DNA of 64,000 nt from positions 134,001-198,000 of the forward strand of contig DASTCX010000018.1 in assembly GCA_035710745.1 (NCBI GenBank), given 5' to 3'. Under the pieces are notes generated by a model, which saw only the letters and a list, made by a program, of their open reading frames with translations, was not told the origin of the DNA and ran no database searches. Made by a program: the position numbers and the translations under genes. Source of the DNA: Candidatus Eremiobacteraceae bacterium (GTDB lineage Bacteria > Vulcanimicrobiota > Vulcanimicrobiia > Eremiobacterales > Eremiobacteraceae). Shown in pieces: positions 1-64,000 of the stretch (within the stretch, counting starts at the first letter, position 1; each line of letters opens with the position of its first letter).

Positions 1-507
1 TACAATCTCATCTGCTCGCGCGGCGTACCGGAGCTCATCAGCAAACGCGGGGGCGTCGGCGTGCGCACGCGCGTCGGGCACTCGATCATCAAGGCCGTGA
101 TGCGCGAGCGCGACGCCGTCTTCGGAGGCGAGCACTCCGGCCATTTCTATTTCCGCGATCACTACTTCGCCGACTCGGGCCTCATCGCGCTGCTCGTCGT
201 GCTCGAGCTCATCTCGCGCGAGAACAAACCGGTGAGCGAGCTCTTGGCGCCGCTCGACCGCCGTTTCCGGTCCGGCGAGATCAACAGCCGGGTCGTCGAC
301 GTGCCGAAAAAGCTCGAGGAGCTCGTCGCCGCGTACTCGGACGGCGAGATCGACCGCCTCGACGGGGTCACCATCCAATATCCGCAGTGGTGGTTCAACG
401 TGCGGCCGTCGAACACGGAGCCGCTGCTGCGCCTCAACGTCGAGGCCGACAGCCGCGAGCTGCTCGAAAAGAAACGCGACGAAGTGTTGAAGATCATCCG
501 CGGGTAG
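1..507 (+). CDS. Phosphomannomutase/phosphoglucomutase, C-terminal part (5' end outside window)
   Basis: The frame is already open at base 1, so the N-terminal half, including the active-site serine, lies upstream. What remains is the end of an alpha-D-phosphohexomutase, which interconverts hexose 1- and 6-phosphates in the cytoplasm for sugar-nucleotide synthesis. Visible signatures are the sugar-binding loop GGEHSGH (window residues 42-48) and the phosphate-binding loop of domain 4, RPSNTEP (135-141). The preference for mannose or glucose cannot be decided from this part. The gene ends just ahead of two inverted copies of the dispersed palindrome and of nagA, which suits an amino-sugar/hexose-phosphate neighbourhood. 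Confidence 0.9.
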   Translation, partial: YNLICSRGVPELISKRGGVGVRTRVGHSIIKAVMRERDAVFGGEHSGHFYFRDHYFADSGLIALLVVLELISRENKPVSELLAPLDRRFRSGEINSRVVDVPKKLEELVAAYSDGEIDRLDGVTIQYPQWWFNVRPSNTEPLLRLNVEADSRELLEKKRDEVLKIIRG

Positions 508-516
508 CATTACTTT

Positions 517-543
517 GTAGCGGTCGAGCTTCAGCTCGACCGG
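517..543 (+). repeat. Dispersed palindrome, copy 1 (forward)
   Basis: GTAG followed by the near-perfect palindrome with core GTCGAGCTTCAGCTCGAC. It starts 9 bases after the stop codon of the phosphohexomutase. The GTAG/CTAC end gives the palindrome an orientation; copy 1 is forward and the next copy at 576 is reversed, so they form an outward-facing pair. Confidence 0.9.
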
Positions 544-575
544 AACGACCGCCCCTCACTCGAGGAAAGGTCACG

Positions 576-602
576 GCGGTCGAGCTAAAGCTCGACCGCT
601 AC
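576..602 (-). repeat. Dispersed palindrome, copy 2 (reverse)
   Basis: Reverse-oriented copy, core GTCGAGCTAAAGCTCGAC and ending CTAC. It pairs with copy 1 across only 32 bases, so the two could fold as one long cruciform or transcript hairpin between the phosphohexomutase and nagA genes. Confidence 0.9.
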
Positions 603-630
603 ACGGCACTCAACGAAAGGCCGCACGAGC

Positions 631-1740
631 ATGCTCATCATCGGCCCGGCCACGATCGCGGTCGGAGACGGCACGACCTTCCAGGGATGCGTCGGCGTCG
701 AAAACGGCCGTATCGCATCGCTCGAGGACGGCCCGCAGCACATCGACGTCGAGCTGCCCTTCGGCAGCACGATCACACCCGGGCTCGTCGACCTCCATAT
801 CAATGGATGGTCGACGTCGTGGTTCAATCGCGAGCCGGCCGAAGCCGTTCGAGCCGTGTCGTCCGGCGGCCCGAAGCATGGTGTCACGTCATTTCTGCCG
901 TCGATCATGACCGCTCCGTGGGAGCAGATGTTGCGAGCCGCGCGCGAGACGTACAAGACGGTCGGCGTTCCGACGTCGGGAGCGCGACCGCTCGGCGTTC
1001 ATTTCGAAGGCCCGTTCCTCAGCACCGAATACCGGCGCTTTCACAAGAAAGAGTGGATACTGGCGCCGACGCCTGCGATGATCGAAGCGCTTCTCGACAC
1101 CTGGACAGCCGGAAGATGCCGCGTCACGATGGCGCCCGAGATCGAGGACGCACCGCGTGCCGCGGCCGAACTGCGCCGTCGCGGCGTCACGCTCGCCGCC
1201 GGGCACACCGCCGCGACGCGCGCGATGGGAGACGCCGCGATCGGAGAGGGCTACCGCATCCTCACCCATGCGTTCAACGCGATGCCGCCGATCAACCAGC
1301 GAGCGTCGACGATCCTCAGCGCATATCTGCTCGACGCCGCCGCGTTCTGCGAAGTCATCGCCGACGGCGTCCACGTCGCGCCCGAACACCTCGCGCTGCT
1401 CTATCGCTTGAAGAACGTCAACCTCATACTGACGACCGATCACATGCCGGTGCGCGAGGGCCTCGCGGAAGACGGCGGCGTCGTGCGCGACCGCGACGGC
1501 ACGATCGCCGGCAGCCACCTGACGCTCGACCGCGCGGTGCGTAACCTCATGGCGGCGACGGGCATCCCCCTCGCCGAGGCGGTCTCATGCGCCACGTGGG
1601 CACCCGCGCGAGCGATGTCGCTCGACGACGAAGTCGGCAGCTTGCGCGAAGGCATGCGCGCCGACCTCGCGGTTTGGGACCGGCGTCATCAGATCTCGCA
1701 CACGTTCGTCGACGGGAAGCTCGCGTACTCGAACGACTAG
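631..1740 (+). CDS. nagA: N-acetylglucosamine-6-phosphate deacetylase
   Basis: Amidohydrolase of 369 aa expected to remove the acetyl group from GlcNAc-6-phosphate, feeding amino sugars from wall recycling or chitin into central metabolism. The family motifs are in order: DLHING (residues 54-59, metal ligands), HFEGPF (124-129, metal-binding Glu), AGHTAAT (190-196), THAFNAM (212-218), and TTDHM with the catalytic Asp270 (family usually VTDA). Length is normal for NagA. The second residue of the DLH(I)NG motif and the TTDH site differ somewhat from E. coli, so a related deacetylase is possible. The stop codon overlaps the stop of the convergent asparaginase gene by four bases. Confidence 0.88.
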   Translation: MLIIGPATIAVGDGTTFQGCVGVENGRIASLEDGPQHIDVELPFGSTITPGLVDLHINGWSTSWFNREPAEAVRAVSSGGPKHGVTSFLPSIMTAPWEQMLRAARETYKTVGVPTSGARPLGVHFEGPFLSTEYRRFHKKEWILAPTPAMIEALLDTWTAGRCRVTMAPEIEDAPRAAAELRRRGVTLAAGHTAATRAMGDAAIGEGYRILTHAFNAMPPINQRASTILSAYLLDAAAFCEVIADGVHVAPEHLALLYRLKNVNLILTTDHMPVREGLAEDGGVVRDRDGTIAGSHLTLDRAVRNLMAATGIPLAEAVSCATWAPARAMSLDDEVGSLREGMRADLAVWDRRHQISHTFVDGKLAYSND

Positions 1741-2792
1741 ACCGCCAGGATCTCTCCCACGATCGCACCGGCGTGGTTCTTGACCGCCGGCCGGCGGTGC
1801 CGCTCGAGGAGCGTGGCCGCATCTTCGTCGATGGCATCAAGTTCGAGAAGCCGCTCGATGACGAAGGGCGACACCGCACGATAGTTGCCGTCGGCGACCT
1901 TGACGCACATGCCGACCTTGCGCGTGATCGATGCCGACGCGTGGAAGCCTTCCGCACCGCCCTTGCAGACGACGTTCGGGAAAGTCGCGCGCATGAGGTC
2001 GGTGTCGAAGCGCCCCGTGCCGGCGACGTATGCCGGATTGTTGACCATCGCGCGACGGACGCGCTCGATCGGGTTCCTCCAGCCTGCAGGCAGCGCGCTC
2101 GGGTCGGCGATGCGGGCGTAGAGCTGCGCGCTCTTGCGCAGGGGCACCGCTACGACGGGGATACCGCAACCGTCGACGCCGACGACCATCGCCGACCGGT
2201 CGACGTCGAAAAGTTCGGCGCACGCCTCGAGAATCGCGGCTTCGGCGGCGTTTGACGCAGACAGATAGTCCGACGTCGGCGCGCCGAGATGGGCGGCGAG
2301 CGCGAGGATCGCAGCATGTTTGCCGGAGCAGTTGTTGTGGATCGAGCGCGGACGCTCGCCGGCAGCCGCGAGCGCGGCGGCGCTCGGCTCGTGCGCCGGC
2401 GGATGCGGCCCGCACTGGAGCGCCGACTCGTCGAGGCCGGCTTTGGCGAGCATGCTTTGGACGGCCTCGATATGGTAAGCTTCGGCGCTATGCGACCCAG
2501 CAGCCGCCGCGAGCTCGACGTCGGTGAAGCCGAAGCGGTCGGCGGCGCCGCTGCGGACGACCGTCGCGCAGATGAGCGGCTTCGCGGATGAACGCAAAAA
2601 CGTGGGCGCGTCGATGTCGCCTGCGGATCCGAGGATCTTGCCGGTCGGTTCGGCGACGACGAAGCGGATCGCGTGCTGGCTCTCCACGATGCCCCCACGC
2701 GTGACGACGACCGCCGCTCGTGGCGGCGACTCGATCGGCTCGTAAGTCCGGGCGAGCGGTTTCGCGTTGCGCATTGCCGCGCGCGGTTTCAT
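1737..2792 (-). CDS. Asparaginase (Asparaginase_II family, PF06089)
   Basis: A 351-aa protein that should hydrolyse asparagine to aspartate and ammonia. It belongs to the family typified by Rhizobium etli thermolabile asparaginase rather than to the E. coli AnsA/AnsB fold. Recognisable blocks are RGGIVESQH near the N-terminus, SSAKPL, SHSAEAYH, NNCSGKHAAIL, GVDGCGIPV and KGGAEGF. No signal peptide is seen, so it is cytoplasmic. I chose the ATG at 2792; ATG at 2774 is equally possible and the frame is open to 2849, with no strong ribosome-binding site for any of them. It converges on nagA with overlapping stops. Confidence 0.85.
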   Translation of the reverse strand: MKPRAAMRNAKPLARTYEPIESPPRAAVVVTRGGIVESQHAIRFVVAEPTGKILGSAGDIDAPTFLRSSAKPLICATVVRSGAADRFGFTDVELAAAAGSHSAEAYHIEAVQSMLAKAGLDESALQCGPHPPAHEPSAAALAAAGERPRSIHNNCSGKHAAILALAAHLGAPTSDYLSASNAAEAAILEACAELFDVDRSAMVVGVDGCGIPVVAVPLRKSAQLYARIADPSALPAGWRNPIERVRRAMVNNPAYVAGTGRFDTDLMRATFPNVVCKGGAEGFHASASITRKVGMCVKVADGNYRAVSPFVIERLLELDAIDEDAATLLERHRRPAVKNHAGAIVGEILAV

Positions 2793-2924
2793 GTTGCGGC
2801 GAGTGCGGCCCTGCGCATTCGCGGACCGCGACTGCGATAGACCGCACACGGTCGAGCCGAGGAACGCTGCGCCGCGTCCAAGAAGGCGGTCGCCGCCGGC
2901 TGATACGACAGGTTAGGGTTCTTC

Positions 2925-3899
2925 ATGTCTTTAGACGCGATGCGCGATCTTCGGCCGCTCTCGATCGGCGAGCTGCTCGACCGCGCGTTCAGCATCTCGT
3001 TCAAGAACATCTTGCCGTTCAGCGCGATCGTCTTCGTCGTCGTCGTACCGCAGATGATCATCAGCTACTTCGCGATGAACGGTCCGCTGGCGGCGATAAT
3101 GGATCAGGCCGCCAAGATGGGCACGACGGCCGGCTCGACGACGCCCCCGGATCCGATGCCGCTCCTCAGCGCCGAAGCGAACGCGGCACCGTACTTCGGC
3201 GCGATCCTTCTCTATGGATTGCTCGTCGTACCGCTCGCGAACGCGGCGGTAGTCTCGGGCATCTCGCGCGCGTACTTGCACATGCCGGTCCGCTTCGTCG
3301 AGTGCTACCGCGACGCGATCGGCCGCTGGGGGTGGCTCGTCCTCCTCGGCCTGCTCTGGGTCGCCACCGCCATCGCCGCCGAGATCGGCGTGACCATACC
3401 GTTCGGGATCATCGTCGTCTCGCTAGGCGCGATGGCCGGCACGCTCGGCGTGTTCGGCGCGATCCTGGCGATCGTCGTGGGGATCGCCGCGGTTCTCGCA
3501 GTGATCGGTCTCGTGTCGCTGCTTTGCCTCGCTGCCGCGTTCTCGTTCGTCGCCGCCGTGCTCGAGAAGATGTCGCCGGGCTTTGCATTCCGTTCCGGTT
3601 TTCAGCGCGTGTTCGGCGAGGGGCAGTTCTGGCGCTCGCTCGGCATCGCGGCGGCCCTCTTCGGCATCGTCATCGGCTTCGAGGTCATCGGATCGGTGAT
3701 CGGGCTAATCGCCGGCGTCGTCCACAATTTCGGGCTTATCACGATCGTCAACGGCATCGTCCAAGTGTTCCTCTATCCGTTCTTGTTCGCGGTCGTCGCC
3801 GTGTGCTACTACGACGTCCGCATCCGCCGCGAAGGCTTCGATCTGCAGATGCTCGCGGCGCAGCTAGGCGGACCCTCGACACCGGCCTCCCTACCGTGA
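2925..3899 (+). CDS. Multi-pass membrane protein, first gene of the DUF4129-MoxR-DUF58 operon
   Basis: A 324-aa integral membrane protein with about six hydrophobic segments (roughly residues 30-55, 92-115, 133-160, 160-215, 245-275 and 280-305) and a short cytoplasmic N-terminus containing the motif LRPLSIGELLDRAFSI. Proteins starting with this kind of motif are common as the first gene of DUF4129/DUF58 operons and are usually left as uncharacterised membrane proteins. The function is unknown; a partner of the following membrane proteins is inferred from the 4-base GTGA overlap with the next gene. Confidence 0.7.
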   Translation: MSLDAMRDLRPLSIGELLDRAFSISFKNILPFSAIVFVVVVPQMIISYFAMNGPLAAIMDQAAKMGTTAGSTTPPDPMPLLSAEANAAPYFGAILLYGLLVVPLANAAVVSGISRAYLHMPVRFVECYRDAIGRWGWLVLLGLLWVATAIAAEIGVTIPFGIIVVSLGAMAGTLGVFGAILAIVVGIAAVLAVIGLVSLLCLAAAFSFVAAVLEKMSPGFAFRSGFQRVFGEGQFWRSLGIAAALFGIVIGFEVIGSVIGLIAGVVHNFGLITIVNGIVQVFLYPFLFAVVAVCYYDVRIRREGFDLQMLAAQLGGPSTPASLP

Positions 3900-4900
3900 C
3901 CGCGTTCCGGATCGTCGCGGCGGCGCTCGCGTGCTCGCTGCTCCTTTCGACGTTCGCATCCGCCGCGGAAGCAAGCGTGCAGCGCGGGTACGCATCGACG
4001 CTCGTCGCTGCGGCGCAGCGAATCGAACGAGCCGCGAAAGCCAACGCTCCTGTGCCTGCGATGCACATCCCACCGGCGCCGCTCGGCGGACCGCCACGCT
4101 TCTCGCCGTCCCTCGACGACTGGCTCCAGCGCTCGCTCGACGCTGCTCGCAGGACCAAGTCTGCGAAGACGCGAGCCGCTTCGCTTGCGACGATCGCTGC
4201 GTCGCTTCGCTACGTCGCGACGGGCGCCGGATCGGCGAACTCTACCGCAGCGCCGCGGACCGACCTCGAAGCTGCGGCGAAGTCGATCTTGGCGGAATCG
4301 GCGTATCGCGTCAGTGCGACGAAACCGGCGCAGCCGCAGCAGCCGACGATCTGGGACCGGATACTGAACTGGATAATCGAAAAGATCGACGAGCTTTTCG
4401 GCCGCCTTGCGACGGCGACGCAGAAAGTGCCGATCGTCGGCGTCATCATCGGATACGCGATCGTCGGCGCGGCCATCATCGGGCTCGCCTTCGTCGGCTA
4501 TCGCCTCGCGCGCCGCTTGACGTCTCGCCGCGACACCGCGGTGGCCGGCGTCGGCGAGGTCTTGCCGCTTTCGACCAACCCCGACGAGCTCTATGCGCTC
4601 GCACGCGATGAGGCGCGAAGCGGCAACACCGGGCAAGCCGTGGCGCTGCTTTATCAGACCGCGCTCGTGCTGCTCGATCGCGTCGACCGGATCGCGTACG
4701 ACCCATCGCGCACGCCAGGCGAATACCGTCGCCTGGTCCACCGCAACGCGCAGACGATCGCCGATGCCTTCGACGCGCTCGCGCGACTTTTCGTCGCCGT
4801 CGCATTCGGGAGAGCGAGCGCCGGCGCAGATGACTGGCGTCGGGCGGACGCGGCGTTTTCTGGGATCCGGCGCTCGCTCGGCGCTGCGCAGGCCGCATGA
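3896..4900 (+). CDS. DUF4129 domain protein with signal peptide and one membrane segment
   Basis: 334 aa starting at a GTG that overlaps the previous stop (GTGA). Residues 1-25 look like a signal peptide or anchor ending in ASA; an Ala-rich extracytoplasmic part follows; a membrane helix lies near residues 175-205; the C-terminal cytoplasmic part (about 225-325) has the DUF4129 pattern DELYALARDEA...LLYQTALVLLDR...TPGEYRR...LARLFVAVAFG. DUF4129 proteins are sometimes fused to transglutaminases and accompany MoxR/DUF58 genes; their biochemical role is not established. The open frame extends far upstream in another reading of the first gene, but that is a shadow. Confidence 0.75.
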   Translation: MTAFRIVAAALACSLLLSTFASAAEASVQRGYASTLVAAAQRIERAAKANAPVPAMHIPPAPLGGPPRFSPSLDDWLQRSLDAARRTKSAKTRAASLATIAASLRYVATGAGSANSTAAPRTDLEAAAKSILAESAYRVSATKPAQPQQPTIWDRILNWIIEKIDELFGRLATATQKVPIVGVIIGYAIVGAAIIGLAFVGYRLARRLTSRRDTAVAGVGEVLPLSTNPDELYALARDEARSGNTGQAVALLYQTALVLLDRVDRIAYDPSRTPGEYRRLVHRNAQTIADAFDALARLFVAVAFGRASAGADDWRRADAAFSGIRRSLGAAQAA

Positions 4901-6135
4901 AGCCGCGAGCGTTTCCGTGGTTCGAGGCGATCGTCGCTTTCATCGCGATCGCCGCGATAGCAACCGCGGCGTATTTCGAGCAGGTTCGGCAGACGGCGAC
5001 CACCGCGTTCGACACGCGCTCGTCGTACGACGCCGCGAGCGGCGGTTACCGCGCGTGGTTCGAGCTGCTCCAGCGCGAAGGCGTCCGCGTCGAACGCTTC
5101 GAGCGGCGGCCAGCCTTCCTCGATGGGTCGATCGACGTGTACGTCATCGCGAACGAGACGCTCGGCAACCTCATCACCACCTCGCAGGTCGAGGAGGCGC
5201 CCGACTACTACAACGACGGCGATTGGTTCGCGCTCGCGAAGTGGGTGAAAGCGGGCGGCCATCTCATCTGGGTCACGGACGGGTACGCGCAGCCGACGTA
5301 CCTGAACGCGCCGGAACTCGTGGAAAAAGGGCCGGTAAATGACGACGCGGTCACCGTGACGCCGTCGTCCATGGCGGCGAATGTCCGATCCGTATCCGGA
5401 ACGTCCAAGCTGCGAGTGCCATTCGATTCCGGGGGCGCGCCGCCGATCGTCGCCGACGATACCGGAGGCGTCGTCGCGACGTATCCGCTCGGCAAGGGAA
5501 CGATGACGGTCGTGTCCGACGCGTCGTTGTTCGAGAACGGCCGTCTCGCGCTCGCCGATAATGCGACGCTCGCGTACGATCTCGCGACGACCGGACTGAC
5601 GCAGCACGGCTCCGTCGCGTTCGACGAGTGGTCGCACGGGCATGTGGCAGGCGATTCGTGGTGGTCCGTGCTCCCGCGGTCTTTCCAGGTCGCTCTCATC
5701 GTCATCGCTCTCGCGCTCGTCGCGCTCGGCGTCGGCACCGGGCTGCGCTTCGGCCCCGCGGTGAAGCTGCCTGATGAGAGCGAACGGACCTCGGAAGAAT
5801 ATCTCACCTCGATGGCCGTGCTCTACCGCCGCGGCGGTGCGGTGAAAGAAGCGGTCGTCGAGATGGCGGACGCATGCTTGCGCGACGTCGCCTCCGGCCT
5901 TGGTCTGTCGGAGGGCGCGGGCGGCCGCGCGATCGCCGCGCGCGCCGGCGGGCATGGGGGCGACGAGCGCGGCGAAGCCGTCATGGAGCTCGATCGCATC
6001 CGCTCGTTCGAAGCCCCGACCGAATCAGAGCTCATCCGCGCAGCAGCGCTTTCCGTAACGCTTCGAAAGGAACTCTCACCACATGCCCGCATCGGCATCG
6101 GACGTCGCGCGACGTCTCCAAGACGGCCTTCGTAA
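4897..6135 (+). CDS. DUF4350 domain-containing membrane protein
   Basis: 412 aa, ATGA overlap with the upstream gene. An N-terminal membrane helix (about 10-27) is followed by the DUF4350 region (about 40-200) with the typical SSYDAASGGYRAWFELLQREGV start and a glutamine-amidotransferase-like alpha/beta fold (VYVIANET, GGHLIWVTDG, GKGTMTVVSDASLFEN). A second helix lies at about 265-290, and the C-terminal cytoplasmic tail is helical. DUF4350 proteins travel with DUF4129, MoxR and DUF58 genes; function unknown. Its 3' end overlaps the MoxR gene by 53 bases, an unusually long overlap, so the last residues (SPRRPS) are translated from inside the next gene. Confidence 0.75.
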   Translation: MKPRAFPWFEAIVAFIAIAAIATAAYFEQVRQTATTAFDTRSSYDAASGGYRAWFELLQREGVRVERFERRPAFLDGSIDVYVIANETLGNLITTSQVEEAPDYYNDGDWFALAKWVKAGGHLIWVTDGYAQPTYLNAPELVEKGPVNDDAVTVTPSSMAANVRSVSGTSKLRVPFDSGGAPPIVADDTGGVVATYPLGKGTMTVVSDASLFENGRLALADNATLAYDLATTGLTQHGSVAFDEWSHGHVAGDSWWSVLPRSFQVALIVIALALVALGVGTGLRFGPAVKLPDESERTSEEYLTSMAVLYRRGGAVKEAVVEMADACLRDVASGLGLSEGAGGRAIAARAGGHGGDERGEAVMELDRIRSFEAPTESELIRAAALSVTLRKELSPHARIGIGRRATSPRRPS

Positions 6136-7048
6136 GGTCATCGTCGGCCAAGACGAGACCATATTCGCGATGCTCTTGGCTTTGCTCGGCCAAGGCCACG
6201 CGCTCATCGAAGGCGTCCCTGGCACCGCGAAGACGCTGCTCGTGCGAACCCTCGCCGTGCTGCTCGGCGTCGATTTCCGGCGCATCCAATTCACGCCCGA
6301 CCTCATGCCGTCGGACGTCGTCGGCACGACGGTGTTCAATCCGAAGACCGGCGAATTCTCGACGCGCCGCGGTCCGATCTTCACCGACCTGCTGCTCGCG
6401 GACGAGATAAACCGCACGCCGCCGAAGACACAATCGGCGATGCTCGAAGCGATGGAAGAACGACAGGTGACGATCGACGGTGTCGTCATGCCACTATCGA
6501 CGACGTTCATGGTCTGCGCGACGCAGAACCCCGTCGAGTACGAAGGCACGTATCCGCTCCCGGAAGCGCAGCTCGACCGTTTCATGGTCCGTGCGAAGAC
6601 CGGCTACCCCCAGCGCGACGAAGAACTGGACCTGCTCCATCGCGTCGCCGACGGCTTCGATGCGCGCCACCTCGAACGTGCGGGGATCGCGCAGGTCGTC
6701 ACACCCGATGAGTTCGCGGCCGCGCGCGAAGCGGTGCGAGCGATCCATGTCTCGCCGTCGCTCCAACGCTACGTCTATGACATCGCCGCGTACACGCGGT
6801 CATCTTCCGAGGTGAGCCTCGGCGCAAGCCCGCGTGCCGCGATCTGGCTGCTCATCGCCGCGCAAGCGGCGGCGGGGATCAACGACTCAAGTTTCGCGAC
6901 ACCAGATGACGTGAAAGATGCGGCCCGCTACGTCCTGCCGCATCGGCTGCTCGTCAGACCGGAGGCCGAAGTCGAAGGCGTCACGGCGGACGAGGTCATC
7001 CGCCGCGCGCTCGATTCCGTGCCCGTACCGAAGGAAGCCGAGGCCTGA
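6083..7048 (+). CDS. MoxR-family AAA+ ATPase
   Basis: 321 aa. MoxR ATPases are thought to act as chaperones for assembly of partner complexes, usually through a von Willebrand-type partner such as the DUF58 protein encoded next. Walker A is GVPGTAKT (residues 44-51), Walker B LLLADE (103-108), followed by NRTPPKTQSAMLEAMEERQVT, sensor 1 ATQNPVEYEGTYPLPEAQLDRF, and the C-terminal lid with GASPRA (sensor 2). The start at 6083 is inside the previous gene; later in-frame starts would remove the start of the conserved N-terminal helix. Confidence 0.92.
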   Translation: MPASASDVARRLQDGLRKVIVGQDETIFAMLLALLGQGHALIEGVPGTAKTLLVRTLAVLLGVDFRRIQFTPDLMPSDVVGTTVFNPKTGEFSTRRGPIFTDLLLADEINRTPPKTQSAMLEAMEERQVTIDGVVMPLSTTFMVCATQNPVEYEGTYPLPEAQLDRFMVRAKTGYPQRDEELDLLHRVADGFDARHLERAGIAQVVTPDEFAAAREAVRAIHVSPSLQRYVYDIAAYTRSSSEVSLGASPRAAIWLLIAAQAAAGINDSSFATPDDVKDAARYVLPHRLLVRPEAEVEGVTADEVIRRALDSVPVPKEAEA

Positions 7049-7053
7049 TCCGC

Positions 7054-8409
7054 GTGCTCCGAGCCGGACCGAAGCGCGTCTCGTGGACCGCGTCGTTCCC
7101 GTGGGTGACGCCGCGGTTTGTGGCAGTCGCCGCCGCGATCGCGGTCGTCTATGCGCTGAGCGCGTTCGCGCCGGTGCTCGCCGTCGCCGCAATCGTCGCC
7201 GCTTCGGTCCTGATCGGTCTGCTCGCCGCCGATGGCGCTCTCGGCCCGCGCGCCTCAACCCTTACGGTCACGCGAGAGGAGCTCGACCATCTCGCACTGG
7301 GCGTGCCCGCAACGCTGCGCTACGAGGTCGCAAACCGCGGGCGCACGCCTGCGTTCTACGAGCTCTTCGAAGATCAGCCCGACGTCCTGCAGCTTCCCGA
7401 AGCGCCTGCGTCTGGCACGGTGGGCGCCGGCCGGCGCATCGACGCAACGCTCGCGGCGATGCCGATCGAGCGCGGCGACGCACGGCTCGACTCGATCTAC
7501 GTCGCGGCACGATCGCCGCTCGGTCTTCTGCGGCGCCGTTGGATCGTCTCGTCGCCGGCGGAAGCACGCGTCTTTCCCGATCTCAGCGCGGTCGAGCGAT
7601 ACGGCGCGCTCGCGAGGCGCGATCGCCTCGTCGAGGCGGGCTTCCGCAAGATGCGGCTGCGCGGCAGCGGCGGCGAGTTCGACAGCCTACGCGAACACGG
7701 TCCCGACGACGCCTTCCGCTCGATCGATTGGAAGGCGACCGCGCGCCGCGGCAAGCTCATGGTCGCGCAATACGACGTCGAGCGAAGCCAGAACATCGTG
7801 CTCGTCCTCGACGCCGGACGACTGATGACTCCGCGCCTCGGGCCACGGCGCAAGTTCGATTACGCGGTGACCGGCGCGCTCTCGGTCGCGACGCTCGCCT
7901 CTCTCAGCGATGACAAAGTCGGATTGCTCGCTTTCGCCGGCGACGTCATCGAACACATCGCACCGCGCTCGGGCCGCCATCACGTAAACGGTCTGACGCA
8001 GCGAATCTACGGTCTGCAGCCGCGCTTCGAGGAATCCGATTACGAGCGCGCCTTCTCGTATCTGCGCCGCCGCCAGCCGAAGCGCAGCCTCGTCATCGTC
8101 TTCACCGACATGTTCGACCCCGTCGCGTCCGCGACCGTGCTCGCGAACATGTCGATTCTCTCCCAGCGGCACCTCGTCGTCTGCGTTCTCATGAACGACG
8201 CCGCGATCGAATCGGCGATCGCATCCGAGCCCACGAATCCACACGACGCCTATCGCGCGAGCGTCGCGTTCAGTCTGCTCGCCGAACGGAAGAAATCGGC
8301 GGCGATACTCGCCGCCCGCGGCGTCGCGACCGTCGACGTGCCAGCGAGCGACCTCACGGTCGCGATCATCAATGCGTACATCGAAATCAAGTCGCGCTCG
8401 CTCTTATGA
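7054..8409 (+). CDS. DUF58 domain-containing protein (VWA-like)
   Basis: 451 aa from GTG, five bases after the MoxR stop. Two membrane helices lie near residues 20-60, then a beta-rich region, then the DUF58 block (about 205-300): FDSLREHGPDDAFRSIDWKATARRGKLMVAQYDVERSQNIVLVLD, with the DAGR sequence standing where a metal-ion-dependent adhesion site would be in VWA domains. The presumed role is as substrate or adaptor of the MoxR ATPase at the membrane. It is the last gene of the five-gene operon beginning at 2925, and is followed by the folded intergenic element. Confidence 0.88.
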   Translation: MLRAGPKRVSWTASFPWVTPRFVAVAAAIAVVYALSAFAPVLAVAAIVAASVLIGLLAADGALGPRASTLTVTREELDHLALGVPATLRYEVANRGRTPAFYELFEDQPDVLQLPEAPASGTVGAGRRIDATLAAMPIERGDARLDSIYVAARSPLGLLRRRWIVSSPAEARVFPDLSAVERYGALARRDRLVEAGFRKMRLRGSGGEFDSLREHGPDDAFRSIDWKATARRGKLMVAQYDVERSQNIVLVLDAGRLMTPRLGPRRKFDYAVTGALSVATLASLSDDKVGLLAFAGDVIEHIAPRSGRHHVNGLTQRIYGLQPRFEESDYERAFSYLRRRQPKRSLVIVFTDMFDPVASATVLANMSILSQRHLVVCVLMNDAAIESAIASEPTNPHDAYRASVAFSLLAERKKSAAILAARGVATVDVPASDLTVAIINAYIEIKSRSLL

Positions 8410-8418
8410 CGTTAATCT

Positions 8419-8458
8419 GTAGCGCTCGAGCTGTAGCGGTCGAGCTTTAGCTCGACCG
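8419..8458 (+). repeat. Dispersed palindrome, copy 3 (forward), preceded by a partial copy
   Basis: A truncated copy (8419-8432, GTAGCGCTCGAGCT) runs directly into a full forward copy (8433-8458, core GTCGAGCTTTAGCTCGAC). It marks the left edge of the folded element 8461-8780; the matching reverse copy is at 8781. Confidence 0.9.
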
Positions 8459-8460
8459 AC

Positions 8461-8780
8461 GCGGCGCTTCTTGCGAGGGGCCATAGCGGGGACTTCACGG
8501 CCCGCGACGCGAGGGTGTCGCTCTCGCGGGCACGCGGCGAATCGGGAAATAGTTGCCTTCCGCCGCTGTCTTCGGCCGCTCTCGCGGCCTCAGAACACCC
8601 GCTTAGAGCGACCCCTCGCGTCGCGGGCCTTGGTCAACCGCGCGGCCCGGTCTGAGCGGGCATCGCAAGGGGCTTAAGCGGGGCTTGTGAGGCGGCGAAA
8701 AGCCGCCGAACAGAGCGGCGTAGGTAAGTATGACCCGATTCGAGCCGCGTCCCCGCGATGGCCCGTTGCGATGCCCGCGC
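8461..8780. other. Folded intergenic element, possible structured RNA or mobile repeat
   Basis: About 320 bases without a credible gene. It contains a perfect 17-base inverted repeat (8499-8515 with 8613-8629), a perfect 13-base one (8656-8668 with 8766-8778), an 8-base one (8486-8493 with 8749-8756) and a local hairpin with loop GAAAA (8691-8707). The 8-base and 13-base pairs interleave, so as RNA they would make a pseudoknot. A 23-base segment (8517-8539) recurs reversed with one mismatch at 23397-23419 inside a second, similar element. Strand and function are unknown. It fits no RNA family that I can recognise by eye (see rejected list). Confidence 0.6.
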
Positions 8781-8806
8781 CGGTCGAGCTAAAGCTCGAC
8801 CGCTAC
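8781..8806 (-). repeat. Dispersed palindrome, copy 4 (reverse)
   Basis: Reverse copy with core GTCGAGCTAAAGCTCGAC and terminal CTAC, closing the folded element on its right and lying 16 bases beyond the stop of the spoIIM-family gene. Confidence 0.9.
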
Positions 8807-8822
8807 AGGTCGAGTGGCGCGA

Positions 8823-9797
8823 TCAGTCTGTGTTGATCGGGGCGCGGTCGCGGCCCACGAATCCGAAATAGACGATCATGAGCACGATCGTCGCCGCACC
8901 GACGGTGAGGCGGACCTGGGGCGGGAAGCGCAGCGGCGAGAAAAAGCCCTCGATCGTACCCGCGACGACGAGCATGCAGCAAACGCCGAGAATGAGAATG
9001 CCCGCTCGGCGCGCGTTGATCTTGAGAGCGTCGAGGCGCCGCAATCGGCCGGGATTGAAGATCGGCGCTGCGAGCATCGTGCCGGCAGCCGCGGAGATGA
9101 CGATCGCGGTGAGCTCGATGCACCCATGCGGCGCGATCGTCGCCCAAAAATCGTAGCCGAAGCCCGCGTTCGTGTACAGAGCGCCGGTACCGCCGACCAT
9201 GAGGCCGTTGAACAGCAGGAAGTAGAACGTCGGGATCGCGAGCAACGCCCCGCCCGCGAACGTGATGATGGCGATGCGGATGTTGTTCGTCATGATCGCC
9301 GACGATACGGCCGGTGCTAGATCGCGGTCGAACTTGAAATTTGTGTCGTGGAGGCTGCCGTGGAGCGGCGTTATGAGCTCGGGAGGAAGCAACGCGTACG
9401 CGTTGACCGGTTTGATCGTGACGAGCCAGTAGGCGAGCACGGCGGATGACGCGAACAACGCGGCGCACGCGACGATATACCATTTGGAGCGCCGGAATTC
9501 TGCGGGAAACGCGTGCGTGAAGAACCGCCGGACGCGGTTCGGCTCGCCCGTCTTCGCCCCGTAGACGAATGCGTGGGCGCGCGCCGTAAGGCGATTGAGA
9601 TAGGCGCGCAGCGTCGGATCGAAGCGATGGCCGTCGGCGTAGGCGAGGTCGGAAGTCGCCCACCGGTAAAGGCGGCCGAACTCCGACACTTCACCGGGAC
9701 CGAGGCTTCGGATGCCGCGCCGGTCGAGCGCGGCGATGAGCTCTTCGAGCCGGTCCCAGCCCGCTTTTCGCCTGGCGACGAATACGGATTGGCGCAC
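8823..9797 (-). CDS. SpoIIM-family (stage II sporulation protein M) membrane protein
   Basis: 324 aa from GTG. The N-terminal third is cytoplasmic and helical (RRKAGWDRLEELIAALDRRGIRSLGPGEVSEFGRLYRWATSDLAYA), typical of the large non-sporulation SpoIIM-like proteins; about five membrane helices follow from residue 105 on, with the family pattern MTNNIRIAIITFAGGALLAIPTFYFLLFNGLMVGG and PHGCIELTAIVISAAAGTML. SpoIIM of Bacillus belongs to the engulfment complex; these longer homologues occur next to RDD-family genes in non-sporulating bacteria and have no known activity. Here it is transcribed divergently from the RDD gene with 34 bases between the starts. Confidence 0.85.
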   Translation of the reverse strand: MRQSVFVARRKAGWDRLEELIAALDRRGIRSLGPGEVSEFGRLYRWATSDLAYADGHRFDPTLRAYLNRLTARAHAFVYGAKTGEPNRVRRFFTHAFPAEFRRSKWYIVACAALFASSAVLAYWLVTIKPVNAYALLPPELITPLHGSLHDTNFKFDRDLAPAVSSAIMTNNIRIAIITFAGGALLAIPTFYFLLFNGLMVGGTGALYTNAGFGYDFWATIAPHGCIELTAIVISAAAGTMLAAPIFNPGRLRRLDALKINARRAGILILGVCCMLVVAGTIEGFFSPLRFPPQVRLTVGAATIVLMIVYFGFVGRDRAPINTD

Positions 9798-9831
9798 GCC
9801 GCGACGTTCGCCCGGTCCGCGGGGGACTCAT

Positions 9832-10593
9832 TTGGAGCGCAACGTCTCGGTCCGAACGCCCGAGAGCATCGCCTTCTACTACGAACTGGCCGGTCTCGGC
9901 AGTCGCTTCTTGGCGGTCGCTATCGATCTGCTGCTCCAGAGCCTCGCTGCGATCGCCGTCTTTCTGCTCATGGCTTGGGCCCAACCCGGTACGACGGCGC
10001 TCGCCAAATCGCTCGGCTTGCACGAACAGACGATCAACGCGGTCGAGATCGGCATCGTGATCTTCGTCGTCTTCATCATATATCTCGGCTACTTCGTCGC
10101 GTTCGAGACCGCGTGGAACGGCCGGACCCCCGGCAAGCGCGCGATCGGGATCCGCGTCGTCCGCGACGGCGGATATCCGATCACGTTCATGGACGCGGTT
10201 ATCCGCAATCTCATCCGGGTCGGCGAAGCGGCACTCGGCTATCTCCCGTCGATGATCAGCGCCGTCGTCTCGCCGCAGAACAAACGGCTCGGCGACCTCG
10301 CCGCAGGCACGATCGTCGTTCGCGACCGCGCATTCGAAGTGACCGATCCGGCGAAGTGGGCGGCGTCGGACGCGCCCGAAGCGGAGGGGCTCCCGGGGCT
10401 CGCGAGGATCACGGACGACGAATACGCGCTCGCCGAGCGTTACGTCTCGCGCAGCCATATGCTCGATCCGCACGCCGCGCAAGCCGCAGCGAGCCGCATC
10501 GCGAGCGCGATCCGGCCGAAGATCGGTCCTGCAGCCGATGATTTGAGCGATCACGACTTGCTCGTGCGCGTCACCGCGCGAGGTCGACGTTGA
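9832..10593 (+). CDS. RDD-family membrane protein
   Basis: 253 aa. The start is a TTG preceded by GGGGGAC five bases away; the frame is open upstream but overlaps the divergent gene. Conserved RDD features: [20 protein letters not shown] (Arg and Asp of the first helix), a second and third hydrophobic segment, and [12 protein letters not shown]...NLIRVGE...[14 protein letters not shown] (Asp of the last motif). RDD proteins are small membrane proteins, some proposed to be ion or ectoine exchangers. A soluble C-terminal tail of about 90 residues is extra. The pairing with the SpoIIM-like gene is a recurrent arrangement. Confidence 0.85.
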
Positions 10594-10652
10594 TCCCAGG
10601 TCACACCCGGCCATTCACCAAAGCGCAATCAACAGTTGATATGCTCGCTTTT

Positions 10653-12086
10653 ATGAACCGTCTACGACCGCTCGTTCTTCCGTCATGCGCGGCGATCGCC
10701 GCGGCGACGGCTATCGCCGTCACCGGTGCGAGTGCGCCGCAGATCGCGTCGCCTGTACCATCGTCGTCGCCTGAGGACATCCACAAGATCCAGCACGTGA
10801 TCATCATCATGCAAGAGAACCGGTCGTTCGATTCATATTTCGGCACGTACCCCGGCGCGGACGGCATCCCGATGGAAAACGGCGTGCCGACGGTCTGCGC
10901 GCCGGATCCGCGCGCGCACGGCTGTCAGAAGCCGTTCCACGACACGCACGACCTCGATCGCGGCGGCCCGCACGGCCAGCATCCGGCGATCGCCGACATC
11001 GACGGCGGAAAGATGGACGGCTTCCTCATCCAGGCAGAAGCGCATTTCCCAGGCTGTCGCGACGTCAACGATCCAAGGTGCCCCGGCGGCGACACGCCAG
11101 ACGTCATGGGCTATCACGACGATCGCGAGATCCCCAACTACTGGGCCTACGCGCACGACTTCGTCTTGCAAGACAGGATGTTCGAACCGAACGCATCGTG
11201 GAGTCTGCCGGAGCATCTCTTCATGGTCTCGGAGTGGTCGGCCATCTGCACGACGCCCGGCGATCCGTCGAGCTGTCGAGACGCGCTCGAACGGCCCGCG
11301 TACCCGATGGATTTCAACGACCCGACGTATCACCCAAAGCGGCGCGGGCCGCCGGACTACGCGTGGACGGATCTCACCTACTTGCTCCATCGAGCCAACG
11401 TCAGCTGGGCTTACTACGTCTTCGCCGGCACCGAGCCGGACTGCGAGGACGGCGCGGCGACGTGCTCGCCGAAGCCGCAGCGCGCGAAGACGCCGGGCAT
11501 CTGGAATCCATTGCCGTGGTTCGATACGGTCAAGCAGGACGGCCAACTCGGCAACGTCCAGGACCTGACGAATTTCTATAGCGCAGCCGCAAAGGGAACG
11601 CTCCCAGCGGTGTCGTGGATCTGTCCGAGCGGCAAATACAGCGAACACCCGCCGGCGCTCATCCACCTCGGGCAGGCGTACGTGACGGGCCTCGTCAACG
11701 CCGTTATGAGCGGTCCGGACTGGAATAGCACTGCGATTTTTCTCGCGTGGGATGACTGGGGCGGGTTTTACGATCATGTCGTGCCGCCGCTCGTCGACGA
11801 GAACGGTTACGGGTTACGAGTTCCAGCTCTCGTCATCAGCCCGTACGCGCGTCAAGGCTACGTCGACCACCAAACGCTCAGCTTCGATGCGTATGTGAAA
11901 TTCATCGAGGACGATTTCCTCGACGGCGCGCGCATCGATCCGAAGACCGACGGCCGGCCGGATCCGCGACCCGACGTCCGTGAAAACGCGACGCAACTCG
12001 GCGACTTACGCGCCGATTTCGACTTCACCCAGACGCCAAGACCGCCGATACTACTTCCAGGCGGCATCGATCCGTTGCCGCACTGA
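10653..12086 (+). CDS. Secreted phosphoesterase (phospholipase C / acid phosphatase AcpA type), paralogue 1
   Basis: 477 aa with signal peptide (residues 1-28, [20 protein letters not shown] then a cleavable ASA). Family PF04185: [25 protein letters not shown] near the N-terminus carries metal ligands and the catalytic Asn/Ser-Thr equivalent, followed by [13 protein letters not shown]...[21 protein letters not shown] and [18 protein letters not shown]...[14 protein letters not shown]. It should hydrolyse phosphate mono- or diesters (for example phospholipid head groups) outside the cytoplasm. I chose the ATG at 10653 because it begins the signal peptide; the frame is open from 10590. Next to a close paralogue. 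Confidence 0.87.
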
Positions 12087-12151
12087 CTTGAGTCGCATGC
12101 GGCGCGACCGGGTTCATCGCTGGTTCACCGCATCAAAGTATCCTGCGGCTT

Positions 12152-13618
12152 GTGAAACGATCTCTATCGATAACTCTCGGTCTAGTCGCTGTGATCGCCG
12201 TCATAGGACTGATCTTCCTCGTCCGCATGCAATTCGCGACGCATCCGCTCGCGTGGGCGACACCATCCGACGGCGGATCACCGACGAGCGACGACGTGGA
12301 CATCCACAAGATCAAGCACGTCGTCATCATCATGCAAGAGAACCGCTCGTTCGACTCCTACTTCGGCACGTATCCCGGCGCCGACGGCATCCCGATGAAA
12401 GACGGCGTGCCGACCGTCTGCGTGCCCGATCCGAAGACGTCGACGTGCGTGAAGCCATACCACGAGACGCACGACGTGAACCACGGCGCGCCGCATGGCG
12501 CTGCCGCCGCGAGCCGCGACATCGCCGGCGGCAAGATGAGCGGCTTCATCGCCGTCGCTCGCTCCGGCAAGCCTTGCCCTGGCATGGACGTCGATCCCGA
12601 ATGCAGCGGCGGGTCGCCGAACGAGATCATGGGTTACCACGACGGACGCGAGCTGCCGAACTACTGGCGCTACGCGCACGACTACGTGCTCCAAGATGAG
12701 ATGTTCGAGCCGAACTCCTCGTGGAGCTTGCCGGCGCACTTGTTCTTGCTGTCCGAGTGGTCGGCGAACTGCCTCGTACCTCACGATCCGATGAGCTGTC
12801 ACGACGCGCTCGATCGTCCTGGCCTACCGATCGACTTCGCGCACGTGCGCGATAAGCGGCTGCGCAAGCTCGCGGGCAAGCCGGATTACGCGTGGACCGA
12901 TCTCACGTACTTGCTTCACAAGCACGGCGTCAGCTGGGGTTACTACATCAAGGAGGGACGAGCGCCGGATTGCGACGATCCGCAAGAGGCGACGTGTATT
13001 CCGAGCGACGTGAAGCCGCGCACGCCGGGCATCTGGAACCCGCTGCCGTTCTTCGACACGGTGAAGCAGGACAAGCAGCTCGGCAACATCCAGGACTTGT
13101 CGGCGTTCCTCAGCCAGGCGAAGGCAGGAACGCTTCCCTCGGTCGCGTGGATCTGCCCGAACGATGTCGTGAGCGAACATCCGCCATCGAAGCTCTCAGA
13201 CGGCCAGGCATACGTCACGAGCCTCGTCAACGCGATCATGCAAAGCCCGGACTGGGATAGCACCGCGATCTTCGTCGCGTGGGATGACTGGGGCGGCTTC
13301 TACGATCACGTCGCGCCGCCGAAGGTCGACCGCAACGGCTACGGGCTGCGCGTTCCCGCGCTCATCATCAGCCCGTACGCGCGGCGCGGCTACATCGACA
13401 ACCAGACGCTCAGCTTCGACGCGTATGCCAGGTTCATCGAAGACGACTTCCTCGGCGGCGCGCGCCTCGATCCGAAGACGGACGGGCGGCCCGACCCGCG
13501 GCCGGACGTGCGCGAGAACTATCCGGGGTTAGGGGATCTCGAGAAAGACTTCGACTTCTCGCAAGCGCCGCGCTCGCCCGAGCTCTTGCCGCTTCACCCG
13601 CCGACCGATCTTCGCTAG
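12152..13618 (+). CDS. Membrane-anchored phosphoesterase, paralogue 2
   Basis: 488 aa from GTG, 65 bases after paralogue 1 and closely similar to it along the whole length (same [40 protein letters not shown] and [12 protein letters not shown] blocks). The N-terminus is different: a hydrophobic stretch (about 5-25) without an obvious cleavage site, so it is probably tethered to the membrane. The pair looks like a tandem duplication followed by a change from secreted to anchored form. The exact substrate is unknown. Its end overlaps the stop of the convergent hydroxylase operon by four bases. Confidence 0.86.
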
Positions 13619-14601
13619 CTCGCGATCCGCTGGAGCGCGCGCCGCGCGTAGACGCGAACCATCCGCTTGCGGTATGGGATCGTCGCGCTCGTGTTGTCGA
13701 GCGGCTTTGCTGCTGCAAACGCGGCTTCTGCCGCCTCATCGAGCGCCGAAGCCTCGAGGCGCGTTCCGATAAGCGCCTTTGCGGCGCCGTCGACGACGAC
13801 CGGTCGCGAACCGACGGCATTGACGACGACGCGCGCGTCGCGGCAGAGGCCTCGATCATCGGTCGACACCATCGCTGCGACGCCGACGATCGGGAAGTCG
13901 AACGAGTTGCGCAATCTCAGTTTGAGATAGGCGCTGCGGGTGCCGGGCGCGGGCTTCGGCACGAGGATACGCGTGATGATCTCGCCGGGCCGGATCGCCC
14001 ACGCGCGTATGCCGTCATCGCGGTAGAAATCCGCGAAGGGGACGGTCGTCACGCCCGACGGCCCTTCGATGCGCGCGGACGCGCCGAAAGCGATGAGGAC
14101 GGGTGCGGTGTCGCTCGAGTTGACGGCGACGCATTTCGGGCTGCTCGGAGCGACGCGGCAGACGTCTCCGTCTTTCTTCATGCAGTAGCCGAGCGCTTTG
14201 CGCCAATCGAGGTTTTGGTTGTAGTAGTTGCAGCGCGTGTCGACGCAAACGTTGCCGCCGATCGTCCCCATGTTCCGCAGCTGCGGTGTCGAGACCGCGC
14301 CGGCGGCTTCGGCCAAGGCGGGATATTTGGCCACGATCGCGCCGTCGCGAGCGACGTCGGTGAGGGTCGAGAGGGCGCCGATCTCGAGCCCCCGTGTCTC
14401 GTCGAAATCGATGAAGCGCAGCTCGCGGATCGGACGCAAACCTACGAGCACTTTCGGGGTGAAAAGCCGCTGCTTCATGTTCGCGTAGAGGTCGGTACCG
14501 GCGGAGACGGGCATCGCGTCGAGCCCGTGCTCCGCCAAGAGCGATATCGCTTCGGCGACGCTGCGCGCCGGGCGATAGGTGAACGGCGGCAGGCGCATCA
14601 T
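13615..14601 (-). CDS. hcrB: FAD subunit of molybdenum hydroxylase, 4-hydroxybenzoyl-CoA reductase beta type
   Basis: 328 aa, CoxM/HcrB-like FAD-binding fold: [15 protein letters not shown] and ATP/FAD loop [15 protein letters not shown] (about 105-119). Between residues 119 and 167 is an insert with cysteines at 124, 140, 148 and 157. The spacing (16, 8, 9) is identical to that of the four cysteines that I recall binding the extra [4Fe-4S] cluster in Thauera 4-hydroxybenzoyl-CoA reductase (122, 138, 146, 155); ordinary xanthine or CO dehydrogenases lack this loop. This supports a low-potential reductase function, dehydroxylating an aromatic CoA ester, though the substrate is not proven. ATGA overlap with the large subunit. 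Confidence 0.8.
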
Positions 14602-17069
14602 GGCGCGACGGGCTCCCGCGGCTTCGCCGGAGCTACCGGCTTACGAAGGCGAAGGACGCCGCCGCTTGCGGCGTCGAGCGCCTTGAGGACTTTCTCCGGC
14701 GTCACTGGTGTCGAATAGACGCGCGCGCCGATCGCGTCGGCGACCGCGTTCGCGATCGCAGGAATGACGGGGTTGAGCGGACCTTGGCCCGCCTCTTTCG
14801 CGCCGAACGGGCCCTCTGTGTCATCGGTCTCGATGATGATCGACTCGACCGGCGGCATGTCGAGGATGGTCGGCGTCTTGTAATCGAGGAGGTTGGGGAT
14901 CTTGTGCTCGCCGGCGCGGAAAATCTGCTCCTCCATGAGCGCTTCGCCCAGCCCCATGTAGACGCCGCCCTCGATCTGACCTTCGACGGAATCCGGATTG
15001 ATCGCACGGCCGACGTCGTGCGCGAGCGTTATCTTCTCGACGGTCACCGCGCCGGTCTCGAGGTCGACGTCGACTTCGGCGACGCACGCGCTGTACGAGT
15101 ATGCGGGAGACGGGCCGACGCCGGAACCCTTGAAATCGCCCGCGATGCCCGGCGGCGGCGCGTACGAGCCGACCCCCGCGATCGTGCCGAATTTCGCTTC
15201 CGTCGCTTGCGCCGCTTCGAGGAAGTTCATCGCGCTCTCGGGCTTGTCGACGTCGAACACACGCCGCAGCGCGAAGCCGACGCGATCGACTGCTATGCCG
15301 AGCTTCGCCGCCGCGACTTCTGCGATCTGCGAACGCACGCGCGATGCCGCTTGACGAGCCGCGTTGCCGGCCATGAACGTGACGCGGCTCGAGTAGGATC
15401 CGAGGTCGACCGGCGTGAGGTCGGTGTCGCCCGAACAAACCCGTACGTCCATGACGTCGACTCCGAGCGTCTCGGCGACGATAGCCGCGAGCATGTGCTC
15501 GGAACCTTGACCGCACTCGCTCGTTCCGCAGAAGACGGTGACGCCGCCGCCGCGATCGACTTTGACGATCGCGCCGGAGTGCGGCATCTCGTTCCAATAG
15601 ATCGCGAGCCCCGCTCCGCAAAGATACGTGCTCGCCGCGATCCCGATGCCTTTGCCCTTGCGCTTACGCGCACGCTTGGCGGCATAGTCCGTCCGCTTCG
15701 TCGCGGCGTCGATGCATTCGCGCAGACCGCACGACGTGATGCGCAGCCCGTTGACGGTGGTCGAGTGCGGGTCGACGGCGATCCGTCGCCGATATTCCGC
15801 CGCATCGATGCCGAGCGCATCGGCGATCGCGTCGAGATGGCATTCGAACGCGTAGCGCGGCTGCGTCGTTCCGTGGCCGCGCTTCGGACCGCATGGCGGC
15901 TTGTTCGTGAAAACGCGGCACCCGTCGAACTTATACGCCGGTATCTTGTACGTGACGGTCGAGAGCGCGCCTGTGTAGTACGTCGTCGCGACGCCGTACG
16001 AACCATACGCTCCGCCGTCGAGCCAGGTCTGCAAATGGCATGCGGTGATCGTGCCGTCGTGCTTGACGCCGGTCTTGATGCGCATCTTCACCGGATGCCG
16101 GCCGCGGTGCGCGTAGAAGACCTCTTGTCGGGTCAACGTGATCTTGACCGGCCGTCCGGTCTTGCACGCGAGATACGCAGCCGCGAGTTCGTGCGCGAAC
16201 GGCTCGGTCTTGCCGCCGAAGCCGCCGCCGACCGGCGGAGCGATCACGCGGATGCGCGAAGCTGGCATCTCGAGCACTTGCGCGGCGATGCGGTGCAGGT
16301 AGTGCGGCGTCTGCGTCGACGCCCAGATCGTGAGCTTCGAATCCGCGCCGAACGCGGCGACGACCGAATGCTCTTCCATCGGTGCGTGCGTGTTGCCCTC
16401 GAAGAAGTATTCGTCTTCGAAAATGCGGTCGGCGGCAGCAAACCCGGCGCCCATGTCGCCGAACTCTAGGTGCACTTCTTTATGGACGTTGTTCGTCCGG
16501 CGCGGGTTCTCGTGGATCTGCGGCAGGTCGTCGCGCAACGCGGCATCGATCGTCATGATCGAAGGCAGCGTCTCGTACGTCACGTCGATGAGATCGAGCG
16601 CTTCTTCTGCTGTCAACTCGTCGTCCGCGACGACGGCGGCGATCGGATCGCCGACGTAGCGCACGGTGTCGTAGGCGAGGACGGTTTCGTCAGGGCTCGA
16701 CGGCAAGATCCCGTAGCGCACCGGGAGGTCCGCGCCCGTCGCGACCGCGACGACACCCGGCAGCTCGAGCGCGCGCGAGCAGTCGACCTTGATGAGGCGC
16801 GCGTGCGGCTTCGTGCTCCGGAGCAACTTGCCGTAGAGCATGCGCGGCAGGACGACGTCGTCGGCGAAGATCGCGGCGCCGGTGACCGCCGCGTATGCGT
16901 TCACTTTGGGCGTCGATTTGCCGACGACCGAGAAGCCTTCCGGCTTACCCGCCGGCGTCGCCGGCGCGGCTATCTCGATGCTCGACACCATCGAGTCGGC
17001 GGTGAAGCCCGCGGCGTCGATGTCGGGATTCGTCGCAGTCGAGACCGTGCGCAAATCGCGTTCAGCCAC
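14598..17069 (-). CDS. hcrA: Molybdopterin-binding large subunit of molybdenum hydroxylase (HcrA-like)
   Basis: 823 aa. Domain order is Ald_Xan_dh_C (about 50-160) then the molybdopterin-binding domains. Visible cofactor motifs are APPVGGGFGGKTEPF (about 275-290), SECGQGSEHMLAA (about 505), the domain-end AHDVGRAINPDSVEGQIEGG, and GAKEAGQGP with the catalytic Glu near residue 760. It lacks the AYRCSFR selenocysteine-cysteine loop of CO dehydrogenase, having PPCGPKRGHGTTQPRYAFE in that region. With the small and FAD subunits it makes an (abc)2 enzyme in the cytoplasm. It overlaps the small subunit by eight bases and the FAD subunit by four. A nearby modBCA operon would supply molybdate. Confidence 0.82.
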   Translation of the reverse strand: MAERDLRTVSTATNPDIDAAGFTADSMVSSIEIAAPATPAGKPEGFSVVGKSTPKVNAYAAVTGAAIFADDVVLPRMLYGKLLRSTKPHARLIKVDCSRALELPGVVAVATGADLPVRYGILPSSPDETVLAYDTVRYVGDPIAAVVADDELTAEEALDLIDVTYETLPSIMTIDAALRDDLPQIHENPRRTNNVHKEVHLEFGDMGAGFAAADRIFEDEYFFEGNTHAPMEEHSVVAAFGADSKLTIWASTQTPHYLHRIAAQVLEMPASRIRVIAPPVGGGFGGKTEPFAHELAAAYLACKTGRPVKITLTRQEVFYAHRGRHPVKMRIKTGVKHDGTITACHLQTWLDGGAYGSYGVATTYYTGALSTVTYKIPAYKFDGCRVFTNKPPCGPKRGHGTTQPRYAFECHLDAIADALGIDAAEYRRRIAVDPHSTTVNGLRITSCGLRECIDAATKRTDYAAKRARKRKGKGIGIAASTYLCGAGLAIYWNEMPHSGAIVKVDRGGGVTVFCGTSECGQGSEHMLAAIVAETLGVDVMDVRVCSGDTDLTPVDLGSYSSRVTFMAGNAARQAASRVRSQIAEVAAAKLGIAVDRVGFALRRVFDVDKPESAMNFLEAAQATEAKFGTIAGVGSYAPPPGIAGDFKGSGVGPSPAYSYSACVAEVDVDLETGAVTVEKITLAHDVGRAINPDSVEGQIEGGVYMGLGEALMEEQIFRAGEHKIPNLLDYKTPTILDMPPVESIIIETDDTEGPFGAKEAGQGPLNPVIPAIANAVADAIGARVYSTPVTPEKVLKALDAASGGVLRLRKPVAPAKPREPVAP

Positions 17070-17565
17070 GTGTTTGCCCCGCCATGCGTCGGTTCGCGAG
17101 CGTAACGGCTTCGACGATCTTCGTGTAGCCGGTGCAGCGGCATAAGTTGCCGGCGAGTGCTTCTCCGATCTCCGGCGGCGTCAACGTCTTTCCCGCTGCT
17201 CCGTCGAGAAGCGCTGCGGCGCTCACCAAGAATCCGGGCGTGCAATAGCCGCATTGCGCTGCGCCGCATTCCGCGAAAGCCGTTTGGACGGGATGCATCT
17301 CGGCGCCGTGAGCCAAGCCCTCGACAGTCGTGACTTCGCGGCCTTGCGCCTCGACGGCAAGTTCGAGACAGCTCAGCACGGGCACGCCGTCGACGAGAAC
17401 CGTGCACGCGCCGCAGTGCCCCATCTCGCAGCCATGCTTTGTACCGGTGAGGCCGAGATCTTCACGGACGACCTCGAGCAACGTCTTGCTCGGCGAAAAA
17501 GCGCACTCGACGTCGGCGCCGTTGACGCGCATCGCGAGCAACACTTTGGGCGGGGCGACGGACAT
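17062..17565 (-). CDS. hcrC: [2Fe-2S] small subunit of molybdenum hydroxylase (HcrC-like)
   Basis: 167 aa, usual length. Plant-type ferredoxin cluster cysteines 46, 51, 54 and 66 (GCEMGHCGACTVLVDG...SC), then the helical-domain cluster cysteines 105, 108, 142 and 144 (QCGYCTPGF, LCRCTGYTKI). It passes electrons between the FAD subunit or ferredoxin and the molybdenum site. I use ATG 17565, which has GAGGAGG ten bases upstream; the frame runs open to 17757 but that part carries no family residues. First gene of the operon hcrC-hcrA-hcrB, with a palindromic operator candidate just upstream. Confidence 0.88.
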   Translation of the reverse strand: MSVAPPKVLLAMRVNGADVECAFSPSKTLLEVVREDLGLTGTKHGCEMGHCGACTVLVDGVPVLSCLELAVEAQGREVTTVEGLAHGAEMHPVQTAFAECGAAQCGYCTPGFLVSAAALLDGAAGKTLTPPEIGEALAGNLCRCTGYTKIVEAVTLANRRMAGQTRG

Positions 17566-17605
17566 TCGGACGCAGCCTCCTCGGGCAGTGGCCGTTCTGT
17601 ATATC

Positions 17606-17617
17606 GAACGGTCGTTC
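17606..17617. promoter_or_regulatory. Perfect palindrome GAACG-GT-CGTTC, TetR-type operator candidate
   Basis: The 12-base palindrome lies about 40 bases upstream of the hcrC start and just downstream of a TATACT hexamer on the minus strand (17633-17638). Sites of the type GAACGNNCGTTC are commonly bound by TetR-family repressors. Position downstream of a candidate -10 suggests repression of the hydroxylase operon. No TetR gene is present in the window. The promoter assignment is weak because no good -35 is seen. Confidence 0.4.
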
Positions 17618-17735
17618 TGCCGGCGTGCACGCCCAGTATAACATAGTTGTCGGAAGGCGGGCGAGAGAAGCCGCGTAAACTCCGCGCGGTGCTTGGCTCG
17701 ACGTCGCTCGAGCCGGACACGATGGGGAGGGTATC

Positions 17736-19493
17736 GTGCCGAAATCTTGGCTATCATCAGTTCTTATCGCCGCCGCGGTTTTGTCGACGGTCGCCTTGGC
17801 ATCGCCGGCAGTGGCGGCGAACACGACAGATGATTCGAAGCTCGCCGCGATCGGGCGGACGTTTTACAGCGGATCGTGGGAGTTCAGGCCCGCTGAGGCC
17901 ACAGGCGCCGGCGTGCACGACTACGACTCGCAGCTCGGCAGCGTGGAGCCGGCGGCTTTTGCGGCTGAGATCGCCCGGCTGGACAAGACGCTCGACGAGC
18001 TACAGGCGATAAAAACCGATGACTTGTCGCTCGACGGACAGGCCGACCGGCAACTCCTCACGAGCGACATAGGACGCCGTCTATTCGCGCTAGAGACGCG
18101 ACCCGAGTGGCGCATGTCGCCGAACTACTACGTCGATCTCGGGTCGAGCGCGGTTTTCTCCATCGTCTCGCGAGATTTCGCGAGCTTATCTGCGCGCATG
18201 GTCTTAGTCACCCAGCGCGAGAGTAAGATACCCGCGATGCTCGTGCAGGGCGAGAAGAATATCGTCCCGTCCGAGGTGCCAGCGATCTACGCACAGACCG
18301 CGCAGCTCGACGCGCTCGGGGCAGCCGACTTCCTCGAGCACGACGTCGCCGATGCGTTCGCGCCGGTGACCGGTGATCCGGCCGATAGGGCGGAGTTCGT
18401 CAAGACGAACGCCGCCGCGGCTGCGGCGTTCAGGAGCTACGCCGCCTACATCAAGCAGACGATCGTACCCGAGGCGCACGCGCCGTTCGCTATCGGCGCC
18501 GCCGCCTACGAGCATCTCGAGACGCTGCAGAACGTCGACGACATCCCGCTTCCGAAGCTCCTCGCCGTCGGCGAAGCCAACCTTGCGAAGGACAAAGCGG
18601 CGTTCATCGCCACGGCGCACGAGATCGATCCTCACGCATCGCCTACCGAGGTCGCGGGCAAGATAAAAGCAGACCATCCGACCGGAGATCGGCTCATCCC
18701 AACAGCGCAATCCGATCTAGACCAGCTAGTGGCGTTCATCAAGGCCAAGCATATCCTCGACCTGCCCGATGCGCCGGTCGCCAGGGCAGTGCCGACGCCG
18801 CAATTCGAACGCCAATTCACCTTCGCATCGATGGACTCGCCCGGACCGCTCGAGACGAAAGCGACGGAGGCGTACTACAATGTGACGCCCGTCGATCCCG
18901 GATGGACGAGCGCTCAGTCAGACGAGCATCTCGGTTTCTTCAATCGCTACAACCTGCTCGTCGTCTCCGCGCACGAGACGTATCCGGGTCACTACACGAA
19001 TTATCTGTTCAACAAGCAGACGGACCTCAGCCTCATCCGCAAGCTCGAATGGAATGTCGCGTTCGGGGAAGGCTGGGCGCACTACGACGAACAGATGGTG
19101 GTCGACGAAGGGCTCGGCGGCGGCGATCCGCGCTACCGCCTTGCACAGCTTTCGGGCGCGCTCCAACGCGACTGCCGCTATATCGTCGGGATAAAAGAGC
19201 ACACGCAGGGGATGACGATCGAGCAAGCGACACAGTTCTTGATGGACAACGGATTCATGGGTCGCGAGCCTGCGTATCGCGAAGCGGTGCGCGGTACGGA
19301 GGACCCGCTCTACGGATACTACACGCTCGGCAAGCTCATGCTTCTGAAGCTGCGCTCCGACTACCAAGCCAAGATGGGCTCGCAGTTCGAGCTGGCGAAG
19401 TTCCACGACGCTCTTCTGTCGCACGGGGATCCGCCGATCTACTACATCCGTCGCATGCTGCTCGGCGCTGACGACAAGGGCTCGCTCTTGTGA
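17736..19493 (+). CDS. DUF885 family secreted metallopeptidase-like protein
   Basis: 585 aa from GTG with GGGGAGG five bases upstream. Signal peptide residues 1-28 (ends AVAA). DUF885 proteins are zinc-carboxypeptidase-like proteins of the M32/gluzincin type; the signature here is SAHETYPGH (411-419, ligands His413 and presumably His419, catalytic Glu414), followed by WNVAFGEGWAHYDEQMVV where another Glu would complete the site. The C-terminus has YYTLGKLMLLKLR and SHGDPPIYYIRRMLL. Probably a periplasmic or extracellular peptidase with unknown substrate. Divergent from the hydroxylase operon. Confidence 0.85.
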   Translation: MPKSWLSSVLIAAAVLSTVALASPAVAANTTDDSKLAAIGRTFYSGSWEFRPAEATGAGVHDYDSQLGSVEPAAFAAEIARLDKTLDELQAIKTDDLSLDGQADRQLLTSDIGRRLFALETRPEWRMSPNYYVDLGSSAVFSIVSRDFASLSARMVLVTQRESKIPAMLVQGEKNIVPSEVPAIYAQTAQLDALGAADFLEHDVADAFAPVTGDPADRAEFVKTNAAAAAAFRSYAAYIKQTIVPEAHAPFAIGAAAYEHLETLQNVDDIPLPKLLAVGEANLAKDKAAFIATAHEIDPHASPTEVAGKIKADHPTGDRLIPTAQSDLDQLVAFIKAKHILDLPDAPVARAVPTPQFERQFTFASMDSPGPLETKATEAYYNVTPVDPGWTSAQSDEHLGFFNRYNLLVVSAHETYPGHYTNYLFNKQTDLSLIRKLEWNVAFGEGWAHYDEQMVVDEGLGGGDPRYRLAQLSGALQRDCRYIVGIKEHTQGMTIEQATQFLMDNGFMGREPAYREAVRGTEDPLYGYYTLGKLMLLKLRSDYQAKMGSQFELAKFHDALLSHGDPPIYYIRRMLLGADDKGSLL

Positions 19494-19503
19494 AAGCGCC
19501 TGA

Positions 19504-20439
19504 GTGACACAAGTCCCGTCGGCGCGACGACCGGCAGCGCAGCCCGCACTCGTGTGGGCTGCGCTGTTGACGGTGTACGTGCTTTGGGGCTCGACGTACC
19601 TCGCGATCCGCGTCGCGGTGACGACGATGCCGCCGCTGCTCATGGCCGGCGCGCGGTTCGCTATCGCGGGCATACTGCTCTTGGCCTGGCGTTTGCCGAC
19701 GGCGATCCGCACGGGAAGGCTTCCTTCGCTCGACCAGTGGCGCCGGACACTCGTCATCGGGGCGGCGCTACTGCTAGGCGGCAACGGCGCCGTCGCTTAT
19801 GCCGAACAGACGGAGCCGAGCGGCGTGACGGCGCTCGTCGTGTCGACCGTGCCGCTCTGGATGACGGCGATCGATGCAGTCTTCTTCAAGCGAATGCCGT
19901 CACGACTGGCGCTCGTCGGACTTGCGACGGGCTTCGCGGGCATCGTGCTACTCGTCGGCAAGCCCGGCGAAGGATCTATCTCGATCGCCGGCGCGATCGT
20001 GCTCGTCTTGGGGTCGCTATCCTGGGCTGCCGGCTCCCTTTACTCGCGCGCCGCAAAGCTGCCTGACGACTCTTTCCTCGCGACGGGCATGGAGATGTTA
20101 GGCGGCGGAGTCTGCCTTCTCATCGCGAGCACCGCGAGCCGCGAGTATGCCCGGTTCAACATTGGTACGGTTTCGCACAATTCGTGGATCGCGTTCTGGT
20201 GGCTCGTCTTCTTCGGCGGCATCGTCGGCTTCAGCGCATACTTGTGGGTCATTCGCAACGCGAGCACGGCGCTCGTCTCGACCTACGCCTACGTGAATCC
20301 CGTCGTCGCCGTCGCGCTCGGTTGGGCGATTCTCGGCGAGCAGGTCACTTTCCAAACGTTTCTCGCCGGAGGCGTTATCCTAGCAAGCGTCGCGTTGATA
20401 GTGTCGGCCGGCACGCGTACATCTCCAGACGACCAGTGA
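19504..20439 (+). CDS. EamA/DMT-family transporter
   Basis: 311 aa from GTG, ten bases after the DUF885 gene. Ten predicted membrane helices in two EamA repeats (about 15-150 and 160-300): WGSTYLAIRVA...PPLLMAGARFAIAG in the first and LGSLSWAAGSLYSRAA...TALVSTYAYVNPVVAVALGWAILGEQ in the second, the latter typical of the YedA/RhaT-like drug/metabolite exporters. Likely exports a small metabolite; substrate not deducible. Confidence 0.9.
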   Translation: MTQVPSARRPAAQPALVWAALLTVYVLWGSTYLAIRVAVTTMPPLLMAGARFAIAGILLLAWRLPTAIRTGRLPSLDQWRRTLVIGAALLLGGNGAVAYAEQTEPSGVTALVVSTVPLWMTAIDAVFFKRMPSRLALVGLATGFAGIVLLVGKPGEGSISIAGAIVLVLGSLSWAAGSLYSRAAKLPDDSFLATGMEMLGGGVCLLIASTASREYARFNIGTVSHNSWIAFWWLVFFGGIVGFSAYLWVIRNASTALVSTYAYVNPVVAVALGWAILGEQVTFQTFLAGGVILASVALIVSAGTRTSPDDQ

Positions 20440-20531
20440 TGAAAGCCGCAATGGGACGCCGGCGGTCTCTCATAGCCGTGGGAGCCATGAAACCTTATGG
20501 CGAACATGCCGATAGAAAAAATAGGAGCGAT

Positions 20532-21410
20532 GTGAATCAAAGCACTGTGAGTCAAGACTCTGTGAATCAAGCCGTTGTCGTCAAGAAATTCAATTGGCCC
20601 ACGTGGGGCGGCCTTGCGGTCATCCACGTCGGCGCACTCGCCGTCTTCATCCCAGGAACGTTTTCATGGAGCGCCGTCGCCGTCGCGATAGCGCTCTACT
20701 ATTTGGCGGGCGGCATCGGGATCTCGTTCTGCTATCACCGGCTGCTGACGCATCGCAGCCTGAGCGTTCCCCGCTGGCTCGAGCGATTCGCAGCGTTGCT
20801 CGGCACGCTCGCGCTGCAAGGCGCGCCGATCGAGTGGGTGGCGACGCACCGCATCCACCACGCGCACACCGACACCGATGAGGATCCGCACGACGCGCAT
20901 CGCGGTTTGCTGTGGACGCACGTCGATTGGCTTTACCGGCCGAACAAGAACCGCCCGAACCTGATCGAGCAGGAACGCTACGCAAAAGATCTGTGGAGCC
21001 AGCCCTACTACCAATTTCTCGCCAAGGCGCACGTGCCGCTGCAGATAGCTCTCGGCGTTGTCTTGTTCCTCATAGGCGGCTGGCCGTGGCTCGTCTGGGG
21101 CGTGTTCGTGCGTTTATCGTTCCTGTACCACGTGACGTGGTTCGTCAACAGTGCGGCGCACCGTTTCGGCTACCAGACGTACAGGACGGGCGACAAATCG
21201 ACGAACTGCTGGTGGGTCGGCCTGCTGACGTGGGGCGAGGGCTGGCACAACAACCACCATGCGTTCCCGTTCTCGGCGCGGCACGGCATGCAGTGGTTCG
21301 AGTTCGATCCGACGTGGCTCGTCATCAAGACGCTGCGCGCGCTCCGTCTGGCGCACGACGTCAAGCTGCCGACGCCAGCGATGAAAGAGAAGCTCAGGCA
21401 GGTCGCCTAA
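20532..21410 (+). CDS. Acyl-CoA/acyl-lipid desaturase (delta-9 type)
   Basis: 292 aa integral-membrane fatty-acid desaturase. The three histidine boxes that hold the di-iron centre are present: HRLLTH (HX4H), HRIHHAH (HXXHH) and HNNHHAF (HXXHH), with hydrophobic segments between. It introduces a double bond into acyl chains, adjusting membrane fluidity, and needs oxygen. Start: GTG 20532 has AGGAG four bases upstream; an alternative ATG at 20439 overlaps the previous stop (TGATG) and would add 31 residues without conserved sequence. The first codons contain three imperfect copies of TGTGAATCAA (20531-20570). Confidence 0.9.
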   Translation: MNQSTVSQDSVNQAVVVKKFNWPTWGGLAVIHVGALAVFIPGTFSWSAVAVAIALYYLAGGIGISFCYHRLLTHRSLSVPRWLERFAALLGTLALQGAPIEWVATHRIHHAHTDTDEDPHDAHRGLLWTHVDWLYRPNKNRPNLIEQERYAKDLWSQPYYQFLAKAHVPLQIALGVVLFLIGGWPWLVWGVFVRLSFLYHVTWFVNSAAHRFGYQTYRTGDKSTNCWWVGLLTWGEGWHNNHHAFPFSARHGMQWFEFDPTWLVIKTLRALRLAHDVKLPTPAMKEKLRQVA

Positions 21411-21428
21411 GCGCTCGCGCGCTCGGTC

Positions 21429-22667
21429 TTATCTCGCAAAATCGCGCTGGGTGAGAAACGTCCAGCGCTTTTGCTTCGCCTTCCATACCGAGACGATCTT
21501 CAACGTCGTGTCGCCGTTCTGGTCGAACGAGAAGACGCCGAGGATGCTGTTGAAATTCGACGTGCCGCGGAGCAGGTCGAGGACTTCCTCGCGCGTCGGC
21601 ATCCTGCCGCCGTCCTGTCGGACTGCTCGTGCGATAGCGTCGACGAGCACCATGGTCGCGACGTACGCGCTCGCCGAATAGGCGCCCGCCGCCTGACCGT
21701 ATGCGGCTTGGTATTCCTTGACGAACGTCGCGGCGGTCGGAAGCGCATCTGCGTTCGCAGAGGCGACCGTCGCGTAGCTGTTCTCCGATTCCGGGCCCGC
21801 GACGTCGAGGAACTGCTGGTTCTGGATGCCGTCGCCCGAAGCGTAGTTCGTATGCGCGAGCGGCGTGCCGGCCATCTCTTTGCGGGCGACTGCTGCGCCG
21901 GTCGAGCTTTCGCCGCCGAAGAAGACGATGTCGGCGCCCGAAGCGCTCGCTTCCGCTATGGTCGATCTGAAATCGGTCTGCGTCGGCTGTTCGTGGACGT
22001 GATCGAGAACCGTGCCGCCTTCGGATTTGAATTCGCCGGCCCACTGGTCCGCGACACCGCGGCCGAACGTCTGCCCGTCGTCGATGACGAACGCGCGCCG
22101 CGCGCCAAGTATCTTATACGCGAACGCGGCACCGGCAGACCCTTGCACGTCGTCGGTCGGACAGACGCGGAAATACGTGATCGAGAGCGGATGCGCTTTG
22201 CGCAGTGCGAGCGCTTGCGGCCCTTTCGTCAGCTCGGGGCTCGTGTTCGCCGGGCTGATGAGCGCGAGCGAATCTTGATTCGAGATCGGTATGAGCGCTT
22301 GAGCGACGTTGCTGTTGAGCGGCCCGATGACGCCGAGATCCGCCGGATCGGCGACGAATGATTCGAAATTCGACGTGCCTTTGTTCGGGTCGTGGACACC
22401 ATTGACGGCGTCGTCACGGACGTCGGCGCGCAGCGTGAATCCAGGGATGAGATTATCGTCGTTCGCGTCTTTCAACGCCAATTTGACACCGTTCGCCGTC
22501 GGAACGCCGTCGGATGCGTCGGCTCCCGACAACGGCAGATCGACGCCGACGGTTATCGAGCCGCCGGTCGCCGCGTCGGACGTGCCTGCGGCTGCCGAAC
22601 ATCCGACCTGCGCCGTCGTCGGCAGGAGCGCTACGAAAAGTGCTAGCGCGCGAAATGACGCTCTCAT
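21429..22667 (-). CDS. Branched-chain amino-acid type ABC substrate-binding lipoprotein (LivJ/LivK-like)
   Basis: 412 aa, periplasmic-binding-protein type I fold (Peripla_BP_6). Lipobox VGCS gives Cys23 as lipidation site. Family landmarks: ITVGVDLPLSGADAS, GVKLALKDAND, GVIGPLNSNVAQALIPISNQDSLALISPANTSPELT, RRAFVIDDGQTFGRGVADQW, DFRSTIAEASASGADIVFFGG. No permease or ATPase genes are adjacent, so either a distant transporter or a sensory role is served. Ribosome-binding site AAGGAAGG lies six bases before the ATG. Converges with the desaturase gene. Confidence 0.88.
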   Translation of the reverse strand: MRASFRALALFVALLPTTAQVGCSAAAGTSDAATGGSITVGVDLPLSGADASDGVPTANGVKLALKDANDDNLIPGFTLRADVRDDAVNGVHDPNKGTSNFESFVADPADLGVIGPLNSNVAQALIPISNQDSLALISPANTSPELTKGPQALALRKAHPLSITYFRVCPTDDVQGSAGAAFAYKILGARRAFVIDDGQTFGRGVADQWAGEFKSEGGTVLDHVHEQPTQTDFRSTIAEASASGADIVFFGGESSTGAAVARKEMAGTPLAHTNYASGDGIQNQQFLDVAGPESENSYATVASANADALPTAATFVKEYQAAYGQAAGAYSASAYVATMVLVDAIARAVRQDGGRMPTREEVLDLLRGTSNFNSILGVFSFDQNGDTTLKIVSVWKAKQKRWTFLTQRDFAR

Positions 22668-22752
22668 GCGGGCCTTCCTTAACTATCGGGACCTATCGGG
22701 CCGCCGTTTTAACGGCCTATTAAGGGTATCGGCCGTTTGGCACCGCCTTTTG

Positions 22753-22782
22753 TTGACATGCGTCACGTTTGCGTGGTATCAT
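22753..22782 (+). promoter_or_regulatory. Strong sigma-70-type promoter
   Basis: TTGACA at 22753-22758 and TATCAT at 22777-22782 with an 18-base spacer, the best housekeeping promoter seen in the window. It drives the short leader ORF at 22833 and ends in the terminator at 22966. It points away from the LivJ-like gene. Confidence 0.75.
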
Positions 22783-22832
22783 GGCCACTCGTAACCCATA
22801 CGCACTCTTCGCCGCACGGAAAGGACGGTCCG

Positions 22833-22925
22833 ATGATCCGACTCGATCTCATCAACCACGGCATCGCACCTCTTACGTGCGTGCTTGACCGCGCGCTCAT
22901 CCGCGGGGACGTCATTTCCTGTTGA
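22833..22925 (+). CDS. Short leader-type ORF (30 codons)
   Basis: MIRLDLINHG... to ...GDVISC, 30 residues, with AAAGGA about eight bases upstream of the ATG and a strong promoter 50 bases upstream. Twelve of 30 residues are Ile, Leu or Val. It is followed at once by a hairpin (TCGCAGC/GCTGCGA, 22928-22946) and then a rho-independent terminator, the layout of a leader peptide with attenuation or of a small-RNA gene that happens to contain an ORF. No homologue is recognised. Confidence 0.45.
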   Translation: MIRLDLINHGIAPLTCVLDRALIRGDVISC

Positions 22926-22965
22926 ACTTCGCAGCGTAATGCGCTGCGACCGATAGACGTGACGA

Positions 22966-22996
22966 CCCCCGCGAACGCCGCGGGGGTTTTCGTTTT
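22966..22996 (+). terminator. Rho-independent terminator
   Basis: Stem CCCCCGCG (22966-22973) with CGCGGGGG (22979-22986), loop AACGC, followed by TTTTCGTTTT. It ends the short transcript from 22753, or serves as attenuator for the small gene at 23031. Confidence 0.85.
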
Positions 22997-23030
22997 GCAT
23001 CATCGTCATGCTGCTGAAGGAGGAAAGGTC

Positions 23031-23234
23031 ATGGAAACGTGGTTCATCGCCGAACACGCCCGTCGCCGCTGCGACGAACTACGTGCACAAGCCATGCGCG
23101 ATCGACTCGCGCGTCATGCTCGCGCACGGCGTCCCGGCGCACGCCGGCGCTTTGCTCGCGCCCTCGTCGCGCTCGGTTCGATGTTCGTCGCCGCAGGTAA
23201 TCGGGTCGACGACGCGGCTCCAGCCGCGAACTAG
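23031..23234 (+). CDS. Small basic hypothetical protein
   Basis: 67 aa, start ATG with an excellent AAGGAGG nine bases upstream. The sequence METWFIAEHARRRCDELRAQ is followed by an Arg-rich middle (residues 20-45) and a short hydrophobic stretch (46-58, ALVALGSMFVAAG) that may lie against the membrane. No family is recognised. It lies 35 bases after the terminator at 22966, so expression would require read-through from the leader promoter or another start. The next bases are palindrome copy 5. Confidence 0.6.
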   Translation: METWFIAEHARRRCDELRAQAMRDRLARHARARRPGARRRFARALVALGSMFVAAGNRVDDAAPAAN

Positions 23235-23235
23235 T

Positions 23236-23264
23236 GTAGCGGTCGAGCTTTAGCTCGACCGCTA
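23236..23264 (+). repeat. Dispersed palindrome, copy 5 (forward)
   Basis: Forward copy, core GTCGAGCTTTAGCTCGAC, immediately after the stop of the small gene at 23031. With copy 6 it brackets a second folded element. Confidence 0.9.
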
Positions 23265-23465
23265 AGGTCTCGCAATGCGGCGGATCAAAATAACGTCGTT
23301 CGCCGCAGGGGGACTCGCCCGAGTGGTGGGAGCGGTCGACGTTTACCGTCGACCGCCGCGGCCTTGCATCGAAGTGCGCATAGATTCGGGAGTTCTCGCC
23401 GCGTGCCCGCGAGGGCGACCCCCTTGCGGCGAACGACTCAAGGATTCCATTGGCAACAGACCGCG
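23265..23465. other. Second folded intergenic element
   Basis: Between palindrome copies 5 and 6 lies an imperfect long inverted repeat (23297-23320 with 23413-23436, about 21 paired bases) and a variant of the dispersed palindrome (23330-23356, GCGGTCGACGTTTACCGTCG and its complement). The 23 bases 23397-23419 match 8517-8539 in reverse orientation with one mismatch. No gene is credible here. It is a relative of the element at 8461-8780. Confidence 0.6.
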
Positions 23466-23492
23466 GCGGTCGAGCTGAAGCTCGACCGCTAC
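23466..23492 (-). repeat. Dispersed palindrome, copy 6 (reverse), provides modA stop codon
   Basis: Reverse copy with core GTCGAGCTGAAGCTCGAC. Its outer end (GTAG on the minus strand) contains the TAG that terminates modA, so the repeat abuts and slightly enters the coding sequence. Confidence 0.9.
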
Positions 23493-24343
23493 AAAGTTCG
23501 ACGACGTGTTTTCGATCCGTGTATCAGTGGATGGGGGTCGTAGCCGTGGCGACGGAAGATCGATTGGCCGTCTGCGCCGGTCGCCGCGTCGAGGAGCGCG
23601 CGGGCGAGATCGGGCTGCTTCGAGCCGTGAGCGATCGCGATGTAGTTCGCGGCTTCGACTTCGAAAGCGCTCGGGATCGGAACGATCTTCACCGTATCTT
23701 TGTATTTCGAGCTGACATCGGTGAAGTAGACGATCCCGCCGTCGGCTTCCCCGAGCGCCACTTTCTCGAGAACCTGCTTGACGTTCGTCTCGAACGAAAC
23801 GGCGTGCCCCAATGCGCGCGAGCTGAAATCGTCGCCGTATGCTGCCGAGGCCTTCTGGAATATCCCGCGCGTGTAGATGCCGATGGGAACCGCGTCGGTG
23901 CCGAGGACGAGCTTCACGTTCTTGTCCGCGAGGTCGCGGAGCGACTCGATCCCGCCGGGATTGTCTTTGGGCACGACGATGACTTCGTGCCCTTCCGACA
24001 GCAAGCGGACGTCGTCGACGAGCCCTTCTTTCACGAGAGCATCCATGTGCTGCTTGTCGGCGGACACGAAGATATCGAACGGCGCGCCCTGCTCGGCTTG
24101 CGTCTCCAAGATCTGCGTGCCGGCGTACTCGGGCGTGACGATGACGCCTGGATGCGACTGCTCGAACGCGCCGATGACGTCGTTGAGCGGATCGGTGACG
24201 TTCGCCGCCGCGAGAGCGACGAGCGTCACCTGCCGCGTCGGATCGGCTGCGATCTTCGAGCCGTGCGCGAATCCGACGGTGATCGCGGCGAAGGCGAGCG
24301 CCGCGGGGCGCGTCAGCGCTCGTTTGAGGTCGACGACGGTCAA
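23489..24343 (-). CDS. modA: Molybdate ABC transporter, periplasmic binding protein
   Basis: 284 aa from TTG, preceded by GGGAG. Signal peptide about residues 1-25. ModA fold: VTLVALAAANVTDPLNDVIGAFEQSHPGV, EYAGTQILETQAEQGAPFDIFVSADKQHMD, VLGTDAVPIGIYTR, ALGEADGGIVYFTDV. It captures molybdate or tungstate outside the membrane for ModB. Last gene of modB-modC-modA on this strand, 16 bases after modC; the order is inverted from the common modABC. The stop codon lies in a dispersed palindrome. Confidence 0.88.
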   Translation of the reverse strand: MTVVDLKRALTRPAALAFAAITVGFAHGSKIAADPTRQVTLVALAAANVTDPLNDVIGAFEQSHPGVIVTPEYAGTQILETQAEQGAPFDIFVSADKQHMDALVKEGLVDDVRLLSEGHEVIVVPKDNPGGIESLRDLADKNVKLVLGTDAVPIGIYTRGIFQKASAAYGDDFSSRALGHAVSFETNVKQVLEKVALGEADGGIVYFTDVSSKYKDTVKIVPIPSAFEVEAANYIAIAHGSKQPDLARALLDAATGADGQSIFRRHGYDPHPLIHGSKTRRRTL

Positions 24344-24359
24344 AGGGATACTCCCACAG

Positions 24360-25379
24360 TCAAGTGGTCCTAACGGCGTGTTCTTGGACCGAGGCGAATA
24401 CGGTGTCGCCGACGGCATATCCCGCCCGCTTCGCATCCTCGGCGTTGATGTCGACGCGGAGCGTCGTGCCGCCGCGCGCGACGACGCGGACTTGCGCACC
24501 GAGCGGACGGATGTCGACGATCTCGACTCGCCACTCGTAGCGCGACGCGGTCGGCACCGACGACAAGGTCGCAGACCACGGATCGAATGCGATCGTCTGA
24601 CCATTGTCGCCGTCGCCGCTGCGAACCGTTGCGATGTTCGTCCCTGTCAGTGCGGCGACGAAATCGTCGGCCGGGAAGCGCGCCATCTCGTCGGCGGTGC
24701 CGGTCTGCACGATACGGCCGCGGTGCATCGCCGCGATGCGATCGCCGAGCAGGCGCGCGTCGTCGTAGTCGTGCGTGACGACGATAGCCGGGATCGCGAG
24801 CCGCGCGAGGACGTCGCGCAGCTCGAGCCTGATCCGAGCTCTGCTCTCGACGTCGAGCGCGGCGAGCGGCTCATCGAGCAACAGCGCCTTCGGCTCCGTG
24901 ACGAGCGCCCGCGCGAGCGCGACGCGCTGACGCTCGCCGCCGGAAAGCTCGGCCGGTCGCGCCTGCGCGACGCGCCCGAGGCCGAGGAGCGAGATCGCGC
25001 GATCGATGCGATCGGCGCGTTCCGCCACACCGACGCGAAAGAGTCCATACCCGATGTTGTCGCGCACGTTCAGGTGCGGGAACAGCGCATAGTGCTGGAA
25101 GAGATAGCCGATCTTGCGCCGCTCCGGGGGCTCGTCGATCCGCGACGCGACGTGGACGAGCGCGTCGCCATCGAGCGACACGGATCCCGAGTCGGGTCTG
25201 GTCAAGCCGGCGATGATGTTGAGGAGCGTGCTCTTCCCCGCACCCGAACGCCCGACGAGCGCGAGCGTCTGCTCTCGGATCGTGAAGTCGACGTCGAGCT
25301 CGAACTCAGGAAGACGCTTGCGAAATCGGCAGTCGAGCAATGTCGAGCGTCTCCTCGCGCCGGTGTGGAGCTGCGTCAC
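24360..25379 (-). CDS. modC: Molybdate ABC transporter, ATP-binding protein
   Basis: 339 aa. Walker A GRSGAGKST (43-51), Q-loop FQHYALFPHL, signature LSGGERQRVALARAL, Walker B ALLLDEPLAALD, switch VTHD, and a C-terminal molybdate/TOBE-like domain (about 275-335, RYEWRVEIVDIRPLGAQVRVVARGG). It powers uptake through ModB. GTG start at 25379 overlaps the end of modB by 74 bases; a later start would shorten the first strand of the fold. Confidence 0.9.
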   Translation of the reverse strand: MTQLHTGARRRSTLLDCRFRKRLPEFELDVDFTIREQTLALVGRSGAGKSTLLNIIAGLTRPDSGSVSLDGDALVHVASRIDEPPERRKIGYLFQHYALFPHLNVRDNIGYGLFRVGVAERADRIDRAISLLGLGRVAQARPAELSGGERQRVALARALVTEPKALLLDEPLAALDVESRARIRLELRDVLARLAIPAIVVTHDYDDARLLGDRIAAMHRGRIVQTGTADEMARFPADDFVAALTGTNIATVRSGDGDNGQTIAFDPWSATLSSVPTASRYEWRVEIVDIRPLGAQVRVVARGGTTLRVDINAEDAKRAGYAVGDTVFASVQEHAVRTT

Positions 25380-26169
25380 GGCCCATGCGCCAGTCGAGCA
25401 GCCTGATGAGCAGCAGCAGCGCGAAGGCTGCGAACAAGAGCAACGCGGCCATCGCGACCGCCACGTCGAGGCCGGAGTCGAGCGCGGTGTAGATCGCGAG
25501 CGGCAGCGTCTGCGTCACGCCGGGCAAATTTCCCGCGAAGAGCATCGTCGCACCGAACTCGCCAAGTGCGCGGGCCCAACTAAGCGCGGCCCCGGCGAGG
25601 ATGCCGCCGGCCGCGAGCGGCAGCTCGACCGCGACGAATGTCCGCAGCGGCGATGCTCCTAGCGTTCGCGATACGGCGACGAGGTCCGCATCGATCGCGT
25701 CGAACGCCTGGCGCGCCGCCACGATGAAGAACGGTCCAGCGACGAAAGCCTGCGCGATGACGACCGCGGCGGTCGTGAAGGCCACCCCGAGGTGGATCGA
25801 TTCGAGCGTCGGTCCGAGCAAGCCGCGGCGGCCGAAGACGAGCAGCAGACCGACGCCGGCGACGGCCGGCGGCACGACGATCGGCATCTGCACCGCCGCT
25901 TCGAGCAGCCGTTTGCCACGGAAACGAGAGCGCGACAGCCAGTAGGCAAGCGGCGTTCCGAATAATATGGTGACGGCGACCGACTCAAAGGTCGTACGCA
26001 GGCTGAGACCGAGCGCCGCTACCGCGATCGGCGACGTCAGATCGGCGAGCGCCTTCGCCGGCGGGACCGCGACGAATACGGCTACCAAGGGGAGGAAGAG
26101 GAACGCGAGCGCGAGCGCGACTACCGCGCCAAGCGCGATCCGGCCAAGCGTTATCTCAAGACGCGGCAT
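25306..26169 (-). CDS. modB: Molybdate ABC transporter, permease
   Basis: 287 aa with six membrane helices and the ABC permease EAA-type loop (SRTLGASPLRTFVAVELPLAAGGILAGAALSWARALGEFGAT, about 180-225). The ARALGEFG sequence is characteristic of ModB/CysT-type permeases. First gene of the mod operon. Proximity to the molybdenum hydroxylase, 6 kb away, suggests that they serve the same cofactor need. Confidence 0.9.
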   Translation of the reverse strand: MPRLEITLGRIALGAVVALALAFLFLPLVAVFVAVPPAKALADLTSPIAVAALGLSLRTTFESVAVTILFGTPLAYWLSRSRFRGKRLLEAAVQMPIVVPPAVAGVGLLLVFGRRGLLGPTLESIHLGVAFTTAAVVIAQAFVAGPFFIVAARQAFDAIDADLVAVSRTLGASPLRTFVAVELPLAAGGILAGAALSWARALGEFGATMLFAGNLPGVTQTLPLAIYTALDSGLDVAVAMAALLLFAAFALLLLIRLLDWRMGRDAAPHRREETLDIARLPISQASS

Positions 26170-26246
26170 CGAGCGCCCGTTCGCTCGGGGCAGGACCGCT
26201 CCCTAGACCTGTTTTGACCGGATGTGACGCGGGTAACGCGTAACGC

Positions 26247-26612
26247 GTGGCCCCCGCGTCGCATCATACATACCGGCCGGCGCCGGTTTGCGCGCCGTCG
26301 CATCGACTCGAAACGAGCCATTTTTTGAAAGACCGAGTCTTCAAGACCAATCTCGACGGATCGCCCGGTTCAGGGCCCGCGAGTTGGTTCGCATTGCGCA
26401 CCGACGATCCGAGATCGCTCATCGAGCATCTCAAAGACGCGGCCGGGCCCGACATCGCCGAGCACTTCGCGCGCGGCGATTTTGAGAAGTGGCTGCGCGA
26501 GCTGTACAGCCGGCCCGATCTCGCCGAAGGCGTCAAGCGCTTGCGCGAGACGTGGAACGGCCGGCACGATCCCAGGCGCGAGCTCATCGCGCTGCTGCAA
26601 GCGCTGAAATAA
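26247..26612 (+). CDS. Hypothetical protein, 121 aa
   Basis: Starts at GTG 26247; TTG 26325 is an alternative. The last 90 residues have regular spacing of hydrophobic residues (FALRTDDPRSLIEHLKDAAG, DIAEHFARGDFEKWLRELY, DLAEGVKRLRETWNG, RRELIALLQAL), resembling the small helical proteins annotated DUF5752 or similar, but I cannot assign a family with confidence. It is followed by a bidirectional terminator. Confidence 0.6.
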   Translation: MAPASHHTYRPAPVCAPSHRLETSHFLKDRVFKTNLDGSPGSGPASWFALRTDDPRSLIEHLKDAAGPDIAEHFARGDFEKWLRELYSRPDLAEGVKRLRETWNGRHDPRRELIALLQALK

Positions 26613-26620
26613 ATAAAAAC

Positions 26621-26657
26621 GAGCAGCCTCCGCAGGGCGAACGGGGGCCGCTCTTTT
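26621..26657 (+). terminator. Rho-independent terminator
   Basis: Stem GAGCAGCCTCCG (26621-26632) with CGGGGGCCGCTC (26642-26653), two G-T or mismatched positions, then TTTT. An A-rich run (AAATAAAAAC) precedes it, so it might also act in the other direction. Confidence 0.75.
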
Positions 26658-26733
26658 CCGTCAACGTAAGTCGCCCGCGAATCGGTTCACGCCGCTGGGA
26701 TATCAAGCGTCCCACAGCCAATTCACAGGCGCC

Positions 26734-27291
26734 TTGACCGATCGCAAGTGGGAGATCCTCTCCTCGGAATACGTGGTCCAGTCGCCGTGGTACCGGCTGC
26801 GTCGCGATGCCTGCCGCCTGCCTGACGGCACGGTCATCGATCCGTACTACGTGCGCGAGCACGACGGTTTCGCCGTCGTTTTCGCCGTCACGCCGGACGG
26901 CGATGTCGTGTTCGCCAAGCAGTACAAGCATGGGTTCGGCGGCTTCGTCTTGGAGCTGCCCGCCGGGATGCTCGAGCAAGGCGAAGGTCCGCTCGAATGT
27001 GCTCGGCGGGAGCTCGAAGAGGAGACCGGCTATACGAGTCTGCGCTTCGAGAAGATCGCCGAGTTCATCGCCGACCCGACGAGCTCGACGGGATTGTCGC
27101 ACGTCTTCGTCGCCCTCGATGCTCGGCCGGATGGCGTGCTGTCTCCCGACCCCGGCGAGGATATCGAGACGGTCCTCGTACCCGTCGACCGCGTCCTCGA
27201 CGAAGTACGGTCCGGCCACATCCGTGCGCAAGGCCAAGTCGCGGCCGTCTACGCCGCGCTCGATCGACTCGGAAAACTGCGAGCGGTCTGA
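26734..27291 (+). CDS. Nudix hydrolase (ADP-ribose pyrophosphatase-like)
   Basis: 185 aa from TTG. Nudix box from about residue 78, GMLEQGEGPLECARRELEEE followed by TGY, matches GX5EX7REUXEEXGU. Flanking sequence (WEILSSEYVVQSPWYRLRRDACRLPDGTVID...VREHDGFAVVFAVT and VFAKQYKHGFGGFVLELPAG) is that of NUDT5/ADP-ribose pyrophosphatase-type proteins. It would cleave nucleoside diphosphate-linked metabolites in the cytoplasm. Converges with the amidohydrolase gene, 11 bases between stops. Confidence 0.88.
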   Translation: MTDRKWEILSSEYVVQSPWYRLRRDACRLPDGTVIDPYYVREHDGFAVVFAVTPDGDVVFAKQYKHGFGGFVLELPAGMLEQGEGPLECARRELEEETGYTSLRFEKIAEFIADPTSSTGLSHVFVALDARPDGVLSPDPGEDIETVLVPVDRVLDEVRSGHIRAQGQVAAVYAALDRLGKLRAV

Positions 27292-27302
27292 CCCCGTCGC
27301 GG

Positions 27303-28820
27303 CTACGCGCGAAACCTCACCGTACCGCCGACGACGGTCGCGATGACCCTCGTGCTTCCGATCTCTTTGGGCGCGATCGAGTCGAGCGACCGCTCGAGCA
27401 ACACGAAATCCGCGTCCATGCCAGGTGCGAGCACGCCGCGCCGTCCCTCGTCGAACGACAGTTTCGCCGCGTCGGAGCAATAGGCGCGCAACGCCTCTTC
27501 TACCGTGAAGCGCTCCGCTGGGACGTGATGATCGACGAGCGCTTGGATGCCGAGCAGCGCGGAAAATTTCGTCACCGGGCTATCCGAGCCGGCGCAGATG
27601 ACGCACCCGGCGCGCTTGGCGGTCTTGAACAGGTTCATCTCTCGGGCGCGATCCGCGCCGAGGCGCTGCGCGTACATGCCGTCGTCGCCGCCCCACAGCA
27701 GATCGAAAACGGGCTGTATCGACAAGAGCATCCGGCAGCGCGCGGCGCGGGCGATCTGGTCGGCGCGCGCGATCTCGAAATGGTCGATCGACGGACGAAC
27801 CGCGCGCAGCGGTCCGCGTTTTTTTATGACGGCTTCCCACGCGGCGATCGCCTCTTCGATAGCACGATCGCCGATCGCGTGGACGCCCACCGACAAGCCG
27901 CCCTCGGCGGCTTCGTCAAAGACCTCGGTCAGCTGCGCGCGGTCGAGATAGAGCAGCCCCGCGTCGTGGCTATCGCAGTAGTCCTTCTCGACGGCCGCGG
28001 TCCGCGAGCCGATCGAGCCGTCGACGAAGATGTCGCCCCCGAAGACGCGGCCGCCGAGCCGGCGCGCTTTGCGCACGTCCGTGGTACACGCTTTCGAGAT
28101 GACGCGCAGCGGCAACGCCGCGTCGGCGCGGTATTGCGCCTCGAGCGTTTCGAGCGGCGGATCCCAGGCGATGACGTGATGGACGGTCGTGATCCCGCCC
28201 GCGAGCGCCATCTGTGCCGCTCGTTCGTCGGCGCGCCGCTTCGCTTCGTCCGGCACGGCTCGGAGGAAGACGGCCTGGCCCGCGTAGTTCGCGGGTCCGA
28301 AAAGCCTGCCGGTCGGTTCGCCGTCGTCGTCGCGTTCGACGCCCTCGAGATGGCCGACGTCGATGCGCTGCAGCGCCGCCGAGTTGACGACGCACGAGTG
28401 TCCGTCGATCCTCGTCAGGAGTACCGGCCTTGCGCCGGCGACGGAGTCGAGCTCGAGCATCGTCGGCGGCCGGCCCTCCGCGATATTGTGGTCCTCGTAG
28501 TTGCCTGCGAAGAGGATCGCGTCGCTTAGCGCCGCGACGCGCTTGAGCATCGACTCGACGTCGGGGCAATCCGTGAAATCGTGGTCGCCGGCAAGAAGGC
28601 CCGTGTCGGTGAGATGGACGTGACAGTCGTGAAAACCCGGCACGATCGCCGCGCCGTTGCAGTCGACGACTTCGACGTCTTTCGGAAGCCCGCTCGGACG
28701 CCCATCAAGAACGCGCCCTACCTTGCCGTCCTCGACGACGAGACCGCGCGCCCGCGGCATCGTCGGATCGAGCGTCGTCACGTCGGCGTTGAGATAGACC
28801 GCAGATCTACCTGAGGTCAT
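27303..28820 (-). CDS. YtcJ-like metal-dependent amidohydrolase
   Basis: 505 aa. Amidohydrolase_3 family: AAIVPGFHDCHVHL (HxH metal ligands), GGITTVHHV, DGSIGSRTAAVEKDY, VGVHAIGDRAIEEAIAAWE, RPSIDHFEIA, GSDSPVTKFS (Asp). The last domain carries ADFVLLERSLDSI. Enzymes of this group hydrolyse amide bonds in small molecules, for example N-acyl or formamide compounds. ATG 28820 with GGGAG upstream is chosen; it overlaps the end of the preceding peptide-binding gene by 14 bases, so this is the last gene of a five-gene operon and may process an imported compound. Confidence 0.86.
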   Translation of the reverse strand: MTSGRSAVYLNADVTTLDPTMPRARGLVVEDGKVGRVLDGRPSGLPKDVEVVDCNGAAIVPGFHDCHVHLTDTGLLAGDHDFTDCPDVESMLKRVAALSDAILFAGNYEDHNIAEGRPPTMLELDSVAGARPVLLTRIDGHSCVVNSAALQRIDVGHLEGVERDDDGEPTGRLFGPANYAGQAVFLRAVPDEAKRRADERAAQMALAGGITTVHHVIAWDPPLETLEAQYRADAALPLRVISKACTTDVRKARRLGGRVFGGDIFVDGSIGSRTAAVEKDYCDSHDAGLLYLDRAQLTEVFDEAAEGGLSVGVHAIGDRAIEEAIAAWEAVIKKRGPLRAVRPSIDHFEIARADQIARAARCRMLLSIQPVFDLLWGGDDGMYAQRLGADRAREMNLFKTAKRAGCVICAGSDSPVTKFSALLGIQALVDHHVPAERFTVEEALRAYCSDAAKLSFDEGRRGVLAPGMDADFVLLERSLDSIAPKEIGSTRVIATVVGGTVRFRA

Positions 28821-30435
28821 ACTCCCACGTGTTCCAGAACGTCGACACGGCACGCGCCGGGCGGTACCCGGATACGCGATCGCTCACGAGATCGGTCCGG
28901 CCGATGAAGTAGAGGAAATCGGCGGGCAGCTGTTCGGCCAGCCGCTCTTGCGCTGTCGCGTAGGCCGCTTTGCGGACGCGCTCGTCTGACGTCGACAGCG
29001 CGATGCGCTCGGCGGCGTCAAAACCGCGGTCGCACCAGTCGGTGAAATTCTGCCCGACCGGCGGCGCGTAGCCGCAGAGCCACTGGATGCTATCGTCGGG
29101 GTCGATGCCGTTGTACCAGTCGACGAACGCGAGGTCGTACTTCGCCGTCGATAGGATGCCGCCCGCACCGTATGTCGAGTAGAGAAGATCCGGCGGATAG
29201 TTCTTGACCTCGACGTCGACGCCGATGCCGCGCATCCACTGCGCGAAGAGCCCCTCGAAGTCGATGCCGTCGCGATAGCCCGACGGCGTCGAGATATCGA
29301 ACGACAGCCGCCGGCCGTTCTTGGTCCGGATGCCGTCGGAACCCGTTTTCCAGCCGTCCGCGTCGAGGATGGCGCGCGCCTTTTCGGGATCGGCGTCGTA
29401 TTGGGGCACGTGCGGGTCGTAGACCCACAGCCACGAAGGCTGGTCGCTCGTCGCGACCGTGGCGGTGCCGTGCGTGATGTCGGCGACGACGCGCCGCTTG
29501 TCGATCCCGTACGAGATCGCCTCGCGCACCTCGCGATCGTCGAGCGGCGGATGCCGCAGGTTGAACAGGAGCATGAAGTAACCGACGAACGGCGTCACGA
29601 TCACGTGCGCGTCGCCCACCTGCGAGAGATCCGGCACTTGGCTGTCCGGAAGGTGGTAGTAGAGATCCGCCTCGCCCGAGCGCATCATGACGAGCATCGT
29701 CTCGGTATCGTGGATGGTCAGGAAGTCGACGCCGTCGAGCTTCGGCCGCCCGCGCCAGTAGTGCTGATTCGCGTGCATCGTCACGCCGGTGCCCTGCTCC
29801 CAACGGTCGACGATGAACGGGCCGGTGCCGACGGGCTTGATGTTGTACGGCACGTGGTTGAGGTCGTGATACTTGGCGAGCAGGTGCGCCGGCAGTAACG
29901 CGATGGCGTCGGCGCTCGGCGCGAAGAGCGTGTCGACCGCGGGCGCATAGGGCTCCTTCAAATCGAAACGGACGGTATGATCGTCGATGACCTTGATGTC
30001 GCGGACGCGATCGAAGCCCGTGCGGCTGGCGACATTGTTGTCCGGATTCATGATCGCGTGCCACGAGAAGACGACGTCTCGTGCCGTGAACGGCGCGCCG
30101 TCCTGCCACGTCACTCCCTTGCGCAGGTGATACGTGATCGACAGGCCGTCGGGGCTGATGCCGCCGTTGCGGAGCGTCGGCACTTCGGTCGCGAGCTCGG
30201 GGACGAGGCGGCCCTTGTCGTCGAGGTTGAAGAAATAGCCCGCCCAGAACATCGAGCAATCGACCGAGGTCTGCTCGTTCGTCAGCAGCGGGTCGAGGTT
30301 GTCGATCTCCTGCGCGCCGACGATGCGTAAGATCTTCGGACCCGAGGCGCCCGGAGCCGACGAGGACGAGACGTGCGAACAGCCGCATGCGAGCAGCGCG
30401 AGCGCGAATGCGGCGATCGTGAGCGTGGTCCTCAC
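28807..30435 (-). CDS. Peptide/nickel-type ABC substrate-binding lipoprotein, paralogue 4 of 4
   Basis: 542 aa from GTG overlapping the previous stop (GTGA). SBP_bac_5 family: lipobox LLACGC or CGCS near residue 18, GISPDGLSITYHLRKGVTWQDGAPFTARDVVFSW (about 90-125), PVGTGPFIVDRW, YWRGRPKLDGVDF, HPPLDDREVREAISYGIDKRRV, and a C-terminal SGYRPARAVSTFWNTWEYDLR. It binds an oligopeptide or similar ligand outside the membrane. There is no permease or ATPase next to it. Confidence 0.9.
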   Translation of the reverse strand: MRTTLTIAAFALALLACGCSHVSSSSAPGASGPKILRIVGAQEIDNLDPLLTNEQTSVDCSMFWAGYFFNLDDKGRLVPELATEVPTLRNGGISPDGLSITYHLRKGVTWQDGAPFTARDVVFSWHAIMNPDNNVASRTGFDRVRDIKVIDDHTVRFDLKEPYAPAVDTLFAPSADAIALLPAHLLAKYHDLNHVPYNIKPVGTGPFIVDRWEQGTGVTMHANQHYWRGRPKLDGVDFLTIHDTETMLVMMRSGEADLYYHLPDSQVPDLSQVGDAHVIVTPFVGYFMLLFNLRHPPLDDREVREAISYGIDKRRVVADITHGTATVATSDQPSWLWVYDPHVPQYDADPEKARAILDADGWKTGSDGIRTKNGRRLSFDISTPSGYRDGIDFEGLFAQWMRGIGVDVEVKNYPPDLLYSTYGAGGILSTAKYDLAFVDWYNGIDPDDSIQWLCGYAPPVGQNFTDWCDRGFDAAERIALSTSDERVRKAAYATAQERLAEQLPADFLYFIGRTDLVSDRVSGYRPARAVSTFWNTWEYDLR

Positions 30436-32081
30436 ATGCGCCACTCCCACGGCGCGGAGAACGACGTCACGGTCGGCGCCGGCTGGTAGCCTTGCAACTC
30501 GTCGCGTACGGCGTCGTGCAAGTGCGTCCAGAAGAGGAAGTCGGCGGGCACATCTTCGTTGAGCAGCGTCTGGATGCGCCAGTACGCCGCGCGGCGGACG
30601 TTCTGATCGTTTGAGGTGAGCGCGATGCGCTCTTGCGCGTCGATGCGCGGGTCGCAGAACTGAGAGAGGTTGAAACCCTGCGGCGGCATCTGATCGCACG
30701 CCCACAGCGTGTCGTCGTCGGGGTCGACGCCGCCGATCCACCCGGTCCACAAGACGTCGAACTTGCCGTTGTTGACGATGCCGCCCGAGTTCTTCGCCGC
30801 GAACAGCAGGCTCGTCGGATACGTCTTCACCGCGACCTCGACGCCGAGATGCTTCATGTCTTGTTGGAATACCGGTGCGAACTTCACGCCCTCGGAGTAG
30901 CCGATCGATGTCACGTACGACAGCGAGAGACGTTGGCCGTTCCGATAGCGGTAGCCGTCGGGCCCGAGGCGCCAGCCGGCGGCATCGAGCAGCTTCGCCG
31001 CGCCCGCGGGATCGTACGCCGGCGCATGGACGTCGGGATCGTACGCCCACGAGTACGGCGGCTGATCGCCTTCGGCCGGCGTGCCGCCGCCGTTCGCTAT
31101 CGCGCTGACGACGAATTTCCGATCGATGCCCATCGATAACGCGCGCCGGACGCGGACGTCATCGAGCGGCGGATGCTTCGTCTGGTATGCGATGTACCAG
31201 AACTCATCGAACGTCTCGTCGAGCACATGAACGCCGGGTATCTGCCGCAGCTGCGAGACGTAGTTGTCACCGGGCTCGTACCAGACGTCGGCATCGCCGC
31301 TGCGCATCTCGAGCAGACGCGTGTTCACATCGGGCACGATGATGAAGTGCACCTCGGCGACCTTCGGCGCGCCGCGCCAGTAATCCGGATTCGCTTTGAG
31401 GATGACGTCCGTGTCGGTGTCGTAACGCGCGAGCACGTACGGTCCCGTTCCGATCGGCGCGCGGTCGTATGCGGCGCGATTGATGTCGGGGAGCTTCGCG
31501 AGGATATGTGCGGGGAGGATGCACATCGGGGTGAGGCTCGGCCCGAAGAACGCTGCGATAGCGGGCGCGTACGGATGCGACAAGCGGACGATGACGGTGT
31601 ACGGATCCGGCGCCGTCATCGAAGCGATGTCGTCGTAGCCGCTGCGCGTGAGGACGTTGTTCCGCGGGTTCATGATCGCGCGCCACGTGAAGATGACGTC
31701 GCGTGCGTCGAACGGCGCGCCGTCGTGCCACTTGACGCCGCGGCGCAGGTGGTACGTTATCGTCAACCCGTCTCTGCTGATGCCGCCGTTCGCGATCGTC
31801 GGGATCTCGGTCGCCAGCTCGGGCACGAGCTCGCCATGTACGCCCACGCGGAATAGCCACGCCGCCCAGAACCAGCCGATGTCCGTCGCGGCCGCATTGC
31901 CCGACAGTTGGGGGATGAGCGAGTCGATCGAACCGATGCCCACGATCCGTACGACGCCTGCGTGCAGCGACGACGAGGGGCCGATCTGCGAACCGACCTT
32001 CGAACAGCTTGCTGCGCTGAGCGTCAGGGCGGTGGCGAGAACGGCGGTCGCAGCGCGCTTCAGCGCATCTGCCATTGCCAT
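30432..32081 (-). CDS. Peptide-type ABC substrate-binding lipoprotein, paralogue 3 of 4
   Basis: 549 aa, lipobox SAASC (about residue 26). Same architecture as its neighbours: GISRDGLTITYHLRRGVKWHDGAPFDARDVIFTW, IGTGPYVLARYDTDTDVILKANPDYWRGAPKVAEV, HPPLDDVRVRRALSMGIDRKFVV, ending FSAPWEWRM where the others have FWNTWEW. Starts 22 bases inside the upstream gene. Most similar by eye to paralogue 2. Confidence 0.9.
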   Translation of the reverse strand: MAMADALKRAATAVLATALTLSAASCSKVGSQIGPSSSLHAGVVRIVGIGSIDSLIPQLSGNAAATDIGWFWAAWLFRVGVHGELVPELATEIPTIANGGISRDGLTITYHLRRGVKWHDGAPFDARDVIFTWRAIMNPRNNVLTRSGYDDIASMTAPDPYTVIVRLSHPYAPAIAAFFGPSLTPMCILPAHILAKLPDINRAAYDRAPIGTGPYVLARYDTDTDVILKANPDYWRGAPKVAEVHFIIVPDVNTRLLEMRSGDADVWYEPGDNYVSQLRQIPGVHVLDETFDEFWYIAYQTKHPPLDDVRVRRALSMGIDRKFVVSAIANGGGTPAEGDQPPYSWAYDPDVHAPAYDPAGAAKLLDAAGWRLGPDGYRYRNGQRLSLSYVTSIGYSEGVKFAPVFQQDMKHLGVEVAVKTYPTSLLFAAKNSGGIVNNGKFDVLWTGWIGGVDPDDDTLWACDQMPPQGFNLSQFCDPRIDAQERIALTSNDQNVRRAAYWRIQTLLNEDVPADFLFWTHLHDAVRDELQGYQPAPTVTSFSAPWEWRM

Positions 32082-33706
32082 GTGTTCCAGAATTCGGTGA
32101 CCGCCGGTGCCGGACGGTAGTTCTCGAAGCCGTCGCGGACCGCATCGTCACGATTGACGTAGTACATGAAGATGACCGGTGCGTCTTGCGCGAGGAGCTC
32201 TTGCACGCGCCAGTACGCGGCCTTGCGCGTCTCGCGATCGTATTGGGTCAGGGCGACCTTCTCTGCGGCGTCCACGCGCGGGTCGCACATGAACGACTGA
32301 TTCCAGCCGACCGGCGGTTGCTGATCGCACGCCCACAGCGTCTCATCGTCGGGGTCGACGCCGGCGATCCACGCCGTGTACGCGAGGTCGAAGCGGCCGT
32401 TGTTGATGACGCCGCCCGAGCCGGCCGAGCCTTCGAGCACGCTCGTCGGATAGAATTTTATCTGGACGCGGATGCCGACGCGCTGCATCATCGATTGGAA
32501 GACCGGCGCGAACTTGCGCGCGTCTTCCCACGTCGTTCCCGAGGCAAGCGTCAGCGCCAGTTCGGTACCGTTCTTCGCGCGGTAGCCCGCGGCGTCGAGC
32601 TTCCATCCCGCCTGATCGAGCAGCCGGCCCGCGCCGGCCGGGTCGTAGGCCGGCTGGCGGACGTTCGGATCGAACGCCCACGAGAACGGCGGTTGATCGG
32701 TCTGCGCTCGCGTCGCATAGCCTTGCATCACGGTGCGGATGAGGTAGTCGCGATCCGTCGCCATCGAGATCGCGTGACGGACGCGGACGTCGTCGAGCGG
32801 CGCGTGCTTCTCGTTGAAGATGAGATACCAGTACTCGTTGAAGGTCTCCGTGTTTATGTGGACGCCCGGTATCCTCCGAAGCTCGGGGACTTGCGAACTG
32901 CCGGGGTTGTAGAAGAGATCCGCTTCGCCGGTCCGCATCTGCGTCGTCTGAGTGTTCGGGTCGATGATGATCGGGAAGTCGACCTCGCTCAGCTTCGGCG
33001 CGCCGCGCCAATAGTGCGGGTTCGGCTTGAGGACGATGCGCGTGCCCGGTTCGAACGTTTCGACGTAGAACGGTCCGGTGCCGACCGGCTTGTTGTTGAA
33101 CGCCGCGTGGTTGATATCGGGCAAGCTCTTGAGCAGGTGCTCAGGCAGCACCGGCATCGGCTGCAGGCTCGGTCCGAAGAACGTGGCGATCGCCGGAGCG
33201 TACGGCCTCTTCAAGGTGACGAGCAGCGTGTGCGGGTCAGGCGCGCTCATCGAGGCTATATCGTCGTAACCTTCGCGCGTGAGCACGTTGTTGCGCGGAT
33301 CCATGATGAGGTGCCAGGTGAAGATGGCATCGCGCGCGGTGAACGGCGCGCCATCCTGCCACGTCACGCCCTTGCGCAGGTGATACGTGATCGTGAGGCC
33401 GTCGCGGCTCACCCCGCCGTTATGCGGCGTCGGCACCTCCGTCGCCAGCTCCGGCTCGAGATCGCCCTGCTCGTTCACTTGAAAAAACCAAGCACCCCAG
33501 AACTGTCCGATGTCGACCGATGACGCGCTCGCCGACAGCTCGGGTATGAGCGAGTCGTTGCTGCCGATGCCGACGATCCTGACGACGCCGGGAAGCGCGC
33601 CGTTGGTCGGCGACGTACCGGACTGCACTTTCGAGCAGCCGGCGAATGCTACCGTCGCGGCGAGCAGCGAGGCGAGCGCGATCCGACCTGCGCCTAGATC
33701 TCCCAT
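32060..33706 (-). CDS. Peptide-type ABC substrate-binding lipoprotein, paralogue 2 of 4
   Basis: 548 aa from ATG 33706, 13 bases inside the upstream gene. Lipobox AFAGCSK (Cys near 23). GVSRDGLTITYHLRKGVTWQDGAPFTARDAIFTW, PVGTGPFYVETFEPGTRIVLKPNPHYWRGAPKLSEV, HAPLDDVRVRHAISMATDRDYLI, and the C-terminal YRPAPAVTEFWNTWQWQMR. The frame stays open to 34120 but the upstream part is a shadow of paralogue 1. Confidence 0.9.
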   Translation of the reverse strand: MGDLGAGRIALASLLAATVAFAGCSKVQSGTSPTNGALPGVVRIVGIGSNDSLIPELSASASSVDIGQFWGAWFFQVNEQGDLEPELATEVPTPHNGGVSRDGLTITYHLRKGVTWQDGAPFTARDAIFTWHLIMDPRNNVLTREGYDDIASMSAPDPHTLLVTLKRPYAPAIATFFGPSLQPMPVLPEHLLKSLPDINHAAFNNKPVGTGPFYVETFEPGTRIVLKPNPHYWRGAPKLSEVDFPIIIDPNTQTTQMRTGEADLFYNPGSSQVPELRRIPGVHINTETFNEYWYLIFNEKHAPLDDVRVRHAISMATDRDYLIRTVMQGYATRAQTDQPPFSWAFDPNVRQPAYDPAGAGRLLDQAGWKLDAAGYRAKNGTELALTLASGTTWEDARKFAPVFQSMMQRVGIRVQIKFYPTSVLEGSAGSGGVINNGRFDLAYTAWIAGVDPDDETLWACDQQPPVGWNQSFMCDPRVDAAEKVALTQYDRETRKAAYWRVQELLAQDAPVIFMYYVNRDDAVRDGFENYRPAPAVTEFWNTWQWQMR

Positions 33707-35358
33707 TCCCACGTGTTCCAAAACGTCGTGACGGCGTGCGCCGGTTTGTAGTTCTTGAGATCCGAGTTCGCGACGTCCTGGCGCTGCACGTACCAGTCGA
33801 GGATCATCGGCTCTTGCTCGGCGAGGATCTCCTGGATCTTGTAATACGCGGCCTTGCGCACGTCCGGATCGTAGCTCGAGAGCGCGATATGCTCTTCCGC
33901 GTCGAGCTCGTGGTTGCAGAAGCGATAGATGTTCTGACCTTTCGGCGGAAACTGGTCGCACATGAAGAGCGTCGAGTCGTCCGGATCGACGCCGTTGATC
34001 CACGACAGCAGGCCGGCGTCGTACTTGCCACCCTGCAGGATGCCGCCCGCGCCGTACGTCGCGAAGAACAGCGGCGTCGGGTAGTTCTTGACGTCGACCT
34101 TGACGCCGATCGCCTTCCACTCGCTCTGGAGCACTTGTTCCTGCACGAGCGAGTCGGCGCGGCCGATGACGCCGTCGAGCGAGATCTCGAGCGTCTGGCC
34201 GTTCTTGTGGCGATAGCCGTCGGCGCTCATCGTCCAGCCGGCCGATTCGAGCAGCTGATCGGCCTTGTTCGTATCGAACGGGTATTTCTTGACGTCGCGA
34301 TTGTACGCCCAGAGGAACGGCGGCTGGTCGCTGTCGGCGGGCACGTAGACGTCGTGCGAGATGTTGTGGATGAGCGTGCGGCTGTCGATCGCATAGGCGA
34401 GCGCTTGACGGACGCGGACGTCGTCGAGCGGCGGGTGCTGCATGTTGAGCGCGATCTGGCCGTACTGCGTGAACGGCGTCAGGTAGATCTGGTAGCCCGT
34501 CAGCCGGTTGAGCTGGGGCGCTTGCGATGCGGGCGCGTAGTACTCGAAGTCGATGTCGTGGGCCTCGAGCTCGGTGAGAATCGTGTTCTCATCGGGGATG
34601 ATCTCGTAGTCGATCTCTTTGAGCTTCGGCGGGCCGCGCCAGTAGTTCGGATTGGCGACCATCTTGATAAGGCTGCCTTTTTGGTATTCGACGACTTTGA
34701 ACGGACCCGTGCCGATGGGGATGATGTTGAACGGCACCTTGTTGATGTTCGGATATTTCGACAGGATGTGCTTGGGCAGGATCGGGTACGGCGTCGGCCC
34801 CATCGTGAAGAAGTTGTTGACGAAGGGTGCCCATTTGTGCGCCAGGTGGACGACGATCGTGTAGTCGTCGACCTTGTCGATCTTGGTGATGTACGTCTTG
34901 TCGTAGCCGACGGTGCTGCTGACGAAGTTCGCCGGATTGTTCACCTGCTGCCACGTGTAGATGACATCGTCGGCGGAAAACGGTGCGCCGTCCTGCCACT
35001 TGACGCCCTTGCGCAGGTGATACGTGATGGTCAGGCCGTCTTTGCTGATGCCGCCGTTCGCGAGCGTCGGCTCGACGGTCGCAAGCTCGGGGTAGAGCTG
35101 GTTCTGGTCGGACCAATTGAAGAGATAGCCGGCCCAGAACATCGAGAGATCGACTTCCGTCTGCTGATTGCCGACGACCGGGTCCATGTTGTCCGGCTCG
35201 GCGTTTGCGGCCCAACGAAGCACGCCCGGTTTCGTCCACGAGTTGCCGCCGCCGGCACCGGTGCCGGCTTGCGTGTTGCCGCCCTGCGAGCACGCGGTGA
35301 GAGCGGCGACGACGACGAGTGCTGCGACGCAGCGGAGCGCACGGCGTTGGATCGACAT
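33694..35358 (-). CDS. Peptide-type ABC substrate-binding lipoprotein, paralogue 1 of 4
   Basis: 554 aa, first gene of the operon. Lipobox LTAC with Cys23. Contains GISKDGLTITYHLRKGVKWQDGAPFSADDVIYTW, PIGTGPFKVVEYQKGSLIKMVANPNYWRGPPKLKEI, HPPLDDVRVRQALAYAIDSRTLI and the end KPAHAVTTFWNTWEWEI. It is Lys-richer than the other three and may be the ancestral copy. A tRNA gene lies 80 bases upstream on the same strand. Confidence 0.9.
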   Translation of the reverse strand: MSIQRRALRCVAALVVVAALTACSQGGNTQAGTGAGGGNSWTKPGVLRWAANAEPDNMDPVVGNQQTEVDLSMFWAGYLFNWSDQNQLYPELATVEPTLANGGISKDGLTITYHLRKGVKWQDGAPFSADDVIYTWQQVNNPANFVSSTVGYDKTYITKIDKVDDYTIVVHLAHKWAPFVNNFFTMGPTPYPILPKHILSKYPNINKVPFNIIPIGTGPFKVVEYQKGSLIKMVANPNYWRGPPKLKEIDYEIIPDENTILTELEAHDIDFEYYAPASQAPQLNRLTGYQIYLTPFTQYGQIALNMQHPPLDDVRVRQALAYAIDSRTLIHNISHDVYVPADSDQPPFLWAYNRDVKKYPFDTNKADQLLESAGWTMSADGYRHKNGQTLEISLDGVIGRADSLVQEQVLQSEWKAIGVKVDVKNYPTPLFFATYGAGGILQGGKYDAGLLSWINGVDPDDSTLFMCDQFPPKGQNIYRFCNHELDAEEHIALSSYDPDVRKAAYYKIQEILAEQEPMILDWYVQRQDVANSDLKNYKPAHAVTTFWNTWEWEI

Positions 35359-35397
35359 ATGATTCCTTTCGTGCCCGGCTTCCAGTCAGCGCTTCAA

Positions 35398-35423
35398 GGG
35401 CGCACCTTGAATCGGTGGCGCCC
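35398..35423 (-). terminator. Hairpin between tRNA-Thr and the peptide-binding operon
   Basis: GGGCGCACC pairs with GGTGGCGCCC (one bulge). It follows the tRNA on the minus strand and may end or process the tRNA transcript; there is no clear T-run, so termination is uncertain. Confidence 0.35.
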
Positions 35424-35439
35424 TCGAGTCTAGTTGGTC

Positions 35440-35512
35440 AGCCGACGGTCAGGCTTGAACTGACGACCTGCGGTTTACGAAACCGCTGCTCTACCAGCTG
35501 AGCTACGTCGGC
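35440..35512 (-). tRNA. tRNA-Thr (anticodon CGT)
   Basis: Cloverleaf on the minus strand: acceptor GCCGACG (35512-35506) with CGTCGGC (35447-35441), D-arm AGCTCAGCTGGTAGAGCA, anticodon loop TTCGTAA with CGT at 35479-35477, T-arm with TTCAAGC. The CGT anticodon reads ACG, threonine. CCA is not encoded. Confidence 0.95.
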
Positions 35513-35597
35513 GCGGCGACGGCTCTGCGGCGCCCCCGCGACCCGCTTCGGCCATGTTTTTGGGCTCGCCTGCCGGTACGAGGTGTCGCCGTGCCGG

Positions 35598-36017
35598 CTA
35601 GGTTGTGACGTGAGCGATGACGTGACCGAGCTCTCGGCGGATCCGTTCGGTTATCACCCTGGCATTGTTGGTCGACGCCCAAAAGCCGAACGTGTAAGGG
35701 ACGGGTTTTCCCACATCCGGGAACTTGCGGTCGATCGCGATGACGATCCCATAGTAAGGATCTTCGCCCTCAAGCGTCGCCCACACGGCGGCGCTCCGCT
35801 TCTCCCGGTTGGTCACCTTTATCGATAGATCGGATTCGCTCGGGCCTCTGACGTCATAGTCATCGACCAGCAGCGCCGCTATCTCTGCGAGGAATTCGAC
35901 GACATTGGTCTTGGTCTCCAGTCGCCCTTCCAATGAATTGCTCCTCGACCCGAACGAAGAGGATGCCGCCTCGGTCGCTTGTGGTTTTACGCTCTCGCGT
36001 ACGTACCACGATCTCAT
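35598..36017 (-). CDS. Hypothetical protein, 139 aa
   Basis: The ATG at 36017 overlaps the stop of the zinc-ribbon gene (ATGA), supporting this start; TTG 35933 would give the core only. The last 105 residues look like a small alpha/beta domain (VVEFLAEIAALLVDDYDVRG...SAAVWATLEGEDPYYGIVIAIDRKF...YTFGFWASTNNARVITERIRRELGHV). No family recognised. Coupled to the zinc-ribbon gene, so possibly its partner. Confidence 0.6.
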   Translation of the reverse strand: MRSWYVRESVKPQATEAASSSFGSRSNSLEGRLETKTNVVEFLAEIAALLVDDYDVRGPSESDLSIKVTNREKRSAAVWATLEGEDPYYGIVIAIDRKFPDVGKPVPYTFGFWASTNNARVITERIRRELGHVIAHVTT

Positions 36018-36334
36018 CCGCGTCGCTTCGCGAAGCAGTCGCGGCAGTACACCGGCCGGTCAGCACTTGGGATGAAGGGCACTTCTGCTACACCTCCGCA
36101 GTCGCCGCATGTCGCCGTATGGGTTTCGCGGTGCGGGCGGGCCGTCGGCGCCGAGTACGTCGGTGCGTTGCCGTTGCGCGCTTGTCTGGCCTCGCGGCAC
36201 TCGGGGCAACGCCCGGGGTCGCTCGTGAATCCCCTCTTCGCGAAGATATCCTGTTCGGCAACCGTGAAGGCGAATTGCTTCGCGCAATCGCGGCATACGA
36301 GCATCTTGTCTGACATCTTATCTGAACTTAGCAC
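36014..36334 (-). CDS. Small protein with two CxxC zinc ribbons
   Basis: 106 aa from GTG 36334, which has AAGGAG nine bases upstream (36344-36349). The first ribbon, DKMLVCRDCAKQFAFTVAEQ with a second CxxC (cysteines 14, 17, 43, 46), matches the probable zinc-binding domain zf-trcl; the second (76, 79, 97, 100) matches the CxxC-x17-CxxC domain exactly. Proteins with this pair are widespread in environmental bacteria and are thought to bind nucleic acid or act in stress response; function unproven. An attenuator-like hairpin and a TATAAT hexamer lie upstream. Confidence 0.82.
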   Translation of the reverse strand: MLSSDKMSDKMLVCRDCAKQFAFTVAEQDIFAKRGFTSDPGRCPECREARQARNGNAPTYSAPTARPHRETHTATCGDCGGVAEVPFIPSADRPVYCRDCFAKRRG

Positions 36335-36366
36335 TATGATTTTCTCCTTAGGTAGGTCATTCACCG

Positions 36367-36415
36367 AAAAACAAAACTGCCCGCAGAGATGTACGCCGTT
36401 CGGCGGTACGGGCAG
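36367..36415 (-). terminator. Terminator-like hairpin in the 5' leader of the zinc-ribbon gene (possible attenuator)
   Basis: On the minus strand CTGCCCG (36415-36409) pairs with CGGGCAG (36383-36377), with an inner stem around TACCGCCGAACGGCGTA, followed directly by TTTTGTTTTT (36376-36367). This is a complete intrinsic-terminator form between the promoter at 36450 and the start codon at 36334. Confidence 0.65.
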
Positions 36416-36449
36416 TCTATTGGGAAATGCCTTGAGTCGCTGTACTGCT

Positions 36450-36478
36450 ATTATATCACAATTTCGACCGTTTCGCCA
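36450..36478 (-). promoter_or_regulatory. Promoter of the zinc-ribbon gene
   Basis: Perfect TATAAT at 36455-36450 on the minus strand. At a 17-base spacing the -35 would be TGGCGA (36478-36473), a poor match. The surrounding sequence is AT-richer than its neighbours. Confidence 0.5.
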
Positions 36479-36497
36479 CTACGTCAAAGCCCAATGA

Positions 36498-37067
36498 TCA
36501 GTACGGGTTCTTGAAGCGCAGGACTTTGGAAAGATCTTTTCCGCGGATGATGCCGGCGCTGTGGTATGCGAGTCCCCACGAATCGATCGACGACATATCG
36601 GGGAAGATGCACGCCTCGAGCGTCTCGTCGATCGCACCCTTCAAATACCAGCCGCCGCCTGCGCCGGACGTGCCGCCGAACTGGTCGGATCCGCCGAGCA
36701 GCGTGCAGTAGCACGACGCAGGATTGCCGTTGCAGCTCCCGAGCGGGACCTGCGCGTAGTAGGCAAGAGCGGCAAGCGTCGGCTTCTGCGAGTAGAGCGT
36801 CGTCGTCAAGAGATGGATGCGCGAACCGTCGGGCCTCGTGTACTGGCAGAACTGGCGCATGCCGTCGAGGAACAGCAGCGTCGGGCCGTTCGAGCCGTAG
36901 ACGGCCACGCGCGTCTCGACCTCACCGCCCGTATTTTTGCAATAAGCCGCCGCGGCTTGATAGAATTGCGGCGAGTAGGAGGCCTGCGGAGCCGACGCTC
37001 CAAGCGCAGCCGATCCGAACAACAGAAAAGACGCGGCCGCGAAAGCGGCGATGGCTGATGATTTCAC
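36498..37067 (-). CDS. Secreted hypothetical protein
   Basis: 189 aa from GTG 37067, which has GGAAGG six bases upstream; ATG 37088 is an alternative. Signal peptide ends near ALGA(S). The mature part has six cysteines (AAAYCKNTGGEVETR, MRQFCQYTRPDGSRIHL, GSCNGNPASCYCTLLGG, EACIFPDMSSIDSWGLAYHSAG), which probably form disulfides. No family recognised. Follows the beta-propeller gene on the same strand, 67 bases apart. Confidence 0.68.
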   Translation of the reverse strand: MKSSAIAAFAAASFLLFGSAALGASAPQASYSPQFYQAAAAYCKNTGGEVETRVAVYGSNGPTLLFLDGMRQFCQYTRPDGSRIHLLTTTLYSQKPTLAALAYYAQVPLGSCNGNPASCYCTLLGGSDQFGGTSGAGGGWYLKGAIDETLEACIFPDMSSIDSWGLAYHSAGIIRGKDLSKVLRFKNPY

Positions 37068-37134
37068 GAGGTGCCTTCCTTTCGGCATCAGAGCCGTTAT
37101 TGAAGATCGGATTCCCGGCGCGGACGTCGTCGAC

Positions 37135-39009
37135 CTACTCTCCGTGCAGGGTCCTGCGCGACGACTGCAAGCCGAACACTTCGACGCTGTTCGAAGTCCC
37201 GACGAAGACTTTACCGTCGATAACGGTCGGTGTGAGGAACGGCGGGTTGTGGAGGTTCTGCCATAGCGCCACGTTGAGCTGGATCAACTGGTGCGTCAGA
37301 TCGGTCGCGTCGTACGCGCGAAGCAGCACGGGATGCGTAGCGCGGTTCGCCGGCCGCGTCGTGATCCAGACGATGCCGGTGCCGGGCATCGCGCCGTTCG
37401 ACGAGACGTCTGGGATCGCGCCGCCGCTGCCGCCGCACGAACTCGACGCGGTGCTCGCGAGCGTGAGTTGCGGAACACTCGTGTCGAGCGCGTACGCTCG
37501 CAGCGGGTCGCCGGCGCCGCAATAGTAGACGAACGACGTCGTCGGACCACCATAGTATGCCGGTCCACCGACAAGTTTGTGGATCGCGAGCTGCAGCTCT
37601 TGGACCACCGCGTCGGGCCCGCCCGGCGAGTAGCCGCCGAGCAAGTCGCGGTTCAGGAGGTAGATCGTCCCTTCTTCTCCCGCGGCGACGGCGAGGTGCG
37701 GAAACGCGCCGGGCTGGTCGGGCAATAGCATGACACCGCCGGCGCCGAGATCGTGGTTCAACTGCGCGAGCAGCGCCTGGTCGGAGGGCGTAAAAGAATC
37801 GAGCACCGTCAGGCCGGCCGACATCTTCATCACCGAATCGCCCCAGTTGTTGCCGCCCGTGTTCGCGTCGAACGGCCCATCGCCGGTCGCGAATAACACG
37901 TCGCCTTGATCGTCGGCGTCCGGACCCCAACCACCGCCCCAGATGTTGCCGTTGTACTTGTTCGAGACGTCGAGCGTCGTGCAGAAGAACGACTGGAGCG
38001 TGAGCGTCGATGCGTCATAGCGGAATATCCAGCCGTGCGGCTTCGTGCTCGGGGTCTTCGTGTCGTCGTGATTGCCGAAGCTCACATAGACACTTCCGTT
38101 CGCTAGCAGCACCGAGGCGCGGTTCAACTGCGACAGCGCGTCGAAGACGACCCGCCTGCCGTTATTCAGCCTCGTCGTCGCCGTGATGTCGACCGGCGTG
38201 AGGACGTCGGCGCCGTCGGTCCAATCGACCGCGTGGAGGAACTGGTGATACGTGTACCCGCCGCCGGACACCGCTTGCTGAATCGCGGCCACGAAGTAGA
38301 TCGTTCCTGTGTTCGGATCGATTACCGGCGTCGACGTGATGCCGACCGCTGGGATGATGTTCTGTGCGTTCGTGAATTGGTAGGGGATCGGCACGGCGCC
38401 GCCGGCGGGATTCGCGTAGTTCTTCTGCCACAGCTGCGCGCCCGTGTCCGCGTCGAACGCGTAGAGCGAATCATTCTCGGTGGCGACGATGGCCACGTTG
38501 TGGGTCGCCTGTCCGATCGTGACGCCGCCGACGAAAAGCGGCTGCGCGTAGACGAACGCATCGACCGGCAGCGAGAACAAGTGGACGAAGCTGTTCGGAG
38601 CGACGTTCGACGTCGTCAGCGCGGTCTCGAACGGGTTCCACCCAGTTCGCCCGAGGTCGTAGTGGTACTGCAAGTAGTCGTTTTGGACGACTGTCGACGA
38701 GCGGACGAATCCGCCGCCGGCGAGCCGACCGACCGCGGTGACGATCGTACCTGGGCGCAGCGTCGATCGAAGCCGGATCATCGTTCGCGAAGCTGTCGCC
38801 GTGTGCGCGCCCAGCAACCGTCCGCCCGCGTATACTTCGACGCGTTCACCGGGCGCGAGCGAGCCGATCGCGATGCTTTGCATCGCTTCGTCGAGCCGCC
38901 CGATGCGCGGCGACGCCTTTGAGCCTAGGGTGCCGATGCCGACGGAATGCGGGGTGGGCGTCAACGGCAGCGTGGACAGCGCGATGAGTACCGCGGCGAG
39001 GTATTGCAT
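37135..39009 (-). CDS. Secreted PQQ-like beta-propeller protein
   Basis: 624 aa with N-terminal signal peptide. After an N-terminal beta domain of about 110 residues come repeats typical of PQQ/quinoprotein-like propellers: VAIVATENDSLYAFDADTGAQLWQKNY (about 175-200), STPVIDPNTGTIYFVAA, RASVLLANGSVYVSFG, GTIYLLNRDLLGG and TPTVIDGKVFVGTSNSVEVFGL at the end. Catalytic residues for a PQQ dehydrogenase are not evident, so it is more likely a structural or binding propeller. Six or more repeats are visible. Confidence 0.8.
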   Translation of the reverse strand: MQYLAAVLIALSTLPLTPTPHSVGIGTLGSKASPRIGRLDEAMQSIAIGSLAPGERVEVYAGGRLLGAHTATASRTMIRLRSTLRPGTIVTAVGRLAGGGFVRSSTVVQNDYLQYHYDLGRTGWNPFETALTTSNVAPNSFVHLFSLPVDAFVYAQPLFVGGVTIGQATHNVAIVATENDSLYAFDADTGAQLWQKNYANPAGGAVPIPYQFTNAQNIIPAVGITSTPVIDPNTGTIYFVAAIQQAVSGGGYTYHQFLHAVDWTDGADVLTPVDITATTRLNNGRRVVFDALSQLNRASVLLANGSVYVSFGNHDDTKTPSTKPHGWIFRYDASTLTLQSFFCTTLDVSNKYNGNIWGGGWGPDADDQGDVLFATGDGPFDANTGGNNWGDSVMKMSAGLTVLDSFTPSDQALLAQLNHDLGAGGVMLLPDQPGAFPHLAVAAGEEGTIYLLNRDLLGGYSPGGPDAVVQELQLAIHKLVGGPAYYGGPTTSFVYYCGAGDPLRAYALDTSVPQLTLASTASSSCGGSGGAIPDVSSNGAMPGTGIVWITTRPANRATHPVLLRAYDATDLTHQLIQLNVALWQNLHNPPFLTPTVIDGKVFVGTSNSVEVFGLQSSRRTLHGE

Positions 39010-39043
39010 GGCATCCCTGATGGATAGGACAAAAGCCGAGCGC

Positions 39044-39062
39044 CGCGCCCGAAGAGGGCGCG
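39044..39062 (-). terminator. Hairpin between dnaB and the beta-propeller gene
   Basis: CGCGCCC pairs with GGGCGCG around GAAGA/TCTTC. On the minus strand it lies downstream of dnaB and 35 bases upstream of the next start; CTTTTG occurs ten bases later, so it is a weak terminator candidate. Confidence 0.35.
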
Positions 39063-39142
39063 CGTCTTATTGTAATATGCGACCGCTAGACCGGACGACG
39101 GCCATAAATCCCAATCTGGGCCCTAACCGCGCTTTTTGGGGT

Positions 39143-40486
39143 CTAGACCTCTGCGTGCTCGAGGTCGAGGTCCGCGAACGAGGTGAATTTCTTGTCGAAG
39201 CGGAGCTTCACCATGCCGGTGGGCCCGTTGCGCTGCTTGGCGATGTGGATCTCGGCGACGTTCTCCTGGTCGGTCCCCGGATTGTAATACTCGTCTCTAT
39301 ATATGAAGGCGACGACATCGGCCTCTTGTTCGATGCCGCCCGACTCTCGCAGGTCGGAGAGCATCGGTCGTTTGTCGGTCCGCACTTCGAGCGAACGGTT
39401 GAGCTGCGCGAGCGCGATGATCGGAACGCGCAGTTCTTTTGCGAGCGCTTTCAATCCACGGCAGATCTCGTCGATGATCTCGACGCGGCTCATCACGCGC
39501 GGGTTCGTCGAGCGCATGAGCTGGAGGTAGTCGACGACGATGAGGTCGAGGCCCGATCGCGACTGGAGGCGCCGCGAGCGCGAGCGCACCTCGGACGTCG
39601 ACAGCGCCGGTGCGTCGTCGACGTAGATCGACATCTCGGCGAGACGCCCCATCGCTTGGGTGATCTTGCCCCAGTCCTCGTCTTGCATGTTGCCGGTGCG
39701 TAGCTTTTGCGCGTCGATGCGCGCGTCCGCGCTGAGCAGGCGCTGGACGATCTGCTGGTCGCTCATCTCGAGCGAGAAGATCGCGACCGTCTTTCCGGCC
39801 GAGCGCGCCGCGAATGCGGCGGCCCCGAGCGCGAACGCCGTCTTGCCCATCGACGGGCGCGCGCCGACGACGATGAGCTCGCCTTTCTGCCAACCTGCGG
39901 TGTAGTGGTCGAGCGACGCGAAGCCGGACGGTATGCCGGTGATGTTGCCGCTCTGATGGTAGAGCTTGTCGATCTGCTCGAATGTCGGTTTGAGCAGGTC
40001 CTTAACGAGGGTGAAACCCGCGGTCTGGCGGCGCCCGATGTCGAAGATCATCTGCTCGCACTGGTCGAGCGTCTGGTCGACGTCTTCGGTCGGCTCGAAA
40101 CCCATGACCGAGATGCGCGAGCCCGCGGTGATGAGCGCCCGCAAGAGCGCTTTCTCCGCGACGATCTTCGCGTAGTACTCGACCGATGCGGTCGTCGGCA
40201 CCGCGTCGAGGAGCTGGGTCAACAGGTCGAGGCCGCCGACTTCGTCGAGGACCTTGCGCCGGCGCAATTCTTCCGCGACCGACACCTTATCGATCGGCTC
40301 GCCGCGTTCGTAGAGCGAGTGGAGCGCGTCGTAGATCGTCGCGTGGTGCGGCGCGTAGAAATCCGAGGTGACGACGATCTCGGCGACGACCGGCATGAGC
40401 TCGCGGTCGACCATGAGCGCGCCGAGGACGGCTTGCTCGGCGTCGAGGCTCTGCGGCGGAATGCGGTCGATAGCGGTGAGCGCCAC
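39143..40486 (-). CDS. dnaB: Replicative DNA helicase
   Basis: 447 aa. N-terminal domain with PPQSLDAEQAVLGALMVD; linker; RecA-like domain with Walker A GARPSMGKT (208-216), Walker B DLIVVDYLQLM and the arginine-finger region. It unwinds DNA at the fork as a hexamer. No intein or insert is present. Last gene of the cluster rpsF-ssb-rpsR-rplI-lonB-dnaB; four bases separate it from lonB. Confidence 0.96.
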   Translation of the reverse strand: MALTAIDRIPPQSLDAEQAVLGALMVDRELMPVVAEIVVTSDFYAPHHATIYDALHSLYERGEPIDKVSVAEELRRRKVLDEVGGLDLLTQLLDAVPTTASVEYYAKIVAEKALLRALITAGSRISVMGFEPTEDVDQTLDQCEQMIFDIGRRQTAGFTLVKDLLKPTFEQIDKLYHQSGNITGIPSGFASLDHYTAGWQKGELIVVGARPSMGKTAFALGAAAFAARSAGKTVAIFSLEMSDQQIVQRLLSADARIDAQKLRTGNMQDEDWGKITQAMGRLAEMSIYVDDAPALSTSEVRSRSRRLQSRSGLDLIVVDYLQLMRSTNPRVMSRVEIIDEICRGLKALAKELRVPIIALAQLNRSLEVRTDKRPMLSDLRESGGIEQEADVVAFIYRDEYYNPGTDQENVAEIHIAKQRNGPTGMVKLRFDKKFTSFADLDLEHAEV

Positions 40487-40490
40487 GCCG

Positions 40491-42428
40491 CTAGCCTGCC
40501 GCCGGCGAGATTTGCGCGGGCGCGCTCATATCGAGCGCGGCGAGCGCTTCGAAGACGTCGCCTGCGGTGACGATTTCCATGCCGGCCAGACCGGTGGGTA
40601 CGTCTTTGAGATTCTCCTTCGGCACGACGACGCGACGGACGCCGGCCATGCGCGCCGCGAAGATCTTCTCGGGTATGCCGCCGACCGGGCGGACCCGGCC
40701 CTGGATGCCGACCTCGCCGGTGAGCGCAACGTCTTGCGGCACCGGTTCGCGCCGCAGCGCGGAGTAGAGCGCGGCGAAGACGGCCAGACCCGCGGATGGC
40801 CCATCGACGGCGCCGCCGCCGATGACGTTGACGTGCAAATCGTAATCAGCCGGGTCGACGCCGGCGAGGGCGCGGACGACGGACGCCGCGTTGAATACCG
40901 AGTCGCGAGCCATCGAGCCGGCGGTGTCGTTGAAGCGCACGGTCCCTTTGCCCGGCTGCGACGCGCGAAATGCGACCGCCTCGAATTCGATGATCGAACC
41001 CGTGAAGTGATAGACGCCGAGGCCGAACGCCTTACCGACCTCGCAAGCCTTTGACGCCTTGACGTGCGTGTGCTGCGAAAGGCGGCGGCTGCGTACGACG
41101 TCGAGCACGTCGCTCGCAGCGACCGGAATGCCGGAGTCGGAGGCGCCTTGCGCGCGATATAGAGCGAGACCGAACGCGTCGGCCAGGATCTGGACCGCGA
41201 GCCGGCCTTCGAGCGTGTACTCTGCGATGAGATCCGCGACTCCATCGTCGAGCGCCGCGTGGAGGCGCTTGGCGGCGTGGTGGACGATCGACGCGATCTG
41301 CTCCTGGTTGAGCGGCGTGAAGAAGACTTCGGCGCATCGGGAGCGCACGGCCGGATCGATCTCGTCAGGCTGCCTCGTCGTCGCGCCGATGAGGACGAAA
41401 TCCGCGGGCGCGCCGCTTGCGAAGAGGCGCTTCACGTAGGCGGGCACGTTCGGATCGTTCTCGTCGTAGTACGACGATTCGAACGTGACGCGCTTGTCCT
41501 CGAGCACTTTGAGCAGTTTCACCTGGAGCATCGGATCGAGCTCGCCGATCTCGTCGATGAAGAGGACGCCGCCATGCGCGCGCGTCACAAGCCCGAGTTT
41601 CGGCTCGGGGATGCCGCCCTCGGCGAAATCGCGCCGGCTTCCTTGATATATGGGATCGTGCACCGAACCGAGCAGCGGATTCGTCGTCTCGCGCGGATCC
41701 CAGCGGATCGTCGAACCGCCGACCTCGACGAACGGCGCGTCGGCGCCGAACGGCGTGTACGTCGCGTGCTTCGCGCGCTCGAGCGCGAGCCGCGCGACGG
41801 TCGTCTTGCCGACGCCCGGCGGTCCGTAAAGTATGACGTGCTGCGGGAACGGCGAGGCGATCTTGCCGAGCAGCGCGAGGATCGCCGCGTCTTGGCCGAC
41901 GACTTCGTCGAGGGACGCCGGCCGCAGGACGCTCAGCGCCGATGACGGCAGTCCGCGCCGCTCGAGGGCCTCGAGCTCTTCCTGTTTCTTGAGCGTCGAC
42001 GACGTCTCGGGGCCGCCGGTCTCCTTGAGCGCCTCGAGTTTCAGGTCTTTGACGTACTCGAAATGGCGCGCCGCCATCTTCGCGTTGACCTTCTTCTCGA
42101 TGCTCTCTTCGACGGTGCGGTGGGCGATGAGTTCGGCGAGCTCTTCTTCGACGGCCGCGAGCGCATCGGCGTAACCGGAGCGCGACGGCGTCCGCGCGAG
42201 CGTGGGGTCCTCGAAGACGAGGCGCCGAAGCGCGAGAACGCGATCGCCGAGGTCGCGGCTGCGCATGAGCTTGAGCGCGTCGAGCTTGCCGGCTTTGAGC
42301 ACGAGCTTATCGGCGCCGACCAGGTTCGAGAGCATGTCGAATAGCGCGGTCACTTGACGCCCGATCGCCGCCTGGGCCGAAGGCGGAGCGCCGGGCCGGC
42401 GATTCCGGCGCGGAGCGGACTTACCCAC
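40491..42428 (-). CDS. lonB: ATP-dependent protease of the Bacillus LonB type
   Basis: 645 aa. It lacks the Lon substrate-binding N-domain and begins with a helical region (1-165). AAA+ domain: Walker A GPPGVGKT (202-209), GSVHDPIYQGSRRDFAEGGIPEPKLG and Walker B VLFIDE (288-293), as in Bacillus LonB. Lon protease domain: GGGAVDGPSAG with catalytic Ser545 and GGIPEKIFAARMAG with Lys588. Both dyad residues and the ATPase are intact, separating it from ATPase-dead LonC. It degrades specific or damaged proteins; LonB is forespore-specific in Bacillus but here sits between rplI and dnaB. Confidence 0.9.
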   Translation of the reverse strand: MGKSAPRRNRRPGAPPSAQAAIGRQVTALFDMLSNLVGADKLVLKAGKLDALKLMRSRDLGDRVLALRRLVFEDPTLARTPSRSGYADALAAVEEELAELIAHRTVEESIEKKVNAKMAARHFEYVKDLKLEALKETGGPETSSTLKKQEELEALERRGLPSSALSVLRPASLDEVVGQDAAILALLGKIASPFPQHVILYGPPGVGKTTVARLALERAKHATYTPFGADAPFVEVGGSTIRWDPRETTNPLLGSVHDPIYQGSRRDFAEGGIPEPKLGLVTRAHGGVLFIDEIGELDPMLQVKLLKVLEDKRVTFESSYYDENDPNVPAYVKRLFASGAPADFVLIGATTRQPDEIDPAVRSRCAEVFFTPLNQEQIASIVHHAAKRLHAALDDGVADLIAEYTLEGRLAVQILADAFGLALYRAQGASDSGIPVAASDVLDVVRSRRLSQHTHVKASKACEVGKAFGLGVYHFTGSIIEFEAVAFRASQPGKGTVRFNDTAGSMARDSVFNAASVVRALAGVDPADYDLHVNVIGGGAVDGPSAGLAVFAALYSALRREPVPQDVALTGEVGIQGRVRPVGGIPEKIFAARMAGVRRVVVPKENLKDVPTGLAGMEIVTAGDVFEALAALDMSAPAQISPAAG

Positions 42429-42430
42429 GA

Positions 42431-42877
42431 TCAGCCCGTGACGACGCGGACGGCGATCTTTGCCGATACGCCGTGCGCGAGCTTGGCGACGCAGGTGTGG
42501 TCGCCGGCCGACTTGATCGGTTCGGCGAGTTCGAGTTTGTGGCGGTCGAGCGCGACGCCGAATTCGGCGTGCACGGCTTCGGCGATCTGCGTCGTCGTCA
42601 CGGCGCCGAACAGCTTGCCGTGCTCGCCTCCCTTGGCTCGAACGACGACCGGTTTCGCCGAGATCGTCGACGCGAGCGCCTTCGCTTCGGCGAGACTCTT
42701 GTCGTCGCGCTTCTGCTTGGCGGCGCGGCGGCCTTCGAGCTGCTGGAGGTTCCCTGCGGTCGCTTCTTCGGCCAATCCCTTCGGCAGCAGGTAGTTCCGC
42801 GCGTGACCGTCAGCCACGTCGAGAATGGAACCTGCTTTGCCCACGCCCTTGACGTCGGCTTTGAGGATGACCTTCAC
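42431..42877 (-). CDS. rplI: 50S ribosomal protein L9
   Basis: 148 aa, normal length. N-terminal RNA-binding domain [36 protein letters not shown], connecting helix (45-75), C-terminal domain [15 protein letters not shown]. It binds 23S rRNA near the L1 stalk. Two bases before lonB, co-directional. Confidence 0.97.
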
Positions 42878-42887
42878 CGCCGTCGCG

Positions 42888-43142
42888 TCAGTCCGAGGCG
42901 AAAGGCAAGAGCGCGATGACGCGCGCGCGCTTCACCGCCGCCGTCAGCGCACGCTGGTGCCGCGCGCAGCTTCCGGAGATGCGGCGCGGCAAGATCTTGC
43001 CGCGCTCGGACACGAACTTGCGCAAACGCGGCGCGTCTTTGTAGTCGATGTGCTCGACCTTGTCGACGCAGAACGAGCAGACCTTACGTTTCGGCTTTCG
43101 ATCCTTCGCCGCGCGCTTTTTTAGTTTTGGCCTTGGTGGCAT
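42888..43142 (-). CDS. rpsR: 30S ribosomal protein S18
   Basis: 84 aa. The zinc-binding type: CSFC (22, 25) and SCARHQRAL later give the C+ form of S18. Core: [24 protein letters not shown]. It pairs with S6 on 16S rRNA, and rpsF is in the same operon. Confidence 0.97.
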
Positions 43143-43164
43143 CTGTCTTCCTTACCGTCTCTGA

Positions 43165-43605
43165 TCAGAATGGGACTTCTTCGTCGGCGTCGCTGTGGAA
43201 TTCGTACTCCGGCAGATCCGACGATGCCGTCGATGTGGTCGACGCCGCTTGTCGCGGCGCGCCGCCGTTGTCGCCGGCCGGCTTGCTGTCCATGAATTGG
43301 AAGTCGTCCGCGCTCACCTCGACCGCGGTGCGTTTGTTGCCCTCGCGATCCGTGTATTCGCGGATCTGCAACCGCCCCGAGACGAGAACGGGTCTGCCTT
43401 TTTGGAGATACTTCGCCGCAGCTTCGGCGCGTTGGCGCCAGACAGAAACGCCGAAGAAATCGGTCTGCTCCTGGCCGCTGCGACCCTTCGGCCGGTTGAC
43501 GGCGATGCGGAACGACGTGACGGGAGTCCCGTCCTGCGTCTGGCGCAGTTCGGGATCCGCGACGAGGCGGCCGACGAGCACGATGTGGTTATAGGATCCG
43601 GCCAC
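43165..43605 (-). CDS. ssb: Single-stranded DNA-binding protein
   Basis: 146 aa. OB fold residues 1-105 (NHIVLVGRLVADPELRQTQDGTPVTSFRIAVNRP, FFGVSVWRQRAEAAAKYLQKGRPVLVSGRLQIREYTDREGNKR), a Gly/Ser/Thr linker, and acidic C-terminal tail DADEEVPF for partner proteins. Placed between rpsF and rpsR as in many bacteria. Confidence 0.97.
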   Translation of the reverse strand: MAGSYNHIVLVGRLVADPELRQTQDGTPVTSFRIAVNRPKGRSGQEQTDFFGVSVWRQRAEAAAKYLQKGRPVLVSGRLQIREYTDREGNKRTAVEVSADDFQFMDSKPAGDNGGAPRQAASTTSTASSDLPEYEFHSDADEEVPF

Positions 43606-43640
43606 GATGACACCTCACAATTCGCTTGTTCTGGAAACGC

Positions 43641-43666
43641 CGGTCGAGCTAAAGCTCGACCGCTAC
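43641..43666 (-). repeat. Dispersed palindrome, copy 7 (reverse)
   Basis: Between ssb and rpsF. Core GTCGAGCTAAAGCTCGAC, ending CTAC. With copy 8 it brackets rpsF in inverted arrangement, here reverse then forward, the opposite of the other pairs. It lies inside what should be an operon transcript. Confidence 0.9.
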
Positions 43667-43681
43667 AGACCTAATCACGGG

Positions 43682-43963
43682 CTAGACGCGGACGACGAGC
43701 GCCCGGAGGATGTTCTCGTGGAGGCGCATCTGGCGCATGACCTCGTCGGCGCATGTCGCTGCGCCTTTGAACTTCATGACGACGTAGTGGCCTTCGCGCA
43801 CTTTTTGGATCTCGTAGGCGAGGCGCCTTTTGCCCATACGCTCGGCGCCGATGTCCTCGCCGCCGTTCTGCTTGGCGACGTCGGAGAAATGCGCCGCTAC
43901 CTCGTCGACCTGCGGGTCTTCGAGAAGCGGACGGACGATATAGGTGATCTCGTATTGCGACAC
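43682..43963 (-). CDS. rpsF: 30S ribosomal protein S6
   Basis: 93 aa from GTG (YEITYIVRPLLEDPQVDEVAAHFSDVAKQNGGE...GKRRLAYEIQKVREGHYVVMKFKG). The GTG is preceded by GGGAGG at 11 bases. The frame is open upstream to 44095 through palindrome copy 8, which only mimics coding sequence. First gene of the cluster. Confidence 0.95.
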   Translation of the reverse strand: MSQYEITYIVRPLLEDPQVDEVAAHFSDVAKQNGGEDIGAERMGKRRLAYEIQKVREGHYVVMKFKGAATCADEVMRQMRLHENILRALVVRV

Positions 43964-44059
43964 GGGCGTCGCTGCCTCCCTTCGGGCGTTAGGCCCGTCC
44001 TGTACGCTGCCGCGAAACGCGGCAAGCCGGACGAGCAGGAAGGAAATGCGGGAGCTTTG

Positions 44060-44086
44060 TAGCGGTCGAGCTTTAGCTCGACCGGG
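44060..44086 (+). repeat. Dispersed palindrome, copy 8 (forward)
   Basis: Upstream of rpsF on the opposite strand sense; core GTCGAGCTTTAGCTCGAC. It would be in the 5' leader of the rpsF-dnaB transcript. Confidence 0.9.
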
Positions 44087-44220
44087 CCGCTCCACGGCAA
44101 GCTCCCACAGTCTATCACAGTGCTCGAAGCGGTGACAAGCAGGGTTCAGACGTTCGTCGCGCCATGCGAGTAGTGTGCATACGGGACTATGGCGCCGTCC
44201 GAACGAAACGTGCCAAGACC

Positions 44221-44727
44221 ATGACCCGTTTCATGCCGGCCGCGTGTGCGTTAGCGATCGCCTTGACGATCGGCGGGTGCGGCTTCCACTTGCATCCGTC
44301 GGCGACCGTCGGCAAGCCGCTTCCCGACCTCAGCTTTGCGACGCTTGACGGCTCGACACAACGGCTGGCGCCTGCGCCCGGCAGGATCACGTTCGTCAAC
44401 GTCTTCGCCACGTGGTGCCCGCCGTGCAAGGCGGAGACGCCCGATCTCGTCGCGTTCGCGGGCGCCTGGAAGAGCCGAGGCGTCGACGTCGTCGGCGTCG
44501 ATCAAGAGGAGACGGCGCCGCTCGTCGAGGCGTTCCGGGCGCGTTACCATATCGCGTACCCGTTGCTCGTCGACTCGAGCCATCAGACCAAAGACCTGCT
44601 CGGCGCACGCGTCATCCCGCACACGATCGTCGTCGACGGTTCGGGCGTCGTACGCGCGATCGTCAGCGGCCCGATGACGCGCGCCCAGATGGACGATCTC
44701 GCGGCAAAAGCCGGCGCAGGGTCTTGA
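44221..44727 (+). CDS. TlpA-like thiol-disulfide oxidoreductase lipoprotein
   Basis: 168 aa. Start chosen at the ATG that begins a lipoprotein signal (IGGCG, Cys20); the frame is open from 44164. Thioredoxin fold with ATWCPPCKAE (active-site CPPC), followed by cis-Pro motif VIPHTIVVDGSGVVRAIVSG. It would reduce or isomerise disulfides outside the membrane, for example in cytochrome c maturation. Its last 65 bases overlap the convergent flippase gene. Confidence 0.88.
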   Translation: MTRFMPAACALAIALTIGGCGFHLHPSATVGKPLPDLSFATLDGSTQRLAPAPGRITFVNVFATWCPPCKAETPDLVAFAGAWKSRGVDVVGVDQEETAPLVEAFRARYHIAYPLLVDSSHQTKDLLGARVIPHTIVVDGSGVVRAIVSGPMTRAQMDDLAAKAGAGS

Positions 44728-45982
44728 GATCCTCTTTTTTGACGATCCACACGTCGACCCAGTTCAATTTCGTCAGCCTGCAGAAATAGATCGTCACGAT
44801 GATCGCAGACGCGATATACGTCGACGTCGAAGCGATCGCCGCACCTGCGAGCCCGTAGAGCGGCACGAGCCAGAATCCAAGCCCGGTCTGCAGTGCGATC
44901 ATGCAAAGCGACATGTAGACGACCACGATCGGGCGCCCCATCTGGAACGTGAAGAACGGGCTGAACAGCCCGACCGAGACGAAGAGCACGATCCCCGGGA
45001 GAAGGATCCGCAGCGCCGGCGCGGCTTCCGCGAACTGCGGGCCGTAAAACCACTGCACGAGCCACGGCGCCAACACGTAGAGCGGCAACGTCGCCGCGAC
45101 GACGATCGCCGTGCACGTCCGGATCGATCGGGCGGTCGTGACCGCCGAGTCTTCGAAGGCGGACGCTCCGACGCGATACGTCGTCGCGGTCGCGACCGCG
45201 CGCGGGATGCGGAAGAGCACCTCGCCCGCGGAGACGGCGACCGAATAGACGCCGAAGCCCGGCGCACCGAGAAACCCGATGAGCACGAGCGAGTCGATCC
45301 GGTAGTTGAAGAAGCCGAGAATGCTGCCGACGGTCGCGCCGCTCGCGTACTTCGCGATCGAACGCAGCGCTTCGCGAAAATCCCATGACGGCTTGCCGCG
45401 GAGGAGGTTCGCGATACGGAGCATGACGACAGCCGCCGCTCCGTATGTCGTCAACGCCCACGCCCACAGCGCGCCCGCCAGGCCGAGATGCAGCGCGAGC
45501 GCCGCTCCAACCATGACGAGCAGGAAGACCGCGAAGCCGAGGATCTGCGAGTTGAGGCTCGTCACGCGGTCGAGCCCGAGATAGATGCCCTGCTGCCAGG
45601 CGACGATGACCGTCGCGGGCGATGTCGCCGCGAAGACGACGATCACCGGCGTGAAGCCGAACCGCCATCCCCAGAGCAGGAGCACGATCGGCTGGACGAC
45701 CGAGATGATCGCGAACACGAGGACCAAAGGTCCGAAGAGGTCGACGGCGGTGCGCTTGTGGCGCGATAAGAAGTAGGTGATCGACGCGCCGAAGCCGCTG
45801 ATCGCGGACGAAGCGCCGGACTGCAGCAGTGCGAGCCCGGAGAAATAACCCTTGCCGGCCGGCCCGAGCGCCTTCGCGACGACGATGCCGGTGACGATGC
45901 CCACGGCAGCGGCCGCGCCGTTGAAGAACAGCGTGCGCATGGCGTCGCGGCTGGCCGACCGCGGTTTCGGATCGTCCGTCAT
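44663..45982 (-). CDS. Oligosaccharide flippase (Wzx/MATE-like)
   Basis: 439 aa, about 12-14 membrane helices. Polysacc_synt-type features: N-terminal FFNGAAAAVGIVTGIVVAKALGPAGKGYFSGLALLQSGASSAISGFGASITYFLSRH and RIDSLVLIGFLGAPGFGVYSVAVSAGEVLFRIPRAVA. It probably moves lipid-linked sugars across the inner membrane for surface polysaccharide. It ends inside the TlpA-like gene on the other strand and starts four bases inside alr (ATGA). Confidence 0.82.
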   Translation of the reverse strand: MTDDPKPRSASRDAMRTLFFNGAAAAVGIVTGIVVAKALGPAGKGYFSGLALLQSGASSAISGFGASITYFLSRHKRTAVDLFGPLVLVFAIISVVQPIVLLLWGWRFGFTPVIVVFAATSPATVIVAWQQGIYLGLDRVTSLNSQILGFAVFLLVMVGAALALHLGLAGALWAWALTTYGAAAVVMLRIANLLRGKPSWDFREALRSIAKYASGATVGSILGFFNYRIDSLVLIGFLGAPGFGVYSVAVSAGEVLFRIPRAVATATTYRVGASAFEDSAVTTARSIRTCTAIVVAATLPLYVLAPWLVQWFYGPQFAEAAPALRILLPGIVLFVSVGLFSPFFTFQMGRPIVVVYMSLCMIALQTGLGFWLVPLYGLAGAAIASTSTYIASAIIVTIYFCRLTKLNWVDVWIVKKEDLKTLRRLLPRDRPSGRASSGR

Positions 45983-47067
45983 GCCGGCGAGCCTATCCGG
46001 CGCACGCCGATGCCGCGCGCGAGCGAACAGAGCAGGTGGTGCGGTACGGTCGCTGCAGCCGCCGCTACCTCATCGAGCGTCGTTCCCGTCATCGCGCCGA
46101 TGACGATCGCCTCGTCGCCCGGCGCCACGTGCGTATGCGCCGGCACCCGCACCATCGTCGTATTCATGCCGATCGCGCCGGCGATCGCGCAACGCGCTTC
46201 GCCGATCGTGACGGCGCCGCCGGCGCTGAGCGACTTCGGCAACCCATCCGCGTAACCGATGCGCAGCGTCGCGATAGTCTCGCCTTGCTCGGCGACCGAC
46301 TCGCCGCCGTACCCGAGCGGGGTCGCCGCCTCGAATGTCTTCACCGCTACGACGGTCGCTCGGACGTCGACGGCTTGACGAAGCGCCGGCGCCTCACCCG
46401 ACGGAGTCAGCGTCGCACCGAAAAGCCCGATGCCGATCCGCGCCGCGCCGGTCGCACGTCCCCACAGCGCCGGCCCGGTGCTCGCGATGTGGATGACCGG
46501 AACCGCCAGGCCTTCCGCGCGGAGAGCGGCGACCGCGCCGGCGAACGCACGCATCTGACCGTCCATCGATTCCTTGCCCGCGATGTGCGTCCACGCCCCC
46601 TCCCAGGTGACGCCCGACAAGCCGCTCACCGAGCGCGCGAACTCGTACGCCGTCGCCGCGGGCACGCCGCTCCATCCCGTGCCAGAGTCGATCGCGACGT
46701 GAACCGCGATGCGCCGGCCGCGCCAATCGCCGAGCGACGCGACGGCGCGCGCGGACGCTTCGTCTTCGACCGTCGGCGTGACGCCGAGGAAAACCGCCGT
46801 GTTGAGATCGTCGCCTCGCGCGGCGAAGACCTGGACGATCGGCGCGCGGATCCCGGCCGTGCGCAAACGTTGCGCTTCGGCGACGTCGAAGACGACCAGC
46901 CGGGCTGCGCCGCCCGCGAGCGACGCACGCGCGACGTCGAGCGCTCCGCATCCGTATGCGTCCGATTTGACGACCGCCCACAATCCGCGGTCTGCGAGCT
47001 TCGAACGCCAGGCTGCGGCGTTGTGTCGCACTGCTTCGAGATCGAGCACGAAGCGGGGCGGGTTCAA
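45979..47067 (-). CDS. alr: Alanine racemase
   Basis: 362 aa. PLP lysine in [11 protein letters not shown] (Lys34; more usual AVVKADAYGHG), catalytic Tyr in [10 protein letters not shown], and [14 protein letters not shown] near the C-terminus. Makes D-alanine for peptidoglycan. It overlaps the start of dtd-related neighbour by four bases: dtd ends at 47064 and alr starts at 47067. Confidence 0.92.
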
Positions 47068-47513
47068 AACGTCTTCCTCGAGTCGATGAGAATCGTGACC
47101 GGGCCGTCGTTCGTCAGCTCGACCTGCATCGATGCGCCGAAGACGCCGGTCTCCACCACGACGCCGTCGCGCCTGAGCAGCTCGACGACGCGGTCGAAAA
47201 GCGCCTTGGCAGACTCGCCCGGCGCTGCGTCGACGAAGGATGGCCTGCGGCCTTTGCGCACGTCGCCGTAGAGCGTGAACTGCGAGACCGCGAGGATGGA
47301 ACCGCCGGCGTCGAGCAACGACCGGTTCATCGCTCCGTCGTCGTCGTTGAAGACGCGCAGACCGGATATCTTCGCCGCCGTGACCCGCGCGTCGTCGTCG
47401 ACGTCGTCTCGAGCGACGCCGACGAACGCGAGCAGACCTTTGCCGATAGAGCCGACCGTCTCGCCGGCGACCTCGACGCGTGCCGAACTCACGCGCTGCA
47501 CGACCGCCCGCAC
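47064..47513 (-). CDS. dtd: D-aminoacyl-tRNA deacylase
   Basis: 149 aa. Family motifs SQFTLYGD (about 77-84) and the cross-subunit NDGPVT (about 134-139). The enzyme removes D-amino acids (and glycine) mischarged to tRNA. Functionally it makes sense before alr, which produces D-alanine. Seven bases from rel. Confidence 0.96.
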
Positions 47514-47520
47514 GCGAACC

Positions 47521-49692
47521 TTAGACCGAACCGCCGGCGCGCGCTTCGCGCTTCGTGACGCGATACGCCGAGCGGACGTCGCGCACGCGCGAGATCTTCG
47601 TCAGGATGCGGCTGAGGTGTTCGAGGTCCTTGATCTGAAGGCTGCACGAGATCATCGCGGTGCGATCGCGCTTGACCTTGGCGGTGACCGACGTCGCGTT
47701 CGTCTTGTGCTCGGACAGCACGCCCATGATGTCTTGCAAGAGTCCGGGACGGTCGATCGCGTCGACCTCGACGTCGACCGTGTGGGTCTCTTCGCGCGCA
47801 GTATCCCACGCGACGTCGATCATCCGATCCGGCTGCGCGCCGATGTGACCGACGTTCGGGCAGTCGACGCGATGGACGGAGACGCCGCGGCCTTGGCTGA
47901 TGAAGCCGATGATCGGATCGCCGGGCACCGGCGTGCAGCAGCGCGCGAAGCGCACGAGCACGTCGTGGTCGCCGCGTACCGCGACGCCGGATGCCGCTCG
48001 TCGCGCGGGCCGCTTGCCGATCGTCCGCGCCATCGGTAGCGGCACGACGTTGCGCTTGCGCGCCTCCTCCCGCAGCTTGCCGACGATCGATGCGATCGAG
48101 ACGTCGCCGAAACCGACGCCTGCGTACATGTCTTCTATGCTCGCGCAGTTGAAGCGCGGCGCGAGCGAGGCCAAGAAATCTTGCGTCGCGATCGCAGCGA
48201 GCTGATTGCGCGCGATCTCGCGCTCGAGCGCGTCGCGTCCGGCGGCGATGTTCTCGTCGCGGCGGTTCTTGCGGAACCACTGCTTGATCTTGTGCTTCGC
48301 GCTGCTCGTCCGGCAGATCGCCATCCAGTCGAGCGACGGGCCGGCGCTGTTCTTGTTGACGAGCACTTCGCAGATGTCGCCGTTCTGCAAGGTGTAGCCG
48401 AGCGGCACGATCTTGCCGTTCACCTTCGCGCCGACGCAGTGGTGGCCGACCGACGTGTGGACGTGATAGGCGAAGTCGATCGGCGTCGCCGACGCCGGCA
48501 GGCCGAAGACGTCGCCTTTCGGCGTGAAGACGAAGACCTGATTGTCGAAGAGGTCGAGCTTGAGCCGCTCCATGAACTCGCGGCTGTCGCGCATGTCCTC
48601 TTGCCACTCGAGGAGCGAGCGCAGCCACGCGAGCTTCTGGTCGTAGTCGTCCGCCCGGCCGCCCTCTTTGTAGCGCCAGTGCGCGGCGATGCCGTACTCG
48701 CTCGTCCGGTGCATCTCCCACGTGCGGATCTGGATCTCGATCGGATCGCCGCCCGGGCCGATCACCGTCGTGTGGATCGACTGGTAGCCGTTCGTCTTCG
48801 GCATCGCGACGTAGTCTTTGAAGCGGCCAGGGAGGGGCGTCCAAAGGCTGTGGACGATGCCGACCGCGCCGTAGCAATCCTTCACCGAATCGACGACGAC
48901 GCGGATCGCGATGAGATCGTAGATGTCGGCGAACTCTTTGCCGCGCTGCAGCTTTTGGTAGATCGAATAGAAATGTTTCGGGCGGCCGGAGACGTCGGCT
49001 TGCAAACCCATGGCCTCGAAGCGCTTTGTCACTTCCCCGATGACCGCGTCGACGATCCGCTCGCGCTCGGCGCGGCGTTTGCGCACTTTCTCCGCGATGT
49101 CGCGGTACGCAGGCGCATCGAGGTAGCGCAGGCTCAGGTCTTCGAGATCCCATTTCATCTTCGAGATGCCGAGCCGGTGCGCGAGCGGCGCGTAGATCTC
49201 GAGCGTCTCCTCGGAGATCGCGCGCTGTTTCTGCTCGCCGAGGCTGTCGAGCGTCCGCATGTTATGCAGGCGGTCGGCGAGCTTGATGATGATGACGCGG
49301 ATGTCTTTGGCCATCGCCAAGAACATCTTGCGGAGGTTCTCGACCTGGACGTCTTCCTTCGATTGATAGGGGATTTTGGTGAGTTTCGTCAGACCGTCGA
49401 CGAGCCCGGCGATCTCCGAACCGAAGCGGCGTTCGACTTCTTCGAGCGAGACGCTCGTGTCTTCGACGACGTCGTGGAGCAGGCTCGCCGCGATCGTCGG
49501 CGGATCGAGCTCGAATTCGGCGAGGATGGTCGCGACAGCGAGCGGATGCGAGATGTAGCGATCGCCCGATGCTCGCGTTTGGCTGCCGTGCGCCTCTTTG
49601 GCAAAGGTATAGACGCTCTCGAGCCACCCCTCGTCGAGGTTCGGCTGATACGTCTTCACTTTTGCGAGGAGGCCCTGGAACGTGGCGGCCAT
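47521..49692 (-). CDS. rel: Bifunctional (p)ppGpp synthetase/hydrolase (Rel/SpoT)
   Basis: 723 aa from ATG 49692 with AGGTGA eight bases upstream (GTG 49704 is an alternative). HD hydrolase domain with LLHDVVEDT (His73-Asp74) intact; synthetase domain with [12 protein letters not shown] and [19 protein letters not shown] (RFKD, the RxKD form of bifunctional enzymes rather than the ExDD of RelA); TGS domain (about 390-450); zinc-finger-like and ACT domains at the C-terminus. It sets the stringent-response alarmone level. Confidence 0.95.
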
Positions 49693-49741
49693 GCGTGAAC
49701 TCACCTGCGGCCCGTCCCGCTGTAAATGCGGTGGGTCCCGC

Positions 49742-50773
49742 TTATCGTTCGAGCCGCGCCGCGGCCGCCCTTTTGCGCTTCGGCGTCAGCCACGCGCGCA
49801 GCGACGAGAAGAGCGCGTACGACGGACGTTCGCACCGCCACGTCGAGTACAGGACGGTTTGCGCGCCAAGACCTTGTTTGAAGCGCGCGACGCCTGGAAG
49901 GCCCTCGCTCTCCCCGAGGTTGTACCAGCGCACGCCGCGCTGAGCGGCCGCAGTGATGAGGGCCACGTTGAGCGCGTTGCTCGGTCGAAGCGTGCCGAAA
50001 TCGGATCGCATCGCTGCGCTCCAGAAATTCGCCTCGTCCGATCCGTACAGCATGACGCCGCCGGCGATCGGCTCGCCTTCGAATGTCGCGAACCAGATCT
50101 CGACGTCGTCGCCGCCGCGCGCGACGAGCGCTTCGAGCAGACGCTTCGGAAACGTCGGACGTTCGCGCCCCCACCTGATCGCGGACTCTTCGAGCATCGC
50201 ATAGTAGCGATCGATCGCCGCCTCGCCGCGCGCGCGTTCGCACGTGACGCCGCGTCGCTGCGCCTGACCGGCCATCCTGCGCGTGTTGCCGTCCATGCGC
50301 GCGAGCGCCGCTTCGACCCCGCCGGAGAGATCGATGACCGACGTCTCGCGTTTGACGACCTTACCCGGCAAGCCGCTGAGGTCTGCTTCGCAAAGCGGCC
50401 ACGGCGTGATCGCGATGCTATGGATGCCGGATGCGAGCACGGCGGCGTACGAAGCCCTCGCGCGCGCCGCACCGGCGGCGCTTCCATCCGCATTCAGCAC
50501 GACGGTATAGCCGCCGAGCGGCGTGCCGGAGTAGACGCGCCATCCGAGCCGGCCTCGCACCCGCACGAGCGGCACGATGGACTTCGATCCGTCCTCGAAG
50601 ATGCAGGCGAGCGGGCTGGGCGTGAGGGACGCGTTCGAATCTGCGAGGGCGAGCGCCCATGCAGGCCGCGCTTGAAAGGTCGGCGTGCCGGCGCGATCGA
50701 GCGCCGTCCACGATGCGACGTCGAACGGCGTCACGCGAACCACGCGAGGTCGAGCGTCTGCTATACTCTGCAC
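49742..50773 (-). CDS. FemAB/GNAT-family acyltransferase-like protein
   Basis: 343 aa. Two GNAT-like halves: N-terminal PTFQARPAWALALADSNASLTPSPLACIFEDGSKSIVPLVR and C-terminal DGNTRRMAGQAQRRGVTCERARGE...VEIWFATFEGEPIAGGVMLYGSDEANFWSAAM...ALNVALITAAAQRGVRWYNLGES. This is the FemAB/CelD layout, in which enzymes add amino acids or modify cell-wall and polysaccharide precursors. Lies beside the ATP-grasp/phosphatase fusion, which points to surface polymer assembly. Confidence 0.8.
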   Translation of the reverse strand: MQSIADARPRVVRVTPFDVASWTALDRAGTPTFQARPAWALALADSNASLTPSPLACIFEDGSKSIVPLVRVRGRLGWRVYSGTPLGGYTVVLNADGSAAGAARARASYAAVLASGIHSIAITPWPLCEADLSGLPGKVVKRETSVIDLSGGVEAALARMDGNTRRMAGQAQRRGVTCERARGEAAIDRYYAMLEESAIRWGRERPTFPKRLLEALVARGGDDVEIWFATFEGEPIAGGVMLYGSDEANFWSAAMRSDFGTLRPSNALNVALITAAAQRGVRWYNLGESEGLPGVARFKQGLGAQTVLYSTWRCERPSYALFSSLRAWLTPKRKRAAAARLER

Positions 50774-50876
50774 CGCGTTTTGAGGCTTCTTTCACGCTCG
50801 CCGACACCCCCTGCGGTCGCAACGTCACATCGACGCTGGCACGGCGTCGCAGCGAAGCAGAGCAACCGCGCGGCGC

Positions 50877-52706
50877 TCAACCGGCAACCTTCGTCGAGGG
50901 AACGGGGGAGTCGTTTGCCGCCGCATCGGCGAGCGCCGCGGCCCGCTCTCTGACGAGCGCGAAGATCTCGCGACGTTCGTCGTCGCCGGCGCGGCTCGGA
51001 TCCTCGATCTCGACGCGCGAGAAGCCCAGCAGGCACGCGCCGAGCAGGTACGTCTTGCCCGCGGCGCGTGGATGGCGCTTTCCGATCTCGAACGCTTGCA
51101 GCCGGTCCATGACGAACACCGCGTCGAACGCGTCGAGGTCGACGGCGTCGACGTGTTTCGATCGATGCGCGGTGACGTCGACTCCGGCTTTGTCTGCTTC
51201 CGCAAGCGTCGAGTCGTGGGCGGGGAGATCGGGTCGCGCTCGAAGCCCGGCCGACTCGGACGTGACGACGATCCCCCGTGTCGCGAGCGCCGCGCGGAAG
51301 ACCGCTTCGGCGAGGACGCTTCGCATGATGTTGCCGCTGCAGACGAAGAGCACGGAACGCGGCGCGAACGGCCTCGGCAGGAGTTCGGATCGCAGACCGA
51401 GCGCGCGAGCGATCGCGAACATCGAGTAGCGCAAAGCGCCGCCCGTGCCGAAGCGCCGCCGGGCGCGAAGGAAACGGCGAGGCACGAGCGGTTTGAAGAC
51501 CGCACCCGCCGCGCTTGCGAACAGGCGGCTCAAACCTGGCAATGCGTCCATGATCGCGGGCAGCGGTTCTCGCCAGGTCCACATCGCGCTGCGGACGTCG
51601 CGAGCGAGATCCTCGGCGAAAAAACTTCGCAGCTCTTGCGCCTTCGTCAGCCGGCGCGTGCCGAACGCCGTCGGTTCGAACAGCCGCTCGCGCAGCCGCA
51701 AGAGGGAACCGCGCGTCCATCGGACGCGCCTGCCGACGACGTACTCGGCCGGCACATCAGGCTTTCGACCGTGGATGATCTCCCACTCGTAGAACGGGAA
51801 ATCGACACCTGCGGCGATCGCGGTCGGGAGCGAGCCCCAATAGCGGCCGTTCACCTCCATGAGCCAATCGGTACCGTCGGCCGCGCGCCGGAACTCGACG
51901 AGCGCGACGCCTTCCCATCCGATCGCGCGCAACAGCGCGATCGCTTTTTCGGTGAGCGGACGATCGAGTGCGGCCGATTCCGAGACGACGCTGACGCCGC
52001 CCGATGCGGGCAGTTCCTTGACGCGGCGATGTACGAACGTCGCAAGAGGCTCGCCGTCGTGCATGAGCGCCGCGACGCCCATCCCCGCTCCGGGCACGAA
52101 CTGCTGCACGATGTAGCGCGCCTCGAACGCGGGGTCGTCGGCGAACGCGGCTTCGAGCTCGTCCGGTCCTGTGAAATAGCGGATGCGGATCCCGCCGTGC
52201 GCGGCATGGTTTCTCGGCTTCGCGATGACGGGATACGCCATGAACGCGGCCGCCTCGTGCGGGGTCGACGTCGCACCGACCTCATAGGTCTCCGGGATGT
52301 CGATGGCGAGCGTCTGGGCGAACCCGATCGTCAGGCTCTTGTCGAGCACTCGCTCGATGATCCCCGGCGACGGACATGCCGGCGTCGCCAGCGAGCGAAG
52401 TCGAGCGTCGTTGCGCGCGATCGCGGCGAGTGCGGTGTCTGAGCAGGGGATCAAGACGCCGGCCCCCGAGCTTTTCACGACGCGTTCGAGACCCTCGTCG
52501 AAGGCATCGGGCTCGTCGCGCCCGTCGGGGAGGGGATAGTAGCGGGCTATCGCGCGGGTCGCAAGCGGACCCTCGTCATCCGTCGACGGAACCGCGAACA
52601 CGGTGATGCCGCGCGCGGCGAGCGACCTCGATACCGCGAGCGCAAGACGCGGTGCGGTGCCGACGAGGAGCGCGGAACGGCGGGGCTCGCTGGCCTGCGC
52701 TTTCAA
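50877..52706 (-). CDS. ATP-grasp protein fused to a low-molecular-weight protein-tyrosine-phosphatase
   Basis: 609 aa. Residues 10-320 are an ATP-grasp ligase of the carbamoyl-phosphate-synthase-like type (LLVGTAPRLALAVSRSLAARGI, VIAKPRNHAAHGG, YIVQQFVPGAGMGVAALMHDGEPLATFVHRRVKELPASGGVSVVSES, LVEFRRAADGTDWLMEVNGRYWGSLP with metal ligands Glu284/Asn286). A linker of about 120 residues leads to a phosphatase domain from 450: CSGNIMR (Cys456, Arg462, the CX5R loop) and EDPSRAGDDE bearing the general-acid Asp. Both active sites look intact. The fusion suggests a two-step or phosphorylation-controlled step in surface polymer synthesis; that is inference. Confidence 0.85.
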   Translation of the reverse strand: MKAQASEPRRSALLVGTAPRLALAVSRSLAARGITVFAVPSTDDEGPLATRAIARYYPLPDGRDEPDAFDEGLERVVKSSGAGVLIPCSDTALAAIARNDARLRSLATPACPSPGIIERVLDKSLTIGFAQTLAIDIPETYEVGATSTPHEAAAFMAYPVIAKPRNHAAHGGIRIRYFTGPDELEAAFADDPAFEARYIVQQFVPGAGMGVAALMHDGEPLATFVHRRVKELPASGGVSVVSESAALDRPLTEKAIALLRAIGWEGVALVEFRRAADGTDWLMEVNGRYWGSLPTAIAAGVDFPFYEWEIIHGRKPDVPAEYVVGRRVRWTRGSLLRLRERLFEPTAFGTRRLTKAQELRSFFAEDLARDVRSAMWTWREPLPAIMDALPGLSRLFASAAGAVFKPLVPRRFLRARRRFGTGGALRYSMFAIARALGLRSELLPRPFAPRSVLFVCSGNIMRSVLAEAVFRAALATRGIVVTSESAGLRARPDLPAHDSTLAEADKAGVDVTAHRSKHVDAVDLDAFDAVFVMDRLQAFEIGKRHPRAAGKTYLLGACLLGFSRVEIEDPSRAGDDERREIFALVRERAAALADAAANDSPVPSTKVAG

Positions 52707-53228
52707 TTAATAAGTTATGAACGAGCGGACGTCGGCGCCCTCGAGCTTGCTCCGGCCGCCGAGCGCGGTCAGCTCGATGAGGAAGGCGATGCCGACGACG
52801 TTCGCGCCGAGCCGCTCGAGAAGCGAACGGGTAGCGGCGGCCGTGCCGCCGGTCGCAAGGAGATCGTCGACGAGGAGCACGCGATCACCGGGTGCCAGCG
52901 CGTCTTTGTGCATCTCGAGCGTATTCGTGCCGTATTCGAGCGCGTAGTCGACGTTTATCTTCTCGTACGGAAGTTTGCCCGGCTTGCGGACCGGAACGAA
53001 GCCGGCGCCGAGCTTGTACGCGACCGGCGCGCCGAGGATATAGCCGCGAGCCTCGATGGCGACGACGTGATCGATATTTGCGTCCGCGAACGCCCCGGCG
53101 ATCATGTCGATCGCTCCCGCGAACGCCCGTTTGTCGTGCAGCAACGGGGTGATGTCGCGGAATAGGATCCCCGGGATCGGGAAGTCCGGGATGGCGCGGA
53201 CGAACGATTCCATCTCCGCGAGTTCCAA
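52707..53228 (-). CDS. apt: Adenine phosphoribosyltransferase
   Basis: 173 aa. Type I PRTase: FPIPGILFRDITPLL at the N-terminus, EARGYILGAPVAYKLGAGFVPVRKPGKLPY, PRPP-binding RVLLVDDLLATGGTA (about 113-127). Converts adenine and PRPP to AMP. Directly follows the ATP-grasp fusion (stop and next start abut). Confidence 0.95.
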   Translation of the reverse strand: MELAEMESFVRAIPDFPIPGILFRDITPLLHDKRAFAGAIDMIAGAFADANIDHVVAIEARGYILGAPVAYKLGAGFVPVRKPGKLPYEKINVDYALEYGTNTLEMHKDALAPGDRVLLVDDLLATGGTAAATRSLLERLGANVVGIAFLIELTALGGRSKLEGADVRSFITY

Positions 53229-53399
53229 GGATGCTCCTCTCGAGCGGTCGCGATGACCGCTGCGGCCGAGCCTTTACCAGTAATCCAGCTCACACCTAGG
53301 GTGCTCTGTTTAGCACGGGACATTTTGAGGTATGTGTAATGCGGATGGAAGCGCGTCAGTCACATACGAGACTGAACTTCGCTTTGGGCATGAGGCCAT

Positions 53400-53810
53400 A
53401 TGCAGCTCTTCGACACGGTATCGCGGTGGTTCTCCGACATCCCGGCTGTACGCCGAGCCCGTAACGGCCGCAGAGTCGCTGTCGAGAAACAAGCGCAGCT
53501 CCGCGTCGAAGGCGTCGACACGACGCATGTCGTGCTCTTGCGCGACATGTCGATCAGCGGCGCGTGCATCCGGGCGGATCTGCGGCTTTCGCGCGGGGAC
53601 GTCGTGTGGATGCAAGTCGACGTCGACGAGAAGCCGTTCGAATTCACCGCGAGCGTCGTCGAAGTGCGGTCCGATCCCATGGGCTTCTTCTCCGACTATG
53701 GGCTTCGACTCGTCGAGCTGAGCTTGCCGTCTGCCAGGACGCTCGCCGCTTTCATAAGCCGCCGCCTTGCCGCCGACGGCAACGCGTCGAACGGCAAAGT
53801 CTCTCGGTAG
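53400..53810 (+). CDS. PilZ-domain protein
   Basis: 136 aa. N-terminal RRARNGRRVAVEKQAQLRV supplies the RxxxR-type motif and RDMSISGACIRADLRLSRGDVV (about 48-70) the D/NxSxxG motif that together bind cyclic di-GMP. Probably a stand-alone c-di-GMP receptor. No partner is adjacent; upstream is apt, divergent. Confidence 0.85.
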   Translation: MQLFDTVSRWFSDIPAVRRARNGRRVAVEKQAQLRVEGVDTTHVVLLRDMSISGACIRADLRLSRGDVVWMQVDVDEKPFEFTASVVEVRSDPMGFFSDYGLRLVELSLPSARTLAAFISRRLAADGNASNGKVSR

Positions 53811-53848
53811 GGACTTTTTTCCCGGGTTGAGCCGCGGGGCGAATGGGT

Positions 53849-53862
53849 GTACCATATGGTAC
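53849..53862. promoter_or_regulatory. Perfect 14-base palindrome GTACCATATGGTAC
   Basis: It extends to a 9-base-pair hairpin (GGGTGTACC/GGTACGCCC, 53846-53864) with loop ATAT. Lies 40 bases after the PilZ gene and 90 before the lipoprotein gene. It could be an operator or, as RNA, a hairpin; there is no T-run. Confidence 0.4.
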
Positions 53863-53886
53863 GCCCTGCTTGCGCTTTAACGAACG

Positions 53887-53932
53887 CTGAACGGGTAACT
53901 ACGGGGCACTAATAGCCTCGTCTTTTCAGCCC
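53887..53932 (+). promoter_or_regulatory. Possible leader fold before the lipoprotein gene
   Basis: GCTGAA near 53887 pairs with TTCAGC near 53927, enclosing a CGGGGC-ACTAATA-GCCTCG hairpin. The fold is plausible but unlike any riboswitch consensus that I recognise. Confidence 0.25.
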
Positions 53933-53953
53933 GCGCGCTTCCGGTGGACTCTA

Positions 53954-55234
53954 TTGGATGATCGCAACTCGCGCCTAGCAGGGCTCGCCACCCTATCTCT
54001 GCTTCTAGCCGCCTGGCTCGCCGGATGTGGCTCGCATTCGATCCAAGCGCCGGTCGCGGCACCCGGCCTTGCCGCGCGGGGGAACGTCGCGAGCCCGCCG
54101 CCCGGAATCCTCGCCGACACGTGGTCGGGCATCCACGCGTTCCAAGTCTTCGACGCGCACATCCCGCCGTTGCGGGCGACCGCCCACGCATCGCGCTACG
54201 AGCTCGTGTGGGGCACCCGCGACCCGCAAGCCTGGCTCGCGGGCAACCCAGCGATCATCGCGACCTACTACGCACCGTTCGACTCCGATTTCACGAAAGT
54301 CCATGGGCTCAAGTGGTGGCAGGGGCATCACCCCGATTGGATCCTCTACAAGTGCGACGAGAAGACGCCGGCGTGGCCGAGCGGGCTGAAATACGTGCCG
54401 CTCGACATCTCGAATCCGGCGGTCGTGCAATGGCAGATGGCGACGTATGCGCCGGTGATGGAAAACGGCGGATATAGCGGCTTCGGCGCGGATCTCGTGA
54501 GCCTCGACAATGCGACGCTTGGTTGCGGCGTGTTCATCCACGGCGTCTGGACGCAGAAGTTCTCCGGCCAAAATGTGGACGAGGCGTGGGCGCAGGCCGT
54601 TCTCGCGTGGACGCAGGCAGTCGTCAACGCGATGCACTCGCAGCCGCGCCCGCTCGTGTTCGGCGCGAATCACGTGCCGGAGAGCCGTCCGTTCGGCGAC
54701 GCGGATGAGGACGCGTTCTTGAACCTCATCGACTTCGACGACGACGAGAGCGCGTTCACGAACTACGGGCAGCAGCCCGTCACGACGGCGAGGCTCACGT
54801 TGATCGTCGAGTGGATGAAATACATCCAAGGACTCGGCAAGGCGTTCGTCGTCGACGACAAGTGGAACACGCCGACGACCACGCAGCAGGAGCTCGGCTG
54901 GTCCATCGGCACGTATCTGCTCGGCAAGTACCACCAATCGGCGCTCTTCACAGACCATCTGCCGGGCTACGGTTACGAATATTATTTTCCGCAGTACAAT
55001 GCGGCGGTCAGCAAGCCGTGCGCCGACATGGTACCCGATCCGAACGACAAGGGCATCTTCACGCGCAAGTATGAGGGCGCGTACGTGGTGGTCAATGCAT
55101 CGCTGAGCCAGACGTTCAGCGTGACGTTGCCGAAGCCGTCATACAAGTCGATCTTCGGGGATATCGTGACGAGCCCGGTGACGGTACCGCCTGATACCGG
55201 CGACATCTTATTGACCTCTCACGGCTGCCAATAG
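53954..55234 (+). CDS. Putative glycoside hydrolase-like lipoprotein (GHL15-type)
   Basis: 426 aa from TTG. Lipobox LAGCG (Cys near 25). The remainder resembles the putative glycoside-hydrolase TIM barrels of GHL15: YYAPFDSDFTKVHGLKWWQGHHPDWILYKCDEKTPAW, VPLDISNPAVVQWQ, GYSGFGADLVSLDNATLGCG, FVVDDKWNTPTTTQQELGWSIGTYLLGKYHQ, and a C-terminal beta part FTRKYEGAYVVVNASLSQTFSVTLPKPSYKSIFGDIV. A polysaccharide-cleaving role is likely but the substrate is unknown. Start codon choice is uncertain. Confidence 0.7.
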   Translation: MDDRNSRLAGLATLSLLLAAWLAGCGSHSIQAPVAAPGLAARGNVASPPPGILADTWSGIHAFQVFDAHIPPLRATAHASRYELVWGTRDPQAWLAGNPAIIATYYAPFDSDFTKVHGLKWWQGHHPDWILYKCDEKTPAWPSGLKYVPLDISNPAVVQWQMATYAPVMENGGYSGFGADLVSLDNATLGCGVFIHGVWTQKFSGQNVDEAWAQAVLAWTQAVVNAMHSQPRPLVFGANHVPESRPFGDADEDAFLNLIDFDDDESAFTNYGQQPVTTARLTLIVEWMKYIQGLGKAFVVDDKWNTPTTTQQELGWSIGTYLLGKYHQSALFTDHLPGYGYEYYFPQYNAAVSKPCADMVPDPNDKGIFTRKYEGAYVVVNASLSQTFSVTLPKPSYKSIFGDIVTSPVTVPPDTGDILLTSHGCQ

Positions 55235-55289
55235 CCGCGGCCGTCTTGGCCGCCGGTAGCGGCTGCTAGACGCGCTCGACGCTCGCGTG

Positions 55290-55323
55290 AACGCACTTCT
55301 GTCAATGATGGAGGTGCGTTTTT
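55290..55323 (+). promoter_or_regulatory. Hairpin that sequesters the ribosome-binding site of the C11 peptidase gene
   Basis: AACGCACTTC (55290-55299) pairs with GAGGTGCGTT (55311-55320) with loop TGTCAATGATG, then TTTT(C)ATG. The GGAGG ribosome-binding site of the next gene lies inside the 3' arm. It looks like an intrinsic terminator and like a translation-blocking hairpin. Confidence 0.55.
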
Positions 55324-55324
55324 C

Positions 55325-55933
55325 ATGGATCCGGCAGCGCTATCGGCGCACGAGCGTCACCCGGTCGTCTTCGGCGTATACCGCGACGGCGACAACAACC
55401 TCGACCAGGCGCAAGAGCGAAATGTCACCGACTTCGTTTCGGCGACCGCGCGCGATCGCGCGCTGAAGGTCGTCGCCGAAGATACGACCTCGCTGCCGCG
55501 ATCGTCGTTCGGGATCGGCGAGCTGCGGACCGAGTCGTCCATCATCGAGGGCGGCGACCAGCGCGTCGTGCGCGTCACGTCGCCGGTCGACATGTCCGAT
55601 CGTTCGACGCTCGCGGCCTTCGTCGAGCGCACGCTCGATGCGCGAACGTCCGACCCGAAGTTCGCACGCGCCGACGTGTGGCTCGACCTCGTCGATCACG
55701 GCGGCGGCGACGGCGGGGGCCTTGAAGCCGATTCGAGCGGCGGCTTCATGTCGATCGGCGACATCGCGGGCGCGATCGCGGACGGACGCGCTCGCTTTCG
55801 AGCGGAGCATCCCGGCGCGGATGACCGCGTCACGGGCGTGGTCGCGAATCAATGCTTGATGAGTTCTTTGGGCTTCGCAGACTCGCTCTCACGCGCCGGT
55901 GTCCGTTATCTGTGCGCCTCGCCGGAAACATGA
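55325..55933 (+). pseudogene. C11 (clostripain-family) peptidase, truncated at the island edge
   Basis: 202 aa. The first two-thirds are like a clostripain-family cysteine peptidase: GVYRDGDNNLDQAQERNVTDFV, ...VWLDLVDHGGGDGGG (His of the dyad), then NQCLMSSLGFADSLSRAGVRYLCASPET, where the family has (D/N)xCLMxxxEVAYELxxxAxYxVxSxE, and it stops right there. Clostripain-like proteins normally continue for at least another 100-200 residues. The catalytic Cys may still be present, but the missing C-terminal part suggests truncation. Sequence beyond 55933 has a different base composition and shows no remainder. Confidence 0.65.
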
Positions 55934-56243
55934 GGTCGCATGCGCCCAGGAGTTAGTGGGCTCATTCCGTCGCGAGGGTACTGATATACTTGGCTCAAAT
56001 CCGGTCTGTCCCGTATACGGTCGTATGAGCTACCCCTGGATTGGTGGCGGATGGGTCTCAATTCGTGACTCTATAATGGTAGCACGAGTTACCGTGCCGG
56101 GGTCACGTTGCGGAACGGAAACTAAACCGATCTTGCGAACGTACCGACGTAGGGGATGTGGTTCTCAGAGGGGTAACACAAACCCAGGCGCACAGGCTTA
56201 AAGCCACGATGCGCTATGTGCCGTCGCCTCAAAGGGGCAATTT
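55934..56243 (+). other. Gene-free stretch at start of AT-richer island
   Basis: 310 bases without a credible gene. A TATAAT hexamer occurs at 56073 without a good -35, and a hairpin (GCGCA/TGCGC enclosing GGCT/AGCC, 56188-56214) lies 30 bases before the HicB-like gene. Base composition falls well below the window average here. Confidence 0.5.
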
Positions 56244-56687
56244 GTGGTGGACACTGTGACCGAATCCGTAGCGGCCACTGAGTCAGTCGAAGAGTCAGTA
56301 GAAAAAATCGATCTAACCGTTTTCGTCCGTCCGTCTTACGTTGACGACGGCTTCTTAGCCATTTGCTATCAGTGGAATCTCGCAGCAAGCGGTAAAACTC
56401 CCTACGAAGCGTTTGAGAATCTTCGCGATGTTGTCATGACCGCCGCTGAGATAGCCGAAGAGGGTGGCGAAGAGTCATTTGACGCCTTCGTTAATCAGAA
56501 ACCAAACGCCGCCACGATTAGAGAGTTTACAACGTTCAAAATCGTTTGGGCGATAACACTCGTCTTCGCGGTTATTCTCATGCCCGCCGCTCTAGTATTT
56601 ATGGGAGTGAAGCTCTTACAGGAGAGTTTGCAGAGCCGCTTCAGGAAGTATAGCGTTCCTGCGAACATGATGCTTTGCCACTCTTAG
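56244..56687 (+). CDS. HicB-like protein with C-terminal membrane helix
   Basis: 147 aa. Residues 22-75 follow the HicB partial RNase-H fold pattern (LTVFVRPSYVDDGFLAICYQWNLAASGKTPYEAFENLRDVVMTAAEI). Instead of the usual C-terminal DNA-binding helix-turn-helix or ribbon-helix-helix, residues 98-121 (FKIVWAITLVFAVILMPAALVFMG) form a clear membrane segment with a short charged tail. A HicA-like gene follows seven bases later. HicB usually neutralises HicA; a membrane-tethered form would be unusual. Codon use and composition differ from the core genes. Confidence 0.6.
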   Translation: MVDTVTESVAATESVEESVEKIDLTVFVRPSYVDDGFLAICYQWNLAASGKTPYEAFENLRDVVMTAAEIAEEGGEESFDAFVNQKPNAATIREFTTFKIVWAITLVFAVILMPAALVFMGVKLLQESLQSRFRKYSVPANMMLCHS

Positions 56688-56694
56688 GATATGG

Positions 56695-57006
56695 ATGGGC
56701 AAACGTTGGCCGCCGATCAAGAGGCGAGACTGGGTTGAAATCCTAGAGAACCTAGGACTCATGCCCCGTGCGGCGAGGAAGTCCGGCCGGGGCGATCACC
56801 GGGTCTATCACGGTCAAATCAACGGGCGTTCGGTTATGATACCCGTGGATTGGAACGTGGAAGAAGTCGACTACTACTACGTCGGCCAGCTGGAAGATCA
56901 GTCGGGCCTGACCAAGGCGGAAATCTACGGTCGGTGCAAGCGGACGGCCCGGTCCGCGTCGGTACCATGTCTGCTCAAGGCTGAGCCGGAACCTACTGAC
57001 GGGTAA
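56695..57006 (+). CDS. HicA-like mRNA interferase toxin
   Basis: 103 aa. GKRWPPIKRRDWVEILENLGLM followed by the HicA signature GRGDHRVYHGQINGRSVMIPVDW (His35 in the place of the catalytic His), then VGQLEDQSGLTKAEIY. About 30 extra C-terminal residues follow the HicA core. HicA toxins cleave mRNA. Usual order is hicA-hicB; here the HicB-like gene is first. Ribosome-binding bases AGGA overlap the stop of the upstream gene, so the two are coupled. Confidence 0.72.
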   Translation: MGKRWPPIKRRDWVEILENLGLMPRAARKSGRGDHRVYHGQINGRSVMIPVDWNVEEVDYYYVGQLEDQSGLTKAEIYGRCKRTARSASVPCLLKAEPEPTDG

Positions 57007-57075
57007 CATCCGCCTCAAGGCGAAGTAAGGGCTAGTCCCCGCGTGAGCGGGGCACCGCTATAACCCGGTAACTAT

Positions 57076-57321
57076 ATGGCGCGGTCGGCACCATATCTTA
57101 CCCCTCACTCGGCTGTTCCGGAACGCTCGCGATCCTCCGTGCCCGACGGCGGGACCTATTGGTATCGCGAGTCCATAACCCAAGGCACCGACAAATGCAT
57201 CGATGGGGGCACGATTCAAATGCATGTCCTTCCATTGGGTGACGGCACATCTTGGGACTGGAAATGGGATGGATCGGACATTTCCGTAAGAGGCGTCAGC
57301 GGTACGCCGAACAATCAATAG
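57076..57321 (+). CDS. Small hypothetical protein or gene fragment
   Basis: 81 aa, ATG start. Residues 22-75 (VPDGGTYWYRESITQGTDKCIDGGTIQMHVLPLGDGTSWDWKWDGSDISVRGVSG) look like beta-strand sequence. No family recognised. It lies at the edge between the AT-richer part and the GC-rich recombinase block and could be the remains of a longer gene. Confidence 0.4.
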   Translation: MARSAPYLTPHSAVPERSRSSVPDGGTYWYRESITQGTDKCIDGGTIQMHVLPLGDGTSWDWKWDGSDISVRGVSGTPNNQ

Positions 57322-57595
57322 CGATTAGACGTGGGGTGGGTCGAGGATCGCCGACATGAACCGATGCGGGCGACGCGGCATGCGGCCTCGTGTCAGCCGC
57401 CGGCGACGAAGGCGCGCACGACTCCTTGCCGTCAATCCACGCCTGGACCCGGTCGGTCTGCCGCCGGCGCGCGATGTACGCCGTCAACTTGAAGCCGATA
57501 GTATCGGCGAGATAGCGCACAATTGCGGAGAAATCGCGGCCGAGCGATTCGCGATACGACTCACGGAGCAGATCGTCGATAGCTGTACGGCTCAC
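57296..57595 (-). pseudogene. Remnant of an Xre/MbcA/ParS-type antitoxin (DUF2384 family)
   Basis: 99 aa from GTG. Residues 23-59 (FSAIVRYLADTIGFKLTAYIARRRQTDRVQAWIDGKE) resemble the N-terminal Xre-like helix-turn-helix of MbcA/ParS antitoxins (LGxKLTAYIAGVxxxxxVxxWxxG). The conserved C-terminal half that binds the RES toxin is absent; the last 40 residues are low-complexity and run into the composition boundary at about 57.3 kb. It overlaps the end of the gene at 57561. No RES toxin gene is seen. Confidence 0.4.
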
Positions 57596-58190
57596 CGATT
57601 ATCGGCGGCCTTAGCCACTCCGGGGCGGATGGCCAGAGCGCGACGTCGTGGCGCTCGAAGAGGTCGCGCAGGAACGCGCGGGCGGCGTAGACGTCGCGCG
57701 GCGACGGAAGTCGTTCGGTCGTGCGACTCAGTATCTGCACTAGCACGATGTCGGGCCGTCGAAAGCCCGGATACGCGCCGGTGAACCTCGGGCCGTATAC
57801 GCGCATGATGCGGCGCAGAATCGCACGCGCGGAGATCCGGACCGGGAGCGGAGCGGCGAGCCCGAGGGGAGGCAACGTCGCGCGCGCTTGCGACGGCGCG
57901 CGCAGCGGCAGCACGACGACGAGGCCGATCGGACCTCCGTGCCGCAGCGCGACGTACGCCGCGCATACGGCGTCGAAGAACTCCAAGCGGGATGCGCGCT
58001 CGACCCTGACTGGCAACGTGCCGAGCAGATCGGTTTCAATCGAGACAACCTCCAGATTTGGATGCGAGGGCGCCTCGAAACGCTCGAGCCAGCGCAGCCA
58101 CGTGCCGAGCGAGCCGACGAGGCGAAGAAAGCGCCCGTCCGTCGGCGCCACCCTTGCGCGCGACAGTCGACCCGTCGGATCGTTTTTCAC
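57561..58190 (-). CDS. Hypothetical protein, 209 aa
   Basis: GTG start overlapping the stop of the gene upstream (GTGA). Two alpha/beta regions (VVSIETDLLGTLPVRVERASRLEFFDAVCAAYVALRHGGPIGLVVVLPLR and RFTGAYPGFRRPDIVLVQILSR...VYAARAFLRDLFERHDVALWP). No family recognised. It is on the strand of the recombinase genes, which supports its being cargo of the same unit. Confidence 0.55.
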   Translation of the reverse strand: MKNDPTGRLSRARVAPTDGRFLRLVGSLGTWLRWLERFEAPSHPNLEVVSIETDLLGTLPVRVERASRLEFFDAVCAAYVALRHGGPIGLVVVLPLRAPSQARATLPPLGLAAPLPVRISARAILRRIMRVYGPRFTGAYPGFRRPDIVLVQILSRTTERLPSPRDVYAARAFLRDLFERHDVALWPSAPEWLRPPIIGEPYSYRRSAP

Positions 58191-58444
58191 TTGGTCCTTT
58201 CCAAAAAGCGACGCGCTTCATGGCGCGCGCGCTCGACGATCGCGTCGCGAAGGCGCGCCGACAACAGGCTCAGCCTAAAGGCCCAGTCGGCCGCAAGTTG
58301 CGCGGCGCCCGTCGCATCGCGATAATCTTCTGACGCGAGGAGCGCCTCGACCACGCGCGCGGCGGCGACGAAGTCGGAACCGACCGCACCGAGCCGGTGC
58401 GCCCATTCGAGCATCTTCGGGCCGGAAGGCCCGTCGTCAGGCAT
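58187..58444 (-). CDS. Hypothetical small helical protein, 85 aa
   Basis: ATG start. Predicted all-helical (MLEWAHRLGAVGSDFVAAARVVEALLASEDYRDATGAAQLAADWAFRLSLLSARLRDAIVERARHEARRFLERTK). Overlaps the next gene by four bases. 134 bases downstream of the recombinase trio. No family recognised. Confidence 0.55.
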   Translation of the reverse strand: MPDDGPSGPKMLEWAHRLGAVGSDFVAAARVVEALLASEDYRDATGAAQLAADWAFRLSLLSARLRDAIVERARHEARRFLERTK

Positions 58445-58578
58445 CGCCAGCGCCTCGCAGCTCGGCGGATGGACTCGTCAACCTATCGTGACGCGCGACG
58501 GCACCGCCGAGGAGGTTGATAGCACGTTGGACCATCCGTGCCGCGCGCTTCGCACGCGCGACCGACCGCCTTTCATCA

Positions 58579-58938
58579 CTATGCATCTTCTTCGTCGTCC
58601 CCGCCGTTAGGCAGCTGGAAATTTCGAATCAGCTTCTTCTTCTTCGGTCGCATTGCGCCGTTGCGATCGAGCGCGCCGGACGTCGGATCCGCATGTCCAA
58701 CGATCAGGTGCGCGCGGCGTATGGCGCGGAGCAGCGGCCGAACGCCGTGCACGCCGAGGTACGGCAAGAATTCCTCGACAAGAAGCGCGACGGTCGACGG
58801 ATCCGCTGGCAGCGAACGAAGCCGTCGCAGGTCGCACCAGGCGCGAAATGCTTGGAAGCTGCCGATGCGGAAGGCGTTCTCGCGCGGGAGATGCGCGCGC
58901 CCGGCGACCGCAAGAGTTTCCGAACGATGCTCGTTCAC
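58579..58938 (-). CDS. Stand-alone tyrosine-recombinase core-binding domain protein (third of trio)
   Basis: 119 aa from a GTG that overlaps the stop of the second recombinase gene (GTGA). Residues 24-90 (FRIGSFQAFRAWCDLRRLRSLPADPSTVALLVEEFLPYLGVHGVRPLLRAIRRAHLIVGHADPTSG) are a SAM-like core-binding domain as in phage integrases (WC...LPA...V..YL...AI...H...G..DPT). It then ends in a basic/acidic tail (MRPKKKKLIRNF ... GGDDEEDA). No catalytic domain follows. It could be a DNA-binding accessory of the other two or a truncated third recombinase. Confidence 0.65.
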   Translation of the reverse strand: MNEHRSETLAVAGRAHLPRENAFRIGSFQAFRAWCDLRRLRSLPADPSTVALLVEEFLPYLGVHGVRPLLRAIRRAHLIVGHADPTSGALDRNGAMRPKKKKLIRNFQLPNGGDDEEDA

Positions 58939-60221
58939 GTGCGCGCTCCTCGGCCGGCCGGCGCCGAGCGACCTCGCTGTCGAAGATGACGCAAGCGCAA
59001 TTCTCGCGTCGATTGGAGCGCCCGGCCGTACCCGTCGATGATGCTTTGCGCGCCGGCATACCCCGCGGCAGCCGCCACGGCGACCGGCCCCAACTTTCGC
59101 GTCGCGTCGACGACGAATCCCTTGCGGATCGCGGCGACGCAGACGCCATGATGCGGAATCCCCGCGTTCTTCGCGAGCCGCCGAAGCGTCACGGCAATCG
59201 CGTGCGACGACATCGGCTGGTTCGCGAACCCCGACGGAGTGTGGCTCGGGAAGAGCGGGCCTGGTTCGACGCCGATGACCGCCGACCACCGCCTGAACCA
59301 CGTCTTGACGGACAAATCGGGATCGCCGCACTCCCATATCTTCACCTCGCGCATGTGACGCATGCCGATCGTGAAGACGATTCCGTCCTCTTCCGCGCGA
59401 CAGCGTGAGACGTCCATGGCCCGAACGTGGCGCAGCGCCAAGCCGCCGAGCGCGAGACAGACCAGCAACAGGCCGTTGCGCGCCCCGAACGCCGACCGTC
59501 GATTCATGCGCTCGAGCATCAGGCGGACGTCTTTGAGGCGGATAGACCGCATCTGCGCCCGCGGCCGCTCGCGACAGAGTCCATCGACAATCGCCTTCAC
59601 TTGCGGATGGACGGCGAGGTCGCACGCTCCGCCTTTGCGGAAGTAGTGCGACAGCCCATGGAGTCGGTTCGCCACGGTCTGGGCGGCCAAGCCAGAAGCC
59701 ACCACGTCGGCGACGTACCTCTTGAAATTCGGCAAACCCGGCTCGAGCGGATCGACGCCGCTCTTCTTCGCCCACTCCACCCAGAGTCTCGCCGCGAGCG
59801 TGTACCCCTTGCGGGTCGACGGGCTGTAGGCCGCCGACGCCATGCGCTTGGCCCGTCGTCGTCGAACCGACAATCCGGCAACCGGTCGGGCCAGCGGATC
59901 ATCTTGCGGCGCGATGTCGAGCAAGTCTATTGCCTCCGCGACCGCGGGATCGTCGACGAGCACGGGCACGCCCTCTTCGCGGAAATACCAAGCGATGGCG
60001 TGCGACGCCCGACGCGCGTCGTTCGGAATCGAAAAACGCCGAAGGTACGCGACGAGATAGTCGATCGGCGGACGGCGCGGATCGAGTCCGTCAGCGACGG
60101 CGGCTCGTTCCCAGGACTTCGCTCGCCAACGGTATGTCTTCACCGTGGCCGGCGTATAGCGTTCGACCGCCCCGTCGGGCGCTCGAGACAGCGACGCTTG
60201 ACGACCGCGGAAAGCTCTCAT
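58935..60221 (-). CDS. Degenerate tyrosine recombinase with two core-binding domains (second of trio)
   Basis: 428 aa; ATGA overlap with the first integrase gene. Two similar core-binding domains lie in tandem (about 20-100, starting YTPATVKTYRWRAKSWERAA, and 130-215, starting YSPSTRKGYTLAARLWVEWA). The catalytic domain keeps Arg264 (LALGGLALRHVRAMDV), Arg366 (AAIRKGF) and a Tyr398 in DGYGRA at the correct spacing (R to Y = 32, as in XerD), but the histidine three before Arg366 is Ala363 and the one at +23 is absent (GYAGA). It may be inactive or use another acid-base arrangement. Confidence 0.78.
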   Translation of the reverse strand: MRAFRGRQASLSRAPDGAVERYTPATVKTYRWRAKSWERAAVADGLDPRRPPIDYLVAYLRRFSIPNDARRASHAIAWYFREEGVPVLVDDPAVAEAIDLLDIAPQDDPLARPVAGLSVRRRRAKRMASAAYSPSTRKGYTLAARLWVEWAKKSGVDPLEPGLPNFKRYVADVVASGLAAQTVANRLHGLSHYFRKGGACDLAVHPQVKAIVDGLCRERPRAQMRSIRLKDVRLMLERMNRRSAFGARNGLLLVCLALGGLALRHVRAMDVSRCRAEEDGIVFTIGMRHMREVKIWECGDPDLSVKTWFRRWSAVIGVEPGPLFPSHTPSGFANQPMSSHAIAVTLRRLAKNAGIPHHGVCVAAIRKGFVVDATRKLGPVAVAAAAGYAGAQSIIDGYGRALQSTRELRLRHLRQRGRSAPAGRGART

Positions 60222-61390
60222 GAGAGAAGCGCCCGGGCGATGTTGACGCGACGCTGGCGCGGACGATAGTAGGCTTGCAGCGACTGCAAGCTCGCGTGAC
60301 GGACGTGCGCGGCGATGACGACGTCGTCGACGCCGCGTTCCTTCAATTCCGTCACGCAGCCGGCGCGCAGCGAGTGCGCGCCGACGTCGGCGGGAGAAAG
60401 ACCCACCGCCGGAGCGAACCGTTTGACGTACTCGGCGACGCTCCAGGCGCTCAGGCGGCCCTGCACCTGGTTGCCCGGGTAGATGCGTCGGAAGAGCGGA
60501 CCGCTGGTTTCGCCGAGGACCTCGAGCCAGGCCTCGACGGCGGCGACCGGGCAGAGCTGCGGATCGTCGGGCAGACGCTCGATCACGACCTCGGCGCCGC
60601 GCCCGTACTGATCCTTCTTGCTCTTGATGAGATGAATCGTCAGCCGGTCGGACGCGAACTCGAGATCCTCGACGTCGAGCGCGACCGTCTCCTCGCGCCG
60701 CAACCCGCAGAAGAACGTCAGCGCGATCACCGCCCATTCCTGGATGCCGTGCGGCCACGGCCGCTTGGCCGCGGCCGCCGCCATGCCGCGCAGCTCGTCG
60801 GCGGTGACCGCCAGCTTCTGCCGACTCGGCGAGCCGCCGTAGAGCCGAGAGATTCCCCGCATGACGTCGCGGACGAGAAGGACGTCCGTCGGACTGGGCA
60901 GACCGGCCAACCGATGCGCCTTGGCGATCACGCTCAACGTGGCGCGAATGGTCGAGGCCTCGTACCAGTCGTCGGCCATCCCCGCGATGAGATCCGCGGC
61001 GACCGTCGGCGCCATCGGCAACGGACACACGTTCCACCGCTCGCATCGCGCCACCACCTGACGCCATGCGCTGTTGTACGAGCGGATCGTGTTGCGCGCC
61101 AAGCTTTGACACGCGTAGAACGCGGCGCGAGAGACGGCGCCGTCAGCGTCGACGAGAGCGGGCAACCCGAACTCGACTTTCGCAGAAGCGGGGACCGGCA
61201 GCTTGGGGAGGCGCGGCTTCGCTTGTTTCATTCGTTGCGCGCCGTCATCGTTTGTGCCAAAGGATTGAGTCGATGCTCCATCTATTGGCATAGCACCTTC
61301 CGCCGCAGCGGCGGCCGCGAGAATCCATTCGGGGACGGCTGGCTCGCGACGACGTCGACGAACTTGTGGGTTTCGATCGGTCGGTTTCAA
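60218..61390 (-). CDS. Tyrosine recombinase/integrase (first of trio, complete active site)
   Basis: 390 aa from TTG with AAGGAG eight bases upstream. Core-binding domain about 90-185 (SLARNTIRSYNSAWRQVVARCERWNVCPLPM...MRGISRLYGGSPSR). Catalytic residues: Arg231 (FFCGLRREE), Lys near 257, His339 and Arg342 (HSLRAG), His365 (HVRHAS), Tyr374 (AYYRP). Spacing between Arg342, His365 and Tyr374 (23 and 9) equals XerD. Expected to cut and rejoin DNA at an attachment site. Divergent from the excisionase-like gene; an inverted repeat lies upstream. Confidence 0.9.
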   Translation of the reverse strand: MKPTDRNPQVRRRRREPAVPEWILAAAAAAEGAMPIDGASTQSFGTNDDGAQRMKQAKPRLPKLPVPASAKVEFGLPALVDADGAVSRAAFYACQSLARNTIRSYNSAWRQVVARCERWNVCPLPMAPTVAADLIAGMADDWYEASTIRATLSVIAKAHRLAGLPSPTDVLLVRDVMRGISRLYGGSPSRQKLAVTADELRGMAAAAAKRPWPHGIQEWAVIALTFFCGLRREETVALDVEDLEFASDRLTIHLIKSKKDQYGRGAEVVIERLPDDPQLCPVAAVEAWLEVLGETSGPLFRRIYPGNQVQGRLSAWSVAEYVKRFAPAVGLSPADVGAHSLRAGCVTELKERGVDDVVIAAHVRHASLQSLQAYYRPRQRRVNIARALLS

Positions 61391-61441
61391 GACGATGCTC
61401 CTTCGTGCTATGCGTTGGTGCTCGGTGAGTCTTGATGAGCG

Positions 61442-61459
61442 ACGTGATGCGCGTCACGT
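61442..61459. promoter_or_regulatory. Inverted repeat ACGTGA-N6-TCACGT upstream of integrase
   Basis: Perfect six-base arms around TGCGCG, 51 bases upstream of the integrase start codon in the divergent region with the excisionase-like gene. Candidate regulator or excisionase/recombinase binding site. Confidence 0.4.
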
Positions 61460-61656
61460 TTCGGTTTGGATGTTTATCGGTGGATGCCGTATGTCGCCAC
61501 TCTAGGTGCCACTCTTTGCCGCGCCCTTGCCGCCCGCGAAGACGCGGGTACCAGAAGTGACGGAGCCCGGACGACGACGACGCTCAATGTAACTTGGAAC
61601 ACGCAAACGACCTTACGCGCCAGTGCTTGACGAGGGAGAAGTCCGACGTGGGAGCC

Positions 61657-61929
61657 ATGAAGATCAACCGCCGGCCTGTGGCCAAGAGCGGAGTCAAACC
61701 GCCGAACAGACGGCCTTACGAGTCGGCCGAACCCGCGGTCCTCACCGTCGAAGAGACGGCCGCGTACCTTCGGATCTCGCCCCACTCGGCCTACATCATG
61801 AGCCGGAACGGGCTGCTGCCGATCGTCCGTCCGCTCAAGCGACGGACGCTCGTCATCAAGAAGCTGCTCGACGAGGCTATCGTGGACCGCACGCTCGGCA
61901 CGAGGATCTTCGAGCCGGCCGCATCGTGA
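61657..61929 (+). CDS. Excisionase-like helix-turn-helix protein
   Basis: 90 aa. Residues 28-75, VLTVEETAAYLRISPHSAYIMSRNGLLPIVRPLKRRTLVIKKLLDEAI, match the HTH_17/excisionase (MerR-like winged helix) fold. GGGAG precedes the ATG by four bases; the frame is open to 61594 without conserved sequence. Probably a recombination directionality factor or repressor for the divergent integrase trio. Confidence 0.78.
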   Translation: MKINRRPVAKSGVKPPNRRPYESAEPAVLTVEETAAYLRISPHSAYIMSRNGLLPIVRPLKRRTLVIKKLLDEAIVDRTLGTRIFEPAAS

Positions 61930-62162
61930 CGCTCACATGGCAGGCCAGGGACCGGCTTGCCGCCTGTAACACAATCAACCAAACGCGCCCGTCTCCATCA
62001 TGCGTGAATTGAGTCAGAGTTGCTCTAACGCGCCCGACACACAGAGGCTAACGTCCGCCCGCTTGAAGTAAGCCGCTGCCCCTCGACGAGCCCGACAGAT
62101 GAGCAACGTCCGTCGTCGTGTCAGGGACCGAGTATAGGTCCGCCCCGCGCATTTCGTGGGAC

Positions 62163-62191
62163 TTTACCGCGCTGGCGACCTCGACTACAAT
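62163..62191 (+). promoter_or_regulatory. Promoter candidate for secreted-protein gene
   Basis: TTTACC (62163-62168) and TACAAT (62186-62191) with 17-base spacing, 72 bases before the ATG at 62263. Confidence 0.45.
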
Positions 62192-62212
62192 GAGGCCGAG
62201 CGAATCGACTCA

Positions 62213-62232
62213 ATCGGCCTGGAAAGGCCGAT
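62213..62232 (+). promoter_or_regulatory. Leader hairpin, with an alternative partner upstream
   Basis: ATCGGCCT pairs perfectly with AGGCCGAT around GGAA. An earlier AGGCCGA at 62193-62199 could compete for the same arm. Confidence 0.35.
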
Positions 62233-62262
62233 CTGGCCCTGCTCTTAGTGGGGGCTATTTCG

Positions 62263-63561
62263 ATGTCGAACATTCGGGTTTGGTTTCTAGTCGCGGTGCT
62301 CGGACTGGCGTGCATCGCAGCAACTGCGCCGTACTTACCCCCGCCTACCGTTAGCGCGTTCGGTTCCCAAGTCTTCACGGTCAGCTGGTTACAATCTCCG
62401 GCCCCAAATCCCAGCCAGGCTTCGGAGTGGAGCCCAATCGTCTCGTGCGGGCAGTCCAATTCGGCACCCACGTTGATGTACGCGGACGATCCCGAAACAT
62501 GGGATACAGTTCCCGGCGACAATTCATGGGACTACAAGAACCCCAACACTCCGCAGCCCAGCACCGTCAATAACCTCTTGCTGGAGCAAGGCTCGCTTGG
62601 AGACGGCGCGGCTGGTTATATCTACTTCTACTTCGATAACAAACTCGGAGTCACGGCGCGCCTTTACATCGGGGGTGTCGGTCCAGCCTCCTTGAAGTAT
62701 ATGGTGTCGGAGACAACCGGACCTGACTCCGATACGCTTAGCAGAGACGGGGCCATGCAGACCGCGGCATTCTTATCAAATCTCGTGCCCGGCAACGGTC
62801 TCCAGCAGAAAACGCTCGGTCCGCCAAGCGTCACCGGTCTACCGACGCAGATTGTCAGCTATTCGGTCAGCAACAATACACTTATACAAGGCGAAATGTT
62901 CGTCACAGGACTCACGGCGGCGGCGACGTTCGATGTCTATGCTGACGACTGCACCGGGACTCCGTGTCCGAGCACTCACAACAAAAACCTGACGGGCGAT
63001 TCGCACATGCGTCGGGGGAATTTTGCCAACGCGGAATACGATCTCGACCATAACGATACGACGTCGATTGAGACAACCGGCGGATTCGCCTGGTACGACG
63101 TGGTCGGGCCGAATAGTTGCGTCGGCGCGATAAATGGGGTAGACCCATTCGGACAGTACACCCCAAGAAACACCGGCGATTACGGCGTTCCGATAATCAT
63201 CACGGGCACACCGTCAACCACGCAGTATTGGTTTCTCATGGGCTCTCCGGCCGGAATGGCACCCGGGACCCCTGACGCCTTCTCGGTTTACGTCAGCGGG
63301 CTGACCGATCCGGCCACAGGCGTCGACGTCACGGGCGCGTGGGCCGTCGCGTTCCCAACGTCCAATCCCCCGACCCCCTCGCCTCAGCCTACCGACACGC
63401 CGCTCATATGTTGCGCGCAGTCAGCGGTCCTGGGAACCAGCGCAACACTTCCGCGAACGATAGAATGGATTCCGTCCGGTGGAGAAGCCCTACCGGCGCG
63501 ATTCTGGTACAACGTTCCAGTTCCTAAAAAGAACATACGAGTCCAGAGGTCGCACAGATGA
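62263..63561 (+). CDS. Secreted hypothetical protein
   Basis: 432 aa, ATG with GGGGG nine bases upstream; signal peptide residues 1-26 (MSNIRVWFLVAVLGLACIAA...). The mature chain is rich in Ser, Thr, Pro, Gly and Asn with predicted beta strands and scattered cysteines, for example YADDCTGTPCPSTHNKNLTGD and PLICCAQSAVLG; a PTPSPQPTDTP linker is near 370. This looks like an exported, possibly surface, beta-rich protein. No family recognised. ATGA overlap with the next gene implies co-translation. Confidence 0.7.
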   Translation: MSNIRVWFLVAVLGLACIAATAPYLPPPTVSAFGSQVFTVSWLQSPAPNPSQASEWSPIVSCGQSNSAPTLMYADDPETWDTVPGDNSWDYKNPNTPQPSTVNNLLLEQGSLGDGAAGYIYFYFDNKLGVTARLYIGGVGPASLKYMVSETTGPDSDTLSRDGAMQTAAFLSNLVPGNGLQQKTLGPPSVTGLPTQIVSYSVSNNTLIQGEMFVTGLTAAATFDVYADDCTGTPCPSTHNKNLTGDSHMRRGNFANAEYDLDHNDTTSIETTGGFAWYDVVGPNSCVGAINGVDPFGQYTPRNTGDYGVPIIITGTPSTTQYWFLMGSPAGMAPGTPDAFSVYVSGLTDPATGVDVTGAWAVAFPTSNPPTPSPQPTDTPLICCAQSAVLGTSATLPRTIEWIPSGGEALPARFWYNVPVPKKNIRVQRSHR

Positions 63562-64000
63562 AAGTAAGGACTATCCAAGCGGTTGTCGTGATCATCGCCA
63601 CTATCGCCGTTGTCGCCGTCGTCGCGACATCGGCGGTCGTCATGGCACACCGAAGCGCCGCCGAAAGCCCATCGACACCGCAGCGCCAATACGAGCAATC
63701 GCTGGACCAACAGCTCAGATGGAACAGTGATTTTAGGGCCAATTACGCGATCCACGTCAGGATGATGGACTTGTTCGACCGTTTTCCGACTTTCGATCGC
63801 GCCAACTTCGGCCCGGGCGTTCGAGTTGTTTATTGGCGGTCGGTCAAATGGGTTATCAAGTCCGTTTACCAGGACCAAAACGGCAATCAGATCGTACACC
63901 TATCGTACGGCGGTGGCCCTGGCATAGACGAAGACTACACAGCGAGGTTGGTCAATGGTCGATACGACGGGCATCTAAAGGTCGACTGGGCGTCGCTCGC
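63558..64000 (+). CDS. Hypothetical membrane-anchored protein (3' end outside window)
   Basis: At least 147 residues, open to the window edge. Starts MKVRTIQAVVVIIATIAVVA with a single N-terminal membrane segment (about 7-30), then a soluble domain: QYEQSLDQQLRWNSDFRANYAIHVRMMDLFDRFPTFDRANFG...VYWRSVKWVIKSVYQDQNGNQIVHLSYGGGPGIDEDYTARLVNGRYDGHLKVDWASL. No family recognised. Its ATGA overlap links it to the secreted protein before it; the pair may form an exported complex. Confidence 0.65.
   Translation, partial: MKVRTIQAVVVIIATIAVVAVVATSAVVMAHRSAAESPSTPQRQYEQSLDQQLRWNSDFRANYAIHVRMMDLFDRFPTFDRANFGPGVRVVYWRSVKWVIKSVYQDQNGNQIVHLSYGGGPGIDEDYTARLVNGRYDGHLKVDWASL

Follow-up and report, generated by a model that had tools for sequence, protein, structure and literature searches.

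The strongly folded stretch at positions 8461-8780 of the window, the 64,000-nt segment of a Candidatus Eremiobacteraceae bacterium contig analysed here, most likely derives from a small mobile hairpin and not from a one-off RNA gene. We read it, with a probability of about two in three, as an inverted pair of copies of a non-autonomous, putatively mobile palindromic repeat, hereafter E, which resembles the Rickettsia palindromic elements (RPEs) and whose fold is conserved at the level of the nucleic acid. A search of open-licence papers returned no published account of such an element in Eremiobacterota.

The stretch lies in a gap of 413 bases where two convergent genes face each other with their 3' ends, one for a DUF58 protein (7054-8409, plus strand; Pfam PF01882, E = 1e-30) and one of the SpoIIM family (8823-9797, minus strand; Pfam PF01944, E = 1.9e-35). 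It contains two E units, which are palindromic and ~130 bp long: unit 1 (8496-8632), whose sense strand is the minus strand, and unit 2 (8657-8779), which is of a second sequence type and has its sense on the plus strand. In cmsearch, the covariance model R1 matched them at 8501-8627 (minus; 118.6 bits, E = 2.1e-26) and 8658-8777 (plus; 97.6 bits, E = 2.2e-21), both scores being non-independent because the two units belong to the training set of R1. According to this model the units are arranged head to head, with their 5' ends facing each other. The terminal hairpin of unit 1 (8574-8589) carries on the minus strand a GAGA loop, of the GNRA type, as read from the sequence and the alignment consensus; that of unit 2 (8691-8707, plus strand) has, by its sequence and cmsearch alignment, the loop GAAAA, which exceeds the consensus GARA by one base. 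Of a third unit a truncated fragment of 21 bases is left (8473-8493, minus strand), with 86% complementarity to positions 8749-8769, in the 3' part of unit 2. As the preliminary description had pointed out, the whole is bracketed by inverted palindromes, CGGTCGAGCTTTAGCTCGACCG at 8437-8458 and its inverted copy at 8781-8802. An inverted-repeat listing, BLAST, the sequence itself and a REP scan identify these as REPs with both heads directed outward: the left one (8433-8458, plus strand) consists of a GTAG head (8433-8436) and a 22-nt palindrome, and the right one (8781-8806, minus strand) has its head, GTAG on the minus strand, at 8803-8806. The natural unit is a duplicated hairpin of ~130 bp plus two REPs, extending from 8433 to 8806, rather than one RNA of 320 bases. 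A small ORF at 8471-8677 had no match in a Pfam search. Further along the window, at 10590-13618, lie two adjoining similar genes on the same strand, of about 490-500 aa, whose products by eye resemble phospholipase C/acid phosphatase family proteins.

The stretch had been described as pairing more than chance allows, and folding bore this out: the energies were -284.3 kcal/mol (plus strand) and -275.4 kcal/mol (minus strand), with z values of -12.45 and -14.11, and none of 100 dinucleotide shuffles was as stable. The two perfect inverted repeats reported with it were also found, one of 17 bp (8499-8515 with 8613-8629, sitting in a 20-nt, 95% complementary pair, 8496-8515/8613-8632) and one of 13 bp (8657-8669 with 8767-8779). 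The entire stretch folds as one giant hairpin because it is an inverted duplication (minus-strand self-match of 68%), and many of its other long-range pairs arise only because unit 1, unit 2 and the fragment 8473-8493 are inverted paralogues. An 8-bp crossing pair, which had raised the idea of a pseudoknot, is indeed present (8458-8465 with 8744-8751), but it is incidental, since its 3' member, GCCGCGTC, belongs to conserved helices inside unit 2. The pseudoknot is therefore unsupported, as the crossing pair lies outside the conserved fold: it is absent from the consensus of 29 copies and unneeded by the structure counted on 84.

A branched fold is common to 84 copies of E. Long arms, with a median of 31 bp, lead through an A-rich asymmetric internal loop to a closing helix and two side helices, one bearing a GARA (GNRA) loop as well as tandem G-A/G-A pairs, the other a loop with a conserved CC. 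In a MAFFT alignment of 29 copies, 94.0% of the cells were paired and the covariation score was 0.354, against 0.103 for shuffled alignments and at most 0.077 for slid controls. In the alignment of 84 copies, which was fitted to the model and is hence biased towards it, the paired cells amounted to 93.1%, compensatory (two-sided) changes occurred in 28 of 29 pairs, and the score reached 0.461, where shuffles gave 0.114 ± 0.007 and slid partners no more than 0.062. Covariation is thus strong in both alignments, whereas the preliminary description had named its absence as a sign against its proposal. Arm-to-arm correction of the palindromes could give compensatory changes without selection.

The unpaired bases of the GARA loop, the tandem GA, the A and G, and the CC are better conserved than the arms across four genera. 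The terminal loop reads G (78/80), A (77/80), A or G (80/80) and A (79/80); the tandem GA/GA beside the terminal hairpin is kept at 72/81, 69/80, 77/81 and 67/81; and around the second side helix we found A and G in 81/84 copies each, with the CC of its loop in 81/83 and 78/83. On the sense strand, the arm mismatches comprise 104 G.T against 55 A.C (85 against 52 in the outer part of the arms, which the model does not score as pairs), with G.T favoured in 43 units, A.C in 19 and ties in 22; these counts, like those of covariation, come from copies that are not phylogenetically independent. Because the G.T excess and the loop motifs occur on one and the same strand, we take this to be the working strand; the sequences are most simply read as those of an element that works as a single strand. 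DNA, too, can stably form sheared G-A pairs, GNRA-like loops and G.T pairs, so the working strand may be either RNA or single-stranded DNA. The structured RNA that had been proposed is thus half supported: the strong covariation and the RNA-typical motifs stand, but single-stranded DNA could adopt these motifs as well.

The known families to which the stretch might have belonged, RNase P, 6S, tmRNA, group II or any other in Rfam, were rejected for lack of a match: at gathering threshold, Rfam 15 showed no family in the element or in E itself at five relative loci, and the sole matches with E ≤ 5 in the element were far under their cut-offs. At the relative loci, Rfam matched RNase P and tRNA genes near E and none in it. 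We also rejected a hammerhead-like core, suggested by eye from a resemblance to CUGA..GAA..GUC: E lacks the residues that must separate CUGA from stem II, and Rfam gave no match.

E is a multi-copy sequence of limited distribution, dispersed in a small number of soil-bacterial genera. BLAST with positions 8400-8830 returned about a dozen partial unit copies and dozens of palindrome copies in the same genome, and its matches among 41 genomes were confined to the same family. At E ≤ 0.001, R1, a model built from 29 copies all of which are among those later counted, found 17 copies in G000, 12 in G001, 29 in G003, six in G004 and one in G005; the remaining ten of the 15 genomes had no copy. Nine of the 14 genomes of the order contain E, and the search for it across the phylum Candidatus Eremiobacterota, to which the model searches were confined, gave nine of 149 genomes, from four genera of one family, using a second model (R2) and tighter filters, at which weak matches drop out. 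When named genomes were scanned with a pattern, 17 loci emerged, all in Candidatus Eremiobacterota or Eremiobacteria MAGs; the E pattern had no match in viral_contigs, and a virus-borne element was rejected on this ground.

At the junction of the DUF58 and SpoIIM genes, E was absent from the relatives in which both genes are visible, where the gaps measure 0 to 139 bases (in G001 the contig ends there and the junction could not be judged). The window element was therefore gained in the g1 lineage; with the relatives' gaps free of E, we rejected an RNA gene conserved at this junction. The gap of 139 bases, in G003, holds two REPs of that genome's own type. Many copies of E are old, orthologous sites being occupied in several members of one genus, and this counts against the mobile reading. 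Between genera g1 and g4, E adjoins the same genes at three loci (L103 2001-2125 in G000, L107 in G001 and L198 in G013), whose neighbour genes are homologous at about 46-56% identity; this shared neighbourhood goes back either to a very ancient copy or to a target that E prefers.

The 84 copies that we collected from nine genomes were located relative to genes predicted with a hexamer scorer of our own, for which the window served as training sequence: 40 were between convergent genes, 29 between codirectional and three between divergent ones, 11 were inside predicted ORFs and one at a contig end. Counted by site (n = 74), the respective figures were 34, 26, 3, 10 and 1, sites orthologous between species being counted more than once; the 155 E-free junctions of the same loci comprised nine convergent, 113 codirectional and 33 divergent. 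These 84 copies are a different set from the 84 rows of the alignment (A3), which omits the weak L101 and L102 and includes L003 1642-1822 and L197 on both strands; of 69 earlier matches, L003 1642-1822, L104 and L085 1837-1982 were left out of the context counts, and the fetched loci did not extend to G003:C14, at a contig end. Among 66 of the copies, codirectional sites showed no preferred direction, with nine copies oriented with the genes and 13 against them, and a further four with and one against among codirectional copies overlapping predicted genes.

Close pairs of E units are always divergent, minus then plus, as seen at L001, L002, L003, L008, L012, L031, L105, L108, L198 and L200, among which L003/L031 and L012/L105 are orthologous pairs. 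By their sequences, the pairs of the window, L002 and L003/L031 are built of the same two sequence types. If E spreads as heterodimers, these would consist in g1 of two sequence types placed head to head and in g3 of E with a second palindromic repeat, U. We collected 18 copies of U, which is ~120-140 bp long, from loci of G003 and G012 such as L089 (upstream of 2001), L051 and L087; in these genomes it is placed 34-59 bp 5' of E in the opposite orientation. U and E are alike in their closing helices, with weak model matches (E = 0.002-0.4, filters off), and, judged from this likeness, U may be a diverged dimer partner of E.

Several copies lie in frame inside otherwise normal protein genes, essential ones among them. 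In mfd, Pfam domains place E in the linker between the UvrB-interaction and CarD-like domains (L111, G004), and it is also found there in G011 and G013 (g4); other genera possess the linker without a model match. In G004 (L109 620-2839), G011 and G013, E joins the end of a MurF-like Mur ligase gene and the next gene, like that of F420-0:gamma-glutamyl ligase (cofE), into one frame, and in G000, G003, G005, G006 and G012 the two have frames of their own, the stop of one overlapping the start of the other. Likewise, an IMS-family (ImuB-like) gene of G003 and G012 carries E plus another repeat, and the orthologues of G000, G004, G005 and G011 run straight across the site. At the mfd, murF and imuB sites, E has opposite orientations in different congeners, so that the peptides are unrelated and the hairpin is kept. 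The orthologue comparison covered these three sites; outside it are a copy in dnaE (L102, 35 bits), two in an ORF of L198 and one in a low-scoring ORF of L203. With copies that are numerous, palindromic, restricted to a lineage, missing from the same junction in relatives and present also inside genes, the suggestion of a MITE-like element has largely held.

Reversal is frequent. On our own reading, E is inverted at six of the 13 sites occupied in at least two congeners (L002/L048, L046/L149, L051/L043, L087/L033 and the Mfd and MurF sites). The cleanest case is L051/L043, where the opposite strand matches over a 277-bp block at 86.6% identity and flanks of 532 and 601 bp align directly. A 130-bp block at L002/L048 shows 94.6% identity on the opposite strand, and at L087/L033 the inversion covers a 305-bp block at 84%, one flank being direct and the other unaligned. 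The inverted U-E block of G003 and G012 (L051 884-1263/L043) lies just downstream of an RNase P RNA gene.

These observations can be joined in a simple scheme. The folded single strand of E would be recognised by a putative trans-acting enzyme, which would copy or move it into tolerant places, chiefly convergent gene ends and flexible protein linkers. Once inserted, the near-perfect arms could allow E to invert in place and could correct each other, and the element would be retained where it is least harmful. We found no transposase for E, no terminal target duplication and no precise empty site, and so we infer its mobility from distribution alone; as regards a MITE of a DDE transposon, inverted arms are present, and the orthologous sites are too diverged for a target duplication to be read. 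An unsystematic look over the fetched loci revealed no autonomous relative. Retro-copying was rejected: the reverse transcriptase domain PF00078 (RVT_1) occurs in none of the 14 genomes of the order, and the control matched in three of 14 known genomes.

A different mover would be available if the REPs and E units formed one REP-E-E-REP composite, mobilised through its outer REPs by a Y1 transposase of the RAYT type, with E as cargo of a REPtron-like cassette. The bracketing palindromes match the repeats flanking both Y1 transposase genes (GTAG-headed in L053, GGAG-headed in L054), which are directed outward as they are around the window element. They have a GTAG/GGAG head, a short GC-rich palindrome, a high copy number and an association with a RAYT flanked by inverted REPs, the last being the RAYT-REP arrangement according to excerpts of PMC2817692. 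Moreover, outward-headed REPs bracket the second copy of the window, a decayed unit at 23297-23435 (plus strand; R1 24.4 bits, sequence and REP scan) of which the arms and one inner strand are left, and REPs occur within 220 bp of E at 11 of 21 g1 sites and 21 of 36 g3 sites, compared with one of 228 and none of 459 background windows, respectively. However, this clustering, seen in g1 and g3 and not in g4, could stem from a common preference for gene ends, and REPs are present on both sides at only 3/21, 9/36 and, in g4, 0/15 E sites. The decayed unit also has a GGAG-headed REP inside it (palindrome 23334-23354), and the arrangement at 23236-23490 suggests that REPs insert into E. No E was found within the RAYT loci L053 or L054, and no tetranucleotide tag in the E alignment, which separates E from the GTAG REPs. 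Y1_Tnp is encoded in ten of the 14 genomes of the order, but in none of the three g4 genomes bearing E; conversely, four genomes (g2, g7, g8 and g9) have Y1_Tnp without E. Because the two distributions do not track each other, RAYTs account for the REPs and not for E, as whose mover we rejected them, and the bracketing palindromes are a separate, RAYT-type Y1-associated repeat sharing the same gaps. We consider the composite quite unlikely. REP-like palindromes (CGGTCGAATGAATTCGACCG) occur at L112 of G004, downstream of 2128, even though the search of G004 for a Y1 transposase gave no match.

The fold itself invites two other explanations. E might be a functional structured RNA, either a 3'-end element or a small RNA, amplified for its usefulness, such as in insulating convergent transcripts from one another; its GNRA loop, tandem GA, compensatory changes and strand-specific G.T excess, together with the favoured convergent gene ends, would all fit. 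Such an RNA is hard to reconcile with the lack of orientation preference at codirectional sites, the flips at orthologous sites, the same gene pair without E in relatives, the copies within coding regions and the lack of an Rfam match, and we hold it to be unlikely. Alternatively, E could be palindromic debris, produced by strand switching in GC-rich DNA, its complementarity maintained by arm-to-arm correction, with neither function nor dedicated mobility. Replication errors at quasi-palindromes give doubling, inversion and near-perfect arms, so the head-to-head doubling, frequent inversion and near-perfect arms of E are expected products of this process. Nonetheless, arm correction does not preserve loops, whereas in E the unpaired bases surpass the arms in conservation across four genera and the same core is common to unrelated loci, making debris very unlikely. 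The mobile hairpin remains our preferred reading. It could be extended, tentatively and with more doubt than belief, by supposing that E founds a class of invertible hairpin parasites active as one strand, with an RNA or single-stranded DNA fold and a dedicated putative enzyme, which would spread as heterodimers and colonise genes in frame, DNA repair genes included, irrespective of the peptide.

ERIC, BOX, NEMIS and other palindromic MITEs are small, dispersed, hairpin-forming and non-autonomous, and E, compared with them by description only, shares all of these traits; unlike a MITE, it has no parental insertion sequence that we found here. With the structured RNAs of Rfam it has in common a covarying, branched, GNRA-capped fold, but it matches no family at gathering threshold. 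The GTAG/CGTC REPs, their REPINs or BIMEs and the RAYTs are described, in excerpts of PMC3733652, at convergent and unidirectional gene ends, as head-to-head dimers and in some DNA repair/replication genes; E shares the preference for gene ends, the head-to-head dimers and the copies in repair genes with the REPs as portrayed there. It differs from them in its 130 bp, ~31-bp arms and branched tip, as compared with their simple stem-loops of 20-40 bp, as well as in the lack of a tetranucleotide tag and in a presence independent of Y1 transposases.

The closest likeness is to the RPEs. As far as excerpts of the review PMC10969869 and of PMC3733652 go, these are palindromic, non-autonomous elements of roughly 100-150 bp (~150 bp), which lie in frame in unrelated protein genes and are said to encode a conserved peptide. 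E is similarly a palindromic repeat of ~130 bp at several unrelated loci (84 copies, nine genomes) and sits in frame in genes (mfd, the murF-cofE junction and imuB). However, it comes from another phylum, has a conserved branched core with a GNRA loop and shows no conserved peptide, its opposite orientations at one coding site keeping only the fold. We do not file E as an RPE because the conserved peptide is lacking and the sequences were set against RPEs by description only. By analogy, E would work like RPEs and MITEs, and it is best read as a new family of mobile hairpins, non-autonomous and akin to the RPEs. Since E flips at conserved coding sites with its fold kept, selection on the fold is separable from selection on the peptide. 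In-frame palindromic elements are best known from Rickettsia, and an apparently unrelated family in Eremiobacterota suggests that this habit is recurrent; what mobilises such elements becomes a testable question, namely which gene tracks E across the four genera.

Follow-up and report, generated by a model that had tools for sequence, protein, structure and literature searches.

Organization of the recombinase operon

The window analysed, a stretch of 64,000 nucleotides, lies within a 292,753-bp contig of a 2.97-Mb Eremiobacterota genome, a metagenome assembly whose relatives are metagenome-assembled genomes (MAGs) of Candidatus Eremiobacterota. Analysis of the window revealed three consecutive genes of the tyrosine recombinase class on the reverse strand. 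Gene A (60218..61390) begins with a TTG start codon and has AAGGAG upstream; gene B (58935..60221) shares a 4-bp ATGA overlap with gene A; gene C (58579..58938) shares a 4-bp GTGA overlap with gene B and possesses its own GAGGAG Shine-Dalgarno motif. The positions of these three genes and their overlaps of four bases, as given in the first-pass annotation, were confirmed, as was the presence of three small genes following on the same strand. These are gene D (58187..58444), encoding an 85-aa orphan helical protein with coding-type codon-position G+C; gene E (57561..58190), encoding a 209-aa orphan and overlapping gene D by 4 bp; and gene F (57296..57595), encoding a 99-aa orphan with a weaker coding signal and overlapping gene E by 35 bp. 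The codon-position G+C pattern of real genes is strong in genes A, B, D and E and less so in genes C and F. Searches against Pfam, NCBIfam-type and PHROG profiles gave no family match above cut-off for genes C to F, and gene E is present only in the source genome among the 149 searched.

Divergent from gene A is an HTH_17 or excisionase-like gene (61594..61929, forward strand), whose translation may in fact begin at an internal ATG, at 61657. Its product matches HTH_17 (PF12728) above cut-off (E 7e-8), as expected from the helix-turn-helix gene recognised earlier; it also matches the PHROG family 'excisionase and transcriptional regulator' (E 3e-4) and falls below cut-off with the excisionase model TIGR01764. 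This protein is predicted to be a directionality factor and/or a repressor. The description of the locus as a GC-rich block inside AT-richer flanks holds only locally; the flanks (50-60% GC) are themselves part of a genomic island described below, and the chromosomal DNA up to 55.9 kb, on the left side, has a GC content of about 60-67%.

Gene A encodes the catalytic recombinase

The product of gene A matches the Phage_integrase family (PF00589, E 6e-14) in Pfam and carries the complete active site R-K-H-R-H-Y (R231, K258, H339, R342, H362 and Y374 in the alignment of four homologues), in agreement with its earlier reading as a complete enzyme. An N-terminal extension of about 85 residues precedes the core-binding domain. 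Joint alignment of A and B proteins revealed that all four A proteins retain Arg I, Lys, His II, Arg II and Tyr, the sole His II change being Gln in one genome (G115). An island-wide search found no active tyrosine recombinase besides gene A, which is one of three in the genome. Since gene A alone of the three operon genes has a working active site, all strand cleavage by the operon is attributed to it, and A would be the only one of the three proteins that cuts and rejoins DNA.

Gene B encodes a predicted catalytically dead partner

In Pfam, gene B matched only SAM-like core-binding models, below cut-off. The first-pass annotation had assigned to it two core-binding domains and the loss of both catalytic histidines; the two domains are supported by the structural model and by homology between them, and the loss extends beyond the histidines. 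The B protein of the window lacks Arg I, Lys, His II and His III, and the position aligned with the nucleophile holds no Tyr. Among the four B proteins in the joint alignment, the Arg I position is occupied by A, K, N and H, the His II position by A, G, W and P and the Tyr-aligned position by G, H, H and H; the catalytic Lys is lost in all four, and Arg II is retained in three.

The AlphaFold2 (AF2) model of B (mean pLDDT 69.5, moderate) contains two four-helix bundles, at residues 24-103 and 134-218, which correspond to core-binding domains at residues ~20-105 and ~128-216, followed by a catalytic-type domain, and its best matches in the PDB are Cre complexes (E 1e-8). A profile combining the second core-binding domain of B with the A domains recognised the first core-binding domain (E about 1e-11 in two of the four B proteins, weaker in the others), and therefore the core-binding domain was evidently duplicated in B. 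Judged by alignment and model together, gene B is predicted to encode a recombinase-fold protein that is catalytically dead, with two core-binding domains and a degenerate catalytic domain.

No PHROG family matched gene B, and NCBIfam gave only a weak generic Xer similarity. No full-length homologue of B was found in 72,556 plasmids, where searches with three B proteins yielded only partial matches, covering the core-binding and catalytic portions of ordinary integrases; no A-B pair was present around any of eight plasmid-borne relatives of A or B. Viral contigs searched with three B profiles and with gene C yielded no relatives. Scanning GTDB with the B profile recovered only two Eremiobacterota loci, both already known; the scan depends on short patterns, and divergent B proteins in other phyla could escape it. 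The restriction of B to Eremiobacterota is thus to be read on the basis of the plasmid and viral collections and this pattern-limited GTDB scan.

Gene C encodes a lone core-binding domain

Gene C consists of a core-binding domain followed by a basic/acidic C-terminal tail, with no catalytic domain, as had been proposed; it matches the core-binding domains of full integrases in the phylum with E values as low as about 1e-8 to 1e-11. Its AF2 model, with a mean pLDDT of 66.5 that rises in the helices, has exclusively Cre chains as its best PDB matches, in their core-binding region, at E values of only 0.06 and up, and the model was built with integrase sequences as alignment, which may favour the core-binding fold. 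The suggestion that gene C could be the front half of a normal integrase split by a frameshift was rejected, because no catalytic fragment lies downstream of it or elsewhere in the island. Gene C was found only in the source genome among the 149 searched, a C-like match in genome G007 being a decayed solo integrase. Gene C is a local addition, outside the conserved core of the operon.

Conservation of the HTH-A-B order across the phylum

A total of 149 Eremiobacterota genomes were searched. Full-length relatives of B were identified in three other genomes (G047, G114 and G115), each of which has an A-type gene immediately upstream of B and overlapping it, with an HTH_17-type gene divergent. 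Identity to the window proteins is 33-37% for A and 21-27% for B (four-row alignments with the source genome, G000), low values from which we conclude that the HTH-A-B arrangement is old. A tree built from 32 recombinases unites the four A proteins in one clade (support 100/98) and the four B proteins in another (100/99); the other 24 recombinases, two of them with very long branches, fall outside both. The A and B topologies are not fully congruent, and the B branches are long.

About 25 solo recombinase loci in the phylum have no B-like neighbour, and no HTH gene of the operon's kind occurs within about 1.5 kb of them. One locus first taken as solo (G019) proved to be a distant version of the module: its active recombinase overlaps a 289-aa partner that has one core-binding domain and lacks Arg I, Lys, His II and Tyr, and its divergent gene is HTH_17-like, with a weak match below cut-off. 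The same pair, with a partner 56% identical to that of G019, and a divergent HTH_17 gene are present in G116. The order HTH, active recombinase, dead recombinase is thus common to six loci (G000, G047, G114, G115, G019 and G116), and the dead member overlaps or adjoins its active paralogue at all six. Of the gene order highlighted in the first-pass annotation, HTH-A-B is therefore the conserved part; the trio is not, gene C being confined to the source genome. An order shared by six genomes is not chance, and since five genomes besides the source also pair the active enzyme with a dead partner, that partner is evidently kept for a purpose.

These results bear on whether B and C could be decaying leftovers of once-normal integrases, as the vanished catalytic residues of B, the missing catalytic domain of C and the uniqueness of C to the source genome would allow. 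In four genomes the B frames are open, share one architecture at identities of 21-29% and belong to a single clade; the 4-bp overlaps, the Shine-Dalgarno motifs and the lack of a catalytic remnant after gene C also speak against decay, and we regard it as very improbable for B and C together. Decay is disfavoured for B; gene C alone may have arisen by decay.

The 100-kb island and its ends

The operon lies in an insert that splits a host gene. The 5' part of this gene is at 55325..55929 (forward strand) and the 3' part is at G000:C18:290008-291579, on the same strand 100 kb away; the same gene is uninterrupted in a genome of the same genus (G001, 423 aa, L058:6872-8143). The insert is 100,089 bp long, repeats included. 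The edges proposed earlier for the element, at about 57.3 and 61.9 kb, are not upheld: the left edge is at 55.93 kb, and the right one is about 100 kb away, outside the window.

An 11-bp imperfect direct repeat marks the two junctions, with the left copy, attL (TCGCCGGAAAC), at 55919..55929 and the right copy (TCCCCAGAGAC) at about 290.0 kb of contig C18. The two copies differ at three of 11 positions. Because all three differences fall at third codon positions of a Ser-Pro-Glu-Thr stretch, one copy may derive from the version of the gene in another host and have arrived with the element, as the codon pattern suggests. The left imperfect terminal inverted repeat (55925..55946, GAAACATGAGGTCGCATGCGCC) matches the right end at 16 of 22 positions; with the host repeat left out the match is 12 of 17, for which the chance probability is about 3e-4 in a fixed register and 0.6% when shifts of ±10 are allowed, for this one island. 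The 3' end of the operon is 1.4 kb inside the left junction, and the operon reads towards the border. A split attB, direct repeats, an integrase near one end and an HTH gene, all present here, are features of a tyrosine recombinase genomic island. A search of the G047, G114 and G115 contigs for the end sequences gave no close copy.

The operon is, in our assessment, somewhat more likely than not the integration and excision module of this 100-kb island, with the dead paralogue B as an obligate architectural partner of A on the attachment sites, and it would then be this operon that moved the island. Several observations weigh against this reading: the classical integrase found with the module in G115, the lack of conservation of gene C, the imperfect repeats and the incomplete congruence of the A and B trees, although the B branches are long. 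In G115 the A-B module sits inside a 21-kb tRNA-Glu island with 28-bp repeats and its own classical integrase, and therefore the module need not be the mover there. In the source genome, a large serine recombinase with an XRE-like gene lies 39 kb into the island (C18:229343), so that the island could be a composite or owe its movement to another agent. Hence the operon could be a passenger or a separate small element, in an island built by several events or moved by, for example, this serine recombinase, with A and B still paired for another site; the insertion sequences and varied cargo of the island also fit such a history. However, the operon holds the recombinase nearest to an end, at 1.4 kb, whereas the serine recombinase is 39 kb from that end. 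Moreover, the island interior contains no second copy of the end sequences at up to five mismatches, save one weak palindrome-like match, and thus no sign of a smaller unit. We consider the passenger origin unlikely, with a real share of the probability nonetheless.

Comparison with known multi-recombinase systems

Parts of this arrangement are already precedented: a recombinase with two core-binding domains is known in RitA (PMC8138268), and dead recombinase-fold subunits are known in GinC (PMC5385486) and Tfp (PMC10214605). In GInt genomic islands (ginABCD), all four genes, the degenerate ginC included, are needed for excision and integration, and GinC lacks at least the first arginine (PMC5385486). 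The operon resembles GInt in lying close to one end of an island whose cargo is large (reaching at least 70 kb in GInt), in the 10-11 nt imperfect direct repeats that flank both (TCGCCGGAAAC / TCCCCAGAGAC here) and in having one degenerate recombinase-like subunit, GinC in the case of GInt (PMC5385486). It differs in that GInt has two active recombinases, GinA and GinB, together with GinD, whereas a single active enzyme is found here, alongside a dead subunit with two core-binding domains, a lone core-binding domain and a divergent HTH_17 gene. Furthermore, the GInt operon is at the 5' end and reads into the cargo, and the operon of this study reads towards the border.

Strand-biased circularizing elements (SEs; intA-tfp-intB-srap) also carry an operon with a recombinase-fold protein devoid of catalytic residues (Tfp, with no RHRY motif) and have imperfect terminal inverted repeats, found in SEs at the circle joint with a 6-bp spacer and known here from one island (PMC10214605). 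SEs, however, possess two active RHRY recombinases and Srap, against one active enzyme here; they are reported only in Gammaproteobacteria, with no divergent HTH_17 gene described (PMC10214605). Like recombinase-in-trio (RIT) elements, the operon has three adjacent tyrosine-recombinase-class genes with short overlaps (4 bp here), and RitA likewise has two core-binding domains (PMC8138268). Unlike the operon, in which two of the three proteins are non-catalytic, RIT families show a possible catalytic motif in all three proteins (PMC3414803), and a RIT element is about 3.5 kb, not an island. The Tn554 family (TnpA, TnpB, TnpC) shares with the operon an active recombinase, a partner of the same class and a small third protein. 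TnpB differs from B in being catalytic and much longer, and TnpC is not known to be a core-binding domain (PMC10214605).

The view of the first-pass annotation that the division of parts is unlike RIT was thus borne out: the operon is not a RIT, because two of its three proteins are non-catalytic as against a catalytic motif in all RIT families (PMC3414803), and on the features tested it is not GInt or SE, because it has one active enzyme instead of two and points outward. Overlapping recombinase genes, an island-end position and imperfect repeats are what a known RIT, GInt or SE element would display. Such an element would nevertheless require three catalytic recombinases in the case of RIT, or two active ones with GinD or Srap in the case of GInt and SE, and the profile and plasmid searches placed B in no known family; this identity is highly improbable. 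By analogy, the operon appears to work like GInt and SE and is set apart from them by the tested features, with GinC, Tfp, GinD and Srap compared by description only.

Proposed function of the operon

For the operon as module of the island, we propose joint action of A, B and C at the ends of the island, each with its own role. B would be made by translational coupling with A, and the gene overlap, together with the fold that B retains and the site-binding domain it has gained, suggests a fixed A:B ratio on DNA. B would most likely join A at the attachment sites, not to cut but to determine how the site is recognised, its geometry or the order in which strands are exchanged; the most economical role for B is to read the site or to serve in its architecture, with no part in cleavage. 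C may be an optional modulator, competing for site binding or extending it.

A different role for B, and for C, would be that of DNA-binding regulators, dead recombinases turned repressors of the operon or the island. MrpR of phage SPbeta provides the example: it is a repressor with the recombinase fold that has lost most catalytic residues of the active site (PMC10516654), and B retains the fold. MrpR is, however, a stand-alone repressor, uncoupled from an active paralogue (PMC10516654), whereas B overlaps or abuts its paralogue at six of six loci. A candidate regulator is already present in the divergent HTH_17 gene, and in comparable operons GinC and Tfp are known, or suspected, to serve in recombination. 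We therefore judge a regulatory role of B and C improbable and keep B as the partner of A in recombination.

Why several recombinase-like proteins are needed, some of them without an active site, is a long-standing puzzle in RIT, GInt, SE and Tn554. The two-gene pair of an active and a dead recombinase is simpler than any of these systems, and the role of a dead subunit would become testable in it with one enzyme and one partner. Tentatively, and with less confidence than we place in the island module itself, the operon may represent an Eremiobacterota site-specific recombination system of a new class, in which one catalytic recombinase is obligately paired with a dead double-core-binding paralogue, here with a free core-binding domain in addition, so that cutting and site reading reside in separate genes. 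For islands of defence genes in this uncultured phylum, the locus also offers a concrete candidate mobilisation module, together with an empty site. The cargo of the island, which includes defence genes, comprises KwaA/KwaB, a bSEFIR-type TIR protein, a type IV restriction enzyme, a ThiF/E1 protein, QueC and a QatA/PifA-like protein, besides an insertion-sequence transposase and the large serine recombinase.

A defence island and its borders

The 100-kb insert in the source genome (G000:C18:189930-290000; window 55930 onward) is a defence island, carrying Kiwa (KwaA/KwaB), bSEFIR, a type IV restriction enzyme and ThiF/E1, QueC and QatA/PifA-like genes, together with a large serine recombinase; a defined empty site for it is supplied by the same-genus genome G001. 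Analysis of the right island junction revealed a near-perfect palindrome, GTCTCTGGG-TC-CCCAGAGAC (G000:C18:289993-290012), composed of host sequence and the island end. Between the left island edge and the recombinase operon lies a plus-strand cassette of two genes encoding 147 and 103 amino acids (window 56244-57006), which by eye looks like a HicB/HicA-type pair; a Pfam search gave no match for either protein.

Related recombinase genes in other Eremiobacterota

Two tandem islands were found at a tRNA-Glu gene in G115 (G115:C6:149713-174161; loci L090-L092), with copies of the tRNA 3' end, 28 bp and 37 bp long, as their boundaries. The A-B module lies in the first of these islands alongside a classical integrase; this island also carries a HipBA-like pair and a gene of methylase type. 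A second, distant version of the active/dead recombinase pair occurs in G019:C1 (L164:188-3041) and G116:C2 (L179:6495-9571), where the dead partner has a single core-binding domain and an HTH_17-like gene is divergent from the pair. A decayed solo integrase in G007:C95, of which only the core-binding domain remains (L121:6555-6884), illustrates a route by which a C-like gene could arise.
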